Made by a program: the position numbers and the translations under genes | IMG/VR virus record: IMGVR_UViG_3300019487_000958 | Span: 1 to 39,605 of that record | Strand: one strand, 5' to 3' | DNA length: 39,605 nt | Origin: a virus | The notes under the pieces: generated by a model | What the model saw: only the letters and a program-made list of their open reading frames with translations | Database searches by the model: none | Told to the model about the DNA's origin: nothing | Shown here: in pieces, positions 1-39,605 of the stretch | How positions within the stretch are numbered: the first letter of the stretch is position 1 | How the letters are laid out: each line of letters opens with the position of its first letter

Positions 1-774
1 TCATCGCCCGCCTGGTATCTCCACCGTGCGTTTTCGCCCGCCTGTTGCTGGCGTGTAGGTGATTACAAGCTTGGGATCGCTCCCCGTGCCTGAAGTATCT
101 GCGGAGTTGTAGAAAACTATTGTCCCGTCTGCGGAGTTGGTTGCACAGTCGCTATCGGCTGGCGTCGGGGCCGTATTGTTGATGTCCATACCGCAGCGCA
201 AGGCAAACTTGGTGATGCCTGTCTTGTTGATGTTAGAAAGCCCCGTCGCATTCAGCGTGAAGTCAACATAGGTTCCTGCCGACATCGAGCTTACATTCAC
301 ATCATTTGACTGCGCGGTTGTTCCAAATGTGCCATAGTCGCTCGTGCTGTAATCGTTGTTGGATGCGCCTCCATTTGTGACAACGCGAACAAAATCGGCG
401 TGATCGTCTCGTGCGATCAAAGACGGCGTTACTGACAGCGTGGCCGCTGTGATAGTTGCTCCCGCTCCTAACGCCGAGGTGTCGAAATTGAGCAGAAACC
501 GAATAACACTGCAACTAAGCTGATTGCAGGGAGAGGCTAACTTTGTACAACTATTCTCTGTTGTGCCAAGTGTTGATCCAGAGCAATCCGTACAGTCTGC
601 GGTGGAACGAGCCGCCGCATAAGTCGACATGCCATTCGTGCCGATATCCCCGTCAACGCTTGTCGTTCCCGGCTTTCCCGGATCAGGAAACACTGTCAGC
701 GTGGCAAAGAATCCTGCCGGATAGGTCAGAGAAGGCAAAACGAGCATCAACGCTATCAGGAGTAATTTTTTCAT
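1..774 (-). CDS. Secreted DNRLRE-like beta-sandwich protein
   Basis: A 257-residue protein with a clear Sec signal peptide: KK followed by a leucine-rich core, with cleavage probable near residue 20. The rest is rich in Thr, Ser, Asp and Asn. The pattern FLLNFDTSALGAGATITAAT near residue 93 and the closing PKLVITYTP resemble DNRLRE-type extracellular beta-sandwich domains. Six cysteines lie between residues 60 and 90 and may form disulfides. Its ATG overlaps the stop of the upstream fibre-like gene (ATGA), so the two are probably co-translated. It is the most promoter-distal gene of the tail module and may be a fibre accessory or a secreted host-range factor; the function is inferred from fold resemblance and position only. 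The stop codon is the first base of the window. Confidence 0.6.
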   Translation of the reverse strand: MKKLLLIALMLVLPSLTYPAGFFATLTVFPDPGKPGTTSVDGDIGTNGMSTYAAARSTADCTDCSGSTLGTTENSCTKLASPCNQLSCSVIRFLLNFDTSALGAGATITAATLSVTPSLIARDDHADFVRVVTNGGASNNDYSTSDYGTFGTTAQSNDVNVSSMSAGTYVDFTLNATGLSNINKTGITKFALRCGMDINNTAPTPADSDCATNSADGTIVFYNSADTSGTGSDPKLVITYTPATGGRKRTVEIPGGR

Positions 775-2879
775 TGCGCCCTCCTGATAGTGACTTCGAC
801 TTGCAACAGTCGCGCAGTGGCAGCAAGCGTATCCCCGCCGTCGCCGCCTACCCGCTCAATTCGCAACCACAGCGTTTCACTCGCCGCGCAATTTGTTGTG
901 CTGATCGATGTGAAGCTGGTCGTTTTCCTCTGATTGGCTGTTCCCGTGTAGGCCGTGTTCGATGCGCTTGCAGTGTTGTATGACGGCCCTGTGTCTATTG
1001 ATTCACTGTCAGCCTTACATCCGCAACTCACCTGCCAGCGCACGGCGTTGGATGATGCTGCATTCGCCAGCCACAGAAGGTTGACATCGATATTTCCCGT
1101 CCAATCAGAAGGCAACCTGAATTGACGGGTTGCTGAAGTGGTCGAGCCATCAGCAAAATCCAAAGTTCCTACTGTCGTCGTCGTGCCTGTACAACTGGAT
1201 GTGGGAGCATTGCTGGTGGGCAAATCCCAATTGGCAGTTGCCGTCGCTCCGTTGCAAGCCCCCCCATCGAACAGGATTTTGCTGACTGTGGTGAGAACAT
1301 TTCCCGTGCCTTCCGCATCGAGCGTCTTGTTGGTCAGGATGTCTGTCGTCGCTTTTCCTACAAGCGTGTCAGTTGAAGTAGGGAAACTGACCGTGCCAGT
1401 GTTGATGATCGAAGCGATTGTCGGATTGGTCAGTATTTTATTGGTGAGAGTTTGTGAGCCATTCAGTGTAACGACATCACTGCCGATGTCGAGGGCCGGG
1501 TTGCCGCTCACACCATTGCCATTGGTGACGGTGATTCGATTTGTCGTGCCAATGATCGTCCGCAGCGCCCAGGTATCTGTGGCTGTGCGCGCAGCGATTC
1601 CAGTTGAAGCCAGAGCTTCCAGCGCAGTCAGATCATTTCCCGCTGCCTGCTTGCCGTCGATCTGCGATTGGATGTTTCCCGAAATGTTATTGAGAGCTTG
1701 ATACTCGGTGTTCGAAATAGAACCATCCGCGATCTTCGCCGCATCAATGGCAGTTGGCAGATCGATTGCCTGAAGCCCTGAATTCACAAAGATGGTTCCG
1801 TTGTGGCGGATATAGTGGCCAGCAGACGGGCCGCTGATCGTCACGTCCGAAAGATCATTAAGTACCGAAGTGCCGAGGGTATCTTCAAGTGACACTATCG
1901 TGCCGCTCGAAGTGCGAACAGAGAGCTTTCCGGTCGCTTGATCAACGAACAATCGCCGTTTCCCGCTCGCCGGATTTGTGGGAGCAGATATCTCCCCGAT
2001 GTCAATGTAATTCGCCAAGTCCTGTGGGGCATTTGGAAAGACATTGCCTGAATGTGAGCTTGCCCCGTGCGTGAAGTCGGTCACATCAGCTTTGACGTGC
2101 GTATGCGCGCTCGGTGTAAAAGTCGAAGGCTTGCCTAGAACCTGAGTCCAGTGAATTGGAGCATCCTCCCAACTTGAGCCATTGTCCCTTGTCCATCGCT
2201 CGCTGCCTGAATCCGTCACATAGTAGAGCCGCCCAGCTATGCCCGCTGCGGGCCTCGATGCGAGCGTACCCTTGCCGATCACCGCATTAAGAAGAGTCTC
2301 ATTGCTCAGATTCGCGTCCGCGCTGATCGTGATGAATGGAGCCGCTGCATTCGCCGGGGTGAAACCGAGAGCTTGAGCAGGATTGCTCACGATCTCGATC
2401 ACTCCCGCGTTGTCCGTCAGGTCGAACCCCGCTTTGAAATCTACAGTGTCGAACAGGCCAAGCGCAGAGCCGTTGTCTCGAATGCCCAGCGTCCCGGCAG
2501 GAGGCACACCAACCGGCACGCTCTCAGGAAACTTGAAGACAGGTTCGAGAGTCAACAATTCCGCGCTGCCCGCGTCCGGCACTCGCACAGGCAACCCGCC
2601 CGCGATGAAAAATCCATCGATAGGAGCTTCGATCCACGCGAACGAATCACGCGGCAACAGAATTGAAAACTGCCCCTGAGCGTTCGTCAAAAACTTCTGA
2701 GGCGTAGCTCGCAAAAGCACATTCGCTTTGCGCACACGATGCACCGTGATCGTCGCGCCAGCGAAGGGTTGCCCGTTAGCGTTGTAAACCGTGCCAGTGA
2801 CGGCGCACGTTTGAACCTGAGCGAAGACCGGCGCAACTAACGCCAGTATCAGAAATGAAAGGATCGTTTTTTTCATCAT
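771..2879 (-). CDS. Tail-fibre-like protein with signal peptide and carboxypeptidase-regulatory domain
   Basis: A 702-residue protein. Residues 1-20 form a signal peptide ending in an AXA-like site (PVFA before Q). Residues 24-115 look like a carboxypeptidase regulatory-like beta domain (VTGTVYNANGQPFAGATI). The centre contains runs typical of phage tail fibres, including DLSDVTISGP near 345, QSQIDGKQAAGNDLTALEALASTG near 405-430 in spirit, and repeated TLTNKILTNP/LTNKTLDAEG motifs near 480-520. The C-terminal ~170 residues look like a beta-sandwich. The preceding GAGGAAG lies 5 bases before a double ATG. Position after the baseplate genes supports an adhesin or fibre role. The signal peptide is odd, because phage fibres normally assemble in the cytoplasm; a secreted host-type adhesin captured by the phage is the alternative. 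Confidence 0.65.
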   Translation of the reverse strand: MMKKTILSFLILALVAPVFAQVQTCAVTGTVYNANGQPFAGATITVHRVRKANVLLRATPQKFLTNAQGQFSILLPRDSFAWIEAPIDGFFIAGGLPVRVPDAGSAELLTLEPVFKFPESVPVGVPPAGTLGIRDNGSALGLFDTVDFKAGFDLTDNAGVIEIVSNPAQALGFTPANAAAPFITISADANLSNETLLNAVIGKGTLASRPAAGIAGRLYYVTDSGSERWTRDNGSSWEDAPIHWTQVLGKPSTFTPSAHTHVKADVTDFTHGASSHSGNVFPNAPQDLANYIDIGEISAPTNPASGKRRLFVDQATGKLSVRTSSGTIVSLEDTLGTSVLNDLSDVTISGPSAGHYIRHNGTIFVNSGLQAIDLPTAIDAAKIADGSISNTEYQALNNISGNIQSQIDGKQAAGNDLTALEALASTGIAARTATDTWALRTIIGTTNRITVTNGNGVSGNPALDIGSDVVTLNGSQTLTNKILTNPTIASIINTGTVSFPTSTDTLVGKATTDILTNKTLDAEGTGNVLTTVSKILFDGGACNGATATANWDLPTSNAPTSSCTGTTTTVGTLDFADGSTTSATRQFRLPSDWTGNIDVNLLWLANAASSNAVRWQVSCGCKADSESIDTGPSYNTASASNTAYTGTANQRKTTSFTSISTTNCAASETLWLRIERVGGDGGDTLAATARLLQVEVTIRRAQ

Positions 2880-2900
2880 AAATCTTCCTCGGAAGTCAGG

Positions 2901-5708
2901 TCATACAACAGCAATCTGCGGGAAGTAGGAATAACCAACCCGCACTTCAACTTCATAATGATCGCCATTCGCCAATCCCAAAACCGTCACGTTGGCATCC
3001 AGCACGAAATTCGGATCAGCGATTTGATTGACCGCGCCGGTCGCGCCGCCCACTATGCGCCGCGCTGTGATGTGATTGGGCATCACCGCCAGATCATTCA
3101 GGAATGTAGGATCGACGCCGCCGGCTTTCGGCCCGCCAGTGTATGTGATCGTCACATCGCGGCGGCTCAGATATTGACGAATGATTGGAGGGTTGCCCGG
3201 ACCGTCGTGCTGAGTACGCACCAACATACATCGGCTCGGCGTGTTCGTCTCAACACGATCCTCGCAGGTGATGACTGCCTCACGGCTCAAAAACCAGCCG
3301 AACACTCCATTCCCGGTGGAAGGACAATCTACTCTCAAAACCACTTCTGTCAGTCCCGCGCTCCCGCCTACCTGCTCGAAATGCTCGATCACTGTCGTCA
3401 ACTTAGGCGCGGTCGAGCCTGCGCTGAACATCGTGATTTCGAGAATGCGCGTCGCGGGATTGCTCGAATCTGCAATCGTCGCTACCTTGTCTCTGATGAC
3501 CTCTTGAAAGCTCACGCCTCCATCGAAGCTCACGCGAATCTTCACTGTGCCGGGGGGAATGTCGCCGCCGAGGTTCGCTAAGTATTTCGCGACCTCCCAA
3601 TCCAAACCGAAGTCTGGAATCCTGAAAGTCGCCTGCGTCGTACCCGGCCCAAGCGTGAGCGCAGTTTCTCCATTGAACAGAGTCTCAATCACTCCTCCGG
3701 CGACGAACTTCCAAATATCAGTTTTCAGCACGCTTGCTTTCGTCGCGCCGCCGAAGAAATATCCTGTCCCGCTCGGCAATCCGCCTGAGAGCAGACTGCA
3801 CGCGCTCGGTGCGATCCTCGACGGCAGAGACGCAACGAACGAACGCCAAGCAGGTGTCAGGCTCGGCGTCAGTTCATAAATTGTAGAGCCGTTCTCATTC
3901 CCATTGGCAACCGTCACCAGTTGCGGGCGGCCATTGATATTGGTCATCGATAATCGCCCGGAGAAGAGAAGCGGCAGCGCGGGCGCGATATTGAGCTTCG
4001 TCCACGTCAGAGTTGCGAACTCGAAAACGAAAGTCAGATTTCCAGCATTCGAATTCGGGCCGAAGTGAGAGGCGAACACAACAGCCTTGCCCGCAGTGTA
4101 CAGACACACATCCATCACCGCAGACGCCAGACCCAGCACTCCATCTTCAAAGTCCTTCGGCCCCTGTCCGGTCGTCGCTACGTTTTCCCATGTGTTCGCA
4201 CCGACGTTATAAGTCCAGTATGGATTCGCGGTGCTGCTGATCATGAGGAAGATGACGCCTGCCTGAATCAACTCACCCCATACAATTGTCGGGGTGGCCG
4301 TCACCGGCACGCCGCCGCCAGTGAGCTTGGTCGAAGTCCCTGCGTCGGCATCAACCTTGAACCATTCTAATCCGCCGTCGAGCTTCTGAGTGGCCACCAG
4401 CATAAAGCCGTTGCCCATCGTCGTGATGAAGACGATCTTATCGACCGGCACATTCGGAGCCACGCCGACAAAGTTTTTCTGCGTGAGAGTGCCGCCATCG
4501 AACTCATACCAGCTTGTGCCTCCGCTCGGACGCCCTCCCATAATCTCGATGAAGCGATCATCCCTCGCCGCCGCAAAGTGACCAGCGGGCCACGTCTGCC
4601 GCGCGCTCGGAAGCACCGGCAACTGCTTGACCCAATCGCCGCCCCCGTCTGTGACCAGCGAGTTGATGACTGCCAGAGAGAGAGCCTGAGTGTTGTTGTC
4701 GGCTTCTGTTCCGGCCCCCACTGCCTTATTGACGTATCGCGGATTGAGTTCCGAGGGGAAAATCTGAGGCTCAAGCACGATGACCTTCTTATCGAAGATC
4801 ACCTTCGTCTCTTTCGGGATATCGATGACGGGCGTTGCGCCTTCGACGGCAGCAACCGCGCCGATCTTGCCCGTGGGGGTATGCACTTCGGGCATTGTGA
4901 GAGGATCGATTTCGTCTTCATCTCCGAGGGCAGAAGCGTTGATGAACGCCTGCACGGTCTTTCCAACCCACACACCTGCGCCGGGGCCGATGTCTACTTC
5001 AATCGCGCCGTGCCTGTGCGCATTCGGACTCTGATTGTTGAAAACATCTGCAAGCTGATTGAGGCGATCATATAGGACGCAGAGCGAATCGATCCGATTC
5101 CTCAAATCGGTCACGTCGTCAGTTTGCAACTCCGTAGCCGCGGCCTTCACCGTGATCGAATAGAGCGCAATCTCATTGGCTGCGAGTGCGGGCGCGACCG
5201 GATCAGCGCCCGCCACTCCCTGCTTTACTGAGAGAGTGATTCTCGTATGCTCTTCGGTCGGCTGATTGAACTGGCTTGGAGGATAAGGCGCGACGCCCGC
5301 TTCAAGCTCGGCCTGGGTCCTCAACTGAACGAACGGGCGGAACTCGTCTGCTGAGTCAACATCGGCTTCTTTGAGACCGACTATCAGATCGATTCGCGGA
5401 TGATCCTCATCGGCATCGGCGAGCGTGAAATCGAAAGGCCCATCACCGATCAACTCAAAACTCTTTCCATCGGGAGTGATGATATGACCCGGCGCGAGCA
5501 GGCGAACCTGCAACCCGCCGAGCAGTGACAGATCGAACCCGGCGACAAGCGTCGATTGACAGCCGCCGTTGATCCAGTCGCGCACAATCGCTTCAATGTG
5601 GTCGTGAGCATAAGTCTGAGCATTGACGTGATCAGCAGCCCTCAACACCTGTCCGAAAGTTGGCCCGCCAACATCGGGTTGAATTACCTGAAATTTGACT
5701 TTCTTCAT
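2901..5708 (-). CDS. Large tail fibre / baseplate appendage with kelch-like propeller
   Basis: A 935-residue protein directly after the tail protein I gene, which is the normal place for a fibre or appendage. Residues 1-210 look like a baseplate-attachment region (conserved DHVNAQTYAHDHIEA, later ITLSVKQGVAG and DVTDLRNRIDSL). Residues ~335-665 contain repeated W/Y-x-F and GG blocks (FIEIMGGRPSGGTSWYEFDG, WGELIQAGVIFLM, YFFGGATKASVLKTDIWKF) like a kelch or galactose-oxidase beta-propeller, which suggests carbohydrate binding. The C-terminal ~270 residues are beta-rich and end in YEVEVRVGYSYFPQIAV. AAGGAATCG precedes the ATG. No signal peptide is present, unlike the next two genes. The propeller call rests on motif spacing seen by eye. 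Confidence 0.7.
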   Translation of the reverse strand: MKKVKFQVIQPDVGGPTFGQVLRAADHVNAQTYAHDHIEAIVRDWINGGCQSTLVAGFDLSLLGGLQVRLLAPGHIITPDGKSFELIGDGPFDFTLADADEDHPRIDLIVGLKEADVDSADEFRPFVQLRTQAELEAGVAPYPPSQFNQPTEEHTRITLSVKQGVAGADPVAPALAANEIALYSITVKAAATELQTDDVTDLRNRIDSLCVLYDRLNQLADVFNNQSPNAHRHGAIEVDIGPGAGVWVGKTVQAFINASALGDEDEIDPLTMPEVHTPTGKIGAVAAVEGATPVIDIPKETKVIFDKKVIVLEPQIFPSELNPRYVNKAVGAGTEADNNTQALSLAVINSLVTDGGGDWVKQLPVLPSARQTWPAGHFAAARDDRFIEIMGGRPSGGTSWYEFDGGTLTQKNFVGVAPNVPVDKIVFITTMGNGFMLVATQKLDGGLEWFKVDADAGTSTKLTGGGVPVTATPTIVWGELIQAGVIFLMISSTANPYWTYNVGANTWENVATTGQGPKDFEDGVLGLASAVMDVCLYTAGKAVVFASHFGPNSNAGNLTFVFEFATLTWTKLNIAPALPLLFSGRLSMTNINGRPQLVTVANGNENGSTIYELTPSLTPAWRSFVASLPSRIAPSACSLLSGGLPSGTGYFFGGATKASVLKTDIWKFVAGGVIETLFNGETALTLGPGTTQATFRIPDFGLDWEVAKYLANLGGDIPPGTVKIRVSFDGGVSFQEVIRDKVATIADSSNPATRILEITMFSAGSTAPKLTTVIEHFEQVGGSAGLTEVVLRVDCPSTGNGVFGWFLSREAVITCEDRVETNTPSRCMLVRTQHDGPGNPPIIRQYLSRRDVTITYTGGPKAGGVDPTFLNDLAVMPNHITARRIVGGATGAVNQIADPNFVLDANVTVLGLANGDHYEVEVRVGYSYFPQIAVV

Positions 5709-5718
5709 CGATTCCTTT

Positions 5719-6348
5719 TCACGCCGCTGGCCTCACTCTGTAATCGATCATCACCCGCTGAGATTGCGGCCACTGAAATCTGATCAAGTCCTCAATCTCT
5801 CGCTTGCTCAAAGTCTCTCGTGTGTCGCTTGCGAATGACTCTTCGAGGTAAGCCTCCTCGATCCCCTGCCCATAAACATCGTGATTCACCTCATCGGCCA
5901 GGTGCGAAATCTGCACGACCACGCCGAGCGGCCCTTCAACTCCCCATGCTTCGTCACCGAGATAGGCTTCCTCGATGTATTGAGGCCGCGCATAGACACG
6001 AGCGAAGATTGAAAAGTCCCTGAGAAAATCTTCTATGCCAAATGAAGTGCCGCGCCGTGCGAGATGTGTTGCAAAATTCGCGTACAACCTTTGCTTGCGC
6101 GTGAGAGTGAACCAACTCGGATACCAACTCCAACCGAACAATGCCCACAGCCAGAAGACCACGAATTCATCAGGCGCAGTCTGCGGATTGATCCGGCTGT
6201 AGAAGGTGTCATAGATCGCGTCCCATCCGTCCAGTTGCTCGCCAAACCAGTGCAAAAAACGTTTCAAAAAAAGAGAGAGTTCTCTATCCTCACGCCGAAA
6301 GCGCGCGGGCAAATGGTCATACAAATAATCTCGATTCGATAAAGCCAT
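5719..6348 (-). CDS. Tail protein I-like baseplate wedge (TIGR02242-type)
   Basis: A 209-residue protein with the phage tail protein I / TIGR02242 pattern: an N-terminal YLYDHLPARFRRED, a long helix around FLHWFGEQLDGWDAIYD, then NPQTAPDEFVVFWLWALFGW and LARRGTSFGIEDFLRDF. This family links the J-like wedge protein to the fibres. The gene lies directly downstream of the J-like gene except for two small inserted genes (cysteine peptidase-like and a membrane protein). The TIGR02242 form is shared by phages and by extracellular contractile injection systems. The C-terminal 80 residues are more variable and contain two EEAYL repeats (near 129 and 167). Confidence 0.8.
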   Translation of the reverse strand: MALSNRDYLYDHLPARFRREDRELSLFLKRFLHWFGEQLDGWDAIYDTFYSRINPQTAPDEFVVFWLWALFGWSWYPSWFTLTRKQRLYANFATHLARRGTSFGIEDFLRDFSIFARVYARPQYIEEAYLGDEAWGVEGPLGVVVQISHLADEVNHDVYGQGIEEAYLEESFASDTRETLSKREIEDLIRFQWPQSQRVMIDYRVRPAA

Positions 6349-6355
6349 CGCTTAG

Positions 6356-6775
6356 TTACACTGACATCGAGTCCCGCGCCGTGCAGCCCTCTTCTTCCTG
6401 TTTGCTCGGATCGAGCGGGATCAGAAACCCATATTCAATCGCGCGCTGCAACCCCCCGCCCGAAGGATGCGGATCGTGAATCGTTCGCCCGGCGAAGCCG
6501 ACGACGCTATGCAAACAGCCGCGCGCCGCCTCTCCCATAATAAGGTGATAGCCTGCGCGCTTCAGGTGCAGCAAAACAGCTTCTTCTTCAGGAATGCTCA
6601 CTGAGAGGAAGAAGAATCCGCGTGGCGCAAGCCAGTCATTGGTTCGCTCAACCCAATTTTCTAATGCGCAGAAGTTAGGAACCTCTTCGACGGGCAGGTT
6701 AAGTATCGAAGCGACGCACGCAGCGAAGCAGTTTCCATTCTCACTGCCAAAAATTGTTTGAGTCTGAGGCTTCAC
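6356..6775 (-). CDS. Papain/C39-fold cysteine peptidase-like phage protein
   Basis: A 139-residue protein. The GTG at 6775 is chosen over the upstream ATG because it overlaps the stop of the membrane-protein gene in a GTGA, follows GGGGGAT closely, and puts the conserved region at the N terminus. GNCFAACVASILNLPVEEVP gives a candidate catalytic Cys. HSVVGFAGRTIHDPHPSGGG supplies a candidate His and Asp. That order (Cys, His, Asp) fits papain/C39-like folds, and short proteins of this type recur in phage genomes without assigned function. Its insertion between J-like and I-like baseplate genes suggests a moron or a lysis/processing role. Activity is inferred from motif order only. Confidence 0.55.
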   Translation of the reverse strand: MKPQTQTIFGSENGNCFAACVASILNLPVEEVPNFCALENWVERTNDWLAPRGFFFLSVSIPEEEAVLLHLKRAGYHLIMGEAARGCLHSVVGFAGRTIHDPHPSGGGLQRAIEYGFLIPLDPSKQEEEGCTARDSMSV

Positions 6776-6927
6776 CCTATCCCCCAATTCGTCACACAGG
6801 TTGAAAGACCGCACACAAGAATGAGCGCGCTAAGAGCGATCCAAATCCATACCCATAGCCTGCTCTCTTTGTATGACCCTGCTCGCGGCCCTCGGAATCG
6901 CTTTCTGAAAATCTCTTCTCCGCCCAT
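6772..6927 (-). CDS. Small single-span membrane protein
   Basis: A 51-residue protein. The ATG at 6927 is preferred because TTAGGAG lies 8 bases upstream; that Shine-Dalgarno is part of a GGAGTCA-type repeat. The first ~22 residues are basic, followed by a transmembrane helix (LWVWIWIALSALILVCGL) and a short tail. It overlaps the peptidase-like gene by 4 bp. A membrane protein plus a small hydrolase-like protein could be a lysis pair, since no other holin or endolysin is visible in this window, but nothing in the sequence proves this. Confidence 0.5.
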   Translation of the reverse strand: MGGEEIFRKRFRGPRAGSYKESRLWVWIWIALSALILVCGLSTCVTNWGIG

Positions 6928-6930
6928 AAT

Positions 6931-6963
6931 TCTGACTCCTAACTTCCGACCACCGACCACCGC
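6931..6963. repeat. Intergenic heptamer-type repeats (GGAGTCA and GGTCGGT families)
   Basis: Minus-strand GGTGGTCGGTGGTCGGAAGT followed by TAGGAGTCAGA fills the spacer between the J-like gene and the membrane-protein gene. The second part forms the Shine-Dalgarno of the latter. Confidence 0.75.
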
Positions 6964-8157
6964 TCAAACCACCGTCATCGTCACTGTCACCACTTTCGGC
7001 AACTGCCACGGGTCGAGCTTCACATCAAACGGGCTTGCCAGTATCGCGCCTGACTGCTGCGCCTCGATGCGATCCACGCCCGTCGTCCCTTCGATCACTG
7101 CTATTACTTCGGAACGTAATATCGGGCGTCCGAAGTTCTCACGCTTCGCCGCATAGAAGGCTCTCAGGTTCGCCTCAATCGCCGCGAGCGTGGCCGTCTG
7201 AGTCGCCCCGCTCGTGAGCCTCACATTCGCCGCCACATTGAAGTTCACATAGAGCGGATCGAGGATGTAGACGAACTGATTACCAACCAACTGCTCAAGC
7301 ATCGTGTTGATAGCCCATCGATGCTCTGTGCTGATCGCGTCGCCTGCCTGCGTCATCACCACAACGGTCGTGTGGCCAGGCGCGCTCGCGGAAAAATCTC
7401 CAGCGACGACGAAAGGGAAGGCTTTCACAATCGCATTGCCCAGGAGCGCATCTTCGAGGATGGCCAACTCAAGATCGCGTGTTGAAACAATTCGCTCGCT
7501 GCGCTGTTGATAGTTGCGCGCTCGTTCAAGAGCCTCTTCGACCGCTTCATCTTTCGAGCCGCTGTTGACCGCTTCAGGGTTCGTCACCTCTTCAACCCAC
7601 GCTATCAAATCGACCTGACGAGTAAGCACGTTCGGCGCAAGCGTCGTCTCACCGGCAACAGTGCGCCGCGCCTTCACTTCGCCGCTCGCTTCTCCGAACG
7701 GAATAATCAACTCGGCGAGGGTTTCAAAAATATAATTGCCATCTTCTGTTGAAACCTGAGTTCCTACAGGCACGGTCACATCGACATCAGGCGGCGCAAC
7801 TGAAAACTCCAAAGTCGTTTCGGCGGGCGAGGCCTCGCGCAAACCGATTTTGAAGAGGTTGGCAAATTCGACCTGATTCTGAAGAGGAATCAAATTTATC
7901 CGTCTGCCGATTTGAGCCAACAGCCAAGCGAACGCCTCGATGAATACCGTATGAGGAGAAGACGGATTTGCATTGGTCAACTCCGGGCAGATCGGGAGCG
8001 CGAGAGCGCCGACCATCGGGCGAAGCTTCTGAAGCGTCTCTATCTGCGAATCGATAATTTCGACACTAAGACCCCCGCTGATGCGCCCGATAGCCTCAGC
8101 CGCGAGTTGTTCCTCGTCTCTGATGTCGAGTTCCGGTGGTGTTATCAATTCAGCCAT
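6964..8157 (-). CDS. Baseplate J-like wedge protein (Mu gp47-like)
   Basis: A 397-residue protein of the Baseplate_J family: EAFAWLLAQIGRRINLIPLQNQVEFANLFKIGLREASPAETTLEFSV in pieces near 68-125, VPVGTQVSTEDGNYIFETL near 140, ERARNYQQRSERIVSTRDLELAIL near 215-240 and a C-terminal domain ending VVTVTMTVV. It forms the wedge that surrounds the spike. It follows the small OB-like genes and gp25 in Mu-like order. No Shine-Dalgarno is obvious: the ATG follows a GGTCGGT-family repeat, so translation may rely on coupling or a weak site. Confidence 0.88.
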   Translation of the reverse strand: MAELITPPELDIRDEEQLAAEAIGRISGGLSVEIIDSQIETLQKLRPMVGALALPICPELTNANPSSPHTVFIEAFAWLLAQIGRRINLIPLQNQVEFANLFKIGLREASPAETTLEFSVAPPDVDVTVPVGTQVSTEDGNYIFETLAELIIPFGEASGEVKARRTVAGETTLAPNVLTRQVDLIAWVEEVTNPEAVNSGSKDEAVEEALERARNYQQRSERIVSTRDLELAILEDALLGNAIVKAFPFVVAGDFSASAPGHTTVVVMTQAGDAISTEHRWAINTMLEQLVGNQFVYILDPLYVNFNVAANVRLTSGATQTATLAAIEANLRAFYAAKRENFGRPILRSEVIAVIEGTTGVDRIEAQQSGAILASPFDVKLDPWQLPKVVTVTMTVV

Positions 8158-8161
8158 AGCA

Positions 8162-8227
8162 GTGGTCGGTGGTCAGCGGTCGGTGGTCGGTTTTTATTCT
8201 GACTTCTGACTTCTGACTTCTGACTCC
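8162..8227. repeat. Two tandem repeat families side by side
   Basis: Plus strand shows four GGTCGGT/GGTCAGC units, then a T-run, then four TTCTGAC units. The TTCTGAC array reaches into the 3' end of the 72-residue gene, where it encodes the terminal SEVRSQKSE. Confidence 0.85.
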
Positions 8228-8412
8228 TTCCTTATCAAAAGCGCCTCTGGTTGCAAGCTGACTCTCACAGCCACGTCATCGCTGCGAGTCTCACAATCAA
8301 CGACTCTGCCGCGAAGAACTATTTCATCCCCGGCTTTGACTGAGGCAGGTTGATCGATGCCGAGCCTGATGACCGTACTGAGAGACAGCACTTTGATTGT
8401 TTGCTCTATCAT
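8194..8412 (-). CDS. Small conserved-looking baseplate-region protein, beta barrel-like (copy 2)
   Basis: A 72-residue protein starting at the ATG at 8412, which overlaps the previous stop (TGATG) and follows GGAGA. VKAGDEIVLRGRVVDCETRSDDVAVRVS resembles a small OB- or SH3-like barrel. It parallels the previous gene (IKPGDEVIVRAVVKKVID), so the two look like a tandem duplication. The last ten residues are encoded by a GAAGTCA repeat array, an apparent late extension. Function unknown. Confidence 0.6.
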   Translation of the reverse strand: MIEQTIKVLSLSTVIRLGIDQPASVKAGDEIVLRGRVVDCETRSDDVAVRVSLQPEALLIRKESEVRSQKSE

Positions 8413-8573
8413 CAGACTTTCTCCACCTGCGAAGCTTTGACGTAATCGATCAGGCTCGCGCTTGTCTGCCATTCGACGTGCAGCAGTTTGTCGCCGCCGA
8501 TGTCGATCACCTTTTTCACTACCGCCCGGACGATTACTTCATCGCCCGGTTTGATCTCAGTGACCTCGCTCAT
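8412..8573 (-). CDS. Small barrel-like protein (copy 1)
   Basis: A 53-residue protein beginning MSEVTEIKPGDEVIVRAVV and ending SQVEKV. GGGAG lies 6 bases before the ATG. It overlaps the upstream gene by 17 bp and the downstream gene by 1 bp. The conserved core GDEVIVRAVVKKVIDIGGDK and later LLHVEW suggest a compact beta barrel. It pairs with the following gene as a probable tandem paralogue. Position between gp25-like and J-like genes suggests a baseplate accessory; no function is recognised. Confidence 0.6.
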   Translation of the reverse strand: MSEVTEIKPGDEVIVRAVVKKVIDIGGDKLLHVEWQTSASLIDYVKASQVEKV

Positions 8574-9012
8574 AAACACTCCCGCAAAATGCGATTATTC
8601 TCTGTTCACTCATCCGCTGGCCGTCCCACTGTCCGGGATAGTCCGGCCCGTTGTAGCGTTCTGGCGAATGGAATGACACCTGACCTTCTGGCAGGTCAAC
8701 GTATAAAACCCATTTGTTGAGGGGCTGATCTTCATCTCGGCCCCATCCGAACGTGATGCCGAACTGCGCGCCGTGCTGCTGCAAACATTCACAAAGCTGC
8801 TTGAGCGACCAGCCTTTCCGGTCATACGCCAAGTCTTTGTACTTCCTTCTGTACAGCTTGGCTCTTGTTGAACACTTCTGAGCGCGAAACAAATTCAAAG
8901 CGACAACACCAAGCGGCCCGCGCTTTTCCAATTCAGAATAGAACTGCCGAGTCAACGCGCCGTCTGACTTCGCATAAACCTCAAGAGCGTTCATTGTTGC
9001 CGTTGCTTCCAT
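8557..9012 (-). CDS. Conserved phage protein of unknown function in the baseplate cluster
   Basis: A 151-residue protein. The ATG at 9012 overlaps the gp25 stop in TGATG and has GAGG 6 bases upstream, so it is preferred to the TTG at 9030. Blocks such as LEKRGPLGVVALNLFRAQKC, RRKYKDLAYDRKGWSLKQLC, FGWGRDED, WVLYVDLPEGQVSFHSPERY and GPDYPGQWDGQRMS are unusually conserved in character, and I recognise them as a widespread uncharacterised family often seen as a stand-alone gene in other genomes. The three Cys and many aromatic/His residues could form an active site. It interrupts the usual gp25-J order, so it is probably a moron rather than a structural part. Confidence 0.65.
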   Translation of the reverse strand: MEATATMNALEVYAKSDGALTRQFYSELEKRGPLGVVALNLFRAQKCSTRAKLYRRKYKDLAYDRKGWSLKQLCECLQQHGAQFGITFGWGRDEDQPLNKWVLYVDLPEGQVSFHSPERYNGPDYPGQWDGQRMSEQRIIAFCGSVYERGH

Positions 9013-9422
9013 CACTGCCTCAACTGCCAAGTCGGGAAAACCAGATTGCGCGAAGTGTTTGACCCTCGCTCCTTATACTCAATCGAGACAGCGGCAATCT
9101 GCTGATCCTCAAAGAAACCTGCAATGAACTCTTCATCGAACAGCGCGCCGATCCGCGCCGTCACATCCTCAACAAGCGGTTCATACCGTCGAATCTGCTC
9201 CTCGATGAAGAAGGCGATCCGCGCCGTGAAGCCTGCGTCCATCACCTCAAACACAAATTCAGGCAAACCATAATTAGGTAACATTTTTCGTTCGAATTGC
9301 CGCGTCTCCACTATCGACCTGATGCTTTCTTCGATGATCTGACTTTTATTATTTGTGGTAGCGAGTGTCCCTCTCACATCCGGCCTGAAAGGGAAACTCA
9401 AACACGAACCTTGTATGCCCAT
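9012..9422 (-). CDS. Baseplate gp25/W-like protein (Mu gp46-like)
   Basis: A 136-residue gp25-family protein, the small wedge component shared by T4, P2 and Mu tails. It has the typical N-terminal GSCLSFPFRPDVRGTLATT, then QIIEESIRSIVETRQFERKMLPNYGL, and RIGALFDEEFIAGFF near residue 88. Gene order (spike, gp25, J, I) matches Mu. Length is normal for the family. Confidence 0.88.
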   Translation of the reverse strand: MGIQGSCLSFPFRPDVRGTLATTNNKSQIIEESIRSIVETRQFERKMLPNYGLPEFVFEVMDAGFTARIAFFIEEQIRRYEPLVEDVTARIGALFDEEFIAGFFEDQQIAAVSIEYKERGSNTSRNLVFPTWQLRQ

Positions 9423-9431
9423 AGCAAATCC

Positions 9432-9743
9432 TTACTGATCAAGCCCGTCAAAATTCGACTGCGTAATCAACAGGTCAACGATGATCGTCTGCGCATCCAA
9501 ATGCTTATCGCTCGCCGTCTTGATCGCGCTCAGGTCAATGCTCTGGTTTTGAATGAGCGCGATCTTTGCTCGCAACGCCGAGCTATCACCAGTCAGAGCA
9601 TCAATCTCATCGGCGGCAGCTTCCAGCGCCTCGACAACCGGTTCGAAATTGACCGACGCACTCGCAGGCAGGTTCGCGCCCTGGGCCTCCGCCAAATCGG
9701 ATTGAAGCGATGCTACTTTATCGTTGACATCTTCCTGGCTCAT
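9432..9743 (-). CDS. Small helical tail-region protein, unknown
   Basis: A 103-residue acidic protein, mainly helical by composition (EALEAAADEIDALTGDSSAL, LRAKIALIQNQ). It has no Cys. The ATG follows the repeat sequence GGTTACAGGG directly, so its ribosome site is poor. It lies between a coiled-coil protein and gp25, where many Mu-like phages have small baseplate-assembly genes. No family is recognised. Confidence 0.55.
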   Translation of the reverse strand: MSQEDVNDKVASLQSDLAEAQGANLPASASVNFEPVVEALEAAADEIDALTGDSSALRAKIALIQNQSIDLSAIKTASDKHLDAQTIIVDLLITQSNFDGLDQ

Positions 9744-9777
9744 CCCTGTAACCTGTCCCCTGTTCCCTGTCCCCTAC
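9744..9777. repeat. GGTTACAG/GGAACAG-type repeat
   Basis: Minus strand reads GGGGACAGGGAACAGGGGACAG then GTTACAGGG, filling the spacer between two tail-region genes and overlapping the last codons of the upstream gene. Confidence 0.8.
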
Positions 9778-10292
9778 TCAGCAATGCAACTGATCGAAGT
9801 CTGCAACTTCGAAATCTGCGAATCGAGTTCGCCCAAATAAGTTTGATAGCGTTCAATCGCAAGCTTCTGTGTGGCCGTCCGCGCGTTTGCCGGAATGCTC
9901 TGGATATCAGAGATCGCCTGCTGAAGCTCGCCCTTCTTCTGGTTGATGAAATTGATCGTCGCGTTATACTCAGCGACCGCGCGCCCGATGACCTGGTTGA
10001 GAACTGACACGAAGCTTGCCACATCGCTGATCAACTCAAGCGCTTTCTGCGCATAAAACGCCTTGCGCAAAATCGTCGGCAGCTTGCCTTTCAACAACGC
10101 GAATATCTGATCGTTGAGAACCTTCCTCAGATGCTTCGTGTGGAGCGCGTCATAGAGATCAGGCAGACTTCCAAATGCTTCGCCGATATAACTCCGCCCA
10201 TCCGCTCCAGGACATCCGACCTTCGGAATGTGGATGGGCAGATTTATATTCGGCAATGCGAACTGCGGCAGCTTGGGTTGTGGGAAAGCCAT
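9774..10292 (-). CDS. Coiled-coil tail/baseplate protein, unknown
   Basis: A 172-residue protein starting at the ATG at 10292 (AGAGGA 6 bases upstream; the TTG at 10298 is inside the spacer). The N-terminal 35 residues are Pro-rich (FPQPKLPQFALPNINLP). The remainder is helical with heptad-like patterns (QKKGELQQAISDIQSI, YLGELDSQISKLQTSI), suggesting a coiled coil. It may be a baseplate or tail-tip scaffold from its place between spike and gp25 genes. I do not recognise the family. Confidence 0.55.
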   Translation of the reverse strand: MAFPQPKLPQFALPNINLPIHIPKVGCPGADGRSYIGEAFGSLPDLYDALHTKHLRKVLNDQIFALLKGKLPTILRKAFYAQKALELISDVASFVSVLNQVIGRAVAEYNATINFINQKKGELQQAISDIQSIPANARTATQKLAIERYQTYLGELDSQISKLQTSISCIAE

Positions 10293-10303
10293 AAGCAATC
10301 CTC

Positions 10304-10807
10304 TTACGCGATGCGCCTACCATTCAGAAATATTCCGCCGGGTGCGATCAGAGTGATACTTGCGTCAGCCTCGATCTCCAACCGGCCCGCGCGAATCTGA
10401 AAATCCAACTCGACTATTTGTTTGTAATCGCCATCATGACGAAAGCCCCTGACTGTAGGGCGGTCAAAATCAGGCGGCACTCTGAAGTCTTCATTGAATC
10501 GACTGATGTAATAGAGATGATGTTTTTCGGCAGTCCGACCGAATAGAAGCACCTCACTGCCGATGCCCGGTATATGAAAATCTCCATAACCTTCTGCGCC
10601 TGTGAACCAGACCATTCGATTGATCCAGTCGTCGTGTATCTCATCTTCATCAATAGAAGGGATGATGACCTTTATTCGGTGCTGATGCTCAGGGTCTTCG
10701 TTGATGGCAACGATAGCTTCCAGCGCAACTGCCCAATCGTTACGGATCAGTGTTGTGCCATCCTTGTGGCCCATCACGCTGAAAATGTCTCGCTGTCTCG
10801 AATTCAT
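10304..10807 (-). CDS. Baseplate spike protein (Mu gp45 / gpV-like)
   Basis: A 167-residue protein with an OB-fold domain typical of gpV/gp45 spikes: HRIKVIIPSIDEDEIHDDWINRMVWFTGAEGYGDFHIPGIGSEVLLFG, in segments at residues 43-90. A short C-terminal beta-helix-like part follows (LDFQIRAGRLEIEADASITL, IAPGGIFLNGRRI). The spike pierces the host envelope. The Shine-Dalgarno AGGAG, 6 bases before the ATG, is the last unit of a GGAGTCA repeat. Confidence 0.8.
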   Translation of the reverse strand: MNSRQRDIFSVMGHKDGTTLIRNDWAVALEAIVAINEDPEHQHRIKVIIPSIDEDEIHDDWINRMVWFTGAEGYGDFHIPGIGSEVLLFGRTAEKHHLYYISRFNEDFRVPPDFDRPTVRGFRHDGDYKQIVELDFQIRAGRLEIEADASITLIAPGGIFLNGRRIA

Positions 10808-10840
10808 TCTGACTCCTGACTTCTGACTCCTGACTCCTAC
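10808..10840. repeat. GGAGTCA/GAAGTCA tandem repeat
   Basis: Minus strand has GGAGTCA, GGAGTCA, GAAGTCA, GGAGTCA in series between the hub and spike genes. The final unit is the Shine-Dalgarno of the spike gene. Confidence 0.85.
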
Positions 10841-11898
10841 CTGGCAATGTCCCTGTAGAGCGTGTAATCCGTATAAAACTCGCTCCCTGTGAGCGTGTGC
10901 TTCACCTTGTCACAGAGATAAGGCCCGCTGAAGAGACGTCCCACGTTCTGAATTTCAATCGTATCCCTCGCATCCGGGCGCACTCCCGGCAGCGGAGGGA
11001 TGCTGCGAATCGTGCAGGTGAATGCCGGTTCGCGCTGAAGGTCTTTATGCCCCTGAGCGCGACGTTTCATATATGACGGCGTGTGTATGGACGGATCGCG
11101 GCGAAACTCAACGGGCCTGTGACCCCGCGAGTGCTGATCAGATTTGCCGGTGAGTCTGCGCCCCCCGCGCTTGCGCGCTCGATGCTCGACTTCCTTCGGA
11201 CGGCTCTGCTGATTCTCCGGCAATTTATAAGTGAGTGAAAAATTGTGAAGAGTCCAGAAATCAATTCGATTCTGCAACCGCAGCAACGGAGATTTGATCT
11301 TCGCAGGCTCCTTCATAAAAAGAGTGTCCTGTCTGACGTAAAGATTGTAGCCAGCCTCTCGCGCTCGCTCGATAGAGTGTTCCCAATCGTTCTTCGAATC
11401 CTGAATCATTGAGTTGTGTTTGTCGAGATTCGCTTCTTCATCCGGCCCCTCGAAGAGCAGCCCATTTCGCACCGCCAGCTTCTTCACTATCTCGACATCG
11501 TTGAGTTTTTTGTGATACTCAGCATTCAACTTCGTGCGCATCTTGTAGCCCATGTCGTAGACAACGAAGGTTGAATCCGTGTCGCCTCTCTCAACTCTGG
11601 CAAGCAGCCCTTTGAACACAGGCGGGCCAAGATCATTGCCGAAGCCGAGATAAAACAGGCACACAAGCTGAGGCACTCCATCGCCTTGATTGTACTTATC
11701 GAGAAACTCAAAGCGCGGATCGAAAACCGAGAAAGACGCTTCGCAAGACATATCGCTTGCAAGCTCGACCTCGACACGGGTGATGAGTTGCTTGTCGACA
11801 AACGAGTCGTATCGGTCGCCGCCGAGTATGACGATGGCGTGAGGATTGCGCGGCGGGGCAGTCCGGCCCGCGAGTATGTTTGTTATTCCTGAAGGCAC
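10837..11898 (-). CDS. Baseplate hub protein, gpD/gp44-like
   Basis: About 353 residues starting at the GTG at 11898, two bases after the LysM-gene stop; the longer reading frame upstream overlaps that gene and is Arg/Cys-rich shadow sequence. Hub features include DKQLITRVEVELASDMSCEASFSVFDP, a short SKNDWEHSIERAREAGYNLYVRQDTLFM segment and a C-terminal GRLFSGPYLCDKVKHTLTG, as in phage late-control D / Mu gp44 proteins. A basic low-complexity insert (EHRARKRGGRRLTGKSDQHS) lies near residues 245-280. It should form the hub between tube and spike. Confidence 0.75.
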   Translation of the reverse strand: MPSGITNILAGRTAPPRNPHAIVILGGDRYDSFVDKQLITRVEVELASDMSCEASFSVFDPRFEFLDKYNQGDGVPQLVCLFYLGFGNDLGPPVFKGLLARVERGDTDSTFVVYDMGYKMRTKLNAEYHKKLNDVEIVKKLAVRNGLLFEGPDEEANLDKHNSMIQDSKNDWEHSIERAREAGYNLYVRQDTLFMKEPAKIKSPLLRLQNRIDFWTLHNFSLTYKLPENQQSRPKEVEHRARKRGGRRLTGKSDQHSRGHRPVEFRRDPSIHTPSYMKRRAQGHKDLQREPAFTCTIRSIPPLPGVRPDARDTIEIQNVGRLFSGPYLCDKVKHTLTGSEFYTDYTLYRDIAR

Positions 11899-11899
11899 A

Positions 11900-12148
11900 C
11901 TAGCCAATCTCAAACGCTCCCTTCTGCAACGGCAGCGCGGGAATGAGCAGCACCGTCCCCGGCGCGATCTGTCGCACGTCGGCAATGTTGTTGCGATCCG
12001 CTATCACTCTCCACAATCTCCAATCTTCATACTTCCTGTGAGCCAGCCCTGTGATCGTGTCGCCGTCAGTCCATACATACTCTTCGAGCGTGGCATCCTC
12101 TTCGGGCCTGAACTCTCCGAATCGTTCATAGGGAGAAAGTAAATTCAT
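11900..12148 (-). CDS. LysM-like tail protein (gpX-type)
   Basis: An 82-residue protein with one LysM-like fold: YVWTDGDTITGLAHRKYEDWRLWRVIADRNNI, then APGTVLLIPALP. gpX-type proteins of P2 and Mu-like phages sit between tape measure and gpD, as here. Its TAG overlaps the following GTG region by a base or two, giving tight coupling. The start has only a weak ribosome site after a repeat. Confidence 0.8.
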   Translation of the reverse strand: MNLLSPYERFGEFRPEEDATLEEYVWTDGDTITGLAHRKYEDWRLWRVIADRNNIADVRQIAPGTVLLIPALPLQKGAFEIG

Positions 12149-12156
12149 CGTTGTCT

Positions 12157-12230
12157 TAGGTGACAGGGAACAGGTGACAGAGAGGGAATCTCCGCGCCCT
12201 GTACCCTGTAACCTGTCACCTGTTCCCTCT
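12157..12230. repeat. Inverted GGAACAG/GGTGACAG repeat cassette
   Basis: A perfect 15-bp inverted repeat, GGGAACAGGTGACAG at 12166-12180 and its complement at 12213-12227, encloses a core GGGAATCTCCGCGCCCTG. Nearly the same core and arms occur at 21059-21136. No T-run follows, so it is not a simple terminator. Confidence 0.85.
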
Positions 12231-12662
12231 TTGCACTTCTTTCAACGAAAGAGACACGCGCGCCCTGATCGGATGACCTTCCGGCGCGTGAAACGTCTCT
12301 TCAATTCGTGCCTCTTCCAAAACGCATCGCTCCTGGCGATCTCCCCAAACCGCGAGAAGTGGCGGCGGCGTTCCCTCGCAGGTTTCGTTTTGCAGCGCGA
12401 GTATCGCTTCGATCTCCGGCTTGATCGATTGATTCGTGTCTGTTTTATCAAGCCAGACTTCGCGGATTTCTAACCGCCGAGGATCGCGATTGAAATAAAA
12501 CAATGGCCGCGTGCCTGTCGTCGTGTCCTGCTCAGACCAGTTCGCCCGGCGCGATACTTCAATCGGCCCGGTGGGAAACCACTGAAACTGGAACACCCCG
12601 CCGCCGCACAAATTGATCAGAATGAATTTGCCTTTGCGAAACGGGAAAACCGGAGTCCCCAT
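12216..12662 (-). CDS. Tail tube-baseplate adaptor, gp53/CIS-tube-like
   Basis: A 148-residue protein with the pattern of contractile-system tube adaptor proteins: FQWFPTGPIEVSRRANWSEQ near the N terminus, LLAVWGDRQERCVLEEARIEETFHAPEGHPIRARVSLSLKE at the C terminus (in segments). Proteins of this kind join tube and baseplate in phages and in extracellular injection systems and often lie next to a LysM gene, as here. The ATG overlaps the tape-measure stop (TGATG). Its last codons lie within the inverted-repeat cassette. Confidence 0.7.
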   Translation of the reverse strand: MGTPVFPFRKGKFILINLCGGGVFQFQWFPTGPIEVSRRANWSEQDTTTGTRPLFYFNRDPRRLEIREVWLDKTDTNQSIKPEIEAILALQNETCEGTPPPLLAVWGDRQERCVLEEARIEETFHAPEGHPIRARVSLSLKEVQRGNR

Positions 12663-15160
12663 CAGTTACGCTCCACCTGTTTTTGAACAGTGTGCAGCAG
12701 GAATTCATTGAAGAAGCTCGGATCATTAGCCGCCCGCGATCCCGCTGGCACGTTCACTATCAAAGAGCCATGTATGTTTATGCTCCCGCCCATACCGCTT
12801 GACTTCTTTTCTTTGTATCGAGCAGCCACACGCGCTGGCACGATATCCTCTCCACTATGCACATACACAAAGCCGCCTTTCTCAACCATCCCGCCCGTGG
12901 CTTTCGTCTCTGTGACAATCGGTTTCCCAAAAAAGTCGCGCGGCTGAATCGGTTGACGCAACTCGAAAGGGAAAGACTTACGCCCAATCGGGTTGCTACC
13001 AGGCAGTGTGAACGGCGGACGATTGCCCGCTAAAATGTCAATCGAGTCGGAAAGCTGTAAGATAGATCGAATCGCAAAGTTGGAACTATGCGCCAGTTCT
13101 TTATTCGCGCTGGACTGGTTGTTAATTTCATCGATCAGTTGCGGAAATGCTTCTTTTGCAACCTTCCATAGTTCAGGTATAAGTTCTTTCAAGTCGTTAG
13201 ACTTCAAAGCTTCTTCTGCCTGAATCAGATACTCTCGCAGCGTTGCAGCGTTGCTGATCCCGGATGCGTAAAGCTTTTCTGATGCCTCCGATAAGGCTTT
13301 ACGTTTTTGCTCTTCAGAGGGCGTCTCCATCCCCTCAGCGCCGAGATATGCCTCTCCTCTCACTCGTCTGAGCAAGTGGACGAAAGGCGACTTGCCTCCA
13401 AACGTCAAGTCCTGACCCAAGCCCTGTTCTGTGACGATATTCTTCGCCACTTCAGGCGCGCGTTCCTTGTCCAGCTTATCGATTTCCTCTTTGCCGAGTC
13501 CTTTCAATCGATCTTCAAAATGCTTTTTGAATAACTCGCCTAATCTGGCCCCAGCTTCTTTGGCAGCCGCAGCCGCTTCTGCTCGCTCGGCTCTGTCAAG
13601 CTCATAAGCGATATACAAAGGAAGCCCGACAGCGAAAGCCGAGCCGAATATCCTTCCCAGCATCGAGCCTGCGCTACGCGCTGCGGGCGCGGCCTGAGAT
13701 GCCACTTTCCCCGTCTGAAAGCTGGCGAAGAAATCAGCTTGAGAAGCTGCCTTCACCGCCGCTCCGGTGGCCGCGGCCTGTGTGCGCACTCTGCCTAAAA
13801 ATCCCAGCAATGCAGCTTCGCTCGATCCAACAGTCGTCACCGTCTTCCACAAACCATACGCCGCCGTCATCGCTTTGACTGCTCCCACGACGGTCAACCC
13901 TGTGGCCGTAAGACCCACCAACTGAGTGACGATCTTCGCCAGGACTGGATGAGACTTTGCAAATTCCTGAAACTCGCTCGCCGCCGCATTTGCCAGATCG
14001 ATCAAAGGCTTCAAGGTGTCGAGCATCGGCGCAAACACGGCCACTTTGATGTTATCGATTGTGCCGCTCAGGGCTTCCATTTTCGCGTTGAAATCCTGCG
14101 TCTTCGTGGCGATGGACTCTTGCAGGGAAGCGGACTTGTCCAACTCTGAATTGAATTGCTTCCAACCCGCAAGCCCCATCTCCGATATTGAAGAACCGAC
14201 AGCCGCGCCCTCGCTCCCGACAAGTTTATCAAGCGCGGTGATTCGCCCCTGCGCGCTGAGTGCGCGCAGCTTTTCCATTTCACGAAAAACATTCTCAACG
14301 CCTTTGAACTCTCCCTTTTGATCGAAGAACTGTAGATCGACGCCTGTCTCTTTGCGCAGTTTCGCCAGCTTCTTAGGGTCTGCAATCTCTTTGAAGAAAG
14401 TTGCCGTGCCTGTTCCTGCAACGCTTCCTTCAAGGCCGAGCGTCTTCATCGCGGCCATCAGCCGCGCGCCCGTCTCTGCTCCCTCGATCCCTTTCAAGCC
14501 GAGCGGAGCGCCCGCGCGCAACTGAAAGTATTTCGATCCTTCGATGAGTTCTGACGAGCCAAGCCCTGAGCGTGAATAGATGCGAGCGAACAGATCAGCC
14601 GCTTTTGTGAACTCTTCCGGTTTCAATTTGAATTGCTGGCCGAACTGCGCGAAGTCTTTGGCCAAATCGCGCGGAACCTGCTTTGTGACGACGGCCAAAT
14701 TTGCGACGGCTTCACCCGCGCCGCCCAAAATCGTTTCAGCCTCAAGTCCGCCCTGCCTCAACACTGTCACCATCTGGATAAAATCAGCAGTGTTGCCAGG
14801 GAGCGCATTGCCGAGTTTGACGGTCAACTGTTCGACTCGGTTCAATTGATCAGCGACCTTCGCCACATCCTTTCCGCCTTCGGAAAAGGTCAAACGAAGA
14901 TCGCTCATCACGCTCTCGAAATCGCCCGCCGCTTTCACGCCCTTAGCGAGTAAGGCCAGCCCCCCCACTCCGAGACCGCCCATCGTCAGACCCTTCGCAA
15001 AATCTTTTTTCAGTTTCTTTTCGAGGTCTTCGATATGCTTCGCGGTTTCTTTGCCTTCTTTGCCGAGCGCGCGGAGTTGTTGCTGTGCGCGGCCTAACGG
15101 CCCGCTGGCAGCGTCTTGCGCACGAATTATTATGCTGAGTAAGTAATTCTCAGAAGGCAT
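12662..15160 (-). CDS. Tail tape measure protein
   Basis: About 832 residues starting at the ATG at 15160 (GGAGAG upstream; the GTG at 15166 is less likely). The N terminus shows the TP901/TIGR01760 pattern: AQDAASGPLGRAQQQLRALG, GDFESVMSDLRLTFSEGG, then helix-rich sequence. Hydrophobic segments occur near 58-76, 400-425 and 510-525. The C terminus holds a metal- or sheath-like GGMVEKGGFVYVHSGEDIVPARV motif seen in many tape measures. Length sets tail length. The gene overlaps the frameshifted extension of the tail chaperone, as is usual. Confidence 0.9.
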   Translation of the reverse strand: MPSENYLLSIIIRAQDAASGPLGRAQQQLRALGKEGKETAKHIEDLEKKLKKDFAKGLTMGGLGVGGLALLAKGVKAAGDFESVMSDLRLTFSEGGKDVAKVADQLNRVEQLTVKLGNALPGNTADFIQMVTVLRQGGLEAETILGGAGEAVANLAVVTKQVPRDLAKDFAQFGQQFKLKPEEFTKAADLFARIYSRSGLGSSELIEGSKYFQLRAGAPLGLKGIEGAETGARLMAAMKTLGLEGSVAGTGTATFFKEIADPKKLAKLRKETGVDLQFFDQKGEFKGVENVFREMEKLRALSAQGRITALDKLVGSEGAAVGSSISEMGLAGWKQFNSELDKSASLQESIATKTQDFNAKMEALSGTIDNIKVAVFAPMLDTLKPLIDLANAAASEFQEFAKSHPVLAKIVTQLVGLTATGLTVVGAVKAMTAAYGLWKTVTTVGSSEAALLGFLGRVRTQAAATGAAVKAASQADFFASFQTGKVASQAAPAARSAGSMLGRIFGSAFAVGLPLYIAYELDRAERAEAAAAAKEAGARLGELFKKHFEDRLKGLGKEEIDKLDKERAPEVAKNIVTEQGLGQDLTFGGKSPFVHLLRRVRGEAYLGAEGMETPSEEQKRKALSEASEKLYASGISNAATLREYLIQAEEALKSNDLKELIPELWKVAKEAFPQLIDEINNQSSANKELAHSSNFAIRSILQLSDSIDILAGNRPPFTLPGSNPIGRKSFPFELRQPIQPRDFFGKPIVTETKATGGMVEKGGFVYVHSGEDIVPARVAARYKEKKSSGMGGSINIHGSLIVNVPAGSRAANDPSFFNEFLLHTVQKQVERN

Positions 15161-15320
15161 TCTCACTCTCCGACTCGAAGCGATTCATTTCTTCAACATA
15201 ATTATTGAACCGCTCGACAGTCCAGGAAAGGATCACGCTTTCAGGCTGGCCTGTCACCCGCATCAAGTGAAAGACCGTTCGAGCCAGCCCCGATTCCCTG
15301 TAGGCTCGCTCTGCTGCGAC
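15150..15320 (-). CDS. Frameshift extension of the tail assembly chaperone (hidden reading frame)
   Basis: A 56-residue open segment in the frame +1 (equivalently -2) to the chaperone. It begins VAAERAYRESGLARTVFHLM and ends FNNYVEEMNRFESESENAF, with its stop 8 codons-scale inside the tape-measure gene (15150-15152). It has no start codon of its own with a ribosome site. It can be joined at the T6C run (GAG TTT TTT C at 15330-15321) in codons for KEFF. Tail chaperones of most long-tailed phages use a frameshift to make a longer form that also binds the tape measure; Mu is reported to use -2. The composition is clearly protein-like, in contrast to the other frame, which stops early. Confidence 0.65.
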   Translation of the reverse strand, partial: VAAERAYRESGLARTVFHLMRVTGQPESVILSWTVERFNNYVEEMNRFESESENAF

Positions 15321-15921
15321 GAAAAAACTCTTTCCATTTCGCAGCCCCTATCTGCAAAGCGTGTATGTCGATTGCGTCCAATCGCTCGAAGATGTTCAAA
15401 TCTATCGGCCCGTCCAGAACGGAAGAGCCTTCGGACTGAGAAAGTTTGGTGATCTGCTTTCCCATCAGGAAGCAGATTCGCGCTGTGCGGTCGAGACCGA
15501 GGCGATCCGCTTCGATTCGATCATAGCCGGTGGTCATTCGCCCGAAAGTCACGAGATCATAAGCCAACCCATTCGCCTCATACCCGAAGGCGAGCTTCAC
15601 CGTATCGCTCGAAGGATAGTCGACCTTGCGATCTTCAAGGCTCTCCGTGATGAACCGCTCATAAGCGTCGTTGAGGTCGTCTCTGTCGATGTCATCGAGC
15701 GAGAGCAAAACTTTCAATGTCACAGGCAGCGTCAGGCCGCCGAAGGCCGTTATCGAGACGCGCATAATCAAATCGTTGTATTGAGTCGAAAGCCGTGCCT
15801 GCGGATCAGAGTCGATAAGGAAAAGCTCTTTGCCAGTCGGACGCCTGCCAAAGACGACGCGCTGATGCAGCACACCTTTCGTGTCCTTGTATCCACCGGA
15901 AAGATGAATTTCAATGGTCAT
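15241..15921 (-). CDS. Tail assembly chaperone, internally duplicated
   Basis: A 226-residue protein between tube and tape measure, the fixed place of tail assembly chaperones. It appears to contain two related domains. One has VVFGRRPTGKELFLIDSDPQ ... LKVLLSLDDIDRDDLNDAYERF (residues 22-88). The other has LVTFGRMTTGYDRIEADRLG ... ARICFLMGKQI ... FERLDAIDIHALQIGAAKW (122-195). The ATG overlaps the tube stop (ATGA). The last ~25 codons after KEFF are the unshifted ending; a shifted product would replace them. Chaperones of this kind keep the tape measure soluble and recruit tube subunits. Confidence 0.7.
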   Translation of the reverse strand: MTIEIHLSGGYKDTKGVLHQRVVFGRRPTGKELFLIDSDPQARLSTQYNDLIMRVSITAFGGLTLPVTLKVLLSLDDIDRDDLNDAYERFITESLEDRKVDYPSSDTVKLAFGYEANGLAYDLVTFGRMTTGYDRIEADRLGLDRTARICFLMGKQITKLSQSEGSSVLDGPIDLNIFERLDAIDIHALQIGAAKWKEFFRRSRASLQGIGAGSNGLSLDAGDRPA

Positions 15922-16352
15922 ATTATGATGATCTCCTCCGGTCTCAACTGGAACTTGAAAAAGCTGGCGTTTTTACCGCCCGCGGTCATTGAATCCGCTT
16001 CCATTTTCTTCGGCACGCAGTTGATCAATTCATAAACCTGGACGAGGGATTCGCCGTCTTCATCCAGCACAATCAACCGTCCCCCGCGACGTTCAACGTT
16101 GGTTCCATCGATGAAATCCTTCATCCATCGATAGAACTCAGCCCCCGCCTGATTGAGCGCGTGCGCGTGGCGCACGTTGATCGTGTCGCAATTGAAGTGA
16201 CCACGACCGAGATTAGGATTCGGCTTGTTCGATTCATACAACTCGAACTCTTCGTGATTGACCCCCACGCCCGTCACCTCGGTCGCGCGCACGCTCGTAA
16301 TTCCATTAAATTCGAACAAGAACCTCCCCTCAGAAGTACCCTTGCCAGCCAT
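15918..16352 (-). CDS. Tail tube protein (T4 gp19-like)
   Basis: A 144-residue tube protein: EFNGITSVRATEVTGVGVNHEEFELYES, GRGHFNCDTINVRHAHALN, FYRWMKDFIDG and VYELINCVPKKMEADSMTAGG match the phage T4 gp19 / TIGR02241 tube family used in contractile tails and injection systems. AGGAGG lies 6 bases upstream and is inside the end of the preceding island reading frame. The first 11 residues (MAGKGTSEGRF) are repeated as MPGKGTSEGRY at 18001-18033 across the island, with different codons. The tube is therefore intact, but its natural upstream neighbour, the sheath, is separated by 1.7 kb. Confidence 0.88.
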   Translation of the reverse strand: MAGKGTSEGRFLFEFNGITSVRATEVTGVGVNHEEFELYESNKPNPNLGRGHFNCDTINVRHAHALNQAGAEFYRWMKDFIDGTNVERRGGRLIVLDEDGESLVQVYELINCVPKKMEADSMTAGGKNASFFKFQLRPEEIIII

Positions 16353-16353
16353 C

Positions 16354-16746
16354 TTAGTTCCTCCTTTGATCTGACGTTGACAATATCGAACCAGCTAAGA
16401 CCAGTTTTCTTGGAAGTGCTACAGAACAGTCCCCATACAAAACATCGATCATCTTGGTTCCAGTCACCTTGAATATGTACACATTGCTCCTGGCGTCTTT
16501 ACGAACGGATGCCTGAATTCGCTTCAGTATTTCATCGTCCGCAATCTCAAGCCTTCGATGCGCTTCCGATGTAGACCGCGTTTGTATGTTGTGTTTTTGA
16601 AACTCACGATAAATAACGTCTGTCGAGACGTTGACCGAAGAAGCCAAGTCTTTTACTTTCTCGCCGGATTCATACCTGCGAGCAAGCACTAATACCTTAT
16701 CCGTCGAGAGTTTTCTTTTCGGTGAAGGACGAGGTTTCAGCCTTTC
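16354..16746 (-). CDS. Second HTH domain, probably made by -1 frameshift from the 72-aa HTH gene
   Basis: A 130-residue segment with no good start codon. It opens ERLKPRPSPKRK, then VLVLARRYESGEKVKDLASSVNVSTDVIYREFQKHNIQTRS, a helix-turn-helix like those of recombinases and intron-encoded or HNH-linked proteins, then a basic region and a beta-like tail (VYIFKVTGTKMIDVLYGD). It becomes continuous with the upstream HTH gene by a -1 shift at A AAA AAG, giving a 200-residue protein with two DNA-binding domains. It stops 2 bases before the tube ATG and contains the tube Shine-Dalgarno. A GTG near 16689 is the alternative start. Confidence 0.55.
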   Translation of the reverse strand, partial: ERLKPRPSPKRKLSTDKVLVLARRYESGEKVKDLASSVNVSTDVIYREFQKHNIQTRSTSEAHRRLEIADDEILKRIQASVRKDARSNVYIFKVTGTKMIDVLYGDCSVALPRKLVLAGSILSTSDQRRN

Positions 16747-16955
16747 TTTTTTTTCTTTTTCGCTCCCGGCTTCGGCCCCGGCTTTAATTCGGGGGGCTTC
16801 GTACCCTCTGGAATTTCCCAATAGTGGCCGGTCGGCGTTAGGTGCTTGACTGCCTGCGGAATCTGTCCGGCCTGAAGCCAGAACATTACAGTTGTATAAG
16901 GCTTCCCTATCGCTTCGGCATACTGTCTCGGTGAAAGCACTTTCTTCTTTACCAT
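16737..16955 (-). CDS. Excisionase/MerR-like HTH protein with Lys-rich tail
   Basis: A 72-residue protein. SPRQYAEAIGKPYTTVMFWLQAGQIPQAVKHL and GHYWEIPEG fit the winged HTH of excisionase-type DNA-binding proteins. It ends in Pro/Gly/Lys-rich KPGPKPGAKKKKKKG. It is transcribed from the left arm of the divergent promoter, and its start lies 11 bases from an operator copy, so it is a candidate autoregulator of the island. The end of the gene contains a slippery run that can fuse it to the next frame. Confidence 0.7.
   Translation of the reverse strand: MVKKKVLSPRQYAEAIGKPYTTVMFWLQAGQIPQAVKHLTPTGHYWEIPEGTKPPELKPGPKPGAKKKKKKG
16746..16763 (-). promoter_or_regulatory. Programmed -1 frameshift site A AAA AAG
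   Basis: In the zero frame the codons are GCG AAA AAG AAA AAA AAG AAA GGC TGA, so the heptamer A AAA AAG at 16752-16746 is the slippery type of dnaX. GGGAG lies about 8 bases before it and could act as a stimulatory Shine-Dalgarno. The zero-frame stop is two codons beyond. No obvious downstream stem-loop is seen. Confidence 0.6.
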
Positions 16956-16965
16956 TCATATAATC

Positions 16966-17068
16966 GTACCCCCTACAAGCATTATAAAGCAACAGAGAGA
17001 AAATACAACAGAATTCTTGTAGGGGGTACAAGTTTTCTCTTGTATTCTTGTAGGGTCTACGGTACAAT
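16966..17068. promoter_or_regulatory. Divergent promoter with three operator copies
   Basis: GTACCCCCTACAAG at 16966-16979 is exactly inverted as CTTGTAGGGGGTAC at 17016-17029, and a third copy CTTGTAGGGTCTAC lies at 17047-17060. Minus-strand promoter: TTGTAT (17008-17003), 16-bp spacer, TATAAT (16986-16981). Plus-strand promoter: TTGTAT (17040-17045), 17-bp spacer, TACAAT (17063-17068). The first operator covers the expected minus start site; the third lies in the plus spacer. This layout fits mutual or self-repression by an HTH protein. Confidence 0.75.
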
Positions 17069-17074
17069 CCACCT

Positions 17075-17260
17075 ATGCTTAGAACAAACAAAGAACTCAA
17101 CAAAATCAGACGCGAATCGGGTGATTTTATGCCAGCGCGGGTGGAGAAAGCGCGCAGCAAGTACCAGCCACTCACAGCCGAAAGATTGGCTGAAATCAGA
17201 GCGAAGTACGCCGACCAAACCGCGAAGATCAACGCGATCTTTGAAGGAAAGTTCAAATAG
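17075..17260 (+). CDS. Small basic helical protein of the HNH island
   Basis: A 61-residue protein, rich in Lys, Arg and Glu (LTAERLAEIRAKYADQTAKINAIF). The ATG lies only 7 bases after the TACAAT box, so it is probably leaderless. It is followed after 8 bases by the HNH gene with its own Shine-Dalgarno. Possibly a DNA-binding partner or antirepressor; no family recognised. Confidence 0.55.
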   Translation: MLRTNKELNKIRRESGDFMPARVEKARSKYQPLTAERLAEIRAKYADQTAKINAIFEGKFK

Positions 17261-17268
17261 GAGCAACG

Positions 17269-17583
17269 ATGGCCCGACACCGAAGAGACGCCCGCACGTC
17301 TGCATATCTCCGCGCTAAGAAATACGGAGTGAGAATCGAACAGGTGCGCTTTGATTTCATCATCAAGCGCGACCGTTCGACCTGCTACCTGTGCGGGCGG
17401 GTTTTGATGGGCTATCAGATTGTTTTTGATCACGTCGCGCCGCTCTCTCGCGGGGGGCCGCACTCTGAAGGCAATATCCGCGTTGCTTGCGCGCCGTGCA
17501 ATCGAAGGAAGGGGAACAATCTGCCTGCCGAATGTAAATGGCTCAAAAGATCGACGGGCATTTTGATTCTCAGAAAAGTTTAA
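17269..17583 (+). CDS. HNH endonuclease
   Basis: A 104-residue HNH nuclease. C39/C42 and C74/C77 form a zinc site. DHVAPLSRGG (H55) and EGNIRVACAPCNRRKGNN (N69, C74, C77, N78) complete the beta-beta-alpha-metal fold. TAGGAG precedes the ATG by 6 bases. Unlike the HNH beside packaging terminases, it stands in the opposite direction to the phage genes within an island, so a homing role is more likely than a role in DNA packaging. Its target may be the tube-gene start that it interrupts. Confidence 0.82.
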   Translation: MARHRRDARTSAYLRAKKYGVRIEQVRFDFIIKRDRSTCYLCGRVLMGYQIVFDHVAPLSRGGPHSEGNIRVACAPCNRRKGNNLPAECKWLKRSTGILILRKV

Positions 17584-17646
17584 GAGGCAGGGTTGAGGCC
17601 GTCGCTCAGGCAGAAGGCGCGGCCCGTTTGCAACGGAGGGGATGTT

Positions 17647-17994
17647 ATGAAAATAGAAGGCGAAATTCTTGTTGTTGAATACAGCATCAGAGGCGACAAA
17701 CACACCGAATTTGAAAAGAAGGTGCTTACTGCACATTTCCAGCTTCGCCACCTTATGGGCATCGCCGCTCTCATCAGACTCGTTGATATCCAAGCGGGAT
17801 GCAACAGAGATGACATAACATGGCAGAACCTTGAAAACCTGTGCGTCTCGATCAATGAACTTGGCAGCCTTATCTACGCCCTCGCCGATGGCGCGTATGG
17901 CGACGTGGTAGAGCTTGAAGAACTCTACAATCGGCAGGCTAAAAGCTTCTGTGAAGCCCTTGATGCGGCTAAGTCTGCCGAGAAGGGAGAGTGA
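17647..17994 (+). CDS. Island protein of unknown function
   Basis: A 115-residue protein with a strong site (GGAGGGGATGTT before the ATG at 17647). It begins with a beta-rich MKIEGEILVVEYSI and continues with helices (FEKKVLTAHFQLRHLMGIAALIRLVD, VVELEELYNRQAKSFCEALDA). It ends 6 bases before the tube-gene remnant, so it marks the edge of the island. No family recognised. Confidence 0.6.
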   Translation: MKIEGEILVVEYSIRGDKHTEFEKKVLTAHFQLRHLMGIAALIRLVDIQAGCNRDDITWQNLENLCVSINELGSLIYALADGAYGDVVELEELYNRQAKSFCEALDAAKSAEKGE

Positions 17995-18000
17995 CCTCCG

Positions 18001-18033
18001 GTATCTACCTTCACTCGTTCCTTTACCTGGCAT
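18001..18033 (-). pseudogene. Remnant 5' end of a tail-tube gene
   Basis: Eleven codons, MPGKGTSEGRY, preceded by GCGAGG and 6 bases. The intact tube gene begins MAGKGTSEGRF. The eight shared residues after position 2 use different codons in each copy, for example GGT/GGC, AAA/AAG, ACG/ACT, AGT/TCT. After the eleventh codon the frame enters antisense of the island gene. It is thus a broken gene start left upstream of the insertion. Confidence 0.7.
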
Positions 18034-18050
18034 TGCTTACCTCGCTGTTG

Positions 18051-18098
18051 AGGTGACAGGGAACAGGTTACAGCCCTGTCACCTGTCACCTGTTCCCT
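18051..18098. repeat. Inverted GGTGACAG/GGAACAG repeat
   Basis: GGGAACAGGT at 18059-18068 is inverted at 18088-18097, and GGTGACAGG at 18052-18060 is inverted at 18075-18083. The repeat abuts the sheath stop codon. Confidence 0.8.
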
Positions 18099-19632
18099 AT
18101 TGTTGCAGGACGCTCAAATCCTGAAACAACCTCACGTTCTCGATGTTGATGATTACCTGCTCGGCGGTCGGACTGATCCTCACTCCCCACAGGACGTGGA
18201 CGCGCTGCTGATCCAACTCTTCAGGCGGATTGTTGCTCTCATCAGCGACGACGATGAAAGCTTCCTCCTGCTCCTTGCCGAAGAGTGCGCCGACTTCCCA
18301 ATAGGGCTTGAGGAACGATACGCCGGTTGCAACCAAATCGCGGAAGAGTCGCCCCTGTGGATCGACCACCGAAAATGGCGCCCATTGATAACCGAGTTTC
18401 GCCGAGTAGTAGAAGAGATTCAGCAATCGAATCTCGTGAACCATCTGAACTCTGGTATCGCCAGTGATGACCCGCGCGCCATAAATCTTCACGCCTTGCT
18501 CAGGCAACGGAGTGATCACATTCACATCCTTGCCGTTGAGAAATTCGCGGGTGTTCTCATCCGTCTGAGATTGACCGTTCGAAGCCTTCTCAACTCCGAG
18601 CGCACCAGGTATGACCAGATTGGCTGGCGCTTTGTGTGTGCCAATCTCGCGATCCACCTTCGCGCAGGCTCCAGCGGCGAACCCCGAAGGAGCATAAAAC
18701 TTTCTCAACCCGCTGCCCTCGATGTCGAGCATTTCGACGTGAGGCCAGTAGATCGCGGCATAATAACTTCCGTAGATAGCGCGAATGTCTGCCACATCCT
18801 GTTTATCGCTTCCAAACGGGGGATCAAGGAGCGCAAGCCGATGATATGCCTCAGCGTGCGCGATCAGGGCCGCGTGAGCTTCATTGGTCGTTATCCCAGG
18901 GAGGGCTACCTGCCCGCCTCCAAGTTGCTCATCCTTGAACGTCTGAAGGCCAGTTTTTCCACCGGGCTGCCCGTTGTCAGTGCCAATGTATGTTGCCGCA
19001 GTTATTGTGCTGAAATCATCGGTGCCGCCAGTGAGTGAAGATTCAGCAGCAATCGCAGGCAGGTTGTTCGGCGGAACCGTGGCGCTGTTGAGATTCACAA
19101 CATCGACCAGTTTCGAATTCTGATTGATGCGATCAATCGAAACCTGATCGATCTTGATGTTGTCGAAGCTTTCCTTCCGATTTAGAAACACGCTGCGAAA
19201 CGTGAGCTTCACGCTGTTAGCAACTGTCCCCGCTTCGACTGTCACCTTGAGATCGACCTTGCTCGAAGGATACTTCGCATCGACTCTGAGTGTCGGGAGA
19301 GGTGTACCCGCTCGGTCATTGAGCGTCTTCGTAGCTTTGACTGGCGTTGTTCCGACAACGCGAGTAATCCACGCCTGTTTGCCCGGAAAGTTGTTGAAAA
19401 AGTGATAGCAGAAATCATCCAGGAAGCTGTTGGCATCGAAGCCTCCGAACTGGCGAACATAGTCCGGCCAGCTTGTGACGACGCGCGGGATGTTGACCGG
19501 CCCCCAGGGAGAATAGCCAACTGCGAAGGCAGTAGACGAAGGCTGGCGCTGGATTGGGCGCGCGACCTGGAAGGTATTCACCAGCACGGTCACGCCTGGT
19601 AAAGTCGATTCGATCACGAGTCCCTGAGCCAT
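18097..19632 (-). CDS. Tail sheath protein (Mu gpL-like)
   Basis: A 511-residue contractile tail sheath. Typical features are the N-terminal PGVTVLVNTFQVARPIQ, TAFAVGYSPWGPVNIPRVVTSWPDYVRQFGGF, and the C-terminal domain with VNVITPLPEQGVKIYGARVI, WEVGALFGKEQEEAFIVVADE and QVIINIENVRLFQDLSVLQQ. It wraps the tube and drives contraction. AAGGAGG lies upstream and the ATG overlaps the previous stop (TGATG). Length is normal for the Mu/eCIS type. Confidence 0.92.
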   Translation of the reverse strand: MAQGLVIESTLPGVTVLVNTFQVARPIQRQPSSTAFAVGYSPWGPVNIPRVVTSWPDYVRQFGGFDANSFLDDFCYHFFNNFPGKQAWITRVVGTTPVKATKTLNDRAGTPLPTLRVDAKYPSSKVDLKVTVEAGTVANSVKLTFRSVFLNRKESFDNIKIDQVSIDRINQNSKLVDVVNLNSATVPPNNLPAIAAESSLTGGTDDFSTITAATYIGTDNGQPGGKTGLQTFKDEQLGGGQVALPGITTNEAHAALIAHAEAYHRLALLDPPFGSDKQDVADIRAIYGSYYAAIYWPHVEMLDIEGSGLRKFYAPSGFAAGACAKVDREIGTHKAPANLVIPGALGVEKASNGQSQTDENTREFLNGKDVNVITPLPEQGVKIYGARVITGDTRVQMVHEIRLLNLFYYSAKLGYQWAPFSVVDPQGRLFRDLVATGVSFLKPYWEVGALFGKEQEEAFIVVADESNNPPEELDQQRVHVLWGVRISPTAEQVIINIENVRLFQDLSVLQQ

Positions 19633-19826
19633 CAGTTATCCTCCTTCTTGCCCTTCGCGGGTTTCGGCTCCTCGATAATGGCGATGAAACCCTTATCTAT
19701 CAGTCGCCGTCTGTCGCGATCGCTGAGGCCCTTTACTGTCTTTTCGGAGCCATCAGTCCCCGCGGCGGCAAGGATCGTGCCGTCATCGAGTAGAATTGGT
19801 TTGCCGTAGTTGTTGACTATTTTCAT
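19632..19826 (-). CDS. Small protein before the sheath (Mu gp38-position)
   Basis: A 64-residue charged protein. MKIVNNYGKPILLDDGTILAAAG and LSDRDRRRLIDKGFIAIIEEPKP resemble short Mu-like proteins found directly before the sheath. GGAGGAAGA precedes the ATG and the stop overlaps the sheath start. Its exact role is unknown. Confidence 0.7.
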   Translation of the reverse strand: MKIVNNYGKPILLDDGTILAAAGTDGSEKTVKGLSDRDRRRLIDKGFIAIIEEPKPAKGKKEDN

Positions 19827-19849
19827 TCTTCCTCCGGTATCGATGGACG

Positions 19850-19906
19850 CGGAAGGAGGTCATCCACACTATGCAGAATTGACGAAACAATGAACTTCCC
19901 CGCGTC
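19850..19906. other. Spacer with a long-loop inverted repeat
   Basis: TGGACGCGG at 19849-19857 and CCGCGTCCA at the other end form a 9-bp inverted repeat with a ~40-bp loop between the gp37-like and gp38-like genes. No T-run is seen, so its role is uncertain. Confidence 0.4.
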
Positions 19907-19908
19907 CA

Positions 19909-20553
19909 CTAACTCAGAACCACCCCCGGCAGATTCGATCCATCTTTCGGGTAAGTGTTCTCAACCTCAAAAATCAACTCCTGAACCAGCGGCCCTGTGG
20001 TCGTTCGATCAGGAGTGAGGTACTTGAAATAAGTGTCGTAGTGAATCGCATAAGCCGTCAGTTGCGGAAGCCTCGCAATGTAATCGACCCCGGCTGGCTT
20101 CAACGGCTCAGGATTCAACAACACTGTTTCATCACCATCGACAACTTTGAATTGCAAACAATCGAGCGCACTCTTCGCATCAGCGATCATTTTGTAAGCG
20201 CCAATGTCCTGACCTTTGCCACGCCTTCGGGCCAGATCGCCGCGCGCATCGCCCGAAACAACGATCACTGCGAAGCCGCAATCGTGTTTGAAGACTCGCG
20301 GCTCTCCGGGCAGTGGAGCGGTTGCAGGCGATTCCACATCCTCGCCGTCTTCATAAGAGACCAGCACGAGCGGCATTCGCGGAGTGAGTTCGCCGAGCGC
20401 GCGGCGAAGTTGCTCAGTGTCAAGCTCGCCTCCGTAAGTCCCCCACTCTTTCACATAAGGCATAGCGGGTTTCAGGGCGGCGATCATCCCGTCCTCGATG
20501 CCTGCGACAAAAAAATCAAATCCGTGTTCCATAGCAGATGTTCTTACTAACAT
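19909..20553 (-). CDS. Mu gp37-like (DUF1834) tail terminator/connector protein
   Basis: A 214-residue protein in the gp36-gpG-gp37-sheath order of Mu-like phages. MEHGFDFFVAGIEDGMIAALKP, LRRALGELTPRMPLVLVSYEDGEDV, a middle FAVIVVSGDARGDLARRRG and IGAYKMIADAKSALDCLQF fit DUF1834 proteins. The start is uncertain: the first ATG lies in a TTAGATG repeat, the second at 20532 begins MEHGFDFF. Expected role is in tail completion at the head-tail junction. Confidence 0.7.
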   Translation of the reverse strand: MLVRTSAMEHGFDFFVAGIEDGMIAALKPAMPYVKEWGTYGGELDTEQLRRALGELTPRMPLVLVSYEDGEDVESPATAPLPGEPRVFKHDCGFAVIVVSGDARGDLARRRGKGQDIGAYKMIADAKSALDCLQFKVVDGDETVLLNPEPLKPAGVDYIARLPQLTAYAIHYDTYFKYLTPDRTTTGPLVQELIFEVENTYPKDGSNLPGVVLS

Positions 20554-20570
20554 CTAACATCTAACATCTG
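20547..20570. repeat. TTAGATG tandem repeat
   Basis: Minus strand CAGATG TTAGATG TTAGATG TTAG lies directly at the start of the gp37-like gene and offers its first possible ATG. Confidence 0.85.
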
Positions 20571-20571
20571 A

Positions 20572-21048
20572 TCACTTCCTCAAGTGACGACTGAAAATCT
20601 CTTCGATCTTCCTGATGTCTTCTGCCTGAACTAAGAGGAAAGGCCGTGCTGGTGTCTTCGATCTTCCGCGCCCCTTGCCTCCGGGATAACCAAAGTGATG
20701 ACGCGCAGCATAGACAACATTCGTGCCGATCTCCGCCGACTCGTCCTCGACGTTGAAGCTCATCGAATTTTTCAATCGCACCGTATCGATCAGGATGCGT
20801 GAGCCTCGCCTGACCTGCCTATCCCCGCCAGCAGTCGCTTTCCTCTTACGTCTCGACGCGAGAGTGCGAGGATTGAGAGGCGACCATTTACGAGGCCGCC
20901 CCTGCGCCTGAAAATTCTTTTCAATCGAGCCGAGCATATAGACTGCCGACGAGATGAGCGGACGCTTGACCGTGCGAGCGTTAGCAGCGATCTCGCCTAG
21001 TCGTTTATTCAAATGATCCAGCCCGCCAAATTCGGATTTCTCAGCCAT
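20572..21048 (-). CDS. Phage virion morphogenesis protein (Mu gpG / P2 gpS-like)
   Basis: A 158-residue basic protein of the virion morphogenesis family: LNKRLGEIAANARTVKRPLI, EKNFQAQGRPRKWSPLNPRTLASR, ILIDTVRLKNSMSF, GTNVVYAARHHFGYPGG and TPARPFLLVQAEDIRKIEEIF. It takes part in tail completion. The ATG follows the repeat cassette without a strong ribosome site. Confidence 0.85.
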   Translation of the reverse strand: MAEKSEFGGLDHLNKRLGEIAANARTVKRPLISSAVYMLGSIEKNFQAQGRPRKWSPLNPRTLASRRKRKATAGGDRQVRRGSRILIDTVRLKNSMSFNVEDESAEIGTNVVYAARHHFGYPGGKGRGRSKTPARPFLLVQAEDIRKIEEIFSRHLRK

Positions 21049-21058
21049 ATTTGTTTTA

Positions 21059-21136
21059 GGTGACAGGGAACAGGTTACAGGTTACAGAGAAGGAATCTCC
21101 GCGCCCTGTCCCCTGTAACCTATTCCCTGTTCCCTC
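21059..21136. repeat. Inverted repeat cassette, second copy
   Basis: Arms of GGTGACAGGGAACAGGTTAC type surround AAGGAATCTCCGCGCCCTG, the same core as the cassette at 12157-12230. The two copies also share the flanking gene orientation. Confidence 0.85.
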
Positions 21137-21137
21137 A

Positions 21138-21587
21138 TCAATAGCCTGTCAATTTGTCGTCACTGAAGACGACTGTCGATTTCTCCGAACCCCTCAACAC
21201 TTCATCGGGACTCGCCGGATTCGTTTCCGTCTCTTCCAAGCTCGGCACATCGAGCGCGGCCTTGCCCGCTGCCACATCCTGAAGGAACTTCATCGCCGCG
21301 TCGTGAGCTTCTTTTTTGACCTTGTAACTCCCCTCGGTATCGGTCGCCCGCGATTTATAAAGATGAAACACTGCGAGATCAAGACACACGGCCTTGACCT
21401 TCTCAGTGACCGGGACGGGGAGCGTGTATCGAGTGCGTGAGTAAGAGTCGACCGTGCCGACAGCGTAAGAGATCGCCTTGTTGATTCTGGACTCACCGAC
21501 TTCGCCGATTCCCTCATCGTCGGTGAGTTGAATCAGCTTGTCTTCGCCGAGTTCATCCAGCAAATCTTGTTGTGTGATATAGCTCAT
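21138..21587 (-). CDS. Mu gp36-like (DUF1320) head-tail protein
   Basis: About 149 residues from the ATG at 21587 (a GTG lies 6 bases earlier). MSYITQQDLLDELGEDKLIQLTDDEG, INKAISYAVGTVDSYSRTRYTLPVP and VKAVCLDLAVFHLYKSRA match the DUF1320 / gp36 family, a head-completion or connector protein. Residues are normal in length; the C terminus is DDKLTGY. Confidence 0.85.
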   Translation of the reverse strand: MSYITQQDLLDELGEDKLIQLTDDEGIGEVGESRINKAISYAVGTVDSYSRTRYTLPVPVTEKVKAVCLDLAVFHLYKSRATDTEGSYKVKKEAHDAAMKFLQDVAAGKAALDVPSLEETETNPASPDEVLRGSEKSTVVFSDDKLTGY

Positions 21588-21593
21588 CGTCAC

Positions 21594-21764
21594 TCAAGTC
21601 AAAAATCGGAGTCAATTTTTGGCAAAATTTTCAAAGTCCATTCAAAATGCCATTCAATGGCGTACAATCTTGTCAGTATCGATCAGGCTGTCGTGAAACC
21701 CATTTCCGCGTTTTCCCATCTCTCGCCGCTCTCAGGCCGATTTCGCGCGATTTCGAATTCTCCG
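21594..21764. other. Intergenic region between the secreted protein and the gp36-like gene
   Basis: About 170 bases without a gene, AT-richer than its flanks. TTGAATGG occurs twice on the minus strand and an ATTTTTGACTTGAG / AAAATTGACTC pair suggests repeats. A late promoter could lie here, but no convincing -35/-10 pair is visible. Confidence 0.4.
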
Positions 21765-21789
21765 TCCTGTCCCCTGTAACCTGTCCCCT
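21765..21789. repeat. GGTTACAG/GGGACAG repeat
   Basis: Minus strand GAGGGGACAGGTTACAGGGG repeats the common family just downstream of the secreted-protein gene. Confidence 0.75.
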
Positions 21790-22439
21790 CAAGGTGTTAT
21801 CACCCGATACTTGATCGTCACTACAGCCGTGCCTGTCCCTGTGGCAAAGGGGGCGGTCGCATTAGTGATCACAATCGCGGCAGCAGGCACAGGCGTAAAC
21901 GAAGCGATCACGCCGCCAACGTGGTTATACTCGGTTCCCGCGCCTCCGGTGGTGACGACGCTCGCGGCGATGTCCGCGCTGACTTTCGCGCCGCTCGCAT
22001 CGGTGTAGCGAAACTCCAACGCTCCCCCGCCAGTGAAGGCGGTCGCCGTGCGAATCATTTTGAAGGTGATCGATTCGACCAGAATGAGTTTGCCCGCCGC
22101 TGGCGCTGCGATGAGTTGAACGGGAGTAGTCCCCATCGCGATGATGTTGGCGGCTGAGAGTGATACCTGAATGGTGCGCGCGATGCTCTCATCGAGGCTC
22201 ACAGTGTAGACGCCTGCGGCGGGTGTGACTGTCACCTGACTGGCAGTTCCGGCAACACTCGTCACGGGCGGCGTATAGGTCGCTTCATTGCCGGAGCGCG
22301 TGACCGTGCCAGTCAGTTTGAAGATTCGCGTCGGCAGTGGGTCTGCGCCGCCGACCTGCCCGATCCTCAATCGGTCGAACTGGAATCCGGCTGCGAACAG
22401 ACTCAACACCAGCAGCAATGCAAAAGCTCGCTTCATCAT
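21789..22439 (-). CDS. Signal-peptide protein in the capsid block, possible decoration protein
   Basis: A 216-residue protein with an N-terminal Sec-like signal (MMKRAFALLLVLSLFAAGFQ). Later, GTTPVQLIAAPAAGKLILVESITFKMI, GGGALEFRYTDASGAKV and GTAVVTIKYRVI form a beta-sandwich typical of phage head or fibre accessory proteins. GAGAGGTGAA precedes a double ATG and overlaps the gp35-like stop (ATGA). Its position between the capsid protein and gp36 would suit a decoration protein, yet the signal peptide argues for export. Confidence 0.6.
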   Translation of the reverse strand: MMKRAFALLLVLSLFAAGFQFDRLRIGQVGGADPLPTRIFKLTGTVTRSGNEATYTPPVTSVAGTASQVTVTPAAGVYTVSLDESIARTIQVSLSAANIIAMGTTPVQLIAAPAAGKLILVESITFKMIRTATAFTGGGALEFRYTDASGAKVSADIAASVVTTGGAGTEYNHVGGVIASFTPVPAAAIVITNATAPFATGTGTAVVTIKYRVITP

Positions 22440-22636
22440 TTCACCTCTCTAACCAGATCGCGTTCATCATCGAGCAGCGCGACATAATCAAGATCAGACG
22501 TGCGTTCGCCCTTCTTCAAAAGCTTATGGCCGAGTGTGCCTTCGCAGATCACCTCCACGACTACCTTCTTTTTGCGGCTTGCGGTTGAATCATCAGACGG
22601 CTTTGCCTGCTCCTGATCTTTCGTATTTTTCGCCAT
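22436..22636 (-). CDS. Small protein after the major capsid gene (Mu gp35-position)
   Basis: A 66-residue protein from the ATG at 22636 (GGAG 6 bases upstream). It has a Lys/Asp/Ser-rich N terminus followed by VVVEVICEGTLGHKLLKKGERTSDLDYVALLDDERDLV. Short proteins of this kind follow capsid genes in Mu-like phages. Function unknown. Confidence 0.65.
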   Translation of the reverse strand: MAKNTKDQEQAKPSDDSTASRKKKVVVEVICEGTLGHKLLKKGERTSDLDYVALLDDERDLVREVK

Positions 22637-22645
22637 AATCACTCC

Positions 22646-22680
22646 TTCTGAAAACTGAAAACCGAAAACTGGAAACTGGC
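22646..22680. repeat. GGAAACT-type repeat
   Basis: Plus strand GAAAACTGAAAACCGAAAAC then TGGAAACTGG forms five 7-8-base units between the capsid gene and the gp35-position gene. Confidence 0.85.
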
Positions 22681-22681
22681 A

Positions 22682-23749
22682 TCAGAATGCGTTGATCTTG
22701 ACGATTGAGCGCGGGTACTTGATTCGCGGCCCGCCATAGACGCCGTGAACGACGCCGATGCTCGGATTGCCCGATGCGCCGAGTTGCGCAAGGCTCACCG
22801 CCTCAGTTCCGGTTGAATTCGGCTGCCCGTTGACGGTGATGAAAGCGAACCTTCCCGGAGCAGGCATACCACCCTGCGAGCGGTGCAGGCTCGGAGTCGT
22901 GCAGTAGTCGCCTACCTTCTGCCCAGGCGGACGCTTGCCCTCGATGATCACTTTCCCGTTCGCTATGAATCGCTGAAAATCACCCTGATCAGGGTAGAAG
23001 CCTTCGTCGTGAATGTCCCATATCGGCAGCCCGCGCGCTTCCATCATCTTGTTGAACTGCATGAGGTCGAAGGCCGCCGCCTTGAAATTATCGACGTTGA
23101 ACCCGCGCAGATCGTCAGCATTCGTGTTCTCAAGAATCTTGTTGAAGGTCGCCTGATTGCTGTGAGCGATTGCTCCCTGCGCGCTCGCTCCCGTTCCGGC
23201 GAACAGGAGCTTCACAGCGTTGAGGTCTTTCAAGGGCGCGGCGGTCGCCAACTGATCCCAGGCGACATTGGGCGTGTACTCCTGAATGGGGAAAGTTTCG
23301 TTCAGGATGTAACCGTTTTCGTTGATCGTAAGTGCGCCTTGAAGAGCCTGCCAGATTTCCCACTCGATTCGGATGTCGTCTTTATTCATCCCCCGAAGGA
23401 AGGCTTCCATCACGAGGTCTTGAATGCTGATGACTCCGCCGAGCGTGCCGAAGGCGCGGGCCTTCAATAGCTCCGACTCTTTGACGAGTTCGGTTTCCTT
23501 GTGCGGGATCGGCTCATAAGACTTGAGCTTCGAGCCGGGACGCGATGCAACCTTCGGGTCTGTGTCCATCGTGTGAACAGAAGTCATCCCCTTTTCGTTG
23601 TCCAGTTCGTCCCACTCGACTACTTGAGATTGTTTCCCCACTACGGGCAGAATCATTTGACCCTTCAACTTAGAAGAGTCGCGCTGATACTCCTGAGTCG
23701 TGAAATCCATCTCCACGTTTGTCGGGAACTTCAAAACTAAACCTTGCAT
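22682..23749 (-). CDS. Major capsid protein, family E type
   Basis: A 355-residue protein. SKLKGQMILPVVGKQSQVVEWDELDNEKGM, RPGSKLKSYEPIPHKE, RAFGTLGGVISIQDLVMEA and a C-terminal WDIHDEGFYPDQGDFQRFIANGKVIIEGKRPPG fit the major capsid protein E family (HK97 fold). It forms the icosahedral head. AAGGAGG precedes the ATG. It lies directly after the decoration gene, and protease/scaffold precedes both, in the usual order. Confidence 0.88.
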   Translation of the reverse strand: MQGLVLKFPTNVEMDFTTQEYQRDSSKLKGQMILPVVGKQSQVVEWDELDNEKGMTSVHTMDTDPKVASRPGSKLKSYEPIPHKETELVKESELLKARAFGTLGGVISIQDLVMEAFLRGMNKDDIRIEWEIWQALQGALTINENGYILNETFPIQEYTPNVAWDQLATAAPLKDLNAVKLLFAGTGASAQGAIAHSNQATFNKILENTNADDLRGFNVDNFKAAAFDLMQFNKMMEARGLPIWDIHDEGFYPDQGDFQRFIANGKVIIEGKRPPGQKVGDYCTTPSLHRSQGGMPAPGRFAFITVNGQPNSTGTEAVSLAQLGASGNPSIGVVHGVYGGPRIKYPRSIVKINAF

Positions 23750-23758
23750 AGTGCCTCC

Positions 23759-24316
23759 TTAGAACTTGAATATCCCGCCCGCGACCGATGCGCCCGCGAG
23801 TTCGGATTTCGCCGATGTATCCAGACCGCGCAGCTTGCTCTCAACGAGCTTGCCGCTTACGATTGCCGCAATGGGAGTGTCTGCCGTGCCGTCAGTCTCG
23901 TGATCAGAGACGCCCTGCGCGACCTGTGAGCCATCCTGAGCGACGACTCCCACGCCCGCCGCGACGTTACTTGCAGAGTTGCCTGTGAGGGTCACTGTGT
24001 CCGGCGTGGTCGAAGTGTTAATCGATTGCACCGTGCCAATCGCATTGCCCGCGGCATCTTTCAGCACATCCCCGGCCTTGAACACGCTGGCATCCTCGAC
24101 CTGTCCGGTCGGCGAGTTGTCAGCGAAGCCTGTGCCTGTCGCATTCGTGCGCGAGCGACGGCGATACTTGCCCGACGCTGTAATCTTGCCGATCACATCG
24201 CCCTGCTTGACGATGAAAGTATTTGCGACCGTCACGCCGACTGATGCAGACGGATGACCGCTCAACGCTTCAAGCTGCACTCTCTCAGGGAAAGTTTCTT
24301 TCGTGGTTGTCGGCAT
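23759..24316 (-). CDS. Head decoration protein-like
   Basis: A 185-residue, Ala/Gly/Thr/Val-rich beta protein. TFIVKQGDVIGKITASGKYRR, FKAGDVLKDAAGNAIGTVQSINT and IAAIVSGKLVESKLRGLDTSAKSEL are typical of small head-decoration (gpD/DUF2190-like) proteins. It follows the protease with TAATG coupling and GGAGG upstream. It should stabilise the capsid surface. Confidence 0.75.
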   Translation of the reverse strand: MPTTTKETFPERVQLEALSGHPSASVGVTVANTFIVKQGDVIGKITASGKYRRRSRTNATGTGFADNSPTGQVEDASVFKAGDVLKDAAGNAIGTVQSINTSTTPDTVTLTGNSASNVAAGVGVVAQDGSQVAQGVSDHETDGTADTPIAAIVSGKLVESKLRGLDTSAKSELAGASVAGGIFKF

Positions 24317-24930
24317 TATTGCGCACCTCCTTTCGCGGTTAATCCGGCTGCCGTGCGAAGCTCTTCCTGGCGTTCGGGGCTGATCGCATCAGCAGCGCCA
24401 GCCGATGTCTTCAGAGAGCCGAAGCCCTCGCCGAACTGGATGAACGCCGGGAGCTTCTCCATGAAGTTTCTGAACCACATGAGCGGCGCGCTCTCGGTCT
24501 TAGTCTCGACCTTCTTGTCGCCTTCCTCAGAGAAGCTGATGACAGTGACTTTCTGCTCGACGCCGCTGATCGCTTCCATAAACTCGATCAGTCCCATTTC
24601 ACGAAACGCGGGCGGGCATTTCGCAGGGCCGAGGCGTTCACAGAACGAAATCAACTCTGCGCGAGTCGTTGACGTAGCCTGCTGCTCGACCTGCTTGCGC
24701 AGAGCTTTGTTATCAGTTTCGAGCGCAGTCATCTTTTCGTTGAAGTTCGCCGTCGCCGCTGCGGTCGCTGATTTGACAGCCTCCGCGATCTTCGCCGTCA
24801 GATCAGCTTCGCTGAAGCTGCGAGCGTCTACGCTCGCCGGTTGGCCTTCGTCTGTCTTGCCGCCGAAAACCGCTTTCAGTTTTTCGACAAGCTTCGCGGC
24901 GAAACCCTCCTGTGCTTTTTCATCAAACAT
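24316..24930 (-). CDS. Internal start: scaffold protein (Mu Z-like)
   Basis: In-frame ATG at 24930, with GAGGA and 7-base spacing, gives 204 residues starting MFDEKAQEGFAAKLVEKL. This is the scaffold half of the protease gene. Mu makes a separate scaffold (gpZ) from such an internal start. Confidence 0.6.
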   Translation of the reverse strand: MFDEKAQEGFAAKLVEKLKAVFGGKTDEGQPASVDARSFSEADLTAKIAEAVKSATAAATANFNEKMTALETDNKALRKQVEQQATSTTRAELISFCERLGPAKCPPAFREMGLIEFMEAISGVEQKVTVISFSEEGDKKVETKTESAPLMWFRNFMEKLPAFIQFGEGFGSLKTSAGAADAISPERQEELRTAAGLTAKGGAQ

Positions 24931-25392
24931 AGTTTCGTCCTCGCTGAAATTGATTGATTCGAAGGCAACCGATTCGCCTTCCGAGAATTGAATGTTGCGC
25001 AGTCCTTTGACCGCGGGCGGAGTCGCGCCGAGGAATCCGACGTGGCGCAATGAAAGGATATTGCTGTTCGGCGCAGTTTTCTGATCGACGTAAAATGAAG
25101 CCGAGCGTTTTTTGAATTTGCCGTCTTTGACCAGTTGCTCGAATTGAGAGTCAACGTCTCGAAACTGAGCTTCCAATCGATCATCATTCACACGCAATGC
25201 AGCGACCCATCCATATGCTGGTGCGTCGTTATCAGGGTGTCCGATGACGGCGGGAGCTTCGTGCTGCGCGGGATCGTATGAAGAGGCAACCTGTTCCAGA
25301 AACTCAGAAGTGATGTCCCACTCGCGGCCTTGATGATCGCGCTGTTTGCCCGCGCTAAAAACCTCGATCCAGTGTCCGTTGAAGTTGTGCAT
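24316..25392 (-). CDS. Mu I-like capsid maturation protease with scaffold domain
   Basis: A 358-residue protein. Residues 1-130 are the protease (pattern AVIGHPDNDAPAYGWVAAL, KKRSASFY, LRHVGFLGATPPAVKGL). Residues ~155-300 are helical scaffold (FAAKLVEKLKAVFGG, FNEKMTALETDNKALRKQVEQQ). ATG at residue 155 (24930) has GAGGA 7 bases upstream, so a separate scaffold protein, like Mu gpZ, is likely. The main ATG lies 6 bases after a terminator-like hairpin and has no Shine-Dalgarno. Confidence 0.85.
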   Translation of the reverse strand: MHNFNGHWIEVFSAGKQRDHQGREWDITSEFLEQVASSYDPAQHEAPAVIGHPDNDAPAYGWVAALRVNDDRLEAQFRDVDSQFEQLVKDGKFKKRSASFYVDQKTAPNSNILSLRHVGFLGATPPAVKGLRNIQFSEGESVAFESINFSEDETMFDEKAQEGFAAKLVEKLKAVFGGKTDEGQPASVDARSFSEADLTAKIAEAVKSATAAATANFNEKMTALETDNKALRKQVEQQATSTTRAELISFCERLGPAKCPPAFREMGLIEFMEAISGVEQKVTVISFSEEGDKKVETKTESAPLMWFRNFMEKLPAFIQFGEGFGSLKTSAGAADAISPERQEELRTAAGLTAKGGAQ

Positions 25393-25398
25393 AAAGCG

Positions 25399-25431
25399 AA
25401 AAAGCCCGACGACCTTTTCAGATCGTCGGGC
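25399..25431 (-). terminator. Rho-independent terminator-like hairpin just before the protease ATG
   Basis: GCCCGACGA and TCGTCGGGC form a perfect 9-bp stem with a 10-base loop, followed by five Ts on the minus strand. Transcription from the upstream metalloprotease-like genes would pass it, so it may divide the early-capsid unit or act as an attenuator of the protease. Confidence 0.7.
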
Positions 25432-25527
25432 CTCAATGGGCCTCTATAATTGCTATTAAGGCGCTCCCAGGCGCTCAATGTCGGGGCTATATTACGCTCT
25501 TGCCATTCAGATTACAAGCAAAGATTT

Positions 25528-25740
25528 TCAGGCGGCGTTTTCCTCACCCTCTCTGACGCAACCATACGGAACCTCGCTGCGTGCGCGAGCCAGCCACGTT
25601 CGCGCTCGATCCTCGCTGATGCGATAGAGAATTTGCATAGCCTCTACCGCCTCGTCTTCGGTCAGTCCCGGAAAATCGGTCTTAACCTCAGTTTCTCCTT
25701 TCAGCAGTTCGAGCAGTCTGTCCGCTTCTTGCTGAGTCAT
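25528..25740 (-). CDS. Small acidic protein before the protease
   Basis: A 70-residue protein from the ATG at 25740, which overlaps the stop of the metalloprotease-like gene (ATGA). It is helical and acidic (QQEADRLLELLKGETEV, EDEAVEAMQILYRIS). Function unknown; position between minor head and protease genes. Confidence 0.6.
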   Translation of the reverse strand: MTQQEADRLLELLKGETEVKTDFPGLTEDEAVEAMQILYRISEDRARTWLARARSEVPYGCVREGEENAA

Positions 25741-26426
25741 TTCAGCCATCTGATCTTCGCCAAAACCCTTTCTATAGTTTCTGCTATCGCTGCGAAGTCA
25801 TCATCCATCCAATGCTCCCAGCGATAGATGTTGTCCTCATTATGCCTTATCGCATCGATCAATCTCAATAGCTCTCGGTTCTGCGACCTGACGGCTATGA
25901 ACTGAGCATAGCTGCGCGCAAAGAGTTCTCCCCGCTCAAGCAGGTAACGGACTTCGCCCTGATCTATATGCTTGACGATTGAGATGATGCCGGGAGTGCG
26001 GGTGACATCTATCTTCTGAAGCGCGCGAAGCTGTTTGTATGCTTTGCTGTTTTGCACGGCCCGCCGCCAATCTACCATCAATCTGGATTTCTCCGAGGCG
26101 AAGAGTCCCTTCTGGCCGATTCCCTGATGATCGAGGAAATGACCTACCTCGTGAACGAAGGTCAACGGCCATTCCGAATGATTATTATTGATGGCCAGAC
26201 GCCGAGCTTCGTTGTCGTCGTGGAGATACTGGCCGGGGTCTTTCATAGATCGCGTGCGAATGACAGAAAGCACAGGCAAGTTTTCAACCGCGTGAACCGA
26301 TTCGATAGCATCGATGAAAGGCTTGACGAATTGAGTGTCTTTGTTGAGCTTGAGGAATTGCCCGACTTGCTGAGTAGCCAACGGCTGACTCTTTCGCGCA
26401 ACCCGCGCCTCGATCACCTGCTTCAA
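25737..26426 (-). CDS. Zinc metallopeptidase-like head protein
   Basis: A 229-residue protein starting at the TTG at 26426, which overlaps the upstream stop. It contains HEVGHFLDHQGIG (HExxH plus further acidic/His residues), a zinc-peptidase signature, and ELFARSYAQFIAV downstream, typical of family partners. Such domains are sometimes fused to phage minor head (MuF-type) proteins; here it stands alone. It may process a head protein or be a toxin-like cargo. The gene upstream is cut by the insertion. Confidence 0.6.
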   Translation of the reverse strand: MKQVIEARVARKSQPLATQQVGQFLKLNKDTQFVKPFIDAIESVHAVENLPVLSVIRTRSMKDPGQYLHDDNEARRLAINNNHSEWPLTFVHEVGHFLDHQGIGQKGLFASEKSRLMVDWRRAVQNSKAYKQLRALQKIDVTRTPGIISIVKHIDQGEVRYLLERGELFARSYAQFIAVRSQNRELLRLIDAIRHNEDNIYRWEHWMDDDFAAIAETIERVLAKIRWLK

Positions 26427-26521
26427 TCCCCCTGCGGCGGCACGCCCTGAAAGGTTCCCTCTGCCGCAAGATCGTAAACCGCAGTTCCTATCTCAGCCTT
26501 CGCCGGGTTGCCGTTCTCGTC
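26423..26521 (-). pseudogene. C-terminal remnant of a head gene cut by the insertion sequence
   Basis: Thirty-two codons from the exact end of the insertion sequence: DENGNPAKAEIGTAVYDLAA continuing to QGVPPQGD and a stop that overlaps the next start. It must be the 3' end of a larger gene, from its place probably portal or minor head protein. Which one cannot be told. Confidence 0.6.
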
Positions 26522-26551
26522 GTGACTACTCCGCGCCCTAGAAGGACGCGG
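26522..26551 (-). other. Insertion sequence right-end hairpin
   Basis: CCGCGTCC and GGGCGCGG form an 8-bp stem with one G-T pair around TTCTA, followed by AGTAGTCAC. The hairpin overlaps the tnpB stop. This is the structure recognised by TnpA, and transcripts here would form the end of an omega RNA whose guide is the following phage sequence. Confidence 0.7.
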
Positions 26552-27656
26552 CTTCTATGGTCTGTTGACCAAGACTCTGTAGCCCCAGAGTCAGAATGTT
26601 TATAGCGGCGTTGTGGTCGCGGTCTATGACCAATCCACAGCCTGAGCAATTATGAATACGAACGCTCAAACTTTTAGGGACTATCTCACCGCACCCGCTA
26701 CACATCTGACTTGTGTTGCGCGGATTGACTTGCACCACACGACGCCCAGCTTCTTCCGCTTTGTACGTTGTGAAGAGGACAAGTTGATTCCACGCCGCGT
26801 CTGCGATGGACTTGGCGAGACAGTGATTCTTGAGCATCCCGCGTATGTTCAGATTTTCAAATACGATAGTTTGATAGCGATTGACGAGTTTGCGGCTCTC
26901 TTGATGAGCAAAGTCTTTGCGCTTGTTGGCTACGCGCTCATGAACATGCGCAACTACCTTTCGTCGCTTCTTTCGCTCTGGACTGCCCTTAGTCGCTGCG
27001 CTCAGTTTTCTTTGAGCTTTGGCAAGCTGCTTTTCTTCGGCGCGAAAGAATCGAGGATTGTGAATCGGCTCACCGTTCGACAGCACAGCAAATTCTTTCA
27101 ACCCGCAGTCAACGCCCGCCGTCTCAAGTGTGACGGGCATTGGCTCTATCTCACACTCAACCGAAAAGCAGGCATACCATTTGCCCGTAGATGTGCGGGT
27201 GATGGTCAGTGTCTTGATTTTGCCTTCGATGGGGCGATGCTGTTTGATTTTCACCTTACCGATTTTAGAGAGCCGCAGCTTGCCATGCTCGATAGCAAAT
27301 CCAGACTGCGAATAGGTGAAGCTGTCATATCGAGCGCGAGCGCGAAAGCGCGGGTAGCCCGGCTTATCGCCAGTCTTCACACGGCGAAAGAATGCGTCAA
27401 AGGCTTTGTCGAGGCGCTTCAATACCTCTTGCAATACCTGCGAGTGAACCGTGTTCAACTCAGGCCGAATCTCTTTGATTTCGGGCAACTGGACGGCTTG
27501 ACAGTGGTAGTTGATCGTCGTGCGGCTGATGCGGTAAGCGTCGCGCCGTTCCTGCAATCCGGCATTGTACAACTCACAACAAAGCCCAAGCGTGCGCTCA
27601 AGCTTTGTCACCTGAGCGCGGCTTGGGTAGATTCGATATTTGAAAGCCTTGAGCAT
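26538..27656 (-). CDS. tnpB: TnpB RNA-guided nuclease
   Basis: A 372-residue TnpB. RuvC-like residues are D183 (GVDCGLKEFAVLSNG), E267 (VFENLNIRGML) and D347 (IDRDHNAAIN). The zinc finger has C319, C322, C337 and C340. All catalytic residues are present. TnpB uses an omega RNA from the right end to cut empty donor sites and favours retention of the element. The start ATG is one base after the tnpA stop. Confidence 0.93.
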   Translation of the reverse strand: MLKAFKYRIYPSRAQVTKLERTLGLCCELYNAGLQERRDAYRISRTTINYHCQAVQLPEIKEIRPELNTVHSQVLQEVLKRLDKAFDAFFRRVKTGDKPGYPRFRARARYDSFTYSQSGFAIEHGKLRLSKIGKVKIKQHRPIEGKIKTLTITRTSTGKWYACFSVECEIEPMPVTLETAGVDCGLKEFAVLSNGEPIHNPRFFRAEEKQLAKAQRKLSAATKGSPERKKRRKVVAHVHERVANKRKDFAHQESRKLVNRYQTIVFENLNIRGMLKNHCLAKSIADAAWNQLVLFTTYKAEEAGRRVVQVNPRNTSQMCSGCGEIVPKSLSVRIHNCSGCGLVIDRDHNAAINILTLGLQSLGQQTIEAASF

Positions 27657-28061
27657 TTACTTGACTCTCTGCGATTCAACGTATCGCTTGATGACTTCCA
27701 AAGGTGCGCCGCCAACCGTGACGACAAAGTAAGACGGACTCCACAGATGCCCTTTCCAGAGCCGATTGCGAAGCGTCGGGAACTCTCGAAAGAGTTTGTA
27801 AGCCGTCGCGCCTTTGAGCCTGTTGACTACTTCCGAAAGCGAATCACTAGGCTTGCACCTGAACACAACATGGATGTGGTCAACTTCAGTCTCTACAGCC
27901 ACAAGCTGACAATCGCGCTCTTTGAGAATGTCAGCGACCATTTCTTTGAGCCTGTCGCCTATTCGGTGCGTCAAAACCGTGCGGCGATACTTGACGCACC
28001 ATACCAGATGATAGGTGAGCAGGAAAGTCGAGTGCGCGCCGGATTGCAATTCGTATTTCAT
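27657..28061 (-). CDS. tnpA: TnpA Y1 transposase
   Basis: A 134-residue IS200/IS605 transposase. The HUH motif is H62-I-H64 (DHIHVVF) and the catalytic tyrosine is Y127 (IKRYVESQ). It seems complete. Its ATG overlaps the stop of the 220-residue gene (TAATG), an unusual arrangement for an IS200-type element, where a palindromic left end normally precedes tnpA. Confidence 0.93.
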   Translation of the reverse strand: MKYELQSGAHSTFLLTYHLVWCVKYRRTVLTHRIGDRLKEMVADILKERDCQLVAVETEVDHIHVVFRCKPSDSLSEVVNRLKGATAYKLFREFPTLRNRLWKGHLWSPSYFVVTVGGAPLEVIKRYVESQRVK

Positions 28062-28723
28062 TACCTGCGCCCCTTGCGGCTGGTTTTGATAGCCTTGCGG
28101 GTGAAGGTTTCTTCTGCATCGCTGTATCTGATGGCGTGGCAGTATGCGCGATGGGAAACCGTGTCAACGAGTCGCCTTCTGTCGGACGGGTTTGGTTCAT
28201 TGCCTACGCCTACAATCAAGGCGATGAGAGCAACGGCCTTTTCTTCATCGTGGTTTGCGTCTAACTCGAACAAGGCATCGGTTAGCTGGCTAACCAGTTC
28301 AACTGAAACTGACTTGTGTGGTCGCCTGTCAGTCTCTTCTTTCGTCGCCTGTATCGCTCGCTTTCTGTCGTTTGCTGTCAATGCCTCAATCCATTCTTTG
28401 TCTGGAACAAAGGGAATCTGGCTGATTTTGCGGCAGACGATTGGATACAGGCAGAGTTCGGCTTCAGGTGTTTGTGTGGTGTCCAGACGGAACAGGTCAT
28501 CAAGATACGCCCTGATGAATTTGCGGACTTTTTTAGGGGTCTGCGGGTTGACCATTGCTGATGCGATATTGCGCGCCACTCGCTCAACTTCGGCGTTGCA
28601 TACTTTCGCATCGGTGAGGTTCTTGACGTGCAGTTTTTCCGATTCGGTCAGGTTAGGAGGTTCGTATTGATGCTGATAGGACTGCTTATCGGCTTGCTTG
28701 CCTTTGTCCTGCTGTGTTCCCAT
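28061..28723 (-). CDS. Unknown protein coupled to tnpA
   Basis: A 220-residue protein of no recognised family. N-terminal 20 residues are Gln/Lys/Asp-rich; the rest is helical (AEVERVARNIASAMVNP, KKVRKFIRAYLDDLFRL, LVSQLTDALFELDANHDEEKAVALIALI). It has a good site (AAAGGAAGG 9 bases upstream) and a strong inverted repeat before that. TAATG coupling to tnpA suggests it travels with the element. The last residues (KAIKTSRKGRR) are basic and may be encoded by insertion-sequence end sequence. Confidence 0.6.
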   Translation of the reverse strand: MGTQQDKGKQADKQSYQHQYEPPNLTESEKLHVKNLTDAKVCNAEVERVARNIASAMVNPQTPKKVRKFIRAYLDDLFRLDTTQTPEAELCLYPIVCRKISQIPFVPDKEWIEALTANDRKRAIQATKEETDRRPHKSVSVELVSQLTDALFELDANHDEEKAVALIALIVGVGNEPNPSDRRRLVDTVSHRAYCHAIRYSDAEETFTRKAIKTSRKGRR

Positions 28724-28753
28724 GAGAATGACCTTCCTTTCGAGGTTGGTTGC

Positions 28754-28794
28754 GGGGAGCGAGTTGTGACTTTTGCTGGTTTCACTCGCTCCCC
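28754..28794. repeat. 11-bp perfect inverted repeat upstream of the 220-aa gene
   Basis: GGGGAGCGAGT and ACTCGCTCCCC are separated by 19 bases. It lies 31 bases before the ATG, without a T-run on either strand, so it is more like an operator or RNA leader structure than a terminator. Confidence 0.7.
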
Positions 28795-28855
28795 TAGCTA
28801 TTTGTTTTGGCGCAACACTGACGCGGGGGAAAGGTCAGGTGCGCCGCTTCTCGGC

Positions 28856-28993
28856 TCAAATCTCGATACCATCGACGCGCATCGGTTGTTGCTTGCGCTC
28901 AACTACGATGACTTGGGTTCCGTGACTCCAAGTTGTGCGCGTGATGTATTCCGGCTTCGCTTCGTTTTGCTTCGTTTCGTTCGTCTTTTGCAT
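28856..28993 (-). CDS. Small 45-residue protein
   Basis: Forty-five residues starting MQKTNETKQNEAKPEYITRT and ending VERKQQPMRVDGIEI. The ATG at 28993 follows AGGAGATGAAGC closely, and a strong promoter lies 40 bases upstream. A longer open frame further upstream lacks a ribosome site. It is transcribed away from the XRE gene. Function unknown. Confidence 0.6.
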   Translation of the reverse strand: MQKTNETKQNEAKPEYITRTTWSHGTQVIVVERKQQPMRVDGIEI

Positions 28994-29032
28994 TGCTTCA
29001 TCTCCTATGCGGTAATCAATTTCAACATCACC

Positions 29033-29061
29033 ATAATACAAAATCAGTATGCGGAAGTCAA
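29033..29061 (-). promoter_or_regulatory. Sigma70-type promoter for the 45-aa gene
   Basis: TTGACT at 29061-29056, 17-bp spacer, TATTAT at 29038-29033. It is near consensus and places the start about 33 bases before the ATG at 28993. Confidence 0.8.
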
Positions 29062-29093
29062 TAGAAAAGTATGGAGATGTGCATATTATTTTA

Positions 29094-29122
29094 TTGATTT
29101 TTTCGAGTCGGCTTGGTACTAT
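29094..29122 (+). promoter_or_regulatory. Promoter for the XRE regulator
   Basis: TTGATT at 29094-29099, 17-bp spacer, TACTAT at 29117-29122. The expected start is about 4 bases before the ATG at 29133, so the message is nearly leaderless. Confidence 0.6.
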
Positions 29123-29132
29123 GAACGGCAAG

Positions 29133-29345
29133 ATGGCTACAGTAAGGCTTATTATAAGAGAAGTCGCGGAGGCGAAAGGTATAACAACACCTTTTGCTTT
29201 ATCCAACGAAACAGGTTTGAACTATGCGATTTGTCACAGACTTTGGCAGGGAGAGCAGCGAAGGGTAGATGTTTCAACGCTCGCGGCTATTTGCTCTGCA
29301 CTGAAAGTGAAGCCCGGACAGCTATTCGAGTATACGGCAGACTAA
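29133..29345 (+). CDS. XRE/Cro-type HTH regulator
   Basis: Seventy residues from the ATG at 29133 (MATVRLIIREVAEAKG). The HTH is FALSNETGLNYAICHRLWQGEQRRVDVSTLAAICSALKVKPGQLF. It is divergent from the 45-residue and 220-residue genes, with back-to-back promoters, so it probably represses both arms. A structured RNA-like segment starts one base after its stop. Such small XRE proteins are common as stand-alone regulators and antitoxins. Confidence 0.8.
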   Translation: MATVRLIIREVAEAKGITTPFALSNETGLNYAICHRLWQGEQRRVDVSTLAAICSALKVKPGQLFEYTAD

Positions 29346-29466
29346 ACAGCAAGGCGGAAGTCTCCGCAAAACCTCAATACTACAGTAGCGAAAACCATAG
29401 CCGCTTCGCCCTGCTTACGCAGGAACGAAGACGGCGCGAAATTCATCCTCTGCCTAAAGTCAGAGG
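29346..29466 (+). ncRNA. Structured RNA-like segment, possible omega RNA/insertion-sequence end
   Basis: Four stems follow one another: GCGGA/TCCGC (29354-29367), CTAC-A-GTAG, a nested stem GCCGCTTCG/CGAAGACGGC (29400-29435) with inner CCTGC/GCAGG, and CCTCTG/CAGAGG (29447-29466) around CCTAAAGT. The last hairpin resembles IS200/IS605 end hairpins and the phage gene is cut just beyond it. If so, it is the right end or omega RNA of a lost plus-oriented tnpB element, or the left end of the present one. Confidence 0.5.
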
Positions 29467-29879
29467 TCTTCTTTCGCAGCTTGATAAATCGAGAAGAAGT
29501 CCCTCATTCGTTCCGCGCGCTTGGTCAACACCTGAAACGTATGCCAATGCGCGGCGCGCATAATCTCGTATATGCGCTCGATCCATTCGTATTTGACCTT
29601 CTCGTGAAAGAGATCGCTCATCGAGTTGACGAAGATTCTGCGCGGTTTCTTCCAGCGCAACGGGTCTTCGAGATGCTCTTCAATCAATCGCACTTCGCCA
29701 GTCCAACGCGGGCCGCTTTCGGTCATCACCGCGAGTCCCTGATATGGTTGCCCCTCGCCGGAGAATCGCGCAGCCACGCGCTCGGCGTAGCAATTCCGGC
29801 AGCCTTCACTCACGCGAGAGCAGCCGCGAATCGGATTCCAGGTCGCATCAGTCCATTCGATTTTTGACTTGTCGCCCAT
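29460..29879 (-). pseudogene. Truncated DUF5131 (phage Gp37/Gp68) protein
   Basis: 139 residues from the ATG at 29879 (AGGA upstream). KIEWTDATWNPIRGCSRVSE and GCRNCYAERVAARF with C20, C27 and C30, then FVNSMSDLFHEKV and HTFQVLTKRAERMRDF match DUF5131, whose members normally reach well over 200 residues. The sequence ends in the hairpin at 29460 instead of continuing to the usual LPNVW-like region, so its 3' part is lost. The Cys cluster resembles radical SAM enzymes. Confidence 0.75.
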
Positions 29880-30210
29880 TGCTTTTTCCTTTCTTATAAG
29901 ACTTTTCCAAAGACGCAAAAAGGCTCTTCAACTCTGCGAGCAGTTGAGCGTGCCTTCTATTGCTCATCTTCCGTTTCTTGTCGCAATCGCGGCGGAAGAT
30001 TTCTTGTATCTCTTCGACTCGTTTCCAGCGCGCGAGGTTTCGCTCTGTTGATCGCAGGTAAGAAAAGTGATCATCGATTTTTTTCAAGTCGGCAAGAACA
30101 GACTTGGCGGGCCATAACCTCATCGTGGTAAACTCGATGTAATAGGCCAATGCCTCCCTTGAGAATCGCAGCAGGCTCTTGTTTTTTATCTCGATCATTC
30201 TGTCCTGCAT
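29848..30210 (-). CDS. Basic helical early protein, unknown
   Basis: 120 residues from the ATG at 30210 (GGAGG 5 bases upstream). Long charged helices (REALAYYIEFTTMRLWPAKSV, RWKRVEEIQEIFRRDCDKKRK) and a very basic C terminus suggest nucleic-acid contact. It overlaps both neighbours. No family recognised. Confidence 0.6.
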   Translation of the reverse strand: MQDRMIEIKNKSLLRFSREALAYYIEFTTMRLWPAKSVLADLKKIDDHFSYLRSTERNLARWKRVEEIQEIFRRDCDKKRKMSNRRHAQLLAELKSLFASLEKSYKKGKSNGRQVKNRMD

Positions 30211-30422
30211 CGTTCCTCCAATCGAATCCTTCGCGCTCGTAATCTCCTGATCCACGGCCTGCCATATTTCCTGTATCGCTTCAGGGAGTTACACTCTGCT
30301 GTTCCGTGTCCCGGCCCGCAGCCGTGAACGTGATGCCAGCACCAAAGGCAAACCAAATCTCCGCAGTGATAGCAGAGAATTCGTCGCCTCACTTCCTCGC
30401 CACAATCCTCGCAGGTAGTCAT
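30195..30422 (-). CDS. Cys/His-rich zinc-binding protein
   Basis: 75 residues with C4, C7, C17, C20, C25, C28, H30-H33, C35 and C44, enough for two zinc sites (CxxC-x9-CxxC-x4-CxxC). The C terminus is very basic (RRLRARRIRLEERCR). GGAGG precedes the ATG. Probably an early DNA- or RNA-binding protein or a host-factor binder. Confidence 0.65.
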   Translation of the reverse strand: MTTCEDCGEEVRRRILCYHCGDLVCLWCWHHVHGCGPGHGTAECNSLKRYRKYGRPWIRRLRARRIRLEERCRTE

Positions 30423-30433
30423 AGAGCCTCCAA

Positions 30434-30808
30434 TTAAACTGACCGCCGACCACCGACCACCGCCCGACTGATCGCCTCTGCCGCGTGGCTGAGATTGCGC
30501 AGGTAGAATCGGTTATCGTCCACGCGCACCAATTCAGTGAGCGCCTTCAACACTCGCTCGTGTATCTGCTTTTCAGTTGCCCGCCGTGCCGCTTTGAAAT
30601 CACCGCTCGCAAGCCCGCTGAGGATGTCAGTTATCTCTTTCTGCACTTCTTCGAGCCGCCTGACATCAGGCAGCACAGCAAGCTCAACGCAGTCGCCAAG
30701 GCGAAGGCCGTCAGGCAACAAATCGACAGGCAGTAAAACCGCTCTTGCCTCACTCTCATTGATCAGCATCACCCTGTTGCCGATGACGCGCCTAACGACC
30801 ATTTGCAT
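30434..30808 (-). CDS. Early protein with small N-terminal barrel
   Basis: 124 residues. VVRRVIGNRVMLINESEARAVLLPVDLLPDGLRLGDCVEL resembles short DUF3006-like barrels; the rest is helical and basic (FKAARRATEKQIHERVLKAL). AAGGAG precedes the ATG. The last codons (VVGGRRSV) lie in a GGTCGGT repeat. Confidence 0.55.
   Translation of the reverse strand: MQMVVRRVIGNRVMLINESEARAVLLPVDLLPDGLRLGDCVELAVLPDVRRLEEVQKEITDILSGLASGDFKAARRATEKQIHERVLKALTELVRVDDNRFYLRNLSHAAEAISRAVVGGRRSV
30440..30469. repeat. GGTCGGT repeat within the gene end
   Basis: Minus strand CGGGCGGTGGTCGGTGGTCGGCGGTC spans the stop of the 124-residue gene. Confidence 0.8.
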
Positions 30809-30834
30809 AAGCCAACTCCTTCGAGTCCAGAGAG

Positions 30835-31479
30835 TCAGCCTCTGGACTTCCCAATGCCAAGCTGCTGCTTCACCGCTGGAATGCGGCTGGCAATCTGTTG
30901 TTGATTCGGCTTCTTGAAACCCTCTTCGTCAGTAAGAATTTTCCGCGCCGCTATGCGCATCAGGATGTAAAGCAACGAATTAGCATCTGCCGGTGAAAGC
31001 ATTGACGGAGATGTGCGATTGAACCGACGACGCATAAAACCTTCACGCGCTTCCTTACCCCACTTGAGAAAACCGAAAACCTGATTGATCGCCCATACCT
31101 GCTCTTCACCAGACAGGTGAATGATCTCGGCTTCAGTCTCGGCAGTCCCCATCTGCTCGATGCCGCACGAGAGGCCGCGCCTCTGAGATATTTTCACCAC
31201 ATTGGAGTTAGGCAATTGAGGCTGGCGCAAACAATCCTTGATCGCTTCGATCACGCGACCGAGTTCCTTGTCTGTGAGCTTTCGCAAGGAAGTTACTCTC
31301 TCTTTCTTATTGAGAGCCGCGGTACAGAGATCATAGAGAGCTTCTTTCACCTCGTCAGGCGAGTGCCTGAGATCAGGTCTCGTTTTTGGAAACTCGATGT
31401 TAATGCGCGCCAGCATCGCCTTGCGCACATTCTTTCTAGGGCCGACCGTCTGGCCGTGCAGAATCACTTGTCTGCTCAT
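30835..31479 (-). CDS. gemA: GemA/Mu gp16-like regulator (DUF1018)
   Basis: 214 residues from the ATG at 31479 (GGAG upstream; an earlier in-frame ATG lies inside the ribosome site). LTDKELGRVIEAIKDCL, then INQVFGFLKWGKEAREGFMRRRF and SMLSPADANSLLYILMRIA match the DUF1018/gp16 family, which in Mu-like phages modulates host gene expression and DNA supercoiling. Position just before the late genes is typical. Confidence 0.8.
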   Translation of the reverse strand: MSRQVILHGQTVGPRKNVRKAMLARINIEFPKTRPDLRHSPDEVKEALYDLCTAALNKKERVTSLRKLTDKELGRVIEAIKDCLRQPQLPNSNVVKISQRRGLSCGIEQMGTAETEAEIIHLSGEEQVWAINQVFGFLKWGKEAREGFMRRRFNRTSPSMLSPADANSLLYILMRIAARKILTDEEGFKKPNQQQIASRIPAVKQQLGIGKSRG

Positions 31480-31918
31480 AATCACTCCTTTCAATAAAAT
31501 CGAGCCGGAGTTGACCGGCCAACTCCGGGAAGTGTTGTTTGATCAGGCGCGACCAGGTTGACATCATCCCTACTGCTTCGCCGCGCACGCGATCCCACTG
31601 CTCTTTCATTTCGGCAGCCGAGCGACACCACCAGTAACCGAAGGGCGGTGCTTTACTGGCGACGATTGGAAAGCAATGATCGTCTCTGAGCGAGAGGATC
31701 AATGACTTGATTGAGCGCTCGCTGTATTCCTCGAAGAACTTCCCGCGCAACAGGTCTCGCAATTCCTCATTAGTGCGCGGACGATCAGCCGAGGCGTCGA
31801 GCAACAGGCTTGCAACGAAGGCTTCCTGCTCAGTCAGTTCGTGACCTCGAAGCGGATCGATCAATTCGTCTTCGAAGACGCTGAATCTCAATTGTTCCGG
31901 CTCTCTGTTCACTAACAT
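31436..31918 (-). CDS. Winged-helix-like early protein
   Basis: 160 residues. TNEELRDLLRGKFFEEYSERSIKSLILSLRDDHCFPIVASKAPPFGYWW looks like a winged helix with the phage-replication HGFPI-type pattern. Its start ATG belongs to a TTAGATG repeat with GAGG upstream. A replication or regulatory role is likely. Confidence 0.55.
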   Translation of the reverse strand: MLVNREPEQLRFSVFEDELIDPLRGHELTEQEAFVASLLLDASADRPRTNEELRDLLRGKFFEEYSERSIKSLILSLRDDHCFPIVASKAPPFGYWWCRSAAEMKEQWDRVRGEAVGMMSTWSRLIKQHFPELAGQLRLDFIERSDYEQTSDSARPDGRP

Positions 31919-31945
31919 CTAGCCTCTAACATCTGACATCTGCCT
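31911..31945. repeat. TTAGATG repeat
   Basis: Minus strand CAGATGTCAGATGTTAGAGG then CTAGATGTTAG; the last unit provides the ATG of the winged-helix-like gene. Confidence 0.8.
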
Positions 31946-32380
31946 TTGAATCGCTCGCCATCGTTTGTTTGCTTCTACTTCTGTCAAGCGCGGCAAGTCA
32001 TTCAAAAGCGCCTGATATGCTGCGCGCTCCGTTTCGTCGTCGGCCAACGCGACAAGATCAGTAAGGTCTTCCTTGTATCTGGCGAGCCAGTCACGAAGCT
32101 GCTGCGCGCCGACCTGAGATTTAGCCCGTTGAGCTTTCAGGTTTTCCAGATCGGCGCGTATAACTCCGAGCGAATGCAAAGCGATGTGGAGAGAACGCGC
32201 CCGCCCTGCGCAATTAGTGATTGCCTGAAGGATCAGGTTGAGCGGCAGGCTTTCGCTGTACCATTCTGAGATCAGTTTCCATTCGTGGCTGGTGAGCTTT
32301 TTACGGCCCACAACAGGCAGCCACGCGCGCCTGATCGCAGCGCGATAACCTTCAATGTCCTTTGAAGTTTGGCTATCCAT
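31919..32380 (-). CDS. Helical replication-region protein
   Basis: 153 residues. WKLISEWYSESLPLNLILQAIT and SLGVIRADLENLKAQRAK resemble helical regions of phage replication proteins. AGGGAAGCTG precedes the ATG; the AGGGA is from a repeat. No definite family. Confidence 0.5.
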   Translation of the reverse strand: MDSQTSKDIEGYRAAIRRAWLPVVGRKKLTSHEWKLISEWYSESLPLNLILQAITNCAGRARSLHIALHSLGVIRADLENLKAQRAKSQVGAQQLRDWLARYKEDLTDLVALADDETERAAYQALLNDLPRLTEVEANKRWRAIQRQMSDVRG

Positions 32381-32386
32381 CAGCTT

Positions 32387-32424
32387 CCCTCTCTGTAACC
32401 TGTTCCCTGTAACCTGTCACCTAA
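32387..32424. repeat. GGTTACAG/GGAACAG repeat
   Basis: Minus strand GGTGACAGGTTACAGGGAAC then AGGTTACAGAGAGGG between the helical protein and the annealing-like gene. Confidence 0.8.
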
Positions 32425-33110
32425 ACCAATTCCGCATCAGGCAGTTGTTCGAGAGCCGAGATGATGCAGGCTCGCTCCTGTTGATTGAGTTCGCCCGCGC
32501 TATCGACCGCGCGGCCAAGCTGTTTGGTTTGCTCATAGAGCCAGCGTTTGTAATCGCTGGCGTCTTTGCAGCCGCCGACGAATTTGATCAACGCTGGCTT
32601 TCCGGGAGTTAGCGCCTTCTGTCCTGCGAGCAAATGAATGCGCGACAGATCGCGGGCGCGGCTCTCGGCATCGTCAACTCTGGTGTCAGCGAAGGTTGCT
32701 ATAGGAGTGCGCGGGTGTCGCATCGGATCGATCCCGGCAGCCACGAGCGCGTTGCGAATTGCGCGAGACGCGGCCAGTCGGTGAGCATCCGCCTCTTCAT
32801 CTTCGGGCAACTTCTCATCGAGCGAAGCTACGCCTGATCGCTCAAAAACACGGTCGTTGTTGAGTATGACCGTCGCCACATAGACAACCTGCTTCAAGGG
32901 TTCGATAAACTGGTCGAACCGCTCAGATATGGTTTTCACCTCCGGCGACCGGCGCGCGATGGTCATCAAGGCCGATGCCGGGAGCCACGGCTCATCCGGT
33001 TTTTTAGGGTTGAGAAAGTAGATGGCGTCTTTCGGAATGCCGTGTTGCTTCGAGAGTATCTCGGCAATCCGTCGCTGTTGACTTGAGTAACTGACTGTTG
33101 CTGTTCCCAT
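32421..33110 (-). CDS. Possible single-strand annealing-like protein
   Basis: 229 residues. VVYVATVILNNDRVFERSGVA and EEADAHRLAASRAIRNALVAAGIDP recall the core of Rad52/RecT-type annealing proteins, in which an acidic/ETRA-like segment precedes a conserved AxxRAL. The N terminus (RIAEILSKQHGIPKDAIYF) and C terminus are helical. AGGAG precedes the ATG. The call is by motif resemblance; it could also be an unrelated early protein. Confidence 0.45.
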   Translation of the reverse strand: MGTATVSYSSQQRRIAEILSKQHGIPKDAIYFLNPKKPDEPWLPASALMTIARRSPEVKTISERFDQFIEPLKQVVYVATVILNNDRVFERSGVASLDEKLPEDEEADAHRLAASRAIRNALVAAGIDPMRHPRTPIATFADTRVDDAESRARDLSRIHLLAGQKALTPGKPALIKFVGGCKDASDYKRWLYEQTKQLGRAVDSAGELNQQERACIISALEQLPDAELV

Positions 33111-33122
33111 TGTTTTTCTCCT

Positions 33123-33249
33123 ATGTTAGAAGCCAGGAGTCAGGAGTCAGAAGGTTACAGGTGACAGGGAACAGGTGACAGAGGGGAAATCTCCGGAACT
33201 GTAACCTGTAACCTGTAACCTGTTCCCTATACCGACCACCGACCACTGC
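33123..33249. repeat. Composite repeat block with three families
   Basis: GGAGTCA units, a GGTTACAG/GGTGACAG inverted cassette with core GGGGAAATCTCC, then GGTCGGT units follow one another in 127 bases. It is the longest repeat block in the window. Confidence 0.85.
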
Positions 33250-33533
33250 TAATGAATCATCGGTGATTCGGGTTGATCGCCTTCTTTGAGCAGGCGAAGT
33301 TTTTCTTTCAGTCGAGCGAGCATCAACTCGCCGCCCAGCCGCGCGCACAACAACGAAGCCAGCACATAGCTTCGTCCGCCACACTGCGCGCAGACGCCGC
33401 TATCGGTCAGGTGAGTTTTACGAGGCAGGAGATCGTCACCCATACAATCGCCGCAGACGATCATCTCCCGTCGCAAAACCCTGACGGTTTCAAGCTGTCG
33501 CTCGCGTTCTCTGAGATAAGTTTTCTTCTTCAT
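33249..33533 (-). CDS. Zinc-ribbon early protein
   Basis: 94 residues with C27, C30, C48 and C51 (CGDC ... CAQCGG). Helical tail LARLKEKLRLLKEG. It follows the MuB gene. Zinc-ribbon proteins of this size are often small transcription modulators; the function is not proven. Confidence 0.6.
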   Translation of the reverse strand: MKKKTYLRERERQLETVRVLRREMIVCGDCMGDDLLPRKTHLTDSGVCAQCGGRSYVLASLLCARLGGELMLARLKEKLRLLKEGDQPESPMIH

Positions 33534-33590
33534 TGAAACTCCTGAATTGAGTTGAAGAGGATGAGTGATGACCCCATCCCCTATCCCCCG

Positions 33591-34607
33591 TCAGGCTGTC
33601 ATCAGCCTCGATCCGGCTGTGTTGATGATTGCTTCCATCGTAATCGCGCCGGTTTCGAGCCTGGTGTGATTTCGCTTTCGCAGTTCAAGAAAGCGCGGGA
33701 GGAACATATCGACGTGGCGGAAAATGCCGCCTGTGACTTTCAGGATTTGAGCGATATGTTCATCCGTTGCGTCTGCTCCCAACGCGCGGCGCAGCAACGC
33801 CTTCGCTTCATCGACTCCCAACTCAGAAAGGGGGTAGTGCATTGCCACGCGCGAAGACAATTGAGCGCGCACGTCTTCTGTCAGACGTGAGGTGATGAAC
33901 AGGTCGTAAAGGTCTTTTGTCCCGGCAAGCACGACAGGGATTCGCGCCAGTTCCCACAGGTAGCAAATCGTGCCGAGAGACTTTTCTGAAAGGTAATTCG
34001 ACTGGTCAACGAAGATCGGGCGCGGTGATCGCTTCAATTTCTCGGCAATCGAATCTTCAAGCTTTGCAGTCGGCGGCTTGTCGTCGAGGCCGACCGCGCG
34101 GGCGAGCTTCTGGACGAAGTATCGCGCCGTGATGTTAGCCGAGCAGAGAATAGTAAGCGGTTGAGTCGTCATCTTGTTGATGGCGAACTCGCGCAGGCAA
34201 CGCGACTTGCCCACTCCCGGTTTGCCGTAGACGACGACAATTGCGCTCTCATCGATAGCCGTGTTACAGGCGTGCTGAAGCTGGCTCCACGAGCGGGTTT
34301 CAACGAACCGGCTTTCATAACCATGTCGAACTGTGCCTTCGACGCGCTCACGGAAATCACGGATGCGCTTTTCCAGCTTGGAGTTTTCAGGCCGCACTCC
34401 CTGTCCTCCGCTTTCGGTCGGAAGAAAGTATGTGCCTGCGAGGTAGCCGTCGAGCGCGGTGCGTGACTGGCCGATGTACTCGCTTCGCGACAGCACAGCC
34501 GTCGTGTGATGAGAATGCTTTTCGATGTATGCCACAAGCCACAATCGCAACTCTTCATCACCGGGCGGCGGGGGGCCTACGACATTGATCTTGCCATTTC
34601 CCTTCAT
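33591..34607 (-). CDS. MuB-like AAA+ transposition ATPase
   Basis: 338 residues. Residues ~40-60 are an HTH-like N terminus. Walker A is GKPGVGKS (128-135). The Walker B region is PIFVDQSNYL (197-206). LAGTKDLYDLFI and LSELGVDEAKALLRRALG follow as AAA+ features. MuB binds target DNA and activates MuA. AAGGAGAG precedes the ATG. Its place after MuA, with small genes between, is normal. Confidence 0.88.
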   Translation of the reverse strand: MKGNGKINVVGPPPPGDEELRLWLVAYIEKHSHHTTAVLSRSEYIGQSRTALDGYLAGTYFLPTESGGQGVRPENSKLEKRIRDFRERVEGTVRHGYESRFVETRSWSQLQHACNTAIDESAIVVVYGKPGVGKSRCLREFAINKMTTQPLTILCSANITARYFVQKLARAVGLDDKPPTAKLEDSIAEKLKRSPRPIFVDQSNYLSEKSLGTICYLWELARIPVVLAGTKDLYDLFITSRLTEDVRAQLSSRVAMHYPLSELGVDEAKALLRRALGADATDEHIAQILKVTGGIFRHVDMFLPRFLELRKRNHTRLETGAITMEAIINTAGSRLMTA

Positions 34608-34635
34608 TGCAATTTACTCTCCTTTTTGAAATAGA

Positions 34636-34717
34636 CTTGGTTTCCCGGTTGATTGATAATGGCGGGCAACCAAGTGTTACGCTGATGAGAAGATGGAGCG
34701 TTGGCGCGCTCCATCTT
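34636..34717. promoter_or_regulatory. Two strong hairpins upstream of the MuB-like gene
   Basis: AAGATGGAGCG/CGCTCCATCTT (34690-34717) forms an 11-bp stem with a 6-base loop. CTTGGTT/AACCAAG with inner CCCG/CGGG (34636-34674) forms a second. Neither has a T-run, so they may regulate mRNA stability or translation of the ATPase. Confidence 0.55.
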
Positions 34718-34732
34718 CAAAGATGGGCGGGA

Positions 34733-35080
34733 TCAGCGACGACCCAGCCTTTTGTTTTTGTTTCGGCCTATGATCTCCTCATCGATTTCGAGGAGTAGAT
34801 CGCGAATCCTGTTGAGAGCTTCATCGTCGGCAAGAATGTGCGCGTCTCCCATTTCTGCGTAAGTCTTGCCGACGATAGCCGCCACACGATCAGGGAACTT
34901 CGCTACAAGCTCGGCCTGCTCCTCTGGCATTCTCATCACCCCCTTCCGTTTGCGGCGGTCGCTGGCGATCCTGGCCACGACTCGCCGTTTGTACTCGCGC
35001 CGAGTCATCAGGTGGACTTCTGTGTTGAAGCCATAAACCGGATGCCACTCAGCCTGTGTGATGTCAGCCTTTTGCTTCAT
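34733..35080 (-). CDS. Early basic helical protein
   Basis: 115 residues. MTRREYKRRVVARIASDRRKRKG is strongly basic; EEQAELVAKFPDRVAAIVGKTYAEMG follows. Overlaps the previous gene by 4 bp (ATGA). Function unknown. Confidence 0.55.
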   Translation of the reverse strand: MKQKADITQAEWHPVYGFNTEVHLMTRREYKRRVVARIASDRRKRKGVMRMPEEQAELVAKFPDRVAAIVGKTYAEMGDAHILADDEALNRIRDLLLEIDEEIIGRNKNKRLGRR

Positions 35081-35478
35081 TCCCTATTCCCGCTTTTCTT
35101 TCGCACAAGCACCGGCACGGCGTCGCGGTATAGCACAAGCGCAGCACCTTTGCAGTCGCCCTCCGTCTCGCTTCTCACAACAAGACATACCGAGCAGAAA
35201 ACAAGCCCGAACTTATTGACCCATTCGTGAGTCCGTCTGCCGTCGGTTTGTTGGGCGCGATTGATCGCCGCGATTATCGGCCCGACTTCCTTCGCACAAT
35301 CCGAGAGTGCGTTTCTTGCGACCGCGAGCCTGTAGCCCTGTTGGTCTGTCGGGCCGTGTCCAGTGCCAGAATGTTCGAGCCTGAAGACCGAGACGAGTGC
35401 GCGAGCCGCCTCTTCATCGGCGACGTTCCGTTCAGGCTTGAATCCGCACAAGCAAAATTTTCTTACTCTGACACTCAT
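35077..35478 (-). CDS. Early Cys-containing protein
   Basis: 133 residues with CLCG near the start and FCSVC near residue 94, a possible zinc site. The middle (GYRLAVARNALSDCAKEVG) is helical. A start at 35478 is reasonable, overlapped by a doubtful 31-codon frame. Function unknown. Confidence 0.5.
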   Translation of the reverse strand: MSVRVRKFCLCGFKPERNVADEEAARALVSVFRLEHSGTGHGPTDQQGYRLAVARNALSDCAKEVGPIIAAINRAQQTDGRRTHEWVNKFGLVFCSVCLVVRSETEGDCKGAALVLYRDAVPVLVRKKSGNRE

Positions 35479-35570
35479 TCTTCACTCCGCATTACCAGGC
35501 GAGCGGCGCTGCCTCGCGGATATCCCCTACGGGATTGCTCTCCCCACAGCGCCACCCGCCAACTTGACAT

Positions 35571-35641
35571 AGGGAACAGGGAACAGGGAACAGGTGACAG
35601 GAATTCCCTCCCTGTAACCTGTCCCCTATCACCTGTCACCT
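35571..35641. repeat. Inverted GGAACAG/GGTGACAG repeat
   Basis: Three GGGAACA units, GGTGACAGG, a core GAATTC palindrome, and a complementary arm. It overlaps the 3' end of the 66-residue gene. Confidence 0.8.
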
Positions 35642-35829
35642 ATAAGCTGGTCGATCCCCTCAGACAGCGCGCGTGACAACTCAGCGTTGATCGCTGCAAG
35701 CTCGCTCACCACTGCGGAGAACGGCTCGCGGCGCAATCGCTCTGCCACTTCCCGCAAGCGATTGGCGCACGATTCGACTTCATAAGCCAGATCAGCTTCT
35801 TCAGCCATTTCTTCCATAGTTGTTGACAT
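35629..35829 (-). CDS. Small helical early protein
   Basis: 66 residues, Glu/Ala/Arg-rich (EEADLAYEVESCANRLREVAERL). GGAGGAAC before the ATG is partly from the repeat. It ends in a repeat. Function unknown. Confidence 0.55.
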   Translation of the reverse strand: MSTTMEEMAEEADLAYEVESCANRLREVAERLRREPFSAVVSELAAINAELSRALSEGIDQLIGDR

Positions 35830-36010
35830 CGCTGTTCCTCCCTGTAACCTGTAACCTGTTCCCTGTTCCCTCTAGCTCCATCATCACTTCATTGACCGCG
35901 AAAGCGACTTCCAGCGCCGTCGTCCGATAGGTAGCTGTGCCGAAGCAATATCGCGTTTCCGCGTCCACGACGTAGAAAGTTTTTCCCTGCTGTTCTATTA
36001 CTGCTCTCAT
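35801..36010 (-). CDS. Small early protein with repeat-coded C terminus
   Basis: 69 residues from the ATG at 36010 (GGGGGAATGATT upstream). MRAVIEQQGKTFYVVDAETR and EVAFAVNEVMMELE are the core; GTGNRLQVTGRNSDVN is encoded by GGAACAG/GGTTACAG repeats. It overlaps the next gene by 29 bp. Confidence 0.5.
   Translation of the reverse strand: MRAVIEQQGKTFYVVDAETRYCFGTATYRTTALEVAFAVNEVMMELEGTGNRLQVTGRNSDVNNYGRNG
35837..35873. repeat. GGTTACAG/GGAACAG repeat, translated
   Basis: Minus strand GAGGGAACAGGGAACAGGTT then ACAGGTTACAGGGAGG, read as codons in the 69-residue gene and giving the ribosome site of the next gene. Confidence 0.8.
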
Positions 36011-36012
36011 AA

Positions 36013-36375
36013 TCATTCCCCCTCTTCTGGTCGCGGGCTTTTGCTTGAGAGGACACGCCCGCGCACGCTGAGACTGAAAACCGTCTCGCCTATCTGAATT
36101 TTCTCTACCTCTTCCGGCTGGCTTGCCCAACGCTCGGCTATGTCCGTTGCCTCTGAGTCTGTTTGCTGTCTGATCGCAAGATTTCTCTGCAAAGCGACTT
36201 GCTCACTGAACGGTCTGCAAAGCCACCAAAGCTGATCCTCTACGCCGCCTTGCACTGCAAGACGCAAGGCTTTGACGACACCCTCTATTGCTTCTGGATT
36301 CCAACCTTCAGGAGTTTCACGAGGAAGCATTTCCTCAAGAGTCACTAGCGTTCTGATAAAAGATTCAGTCTTCAT
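36013..36375 (-). CDS. Early protein following the transposase
   Basis: 120 residues from the ATG at 36375 (AAGGAGATGGAG upstream, inside the end of the transposase gene). TLVTLEEMLPRETPEGWNPEAIEGVVKALRLAVQ and EEVEKIQIGETVFSLSVRG are seen. Overlaps the transposase by 11 bp. Unknown. Confidence 0.6.
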   Translation of the reverse strand: MKTESFIRTLVTLEEMLPRETPEGWNPEAIEGVVKALRLAVQGGVEDQLWWLCRPFSEQVALQRNLAIRQQTDSEATDIAERWASQPEEVEKIQIGETVFSLSVRGRVLSSKSPRPEEGE

Positions 36376-38560
36376 CTCCATCTCCTTTCTCCCACATCTC
36401 GATAACTCGCCCGCGTTGAGGCGCGCTGTCGAATATGGATTCATCCGCTTCGACCGCGGCCACGTCTTTCGCTGTCACTGGCTTCTTTTCAATCGCTCGC
36501 TGCTTTGGCCCGTCGAAACGAGTCAGCTTTTGCACCCGCGCCGGGGAACCCCCCGAAGCGACCGCTCGCAATGGCTCTTCTTCTTCCTGCGCGGCTTCCT
36601 GTGTGTTTTCTTCAATGCGAAGAGTGGCGGAATTCAACGGCTCGTACTCGCGTATGTATTTCCGCTCACGGGCCTGCGCTGTGACACGCTCGCGGATGAC
36701 TTCCTGATTCGGATTGATGAGCGAGGTTGGAACAACACGCCTTGCCTGCACTATGCGTGTCTCAGGCGGATTGTCGGGGAGGATGCACCAGACGTGATCA
36801 TAATCGTCGGGCGTCCACCGAACCTCGATGTAATTTCCCTTGTAGGGAATCATCTCATCGCAGGCATAAAAGTCTTTGCCGAGGGCAGGCACTCGCACGC
36901 CGTTTTTGCGGATCATACACTGCGCAGGCTTCATCAAAAGCATTGCCAATGTGTCTTCAGGAATCTCATAACGGACAGTGTAGAGCCGCCCGAACTCTTC
37001 GAGCGGGACGATCCGCGCGCCGCCAAGTGTCGCGCGCTCATGTTCTTTGCTGTTCCATTCCTGAATGAATCCGGCCAGAGCTTCGCGGTACTCTTCGAAG
37101 CCGATGAAAGGCGACTCGCCACGCTTGCCTCTCATAAACTGTTGATGGTCGGCATACATCCTGCGGAATCGATCAGGCCGGTCGACTGTGTTGCGCCCGC
37201 AGTATTCGTCAAAGGTGTTTTCTTCCCAATCAGAGAAATCACGAAAGATGCGCTCGACTGCTTTTTCGCGGGCGTTGTAGCCGCGCGCCAGTATGCGTTT
37301 CACGTCATTGTCATTGAGATAGCCAACCTTCTGCTGGACTCTCATCACCTCGATGCCCCCTTCGAGATTGAAAGCGCGCCGATGGACTGTAATCTCGTTG
37401 TTGAAATTTCGGCTCTTGTAATCCTTGCCCTGATCCGTGTACCAGTAGGAGAAATAATTTTCAGCAGGTCGAGAGAAAGGCTGCGCGCCGAATGTGCGAA
37501 CGCCGTTGGCGTAGGCCGCGCCAACTGTATGAGAGGATGGGACAGAATCGAGATGCCAGCCCCATACCAGGTAGGTGCGCAGATCGAGCCACACGGTAAA
37601 CCACGGACGAGCGATGAGGTTGTCGTGCATCAAAACGAACACATCGCGTTGCGAGTGATCGCCGCAGAGAACCTGAAGCGCGTCGAGGTCTGAGTAGTCG
37701 CGGGGAACGTAGGGCGCATATTTCGAGACGTAGGCTTTTTCGCCTTCAATGTGTTTGACCTTGACGGGCTTGGGCAGAGACTCCCACTTGCGATAAATCC
37801 AGATTTCAGATGGAATCGTCCATCTCTCTTTTTTGGCTTTCTTTTCGAGCGCCCTGTAGAGCGCGCGTGGCGAGCGGAAGGAGCGCCAGTTTTGATTCAC
37901 CCACTCGGCGGCGGCTTCGCTGATCTTGGCCTTTCGATTGTCAGTCTCAGCTTTCTTTCCGGGCATCCGCACAAAGGCGAGAAGGCCGTCTTTACGGTAG
38001 GATCGAAGCCAGCCGTCGAGTGTATGGGGTGAAGGGCGTTGCGCCCGGCGAGGCTCACGAGCGAGGATGGTCTGATCTGTGCAGACGGCTTCCTCGCATA
38101 TATCATTTATAGAAGCGAGGAATTCAGGCTTGCCTGTCGTCTTATTGACGCGGCGTTTCGGATCGATTGAATCATATTTTTCGATGAGCTTGCCGAGGCG
38201 TTCGATTTCACGAAGCCAGGCGTCGCGTTCTATTAAAGGATAACGCAACAGCGCGGCCTGAAGAGTCGAGAGCCGTTCGTGGATGTCCCTTTGGAGGGGT
38301 TCCGGCTCCGGGTCTGAGGCCGCCCTGTTGATCTGTGATTGTTCTTGTTCAATGAGTGATTGTTTGAGAAGGTATGCGCGAACGGCGGCTTGATATTTAG
38401 GGCTGATAGTCTCGACAACAATGAGCTTCTGTCGTTGGCCGGTTTTGCCTTGCTTCGGCCCTAACTCACAGGCCCACTTGCCTTCCGACAGATGGCGCGA
38501 GATCGTCCGTTGGCTCACACCGGCCTTGATAAGATCATCGAAAGCAATGCATTCTTTCAT
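36365..38560 (-). CDS. MuA-like DDE transposase
   Basis: 731 residues. The N-terminal HTH (IKAGVSQRTISRHLSEGKW) precedes a long DNA-binding region. Catalytic residues are D301 (LCGDHSQRD), D376 (YWYTDQGKD) and E436 (REKAVERIF). A beta-barrel domain follows (~560-640). The C-terminal ~90 residues are the MuB-interaction type. It integrates and replicates the phage. It is complete, unlike the packaging genes. The upstream region carries an operator array. No strong Shine-Dalgarno is visible before the ATG. Confidence 0.92.
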   Translation of the reverse strand: MKECIAFDDLIKAGVSQRTISRHLSEGKWACELGPKQGKTGQRQKLIVVETISPKYQAAVRAYLLKQSLIEQEQSQINRAASDPEPEPLQRDIHERLSTLQAALLRYPLIERDAWLREIERLGKLIEKYDSIDPKRRVNKTTGKPEFLASINDICEEAVCTDQTILAREPRRAQRPSPHTLDGWLRSYRKDGLLAFVRMPGKKAETDNRKAKISEAAAEWVNQNWRSFRSPRALYRALEKKAKKERWTIPSEIWIYRKWESLPKPVKVKHIEGEKAYVSKYAPYVPRDYSDLDALQVLCGDHSQRDVFVLMHDNLIARPWFTVWLDLRTYLVWGWHLDSVPSSHTVGAAYANGVRTFGAQPFSRPAENYFSYWYTDQGKDYKSRNFNNEITVHRRAFNLEGGIEVMRVQQKVGYLNDNDVKRILARGYNAREKAVERIFRDFSDWEENTFDEYCGRNTVDRPDRFRRMYADHQQFMRGKRGESPFIGFEEYREALAGFIQEWNSKEHERATLGGARIVPLEEFGRLYTVRYEIPEDTLAMLLMKPAQCMIRKNGVRVPALGKDFYACDEMIPYKGNYIEVRWTPDDYDHVWCILPDNPPETRIVQARRVVPTSLINPNQEVIRERVTAQARERKYIREYEPLNSATLRIEENTQEAAQEEEEPLRAVASGGSPARVQKLTRFDGPKQRAIEKKPVTAKDVAAVEADESIFDSAPQRGRVIEMWEKGDGDED

Positions 38561-38566
38561 AGTGTC

Positions 38567-38647
38567 TCAATCTGACACAGACTGGATTCGAAGCCATGCC
38601 ACTCCAAAGACTCGATTTGGCATGGCTGGCATGGCTTTGAATTTCAC
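38567..38647 (-). CDS. Possible leader peptide upstream of the transposase
   Basis: A 26-residue frame from GTG at 38647 with AGGAGAG upstream: MKFKAMPAMPNRVFGVAWLR and a short end. It stops 7 bases before the transposase ATG. The codons for KAMPAMP are two of the operator repeats, so it may be only the operator read as protein. Confidence 0.3.
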   Translation of the reverse strand: MKFKAMPAMPNRVFGVAWLRIQSVSD

Positions 38648-38765
38648 CGTTGTCTCTCCTGTTTGATATGCAAGTTCCCTTTCATCAGTGTTTAGCGGGA
38701 GCCTTGCCACTACACCGAATGGCAACTCTCAATGGCATGGCTTTCGAGAGGGAAGCCATGCCATT
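38591..38765. promoter_or_regulatory. Operator array of GGCATGGCT repeats before the transposase
   Basis: GGCATGGCT or its complement occurs five times: 38591-38601 (inverted), a tandem pair at 38619-38636 and the two arms of a perfect 13-bp inverted repeat AATGGCATGGCTT (38731-38743, 38753-38765) around 9 bases. It lies between the regulatory gene and the transposase, the place of Mu operator/enhancer sites. Confidence 0.75.
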
Positions 38766-38769
38766 TCGG

Positions 38770-39150
38770 TCACTGAAGTAGTCGGTTTCGCCAGTCATCA
38801 GGAAGACTGGAAAAAAGCACTTCGTCAAAAGCTCTGCCTTTATGCCCCCGATGAGAAACGTGCCGAAAAACACATCCCCCAGGCTTCCCATCTTTGAACA
38901 GCCGCTTCTTATGCCAGAGTTGACCCTCAGTGATTCCGCGCGCTCGGAGCCACCGAACAGAAATCCAATCGTCCTGAGCGATTTCTCCCTGCGTTGCAGC
39001 AAAGTCAGCCTCATCAAGCAGGAAGCGAATCCTTGCACTATGTTTGGTGGTTTCGTTGGGTGAAGCCTTCGTTAAGGCTGTCAGATATGCTTGAAATTCG
39101 AGATAAAGCTCTCTTCGGATAATCGTTATTTCCGTGGATTCTTCTGACAT
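38770..39150 (-). CDS. Early protein of unknown function
   Basis: 126 residues. ITIIRRELYLEFQAYLTALTK, WISVRWLRARGITEGQLWHKKRLF and GRAFDEVLF are seen, with a basic centre. It overlaps the CII-like gene by 25 bp. It may be DNA-binding; no family recognised. Confidence 0.55.
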   Translation of the reverse strand: MSEESTEITIIRRELYLEFQAYLTALTKASPNETTKHSARIRFLLDEADFAATQGEIAQDDWISVRWLRARGITEGQLWHKKRLFKDGKPGGCVFRHVSHRGHKGRAFDEVLFSSLPDDWRNRLLQ

Positions 39151-39605
39151 CTCGCCTCCTGCCTGCGCTCATAGTCCGCGCGGGCGATACCAAGAAACAT
39201 TTCAACGGTGGTCAATACCTGAGTGCTGCTGGCTTCAAGCCGCTGAAGCTCCTCCGGCGTGATCTTTCCGTCATCGAAGGCGTCAAGAAACTGCTCGTAA
39301 TGCGAGAGGGTGTCGCGCACGGCCCGGCTCGACAGCCGCGCCAGGTCGAACTGATCAGGCACAGCGACGGGGCAAACTCGATTGCATTGCGCGACCAGCG
39401 CGTCGATCAGGACGCGGGATTTGAAGCGCATACAGTAGTAGGAGATTAGCTCTGCGGGCAGCGGCCACTTGCCAGAACGGTGGTTGTAGATCATCCGAGG
39501 GGTGTAGCGAGTGGCTTGTGAGACTTCCTCAACGAGTTGCTCCATTGGAATATCCTCTTCCTTAGCAACTCGCCTGTATTCGGCGTCGAGTAGATGCCAG
39601 ATCAT
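39126..39605 (-). CDS. CII-like phage regulator (partial context)
   Basis: 159 residues starting at the last base of the window; an upstream start cannot be excluded. VSQATRYTPRMIYNHRSGKWPLPAELISYYC resembles the phage regulatory CII/CP76 family of transcription regulators. The C-terminal half is helical. Probably controls the early operon. Confidence 0.6.
   Translation of the reverse strand: MIWHLLDAEYRRVAKEEDIPMEQLVEEVSQATRYTPRMIYNHRSGKWPLPAELISYYCMRFKSRVLIDALVAQCNRVCPVAVPDQFDLARLSSRAVRDTLSHYEQFLDAFDDGKITPEELQRLEASSTQVLTTVEMFLGIARADYERRQEARCQKNPRK

Follow-up and report, generated by a model that had tools for sequence, protein, structure and literature searches.

A duplicated tail-tube gene start and a core-deleted LAGLIDADG homing endonuclease gene at the sheath–tube junction of a soil phage

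Homing nucleases that replace one end of the gene they invade are known from mitochondria. In Glomus, ORFs encoding LAGLIDADG and other endonucleases have replaced the 3′ ends of atp6, atp9, cox2, and nad3; for atp6, the inserted end is 91% identical to the native one in protein and 63.5% in DNA. A hybrid gene formed with a mobile ORF can also be found in Allomyces atp6 (PMC3630166). Tremella introns can carry N-terminal duplications of their host genes, for which a model of fragment exchange has been proposed (PMC7315562). Among phages, the free-standing homing endonucleases of the T-even group (seg, mob) occupy intergenic gaps and co-convert their flanks (PMC2988022), and phage nuclease genes mark the boundaries of genetic exchange (PMC10448857). 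A displaced gene start is not seen in the available part of the T-even account (PMC2988022), and no described phage case was found in the open-licence literature.

The site considered here lies between the tail sheath and tail tube genes of a soil phage (Table 1). The window, i.e., the whole stretch of DNA that was analyzed, is an IMG/VR virus record of 39,605 bases; its late genes are on the minus strand, and their order, as read from the translations, fits a contractile-tailed, Mu-like phage. The first eleven residues of the tube protein are found twice, both times on the minus strand and spaced by a 1,648-nt island. One copy is stranded next to the sheath gene, while the other opens the intact tube gene, directly behind a homing endonuclease gene of the HTH-LAGLIDADG type that has lost its catalytic core. 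As in Glomus, an essential gene holds a nuclease ORF, with a diverged homologous end beside the nuclease and the native end displaced across it, which is the arrangement that defines the mitochondrial hybrid genes. Protein identity is also high and DNA identity low (9/11 residues and 21/33 nt between the two starts), as for Glomus atp6. In contrast to the 3′ ends of mitochondrial genes replaced in Glomus, the part concerned in the phage is the 5′ end of a structural gene, with a new start codon and a new ribosome site, and the phage nuclease is without its core. The Tremella introns offer a second likeness, an N-terminal part of the host gene being duplicated across a mobile element and an exchange with a foreign fragment having been proposed (PMC7315562), but they are predicted introns within the host gene, whereas no intron was found at the phage site, where the duplicated part spans just 11 codons. 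Free-standing nuclease genes in gaps beside essential phage genes are a T-even trait as well, although the T-even cleavage sites are hundreds to thousands of bases distant and the T4 enzymes are of the GIY-YIG or HNH types, unlike the LAGLIDADG remnant (PMC2988022). The phage site is evidence for the mitochondrial trick at the 5′ end of an essential virion gene. It also points to a simple way for selfish nucleases to settle in the coding starts of essential genes with no need of an intron or intein, and to exchange gene ends among viruses as they do so.

Table 1. Features at the sheath–tube site (positions in the window).
Feature	Positions	Strand	Evidence
Tail sheath gene, flanking the island on the left	18097..19632	-	Pfam Phage_sheath_1 E=3e-12; relatives 50-67% identical
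Stranded tube start of native type, MPGKGTSEGRY (codons 1-11)	18001..18033	-	Own ribosome site GAGGT
115-aa protein	17647..17994	+	ORF with ribosome site GGAGGGGATGTT
HNH endonuclease, 104 aa	17269..17583	+	PF14279 E=9.5e-11, PF01844 E=3e-10; HNH and CxxC motifs
61-aa ORF upstream of HNH	17075..17260	+	ORF call alone
Control region between divergent genes, 120 nt	16965..17061		CTTGTAGGGGGTAC-like / GTACCCCCTACAAG-like repeats
72-aa small putative DNA-binding ORF, AlpA/Cox excisionase-like	16737..16955	-	Weak PHROG Cox-like excisionase match E=0.011
Core-deleted HTH-LAGLIDADG homing endonuclease, upstream ORF limit uncertain	16354..16750	-	hmmsearch E=1.9e-13
Functional tube start, codons 1-11 MAGKGTSEGRF	16320..16352	-	Sequence
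Intact tail tube gene, 144 aa	15918..16352	-	Pfam Phage_T4_gp19 E=7e-13; relatives

A preliminary description of this DNA had reported the two copies of the eleven residues, some 1.65 kb with an HNH nuclease between them, and a different codon for each of the eight residues shared after position 2. All of this was confirmed, the HNH assignment by PF14279 and PF01844, both above cutoff. The stranded start reads ATG CCA GGT AAA GGA ACG AGT GAA GGT AGA TAC and the working start ATG GCT GGC AAG GGT ACT TCT GAG GGG AGG TTC; a ribosome site also precedes the latter (AAAGGAGG). The shared non-Met residues, GKGTSEGR, have 0/8 codons in common. With independent draws from the codon usage of the phage itself, such an outcome has a probability of ~3.5% (0.035), and when 573 stretches of eight identical residues, taken without overlap from comparisons of related phages, served as a control with real data, 7 of them (1.2%) shared no codon. 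The recoding of all codons is therefore unusual, yet within ordinary saturated divergence, and is suggestive rather than a proof. The match between the proteins, for its part, is non-random, since both copies begin at a start codon and the one upstream agrees with MPGxGTxExRY, the family start of the relatives. When peptides of the left and right flanks were compared at the window site and at 44 other homing-endonuclease loci, the window site came out top among the loci with a score of 49; the controls had a mean of 30 and a standard deviation of 4.3, but their maximum, 52, exceeds this score. No comparable displaced gene end above control was found at the 44 other loci, so the family does not generally displace gene ends in this way. 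Separately, a 14-nt partial repeat, CCTCCGGT(C/A)TC(A/T)AC, at 15935 and 17995 was considered as the trace of a deleted tube paralogue, a reading that would join codon 11 to the last codons, and was rejected as a chance resemblance (12/14 bases match).

Related loci, gathered by profile searches with sheath and tube, came from IMG/VR and one Acidobacteria MAG, the latter being the single close sheath relative when 396 genomes of the phylum were scanned. The comparison with related phages proposed in the preliminary description bears it out on this point: no nuclease island can be found at 17 related sheath–tube junctions, where the tube starts tens of bases to about 150 nt past the sheath. The exception to this short gap is one locus with a 66-residue ORF between sheath and tube (L038:7537-7737), which suggests that the junction accepts other inserts. 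A single tube gene is present in each of the loci that span the whole tube (16/16, of the 17 related loci), and two intact tube genes side by side, which the preliminary description had named as contrary to its proposal, were found in none of these 16. The tube proteins of the nearer relatives start with MPGQGTHENRY, MPRRGTHENRY, MPGQGAS..., and MPANTGTAEGRF. At the DNA level, the stranded copy is closer than the working copy to the relatives' starts in 6/8 comparisons, with one tie and one reverse, and hence looks like the native start. The relatives are ~65-70% identical in DNA and none of those found offers a near-identical empty site showing the target codons, so an insertion after codon 11 is what we infer from them.

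The LAGLIDADG gene was recognized from its relatives. In tblastn searches against related phage contigs, the C-terminus of the ORF preceding the tube matches two proteins of 379-413 aa (L056 and L058, in the phage contig of L052), which are HTH-LAGLIDADG homing endonucleases with Pfam LAGLIDADG_3 above cutoff. Scanning IMG/VR with these two proteins gave 72 loci, 24 of which, on phage contigs, were used to build an HTH-LAGLIDADG profile. Only one ORF of the window is significant with this profile, and it is matched in two co-linear pieces out of 279 HMM positions: the N-terminal HTH of the family is present at ~16725-16534 (HMM 6-69), and a C-terminal piece at ~16503-16363 (HMM 227-273). The catalytic core of the LAGLIDADG enzyme (HMM 70-226) is absent by an in-frame deletion. 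Judged from its sequence, the remnant is a derived, presumably inactive HTH-LAGLIDADG homing endonuclease and not a working member of the family. Its TAA stop is followed by a G and then by the ATG of the tube, i.e., a gap of 1 nt on the same strand, and the ribosome site of the tube is embedded in its last codons. The closest intact members are found in the same phage family, in contig L052/G409, beside portal-like and minor-head-like genes. These intact HTH-LAGLIDADG genes (L056:424-1665 and L058:655-1794, IMGVR_UViG_3300044815_000221) are convergent with the portal-like and minor-head-like genes and abut or overlap their 3′ ends. A related phage harbors an HTH fused to a DUF559/Vsr-like nuclease (L057:952-1731, G002), which may represent a further kind of free-standing homing enzyme in the group.

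The explanation that we favor, with a probability of roughly 0.55, is that a homing endonuclease inserted in the tube start and stranded 11 native codons, a divergent replacement start being supplied or co-fixed. A free-standing HTH-LAGLIDADG gene, now dead, would have entered the tube gene after codon 11, leaving the native codons 1-11 upstream and still legible, and the tube would now be expressed from the second start abutting the nuclease gene, by means of the ribosome site in its last codons. A tube homologue that had diverged would be the source of the second start, which either travelled on the element as a short patch or was co-converted in the course of homing within a longer piece of donor DNA. 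As the protein is kept while every shared non-Met codon is different, a nuclease that cuts the native start would match the second start poorly. The divergent cassette with the intact HNH gene, between the stranded start and the remnant, may be a later arrival, a helper, or the mobiliser of the island. Homing is preferred on the combination of a flush nuclease, a stranded native start, a diverged second start and the lack of a second tube in relatives; the explanation rests on a single instance. Of the element with a restored start that had been put forward in the preliminary description, a nuclease-bearing insertion that restores the ORF and its ribosome site can be retained, but not the HNH gene at its heart.

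Homing can be dispensed with altogether if a donor tube and its upstream sequence were joined after codon 11 by illegitimate recombination, or if a tandem duplication decayed, the nucleases coming later. We regard this as unlikely, though less so than the alternatives that follow. Tail genes recombine in the phage family, the sheath, tube, and chaperone trees being in disagreement, and the small ORF at the same junction of one relative indicates that the gap tolerates ordinary inserts. Given its sheath, the tube of the window is more diverged than any other of the 17 (mean residual -6.7 vs. -4.8 to +3.1), yet it is nearer than expected to those of two loci, L136 and L138; the divergence of the tube body would fit replacement of the whole gene better than a short patch. 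However, no relative has two tubes, the LAGLIDADG remnant is flush with the tube and shares its ribosome site rather than lying loose in a spacer, and the stranded piece is no longer than 33 nt, the end of an island gene being 6 nt from it. The trees place the window tube in a well supported tube clade (100/99), with weak support for its nearest branch and for the placement of the sheath; as proof of a foreign tube, the sheath, tube, and chaperone trees were rejected as too weakly supported.

A more elaborate version of the homing explanation, which we hold to be doubtful, would have the nuclease cut an essential tail gene at its start and carry a codon-shuffled copy of exactly that start, which cannot be cut. 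That the second start was recoded as an immunity to cutting is plausible from the codons. Such an escape had been suggested in the preliminary description, and it gains mild support from the codon pattern, which has a chance of about 1-3.5%, but not from a near-identical empty site among relatives. The arrangement would recall the engineered HomeR drive, a homing element in an essential gene with its own rescue, as a design analogy only (PMC7968924). Unlike HomeR, which is Cas9-based and engineered, the phage element is natural and decayed, and selection for its recoding is not proven. It would give recoded-rescue gene drives a precedent in nature, and be a rare parallel to a drive that carries its own repair patch. 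The frame that begins at the stranded start may be considered in the same context. It is open for 559 codons (18033-16354, minus strand), first antisense to the HNH cassette and then merging with the LAGLIDADG frame, and its stop lies 1 nt ahead of the working start. For the first 433 codons, an open frame has a chance of ~2e-5 under a model that keeps the proteins of the other genes and redraws synonymous codons, while in the window's own antisense frames such open stretches lie ahead of 0.8% of start points. The 559-codon frame might allow ribosomes to stay on the late transcript as they cross the insert, sustaining translation of the late operon, or it could be luck.

In the preliminary description it was the HNH protein that homed and cut the native tube start, the second start being a recoded, uncuttable patch from the element. 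The HNH gene is intact, with the conserved His/Asn/His and CxxC pairs and matches to many phage HNH PHROGs, and the difference in eight of eight shared non-Met codons would suit this role. Nevertheless, we consider it improbable: the HNH gene is on the plus strand, opposite to the tube, as part of a divergent cassette of its own and at a distance of 900 nt from the working start, whereas the core-deleted LAGLIDADG gene, which had been missed, lies exactly at the tube junction, and the codon pattern has a 1.2-3.5% chance. On the plus strand, the island carries the 61-aa ORF, the HNH gene and the 115-aa orphan, and on the divergent minus-strand side the 72-aa ORF followed by the LAGLIDADG remnant. 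A single-sequence search of IMG/VR with the HNH protein returned one partial match at 39% identity, and a search against phages hundreds of generic HNH matches, all <60% identical; a cognate relative was found in neither. The 115-aa protein, whose stop codon lies 6 nt from the stranded tube start, has no family match and no relative in IMG/VR, phages, or the 396 genomes of the phylum, and its fold model is poor (mean pLDDT 54).

Nuclease-bearing introns are known in phage tail genes. Together with the fungal introns that have N-terminal duplications (PMC7315562), they lend some color to a self-splicing intron, present or past, whose removal from the mRNA would link the stranded codons with the tube body, the second start then being intron sequence. 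We hold this to be very improbable: a group I or group II intron was sought in Rfam, and neither an intron nor any other RNA family was matched, in the window at the gathering score or in the island at a relaxed E-value, and the second start has a strong ribosome site of its own.

Some further elements can be found in and around the island. The CTTGTAGGGGGTAC-like 17-18-mers occur three times in the control region between the divergent genes, twice in direct and once in inverted orientation; scans for promoters and terminators gave no excess over shuffles. An A-rich run that ends the 72-aa ORF (16737-16765, minus strand) contains a slippery heptamer of the dnaX/IS3 type, A AAA AAG, at which a -1 shift would fuse the 72-aa ORF exactly into the HTH-LAGLIDADG frame. 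The stem 3′ of the heptamer is weak (z = -1.7), and the run could represent either a programmed frameshift or homopolymer decay. Elsewhere in the window, neighboring ORFs at 26538-28061 on the minus strand resemble, from their translations, the TnpB and TnpA of IS200/IS605. Repeats with a 7-nt unit (CCTGTAA CCTGTCA CCTGTTC) are interspersed in many intergenic gaps of the window, at 9744-9771, 12204-12231, 18039-18101, 21065-21138, 21765-21792, 32391-32432, 33159-33231, 35578-35651, and 35840-35867, the third of these arrays lying in the gap between the sheath gene and the stranded tube start.
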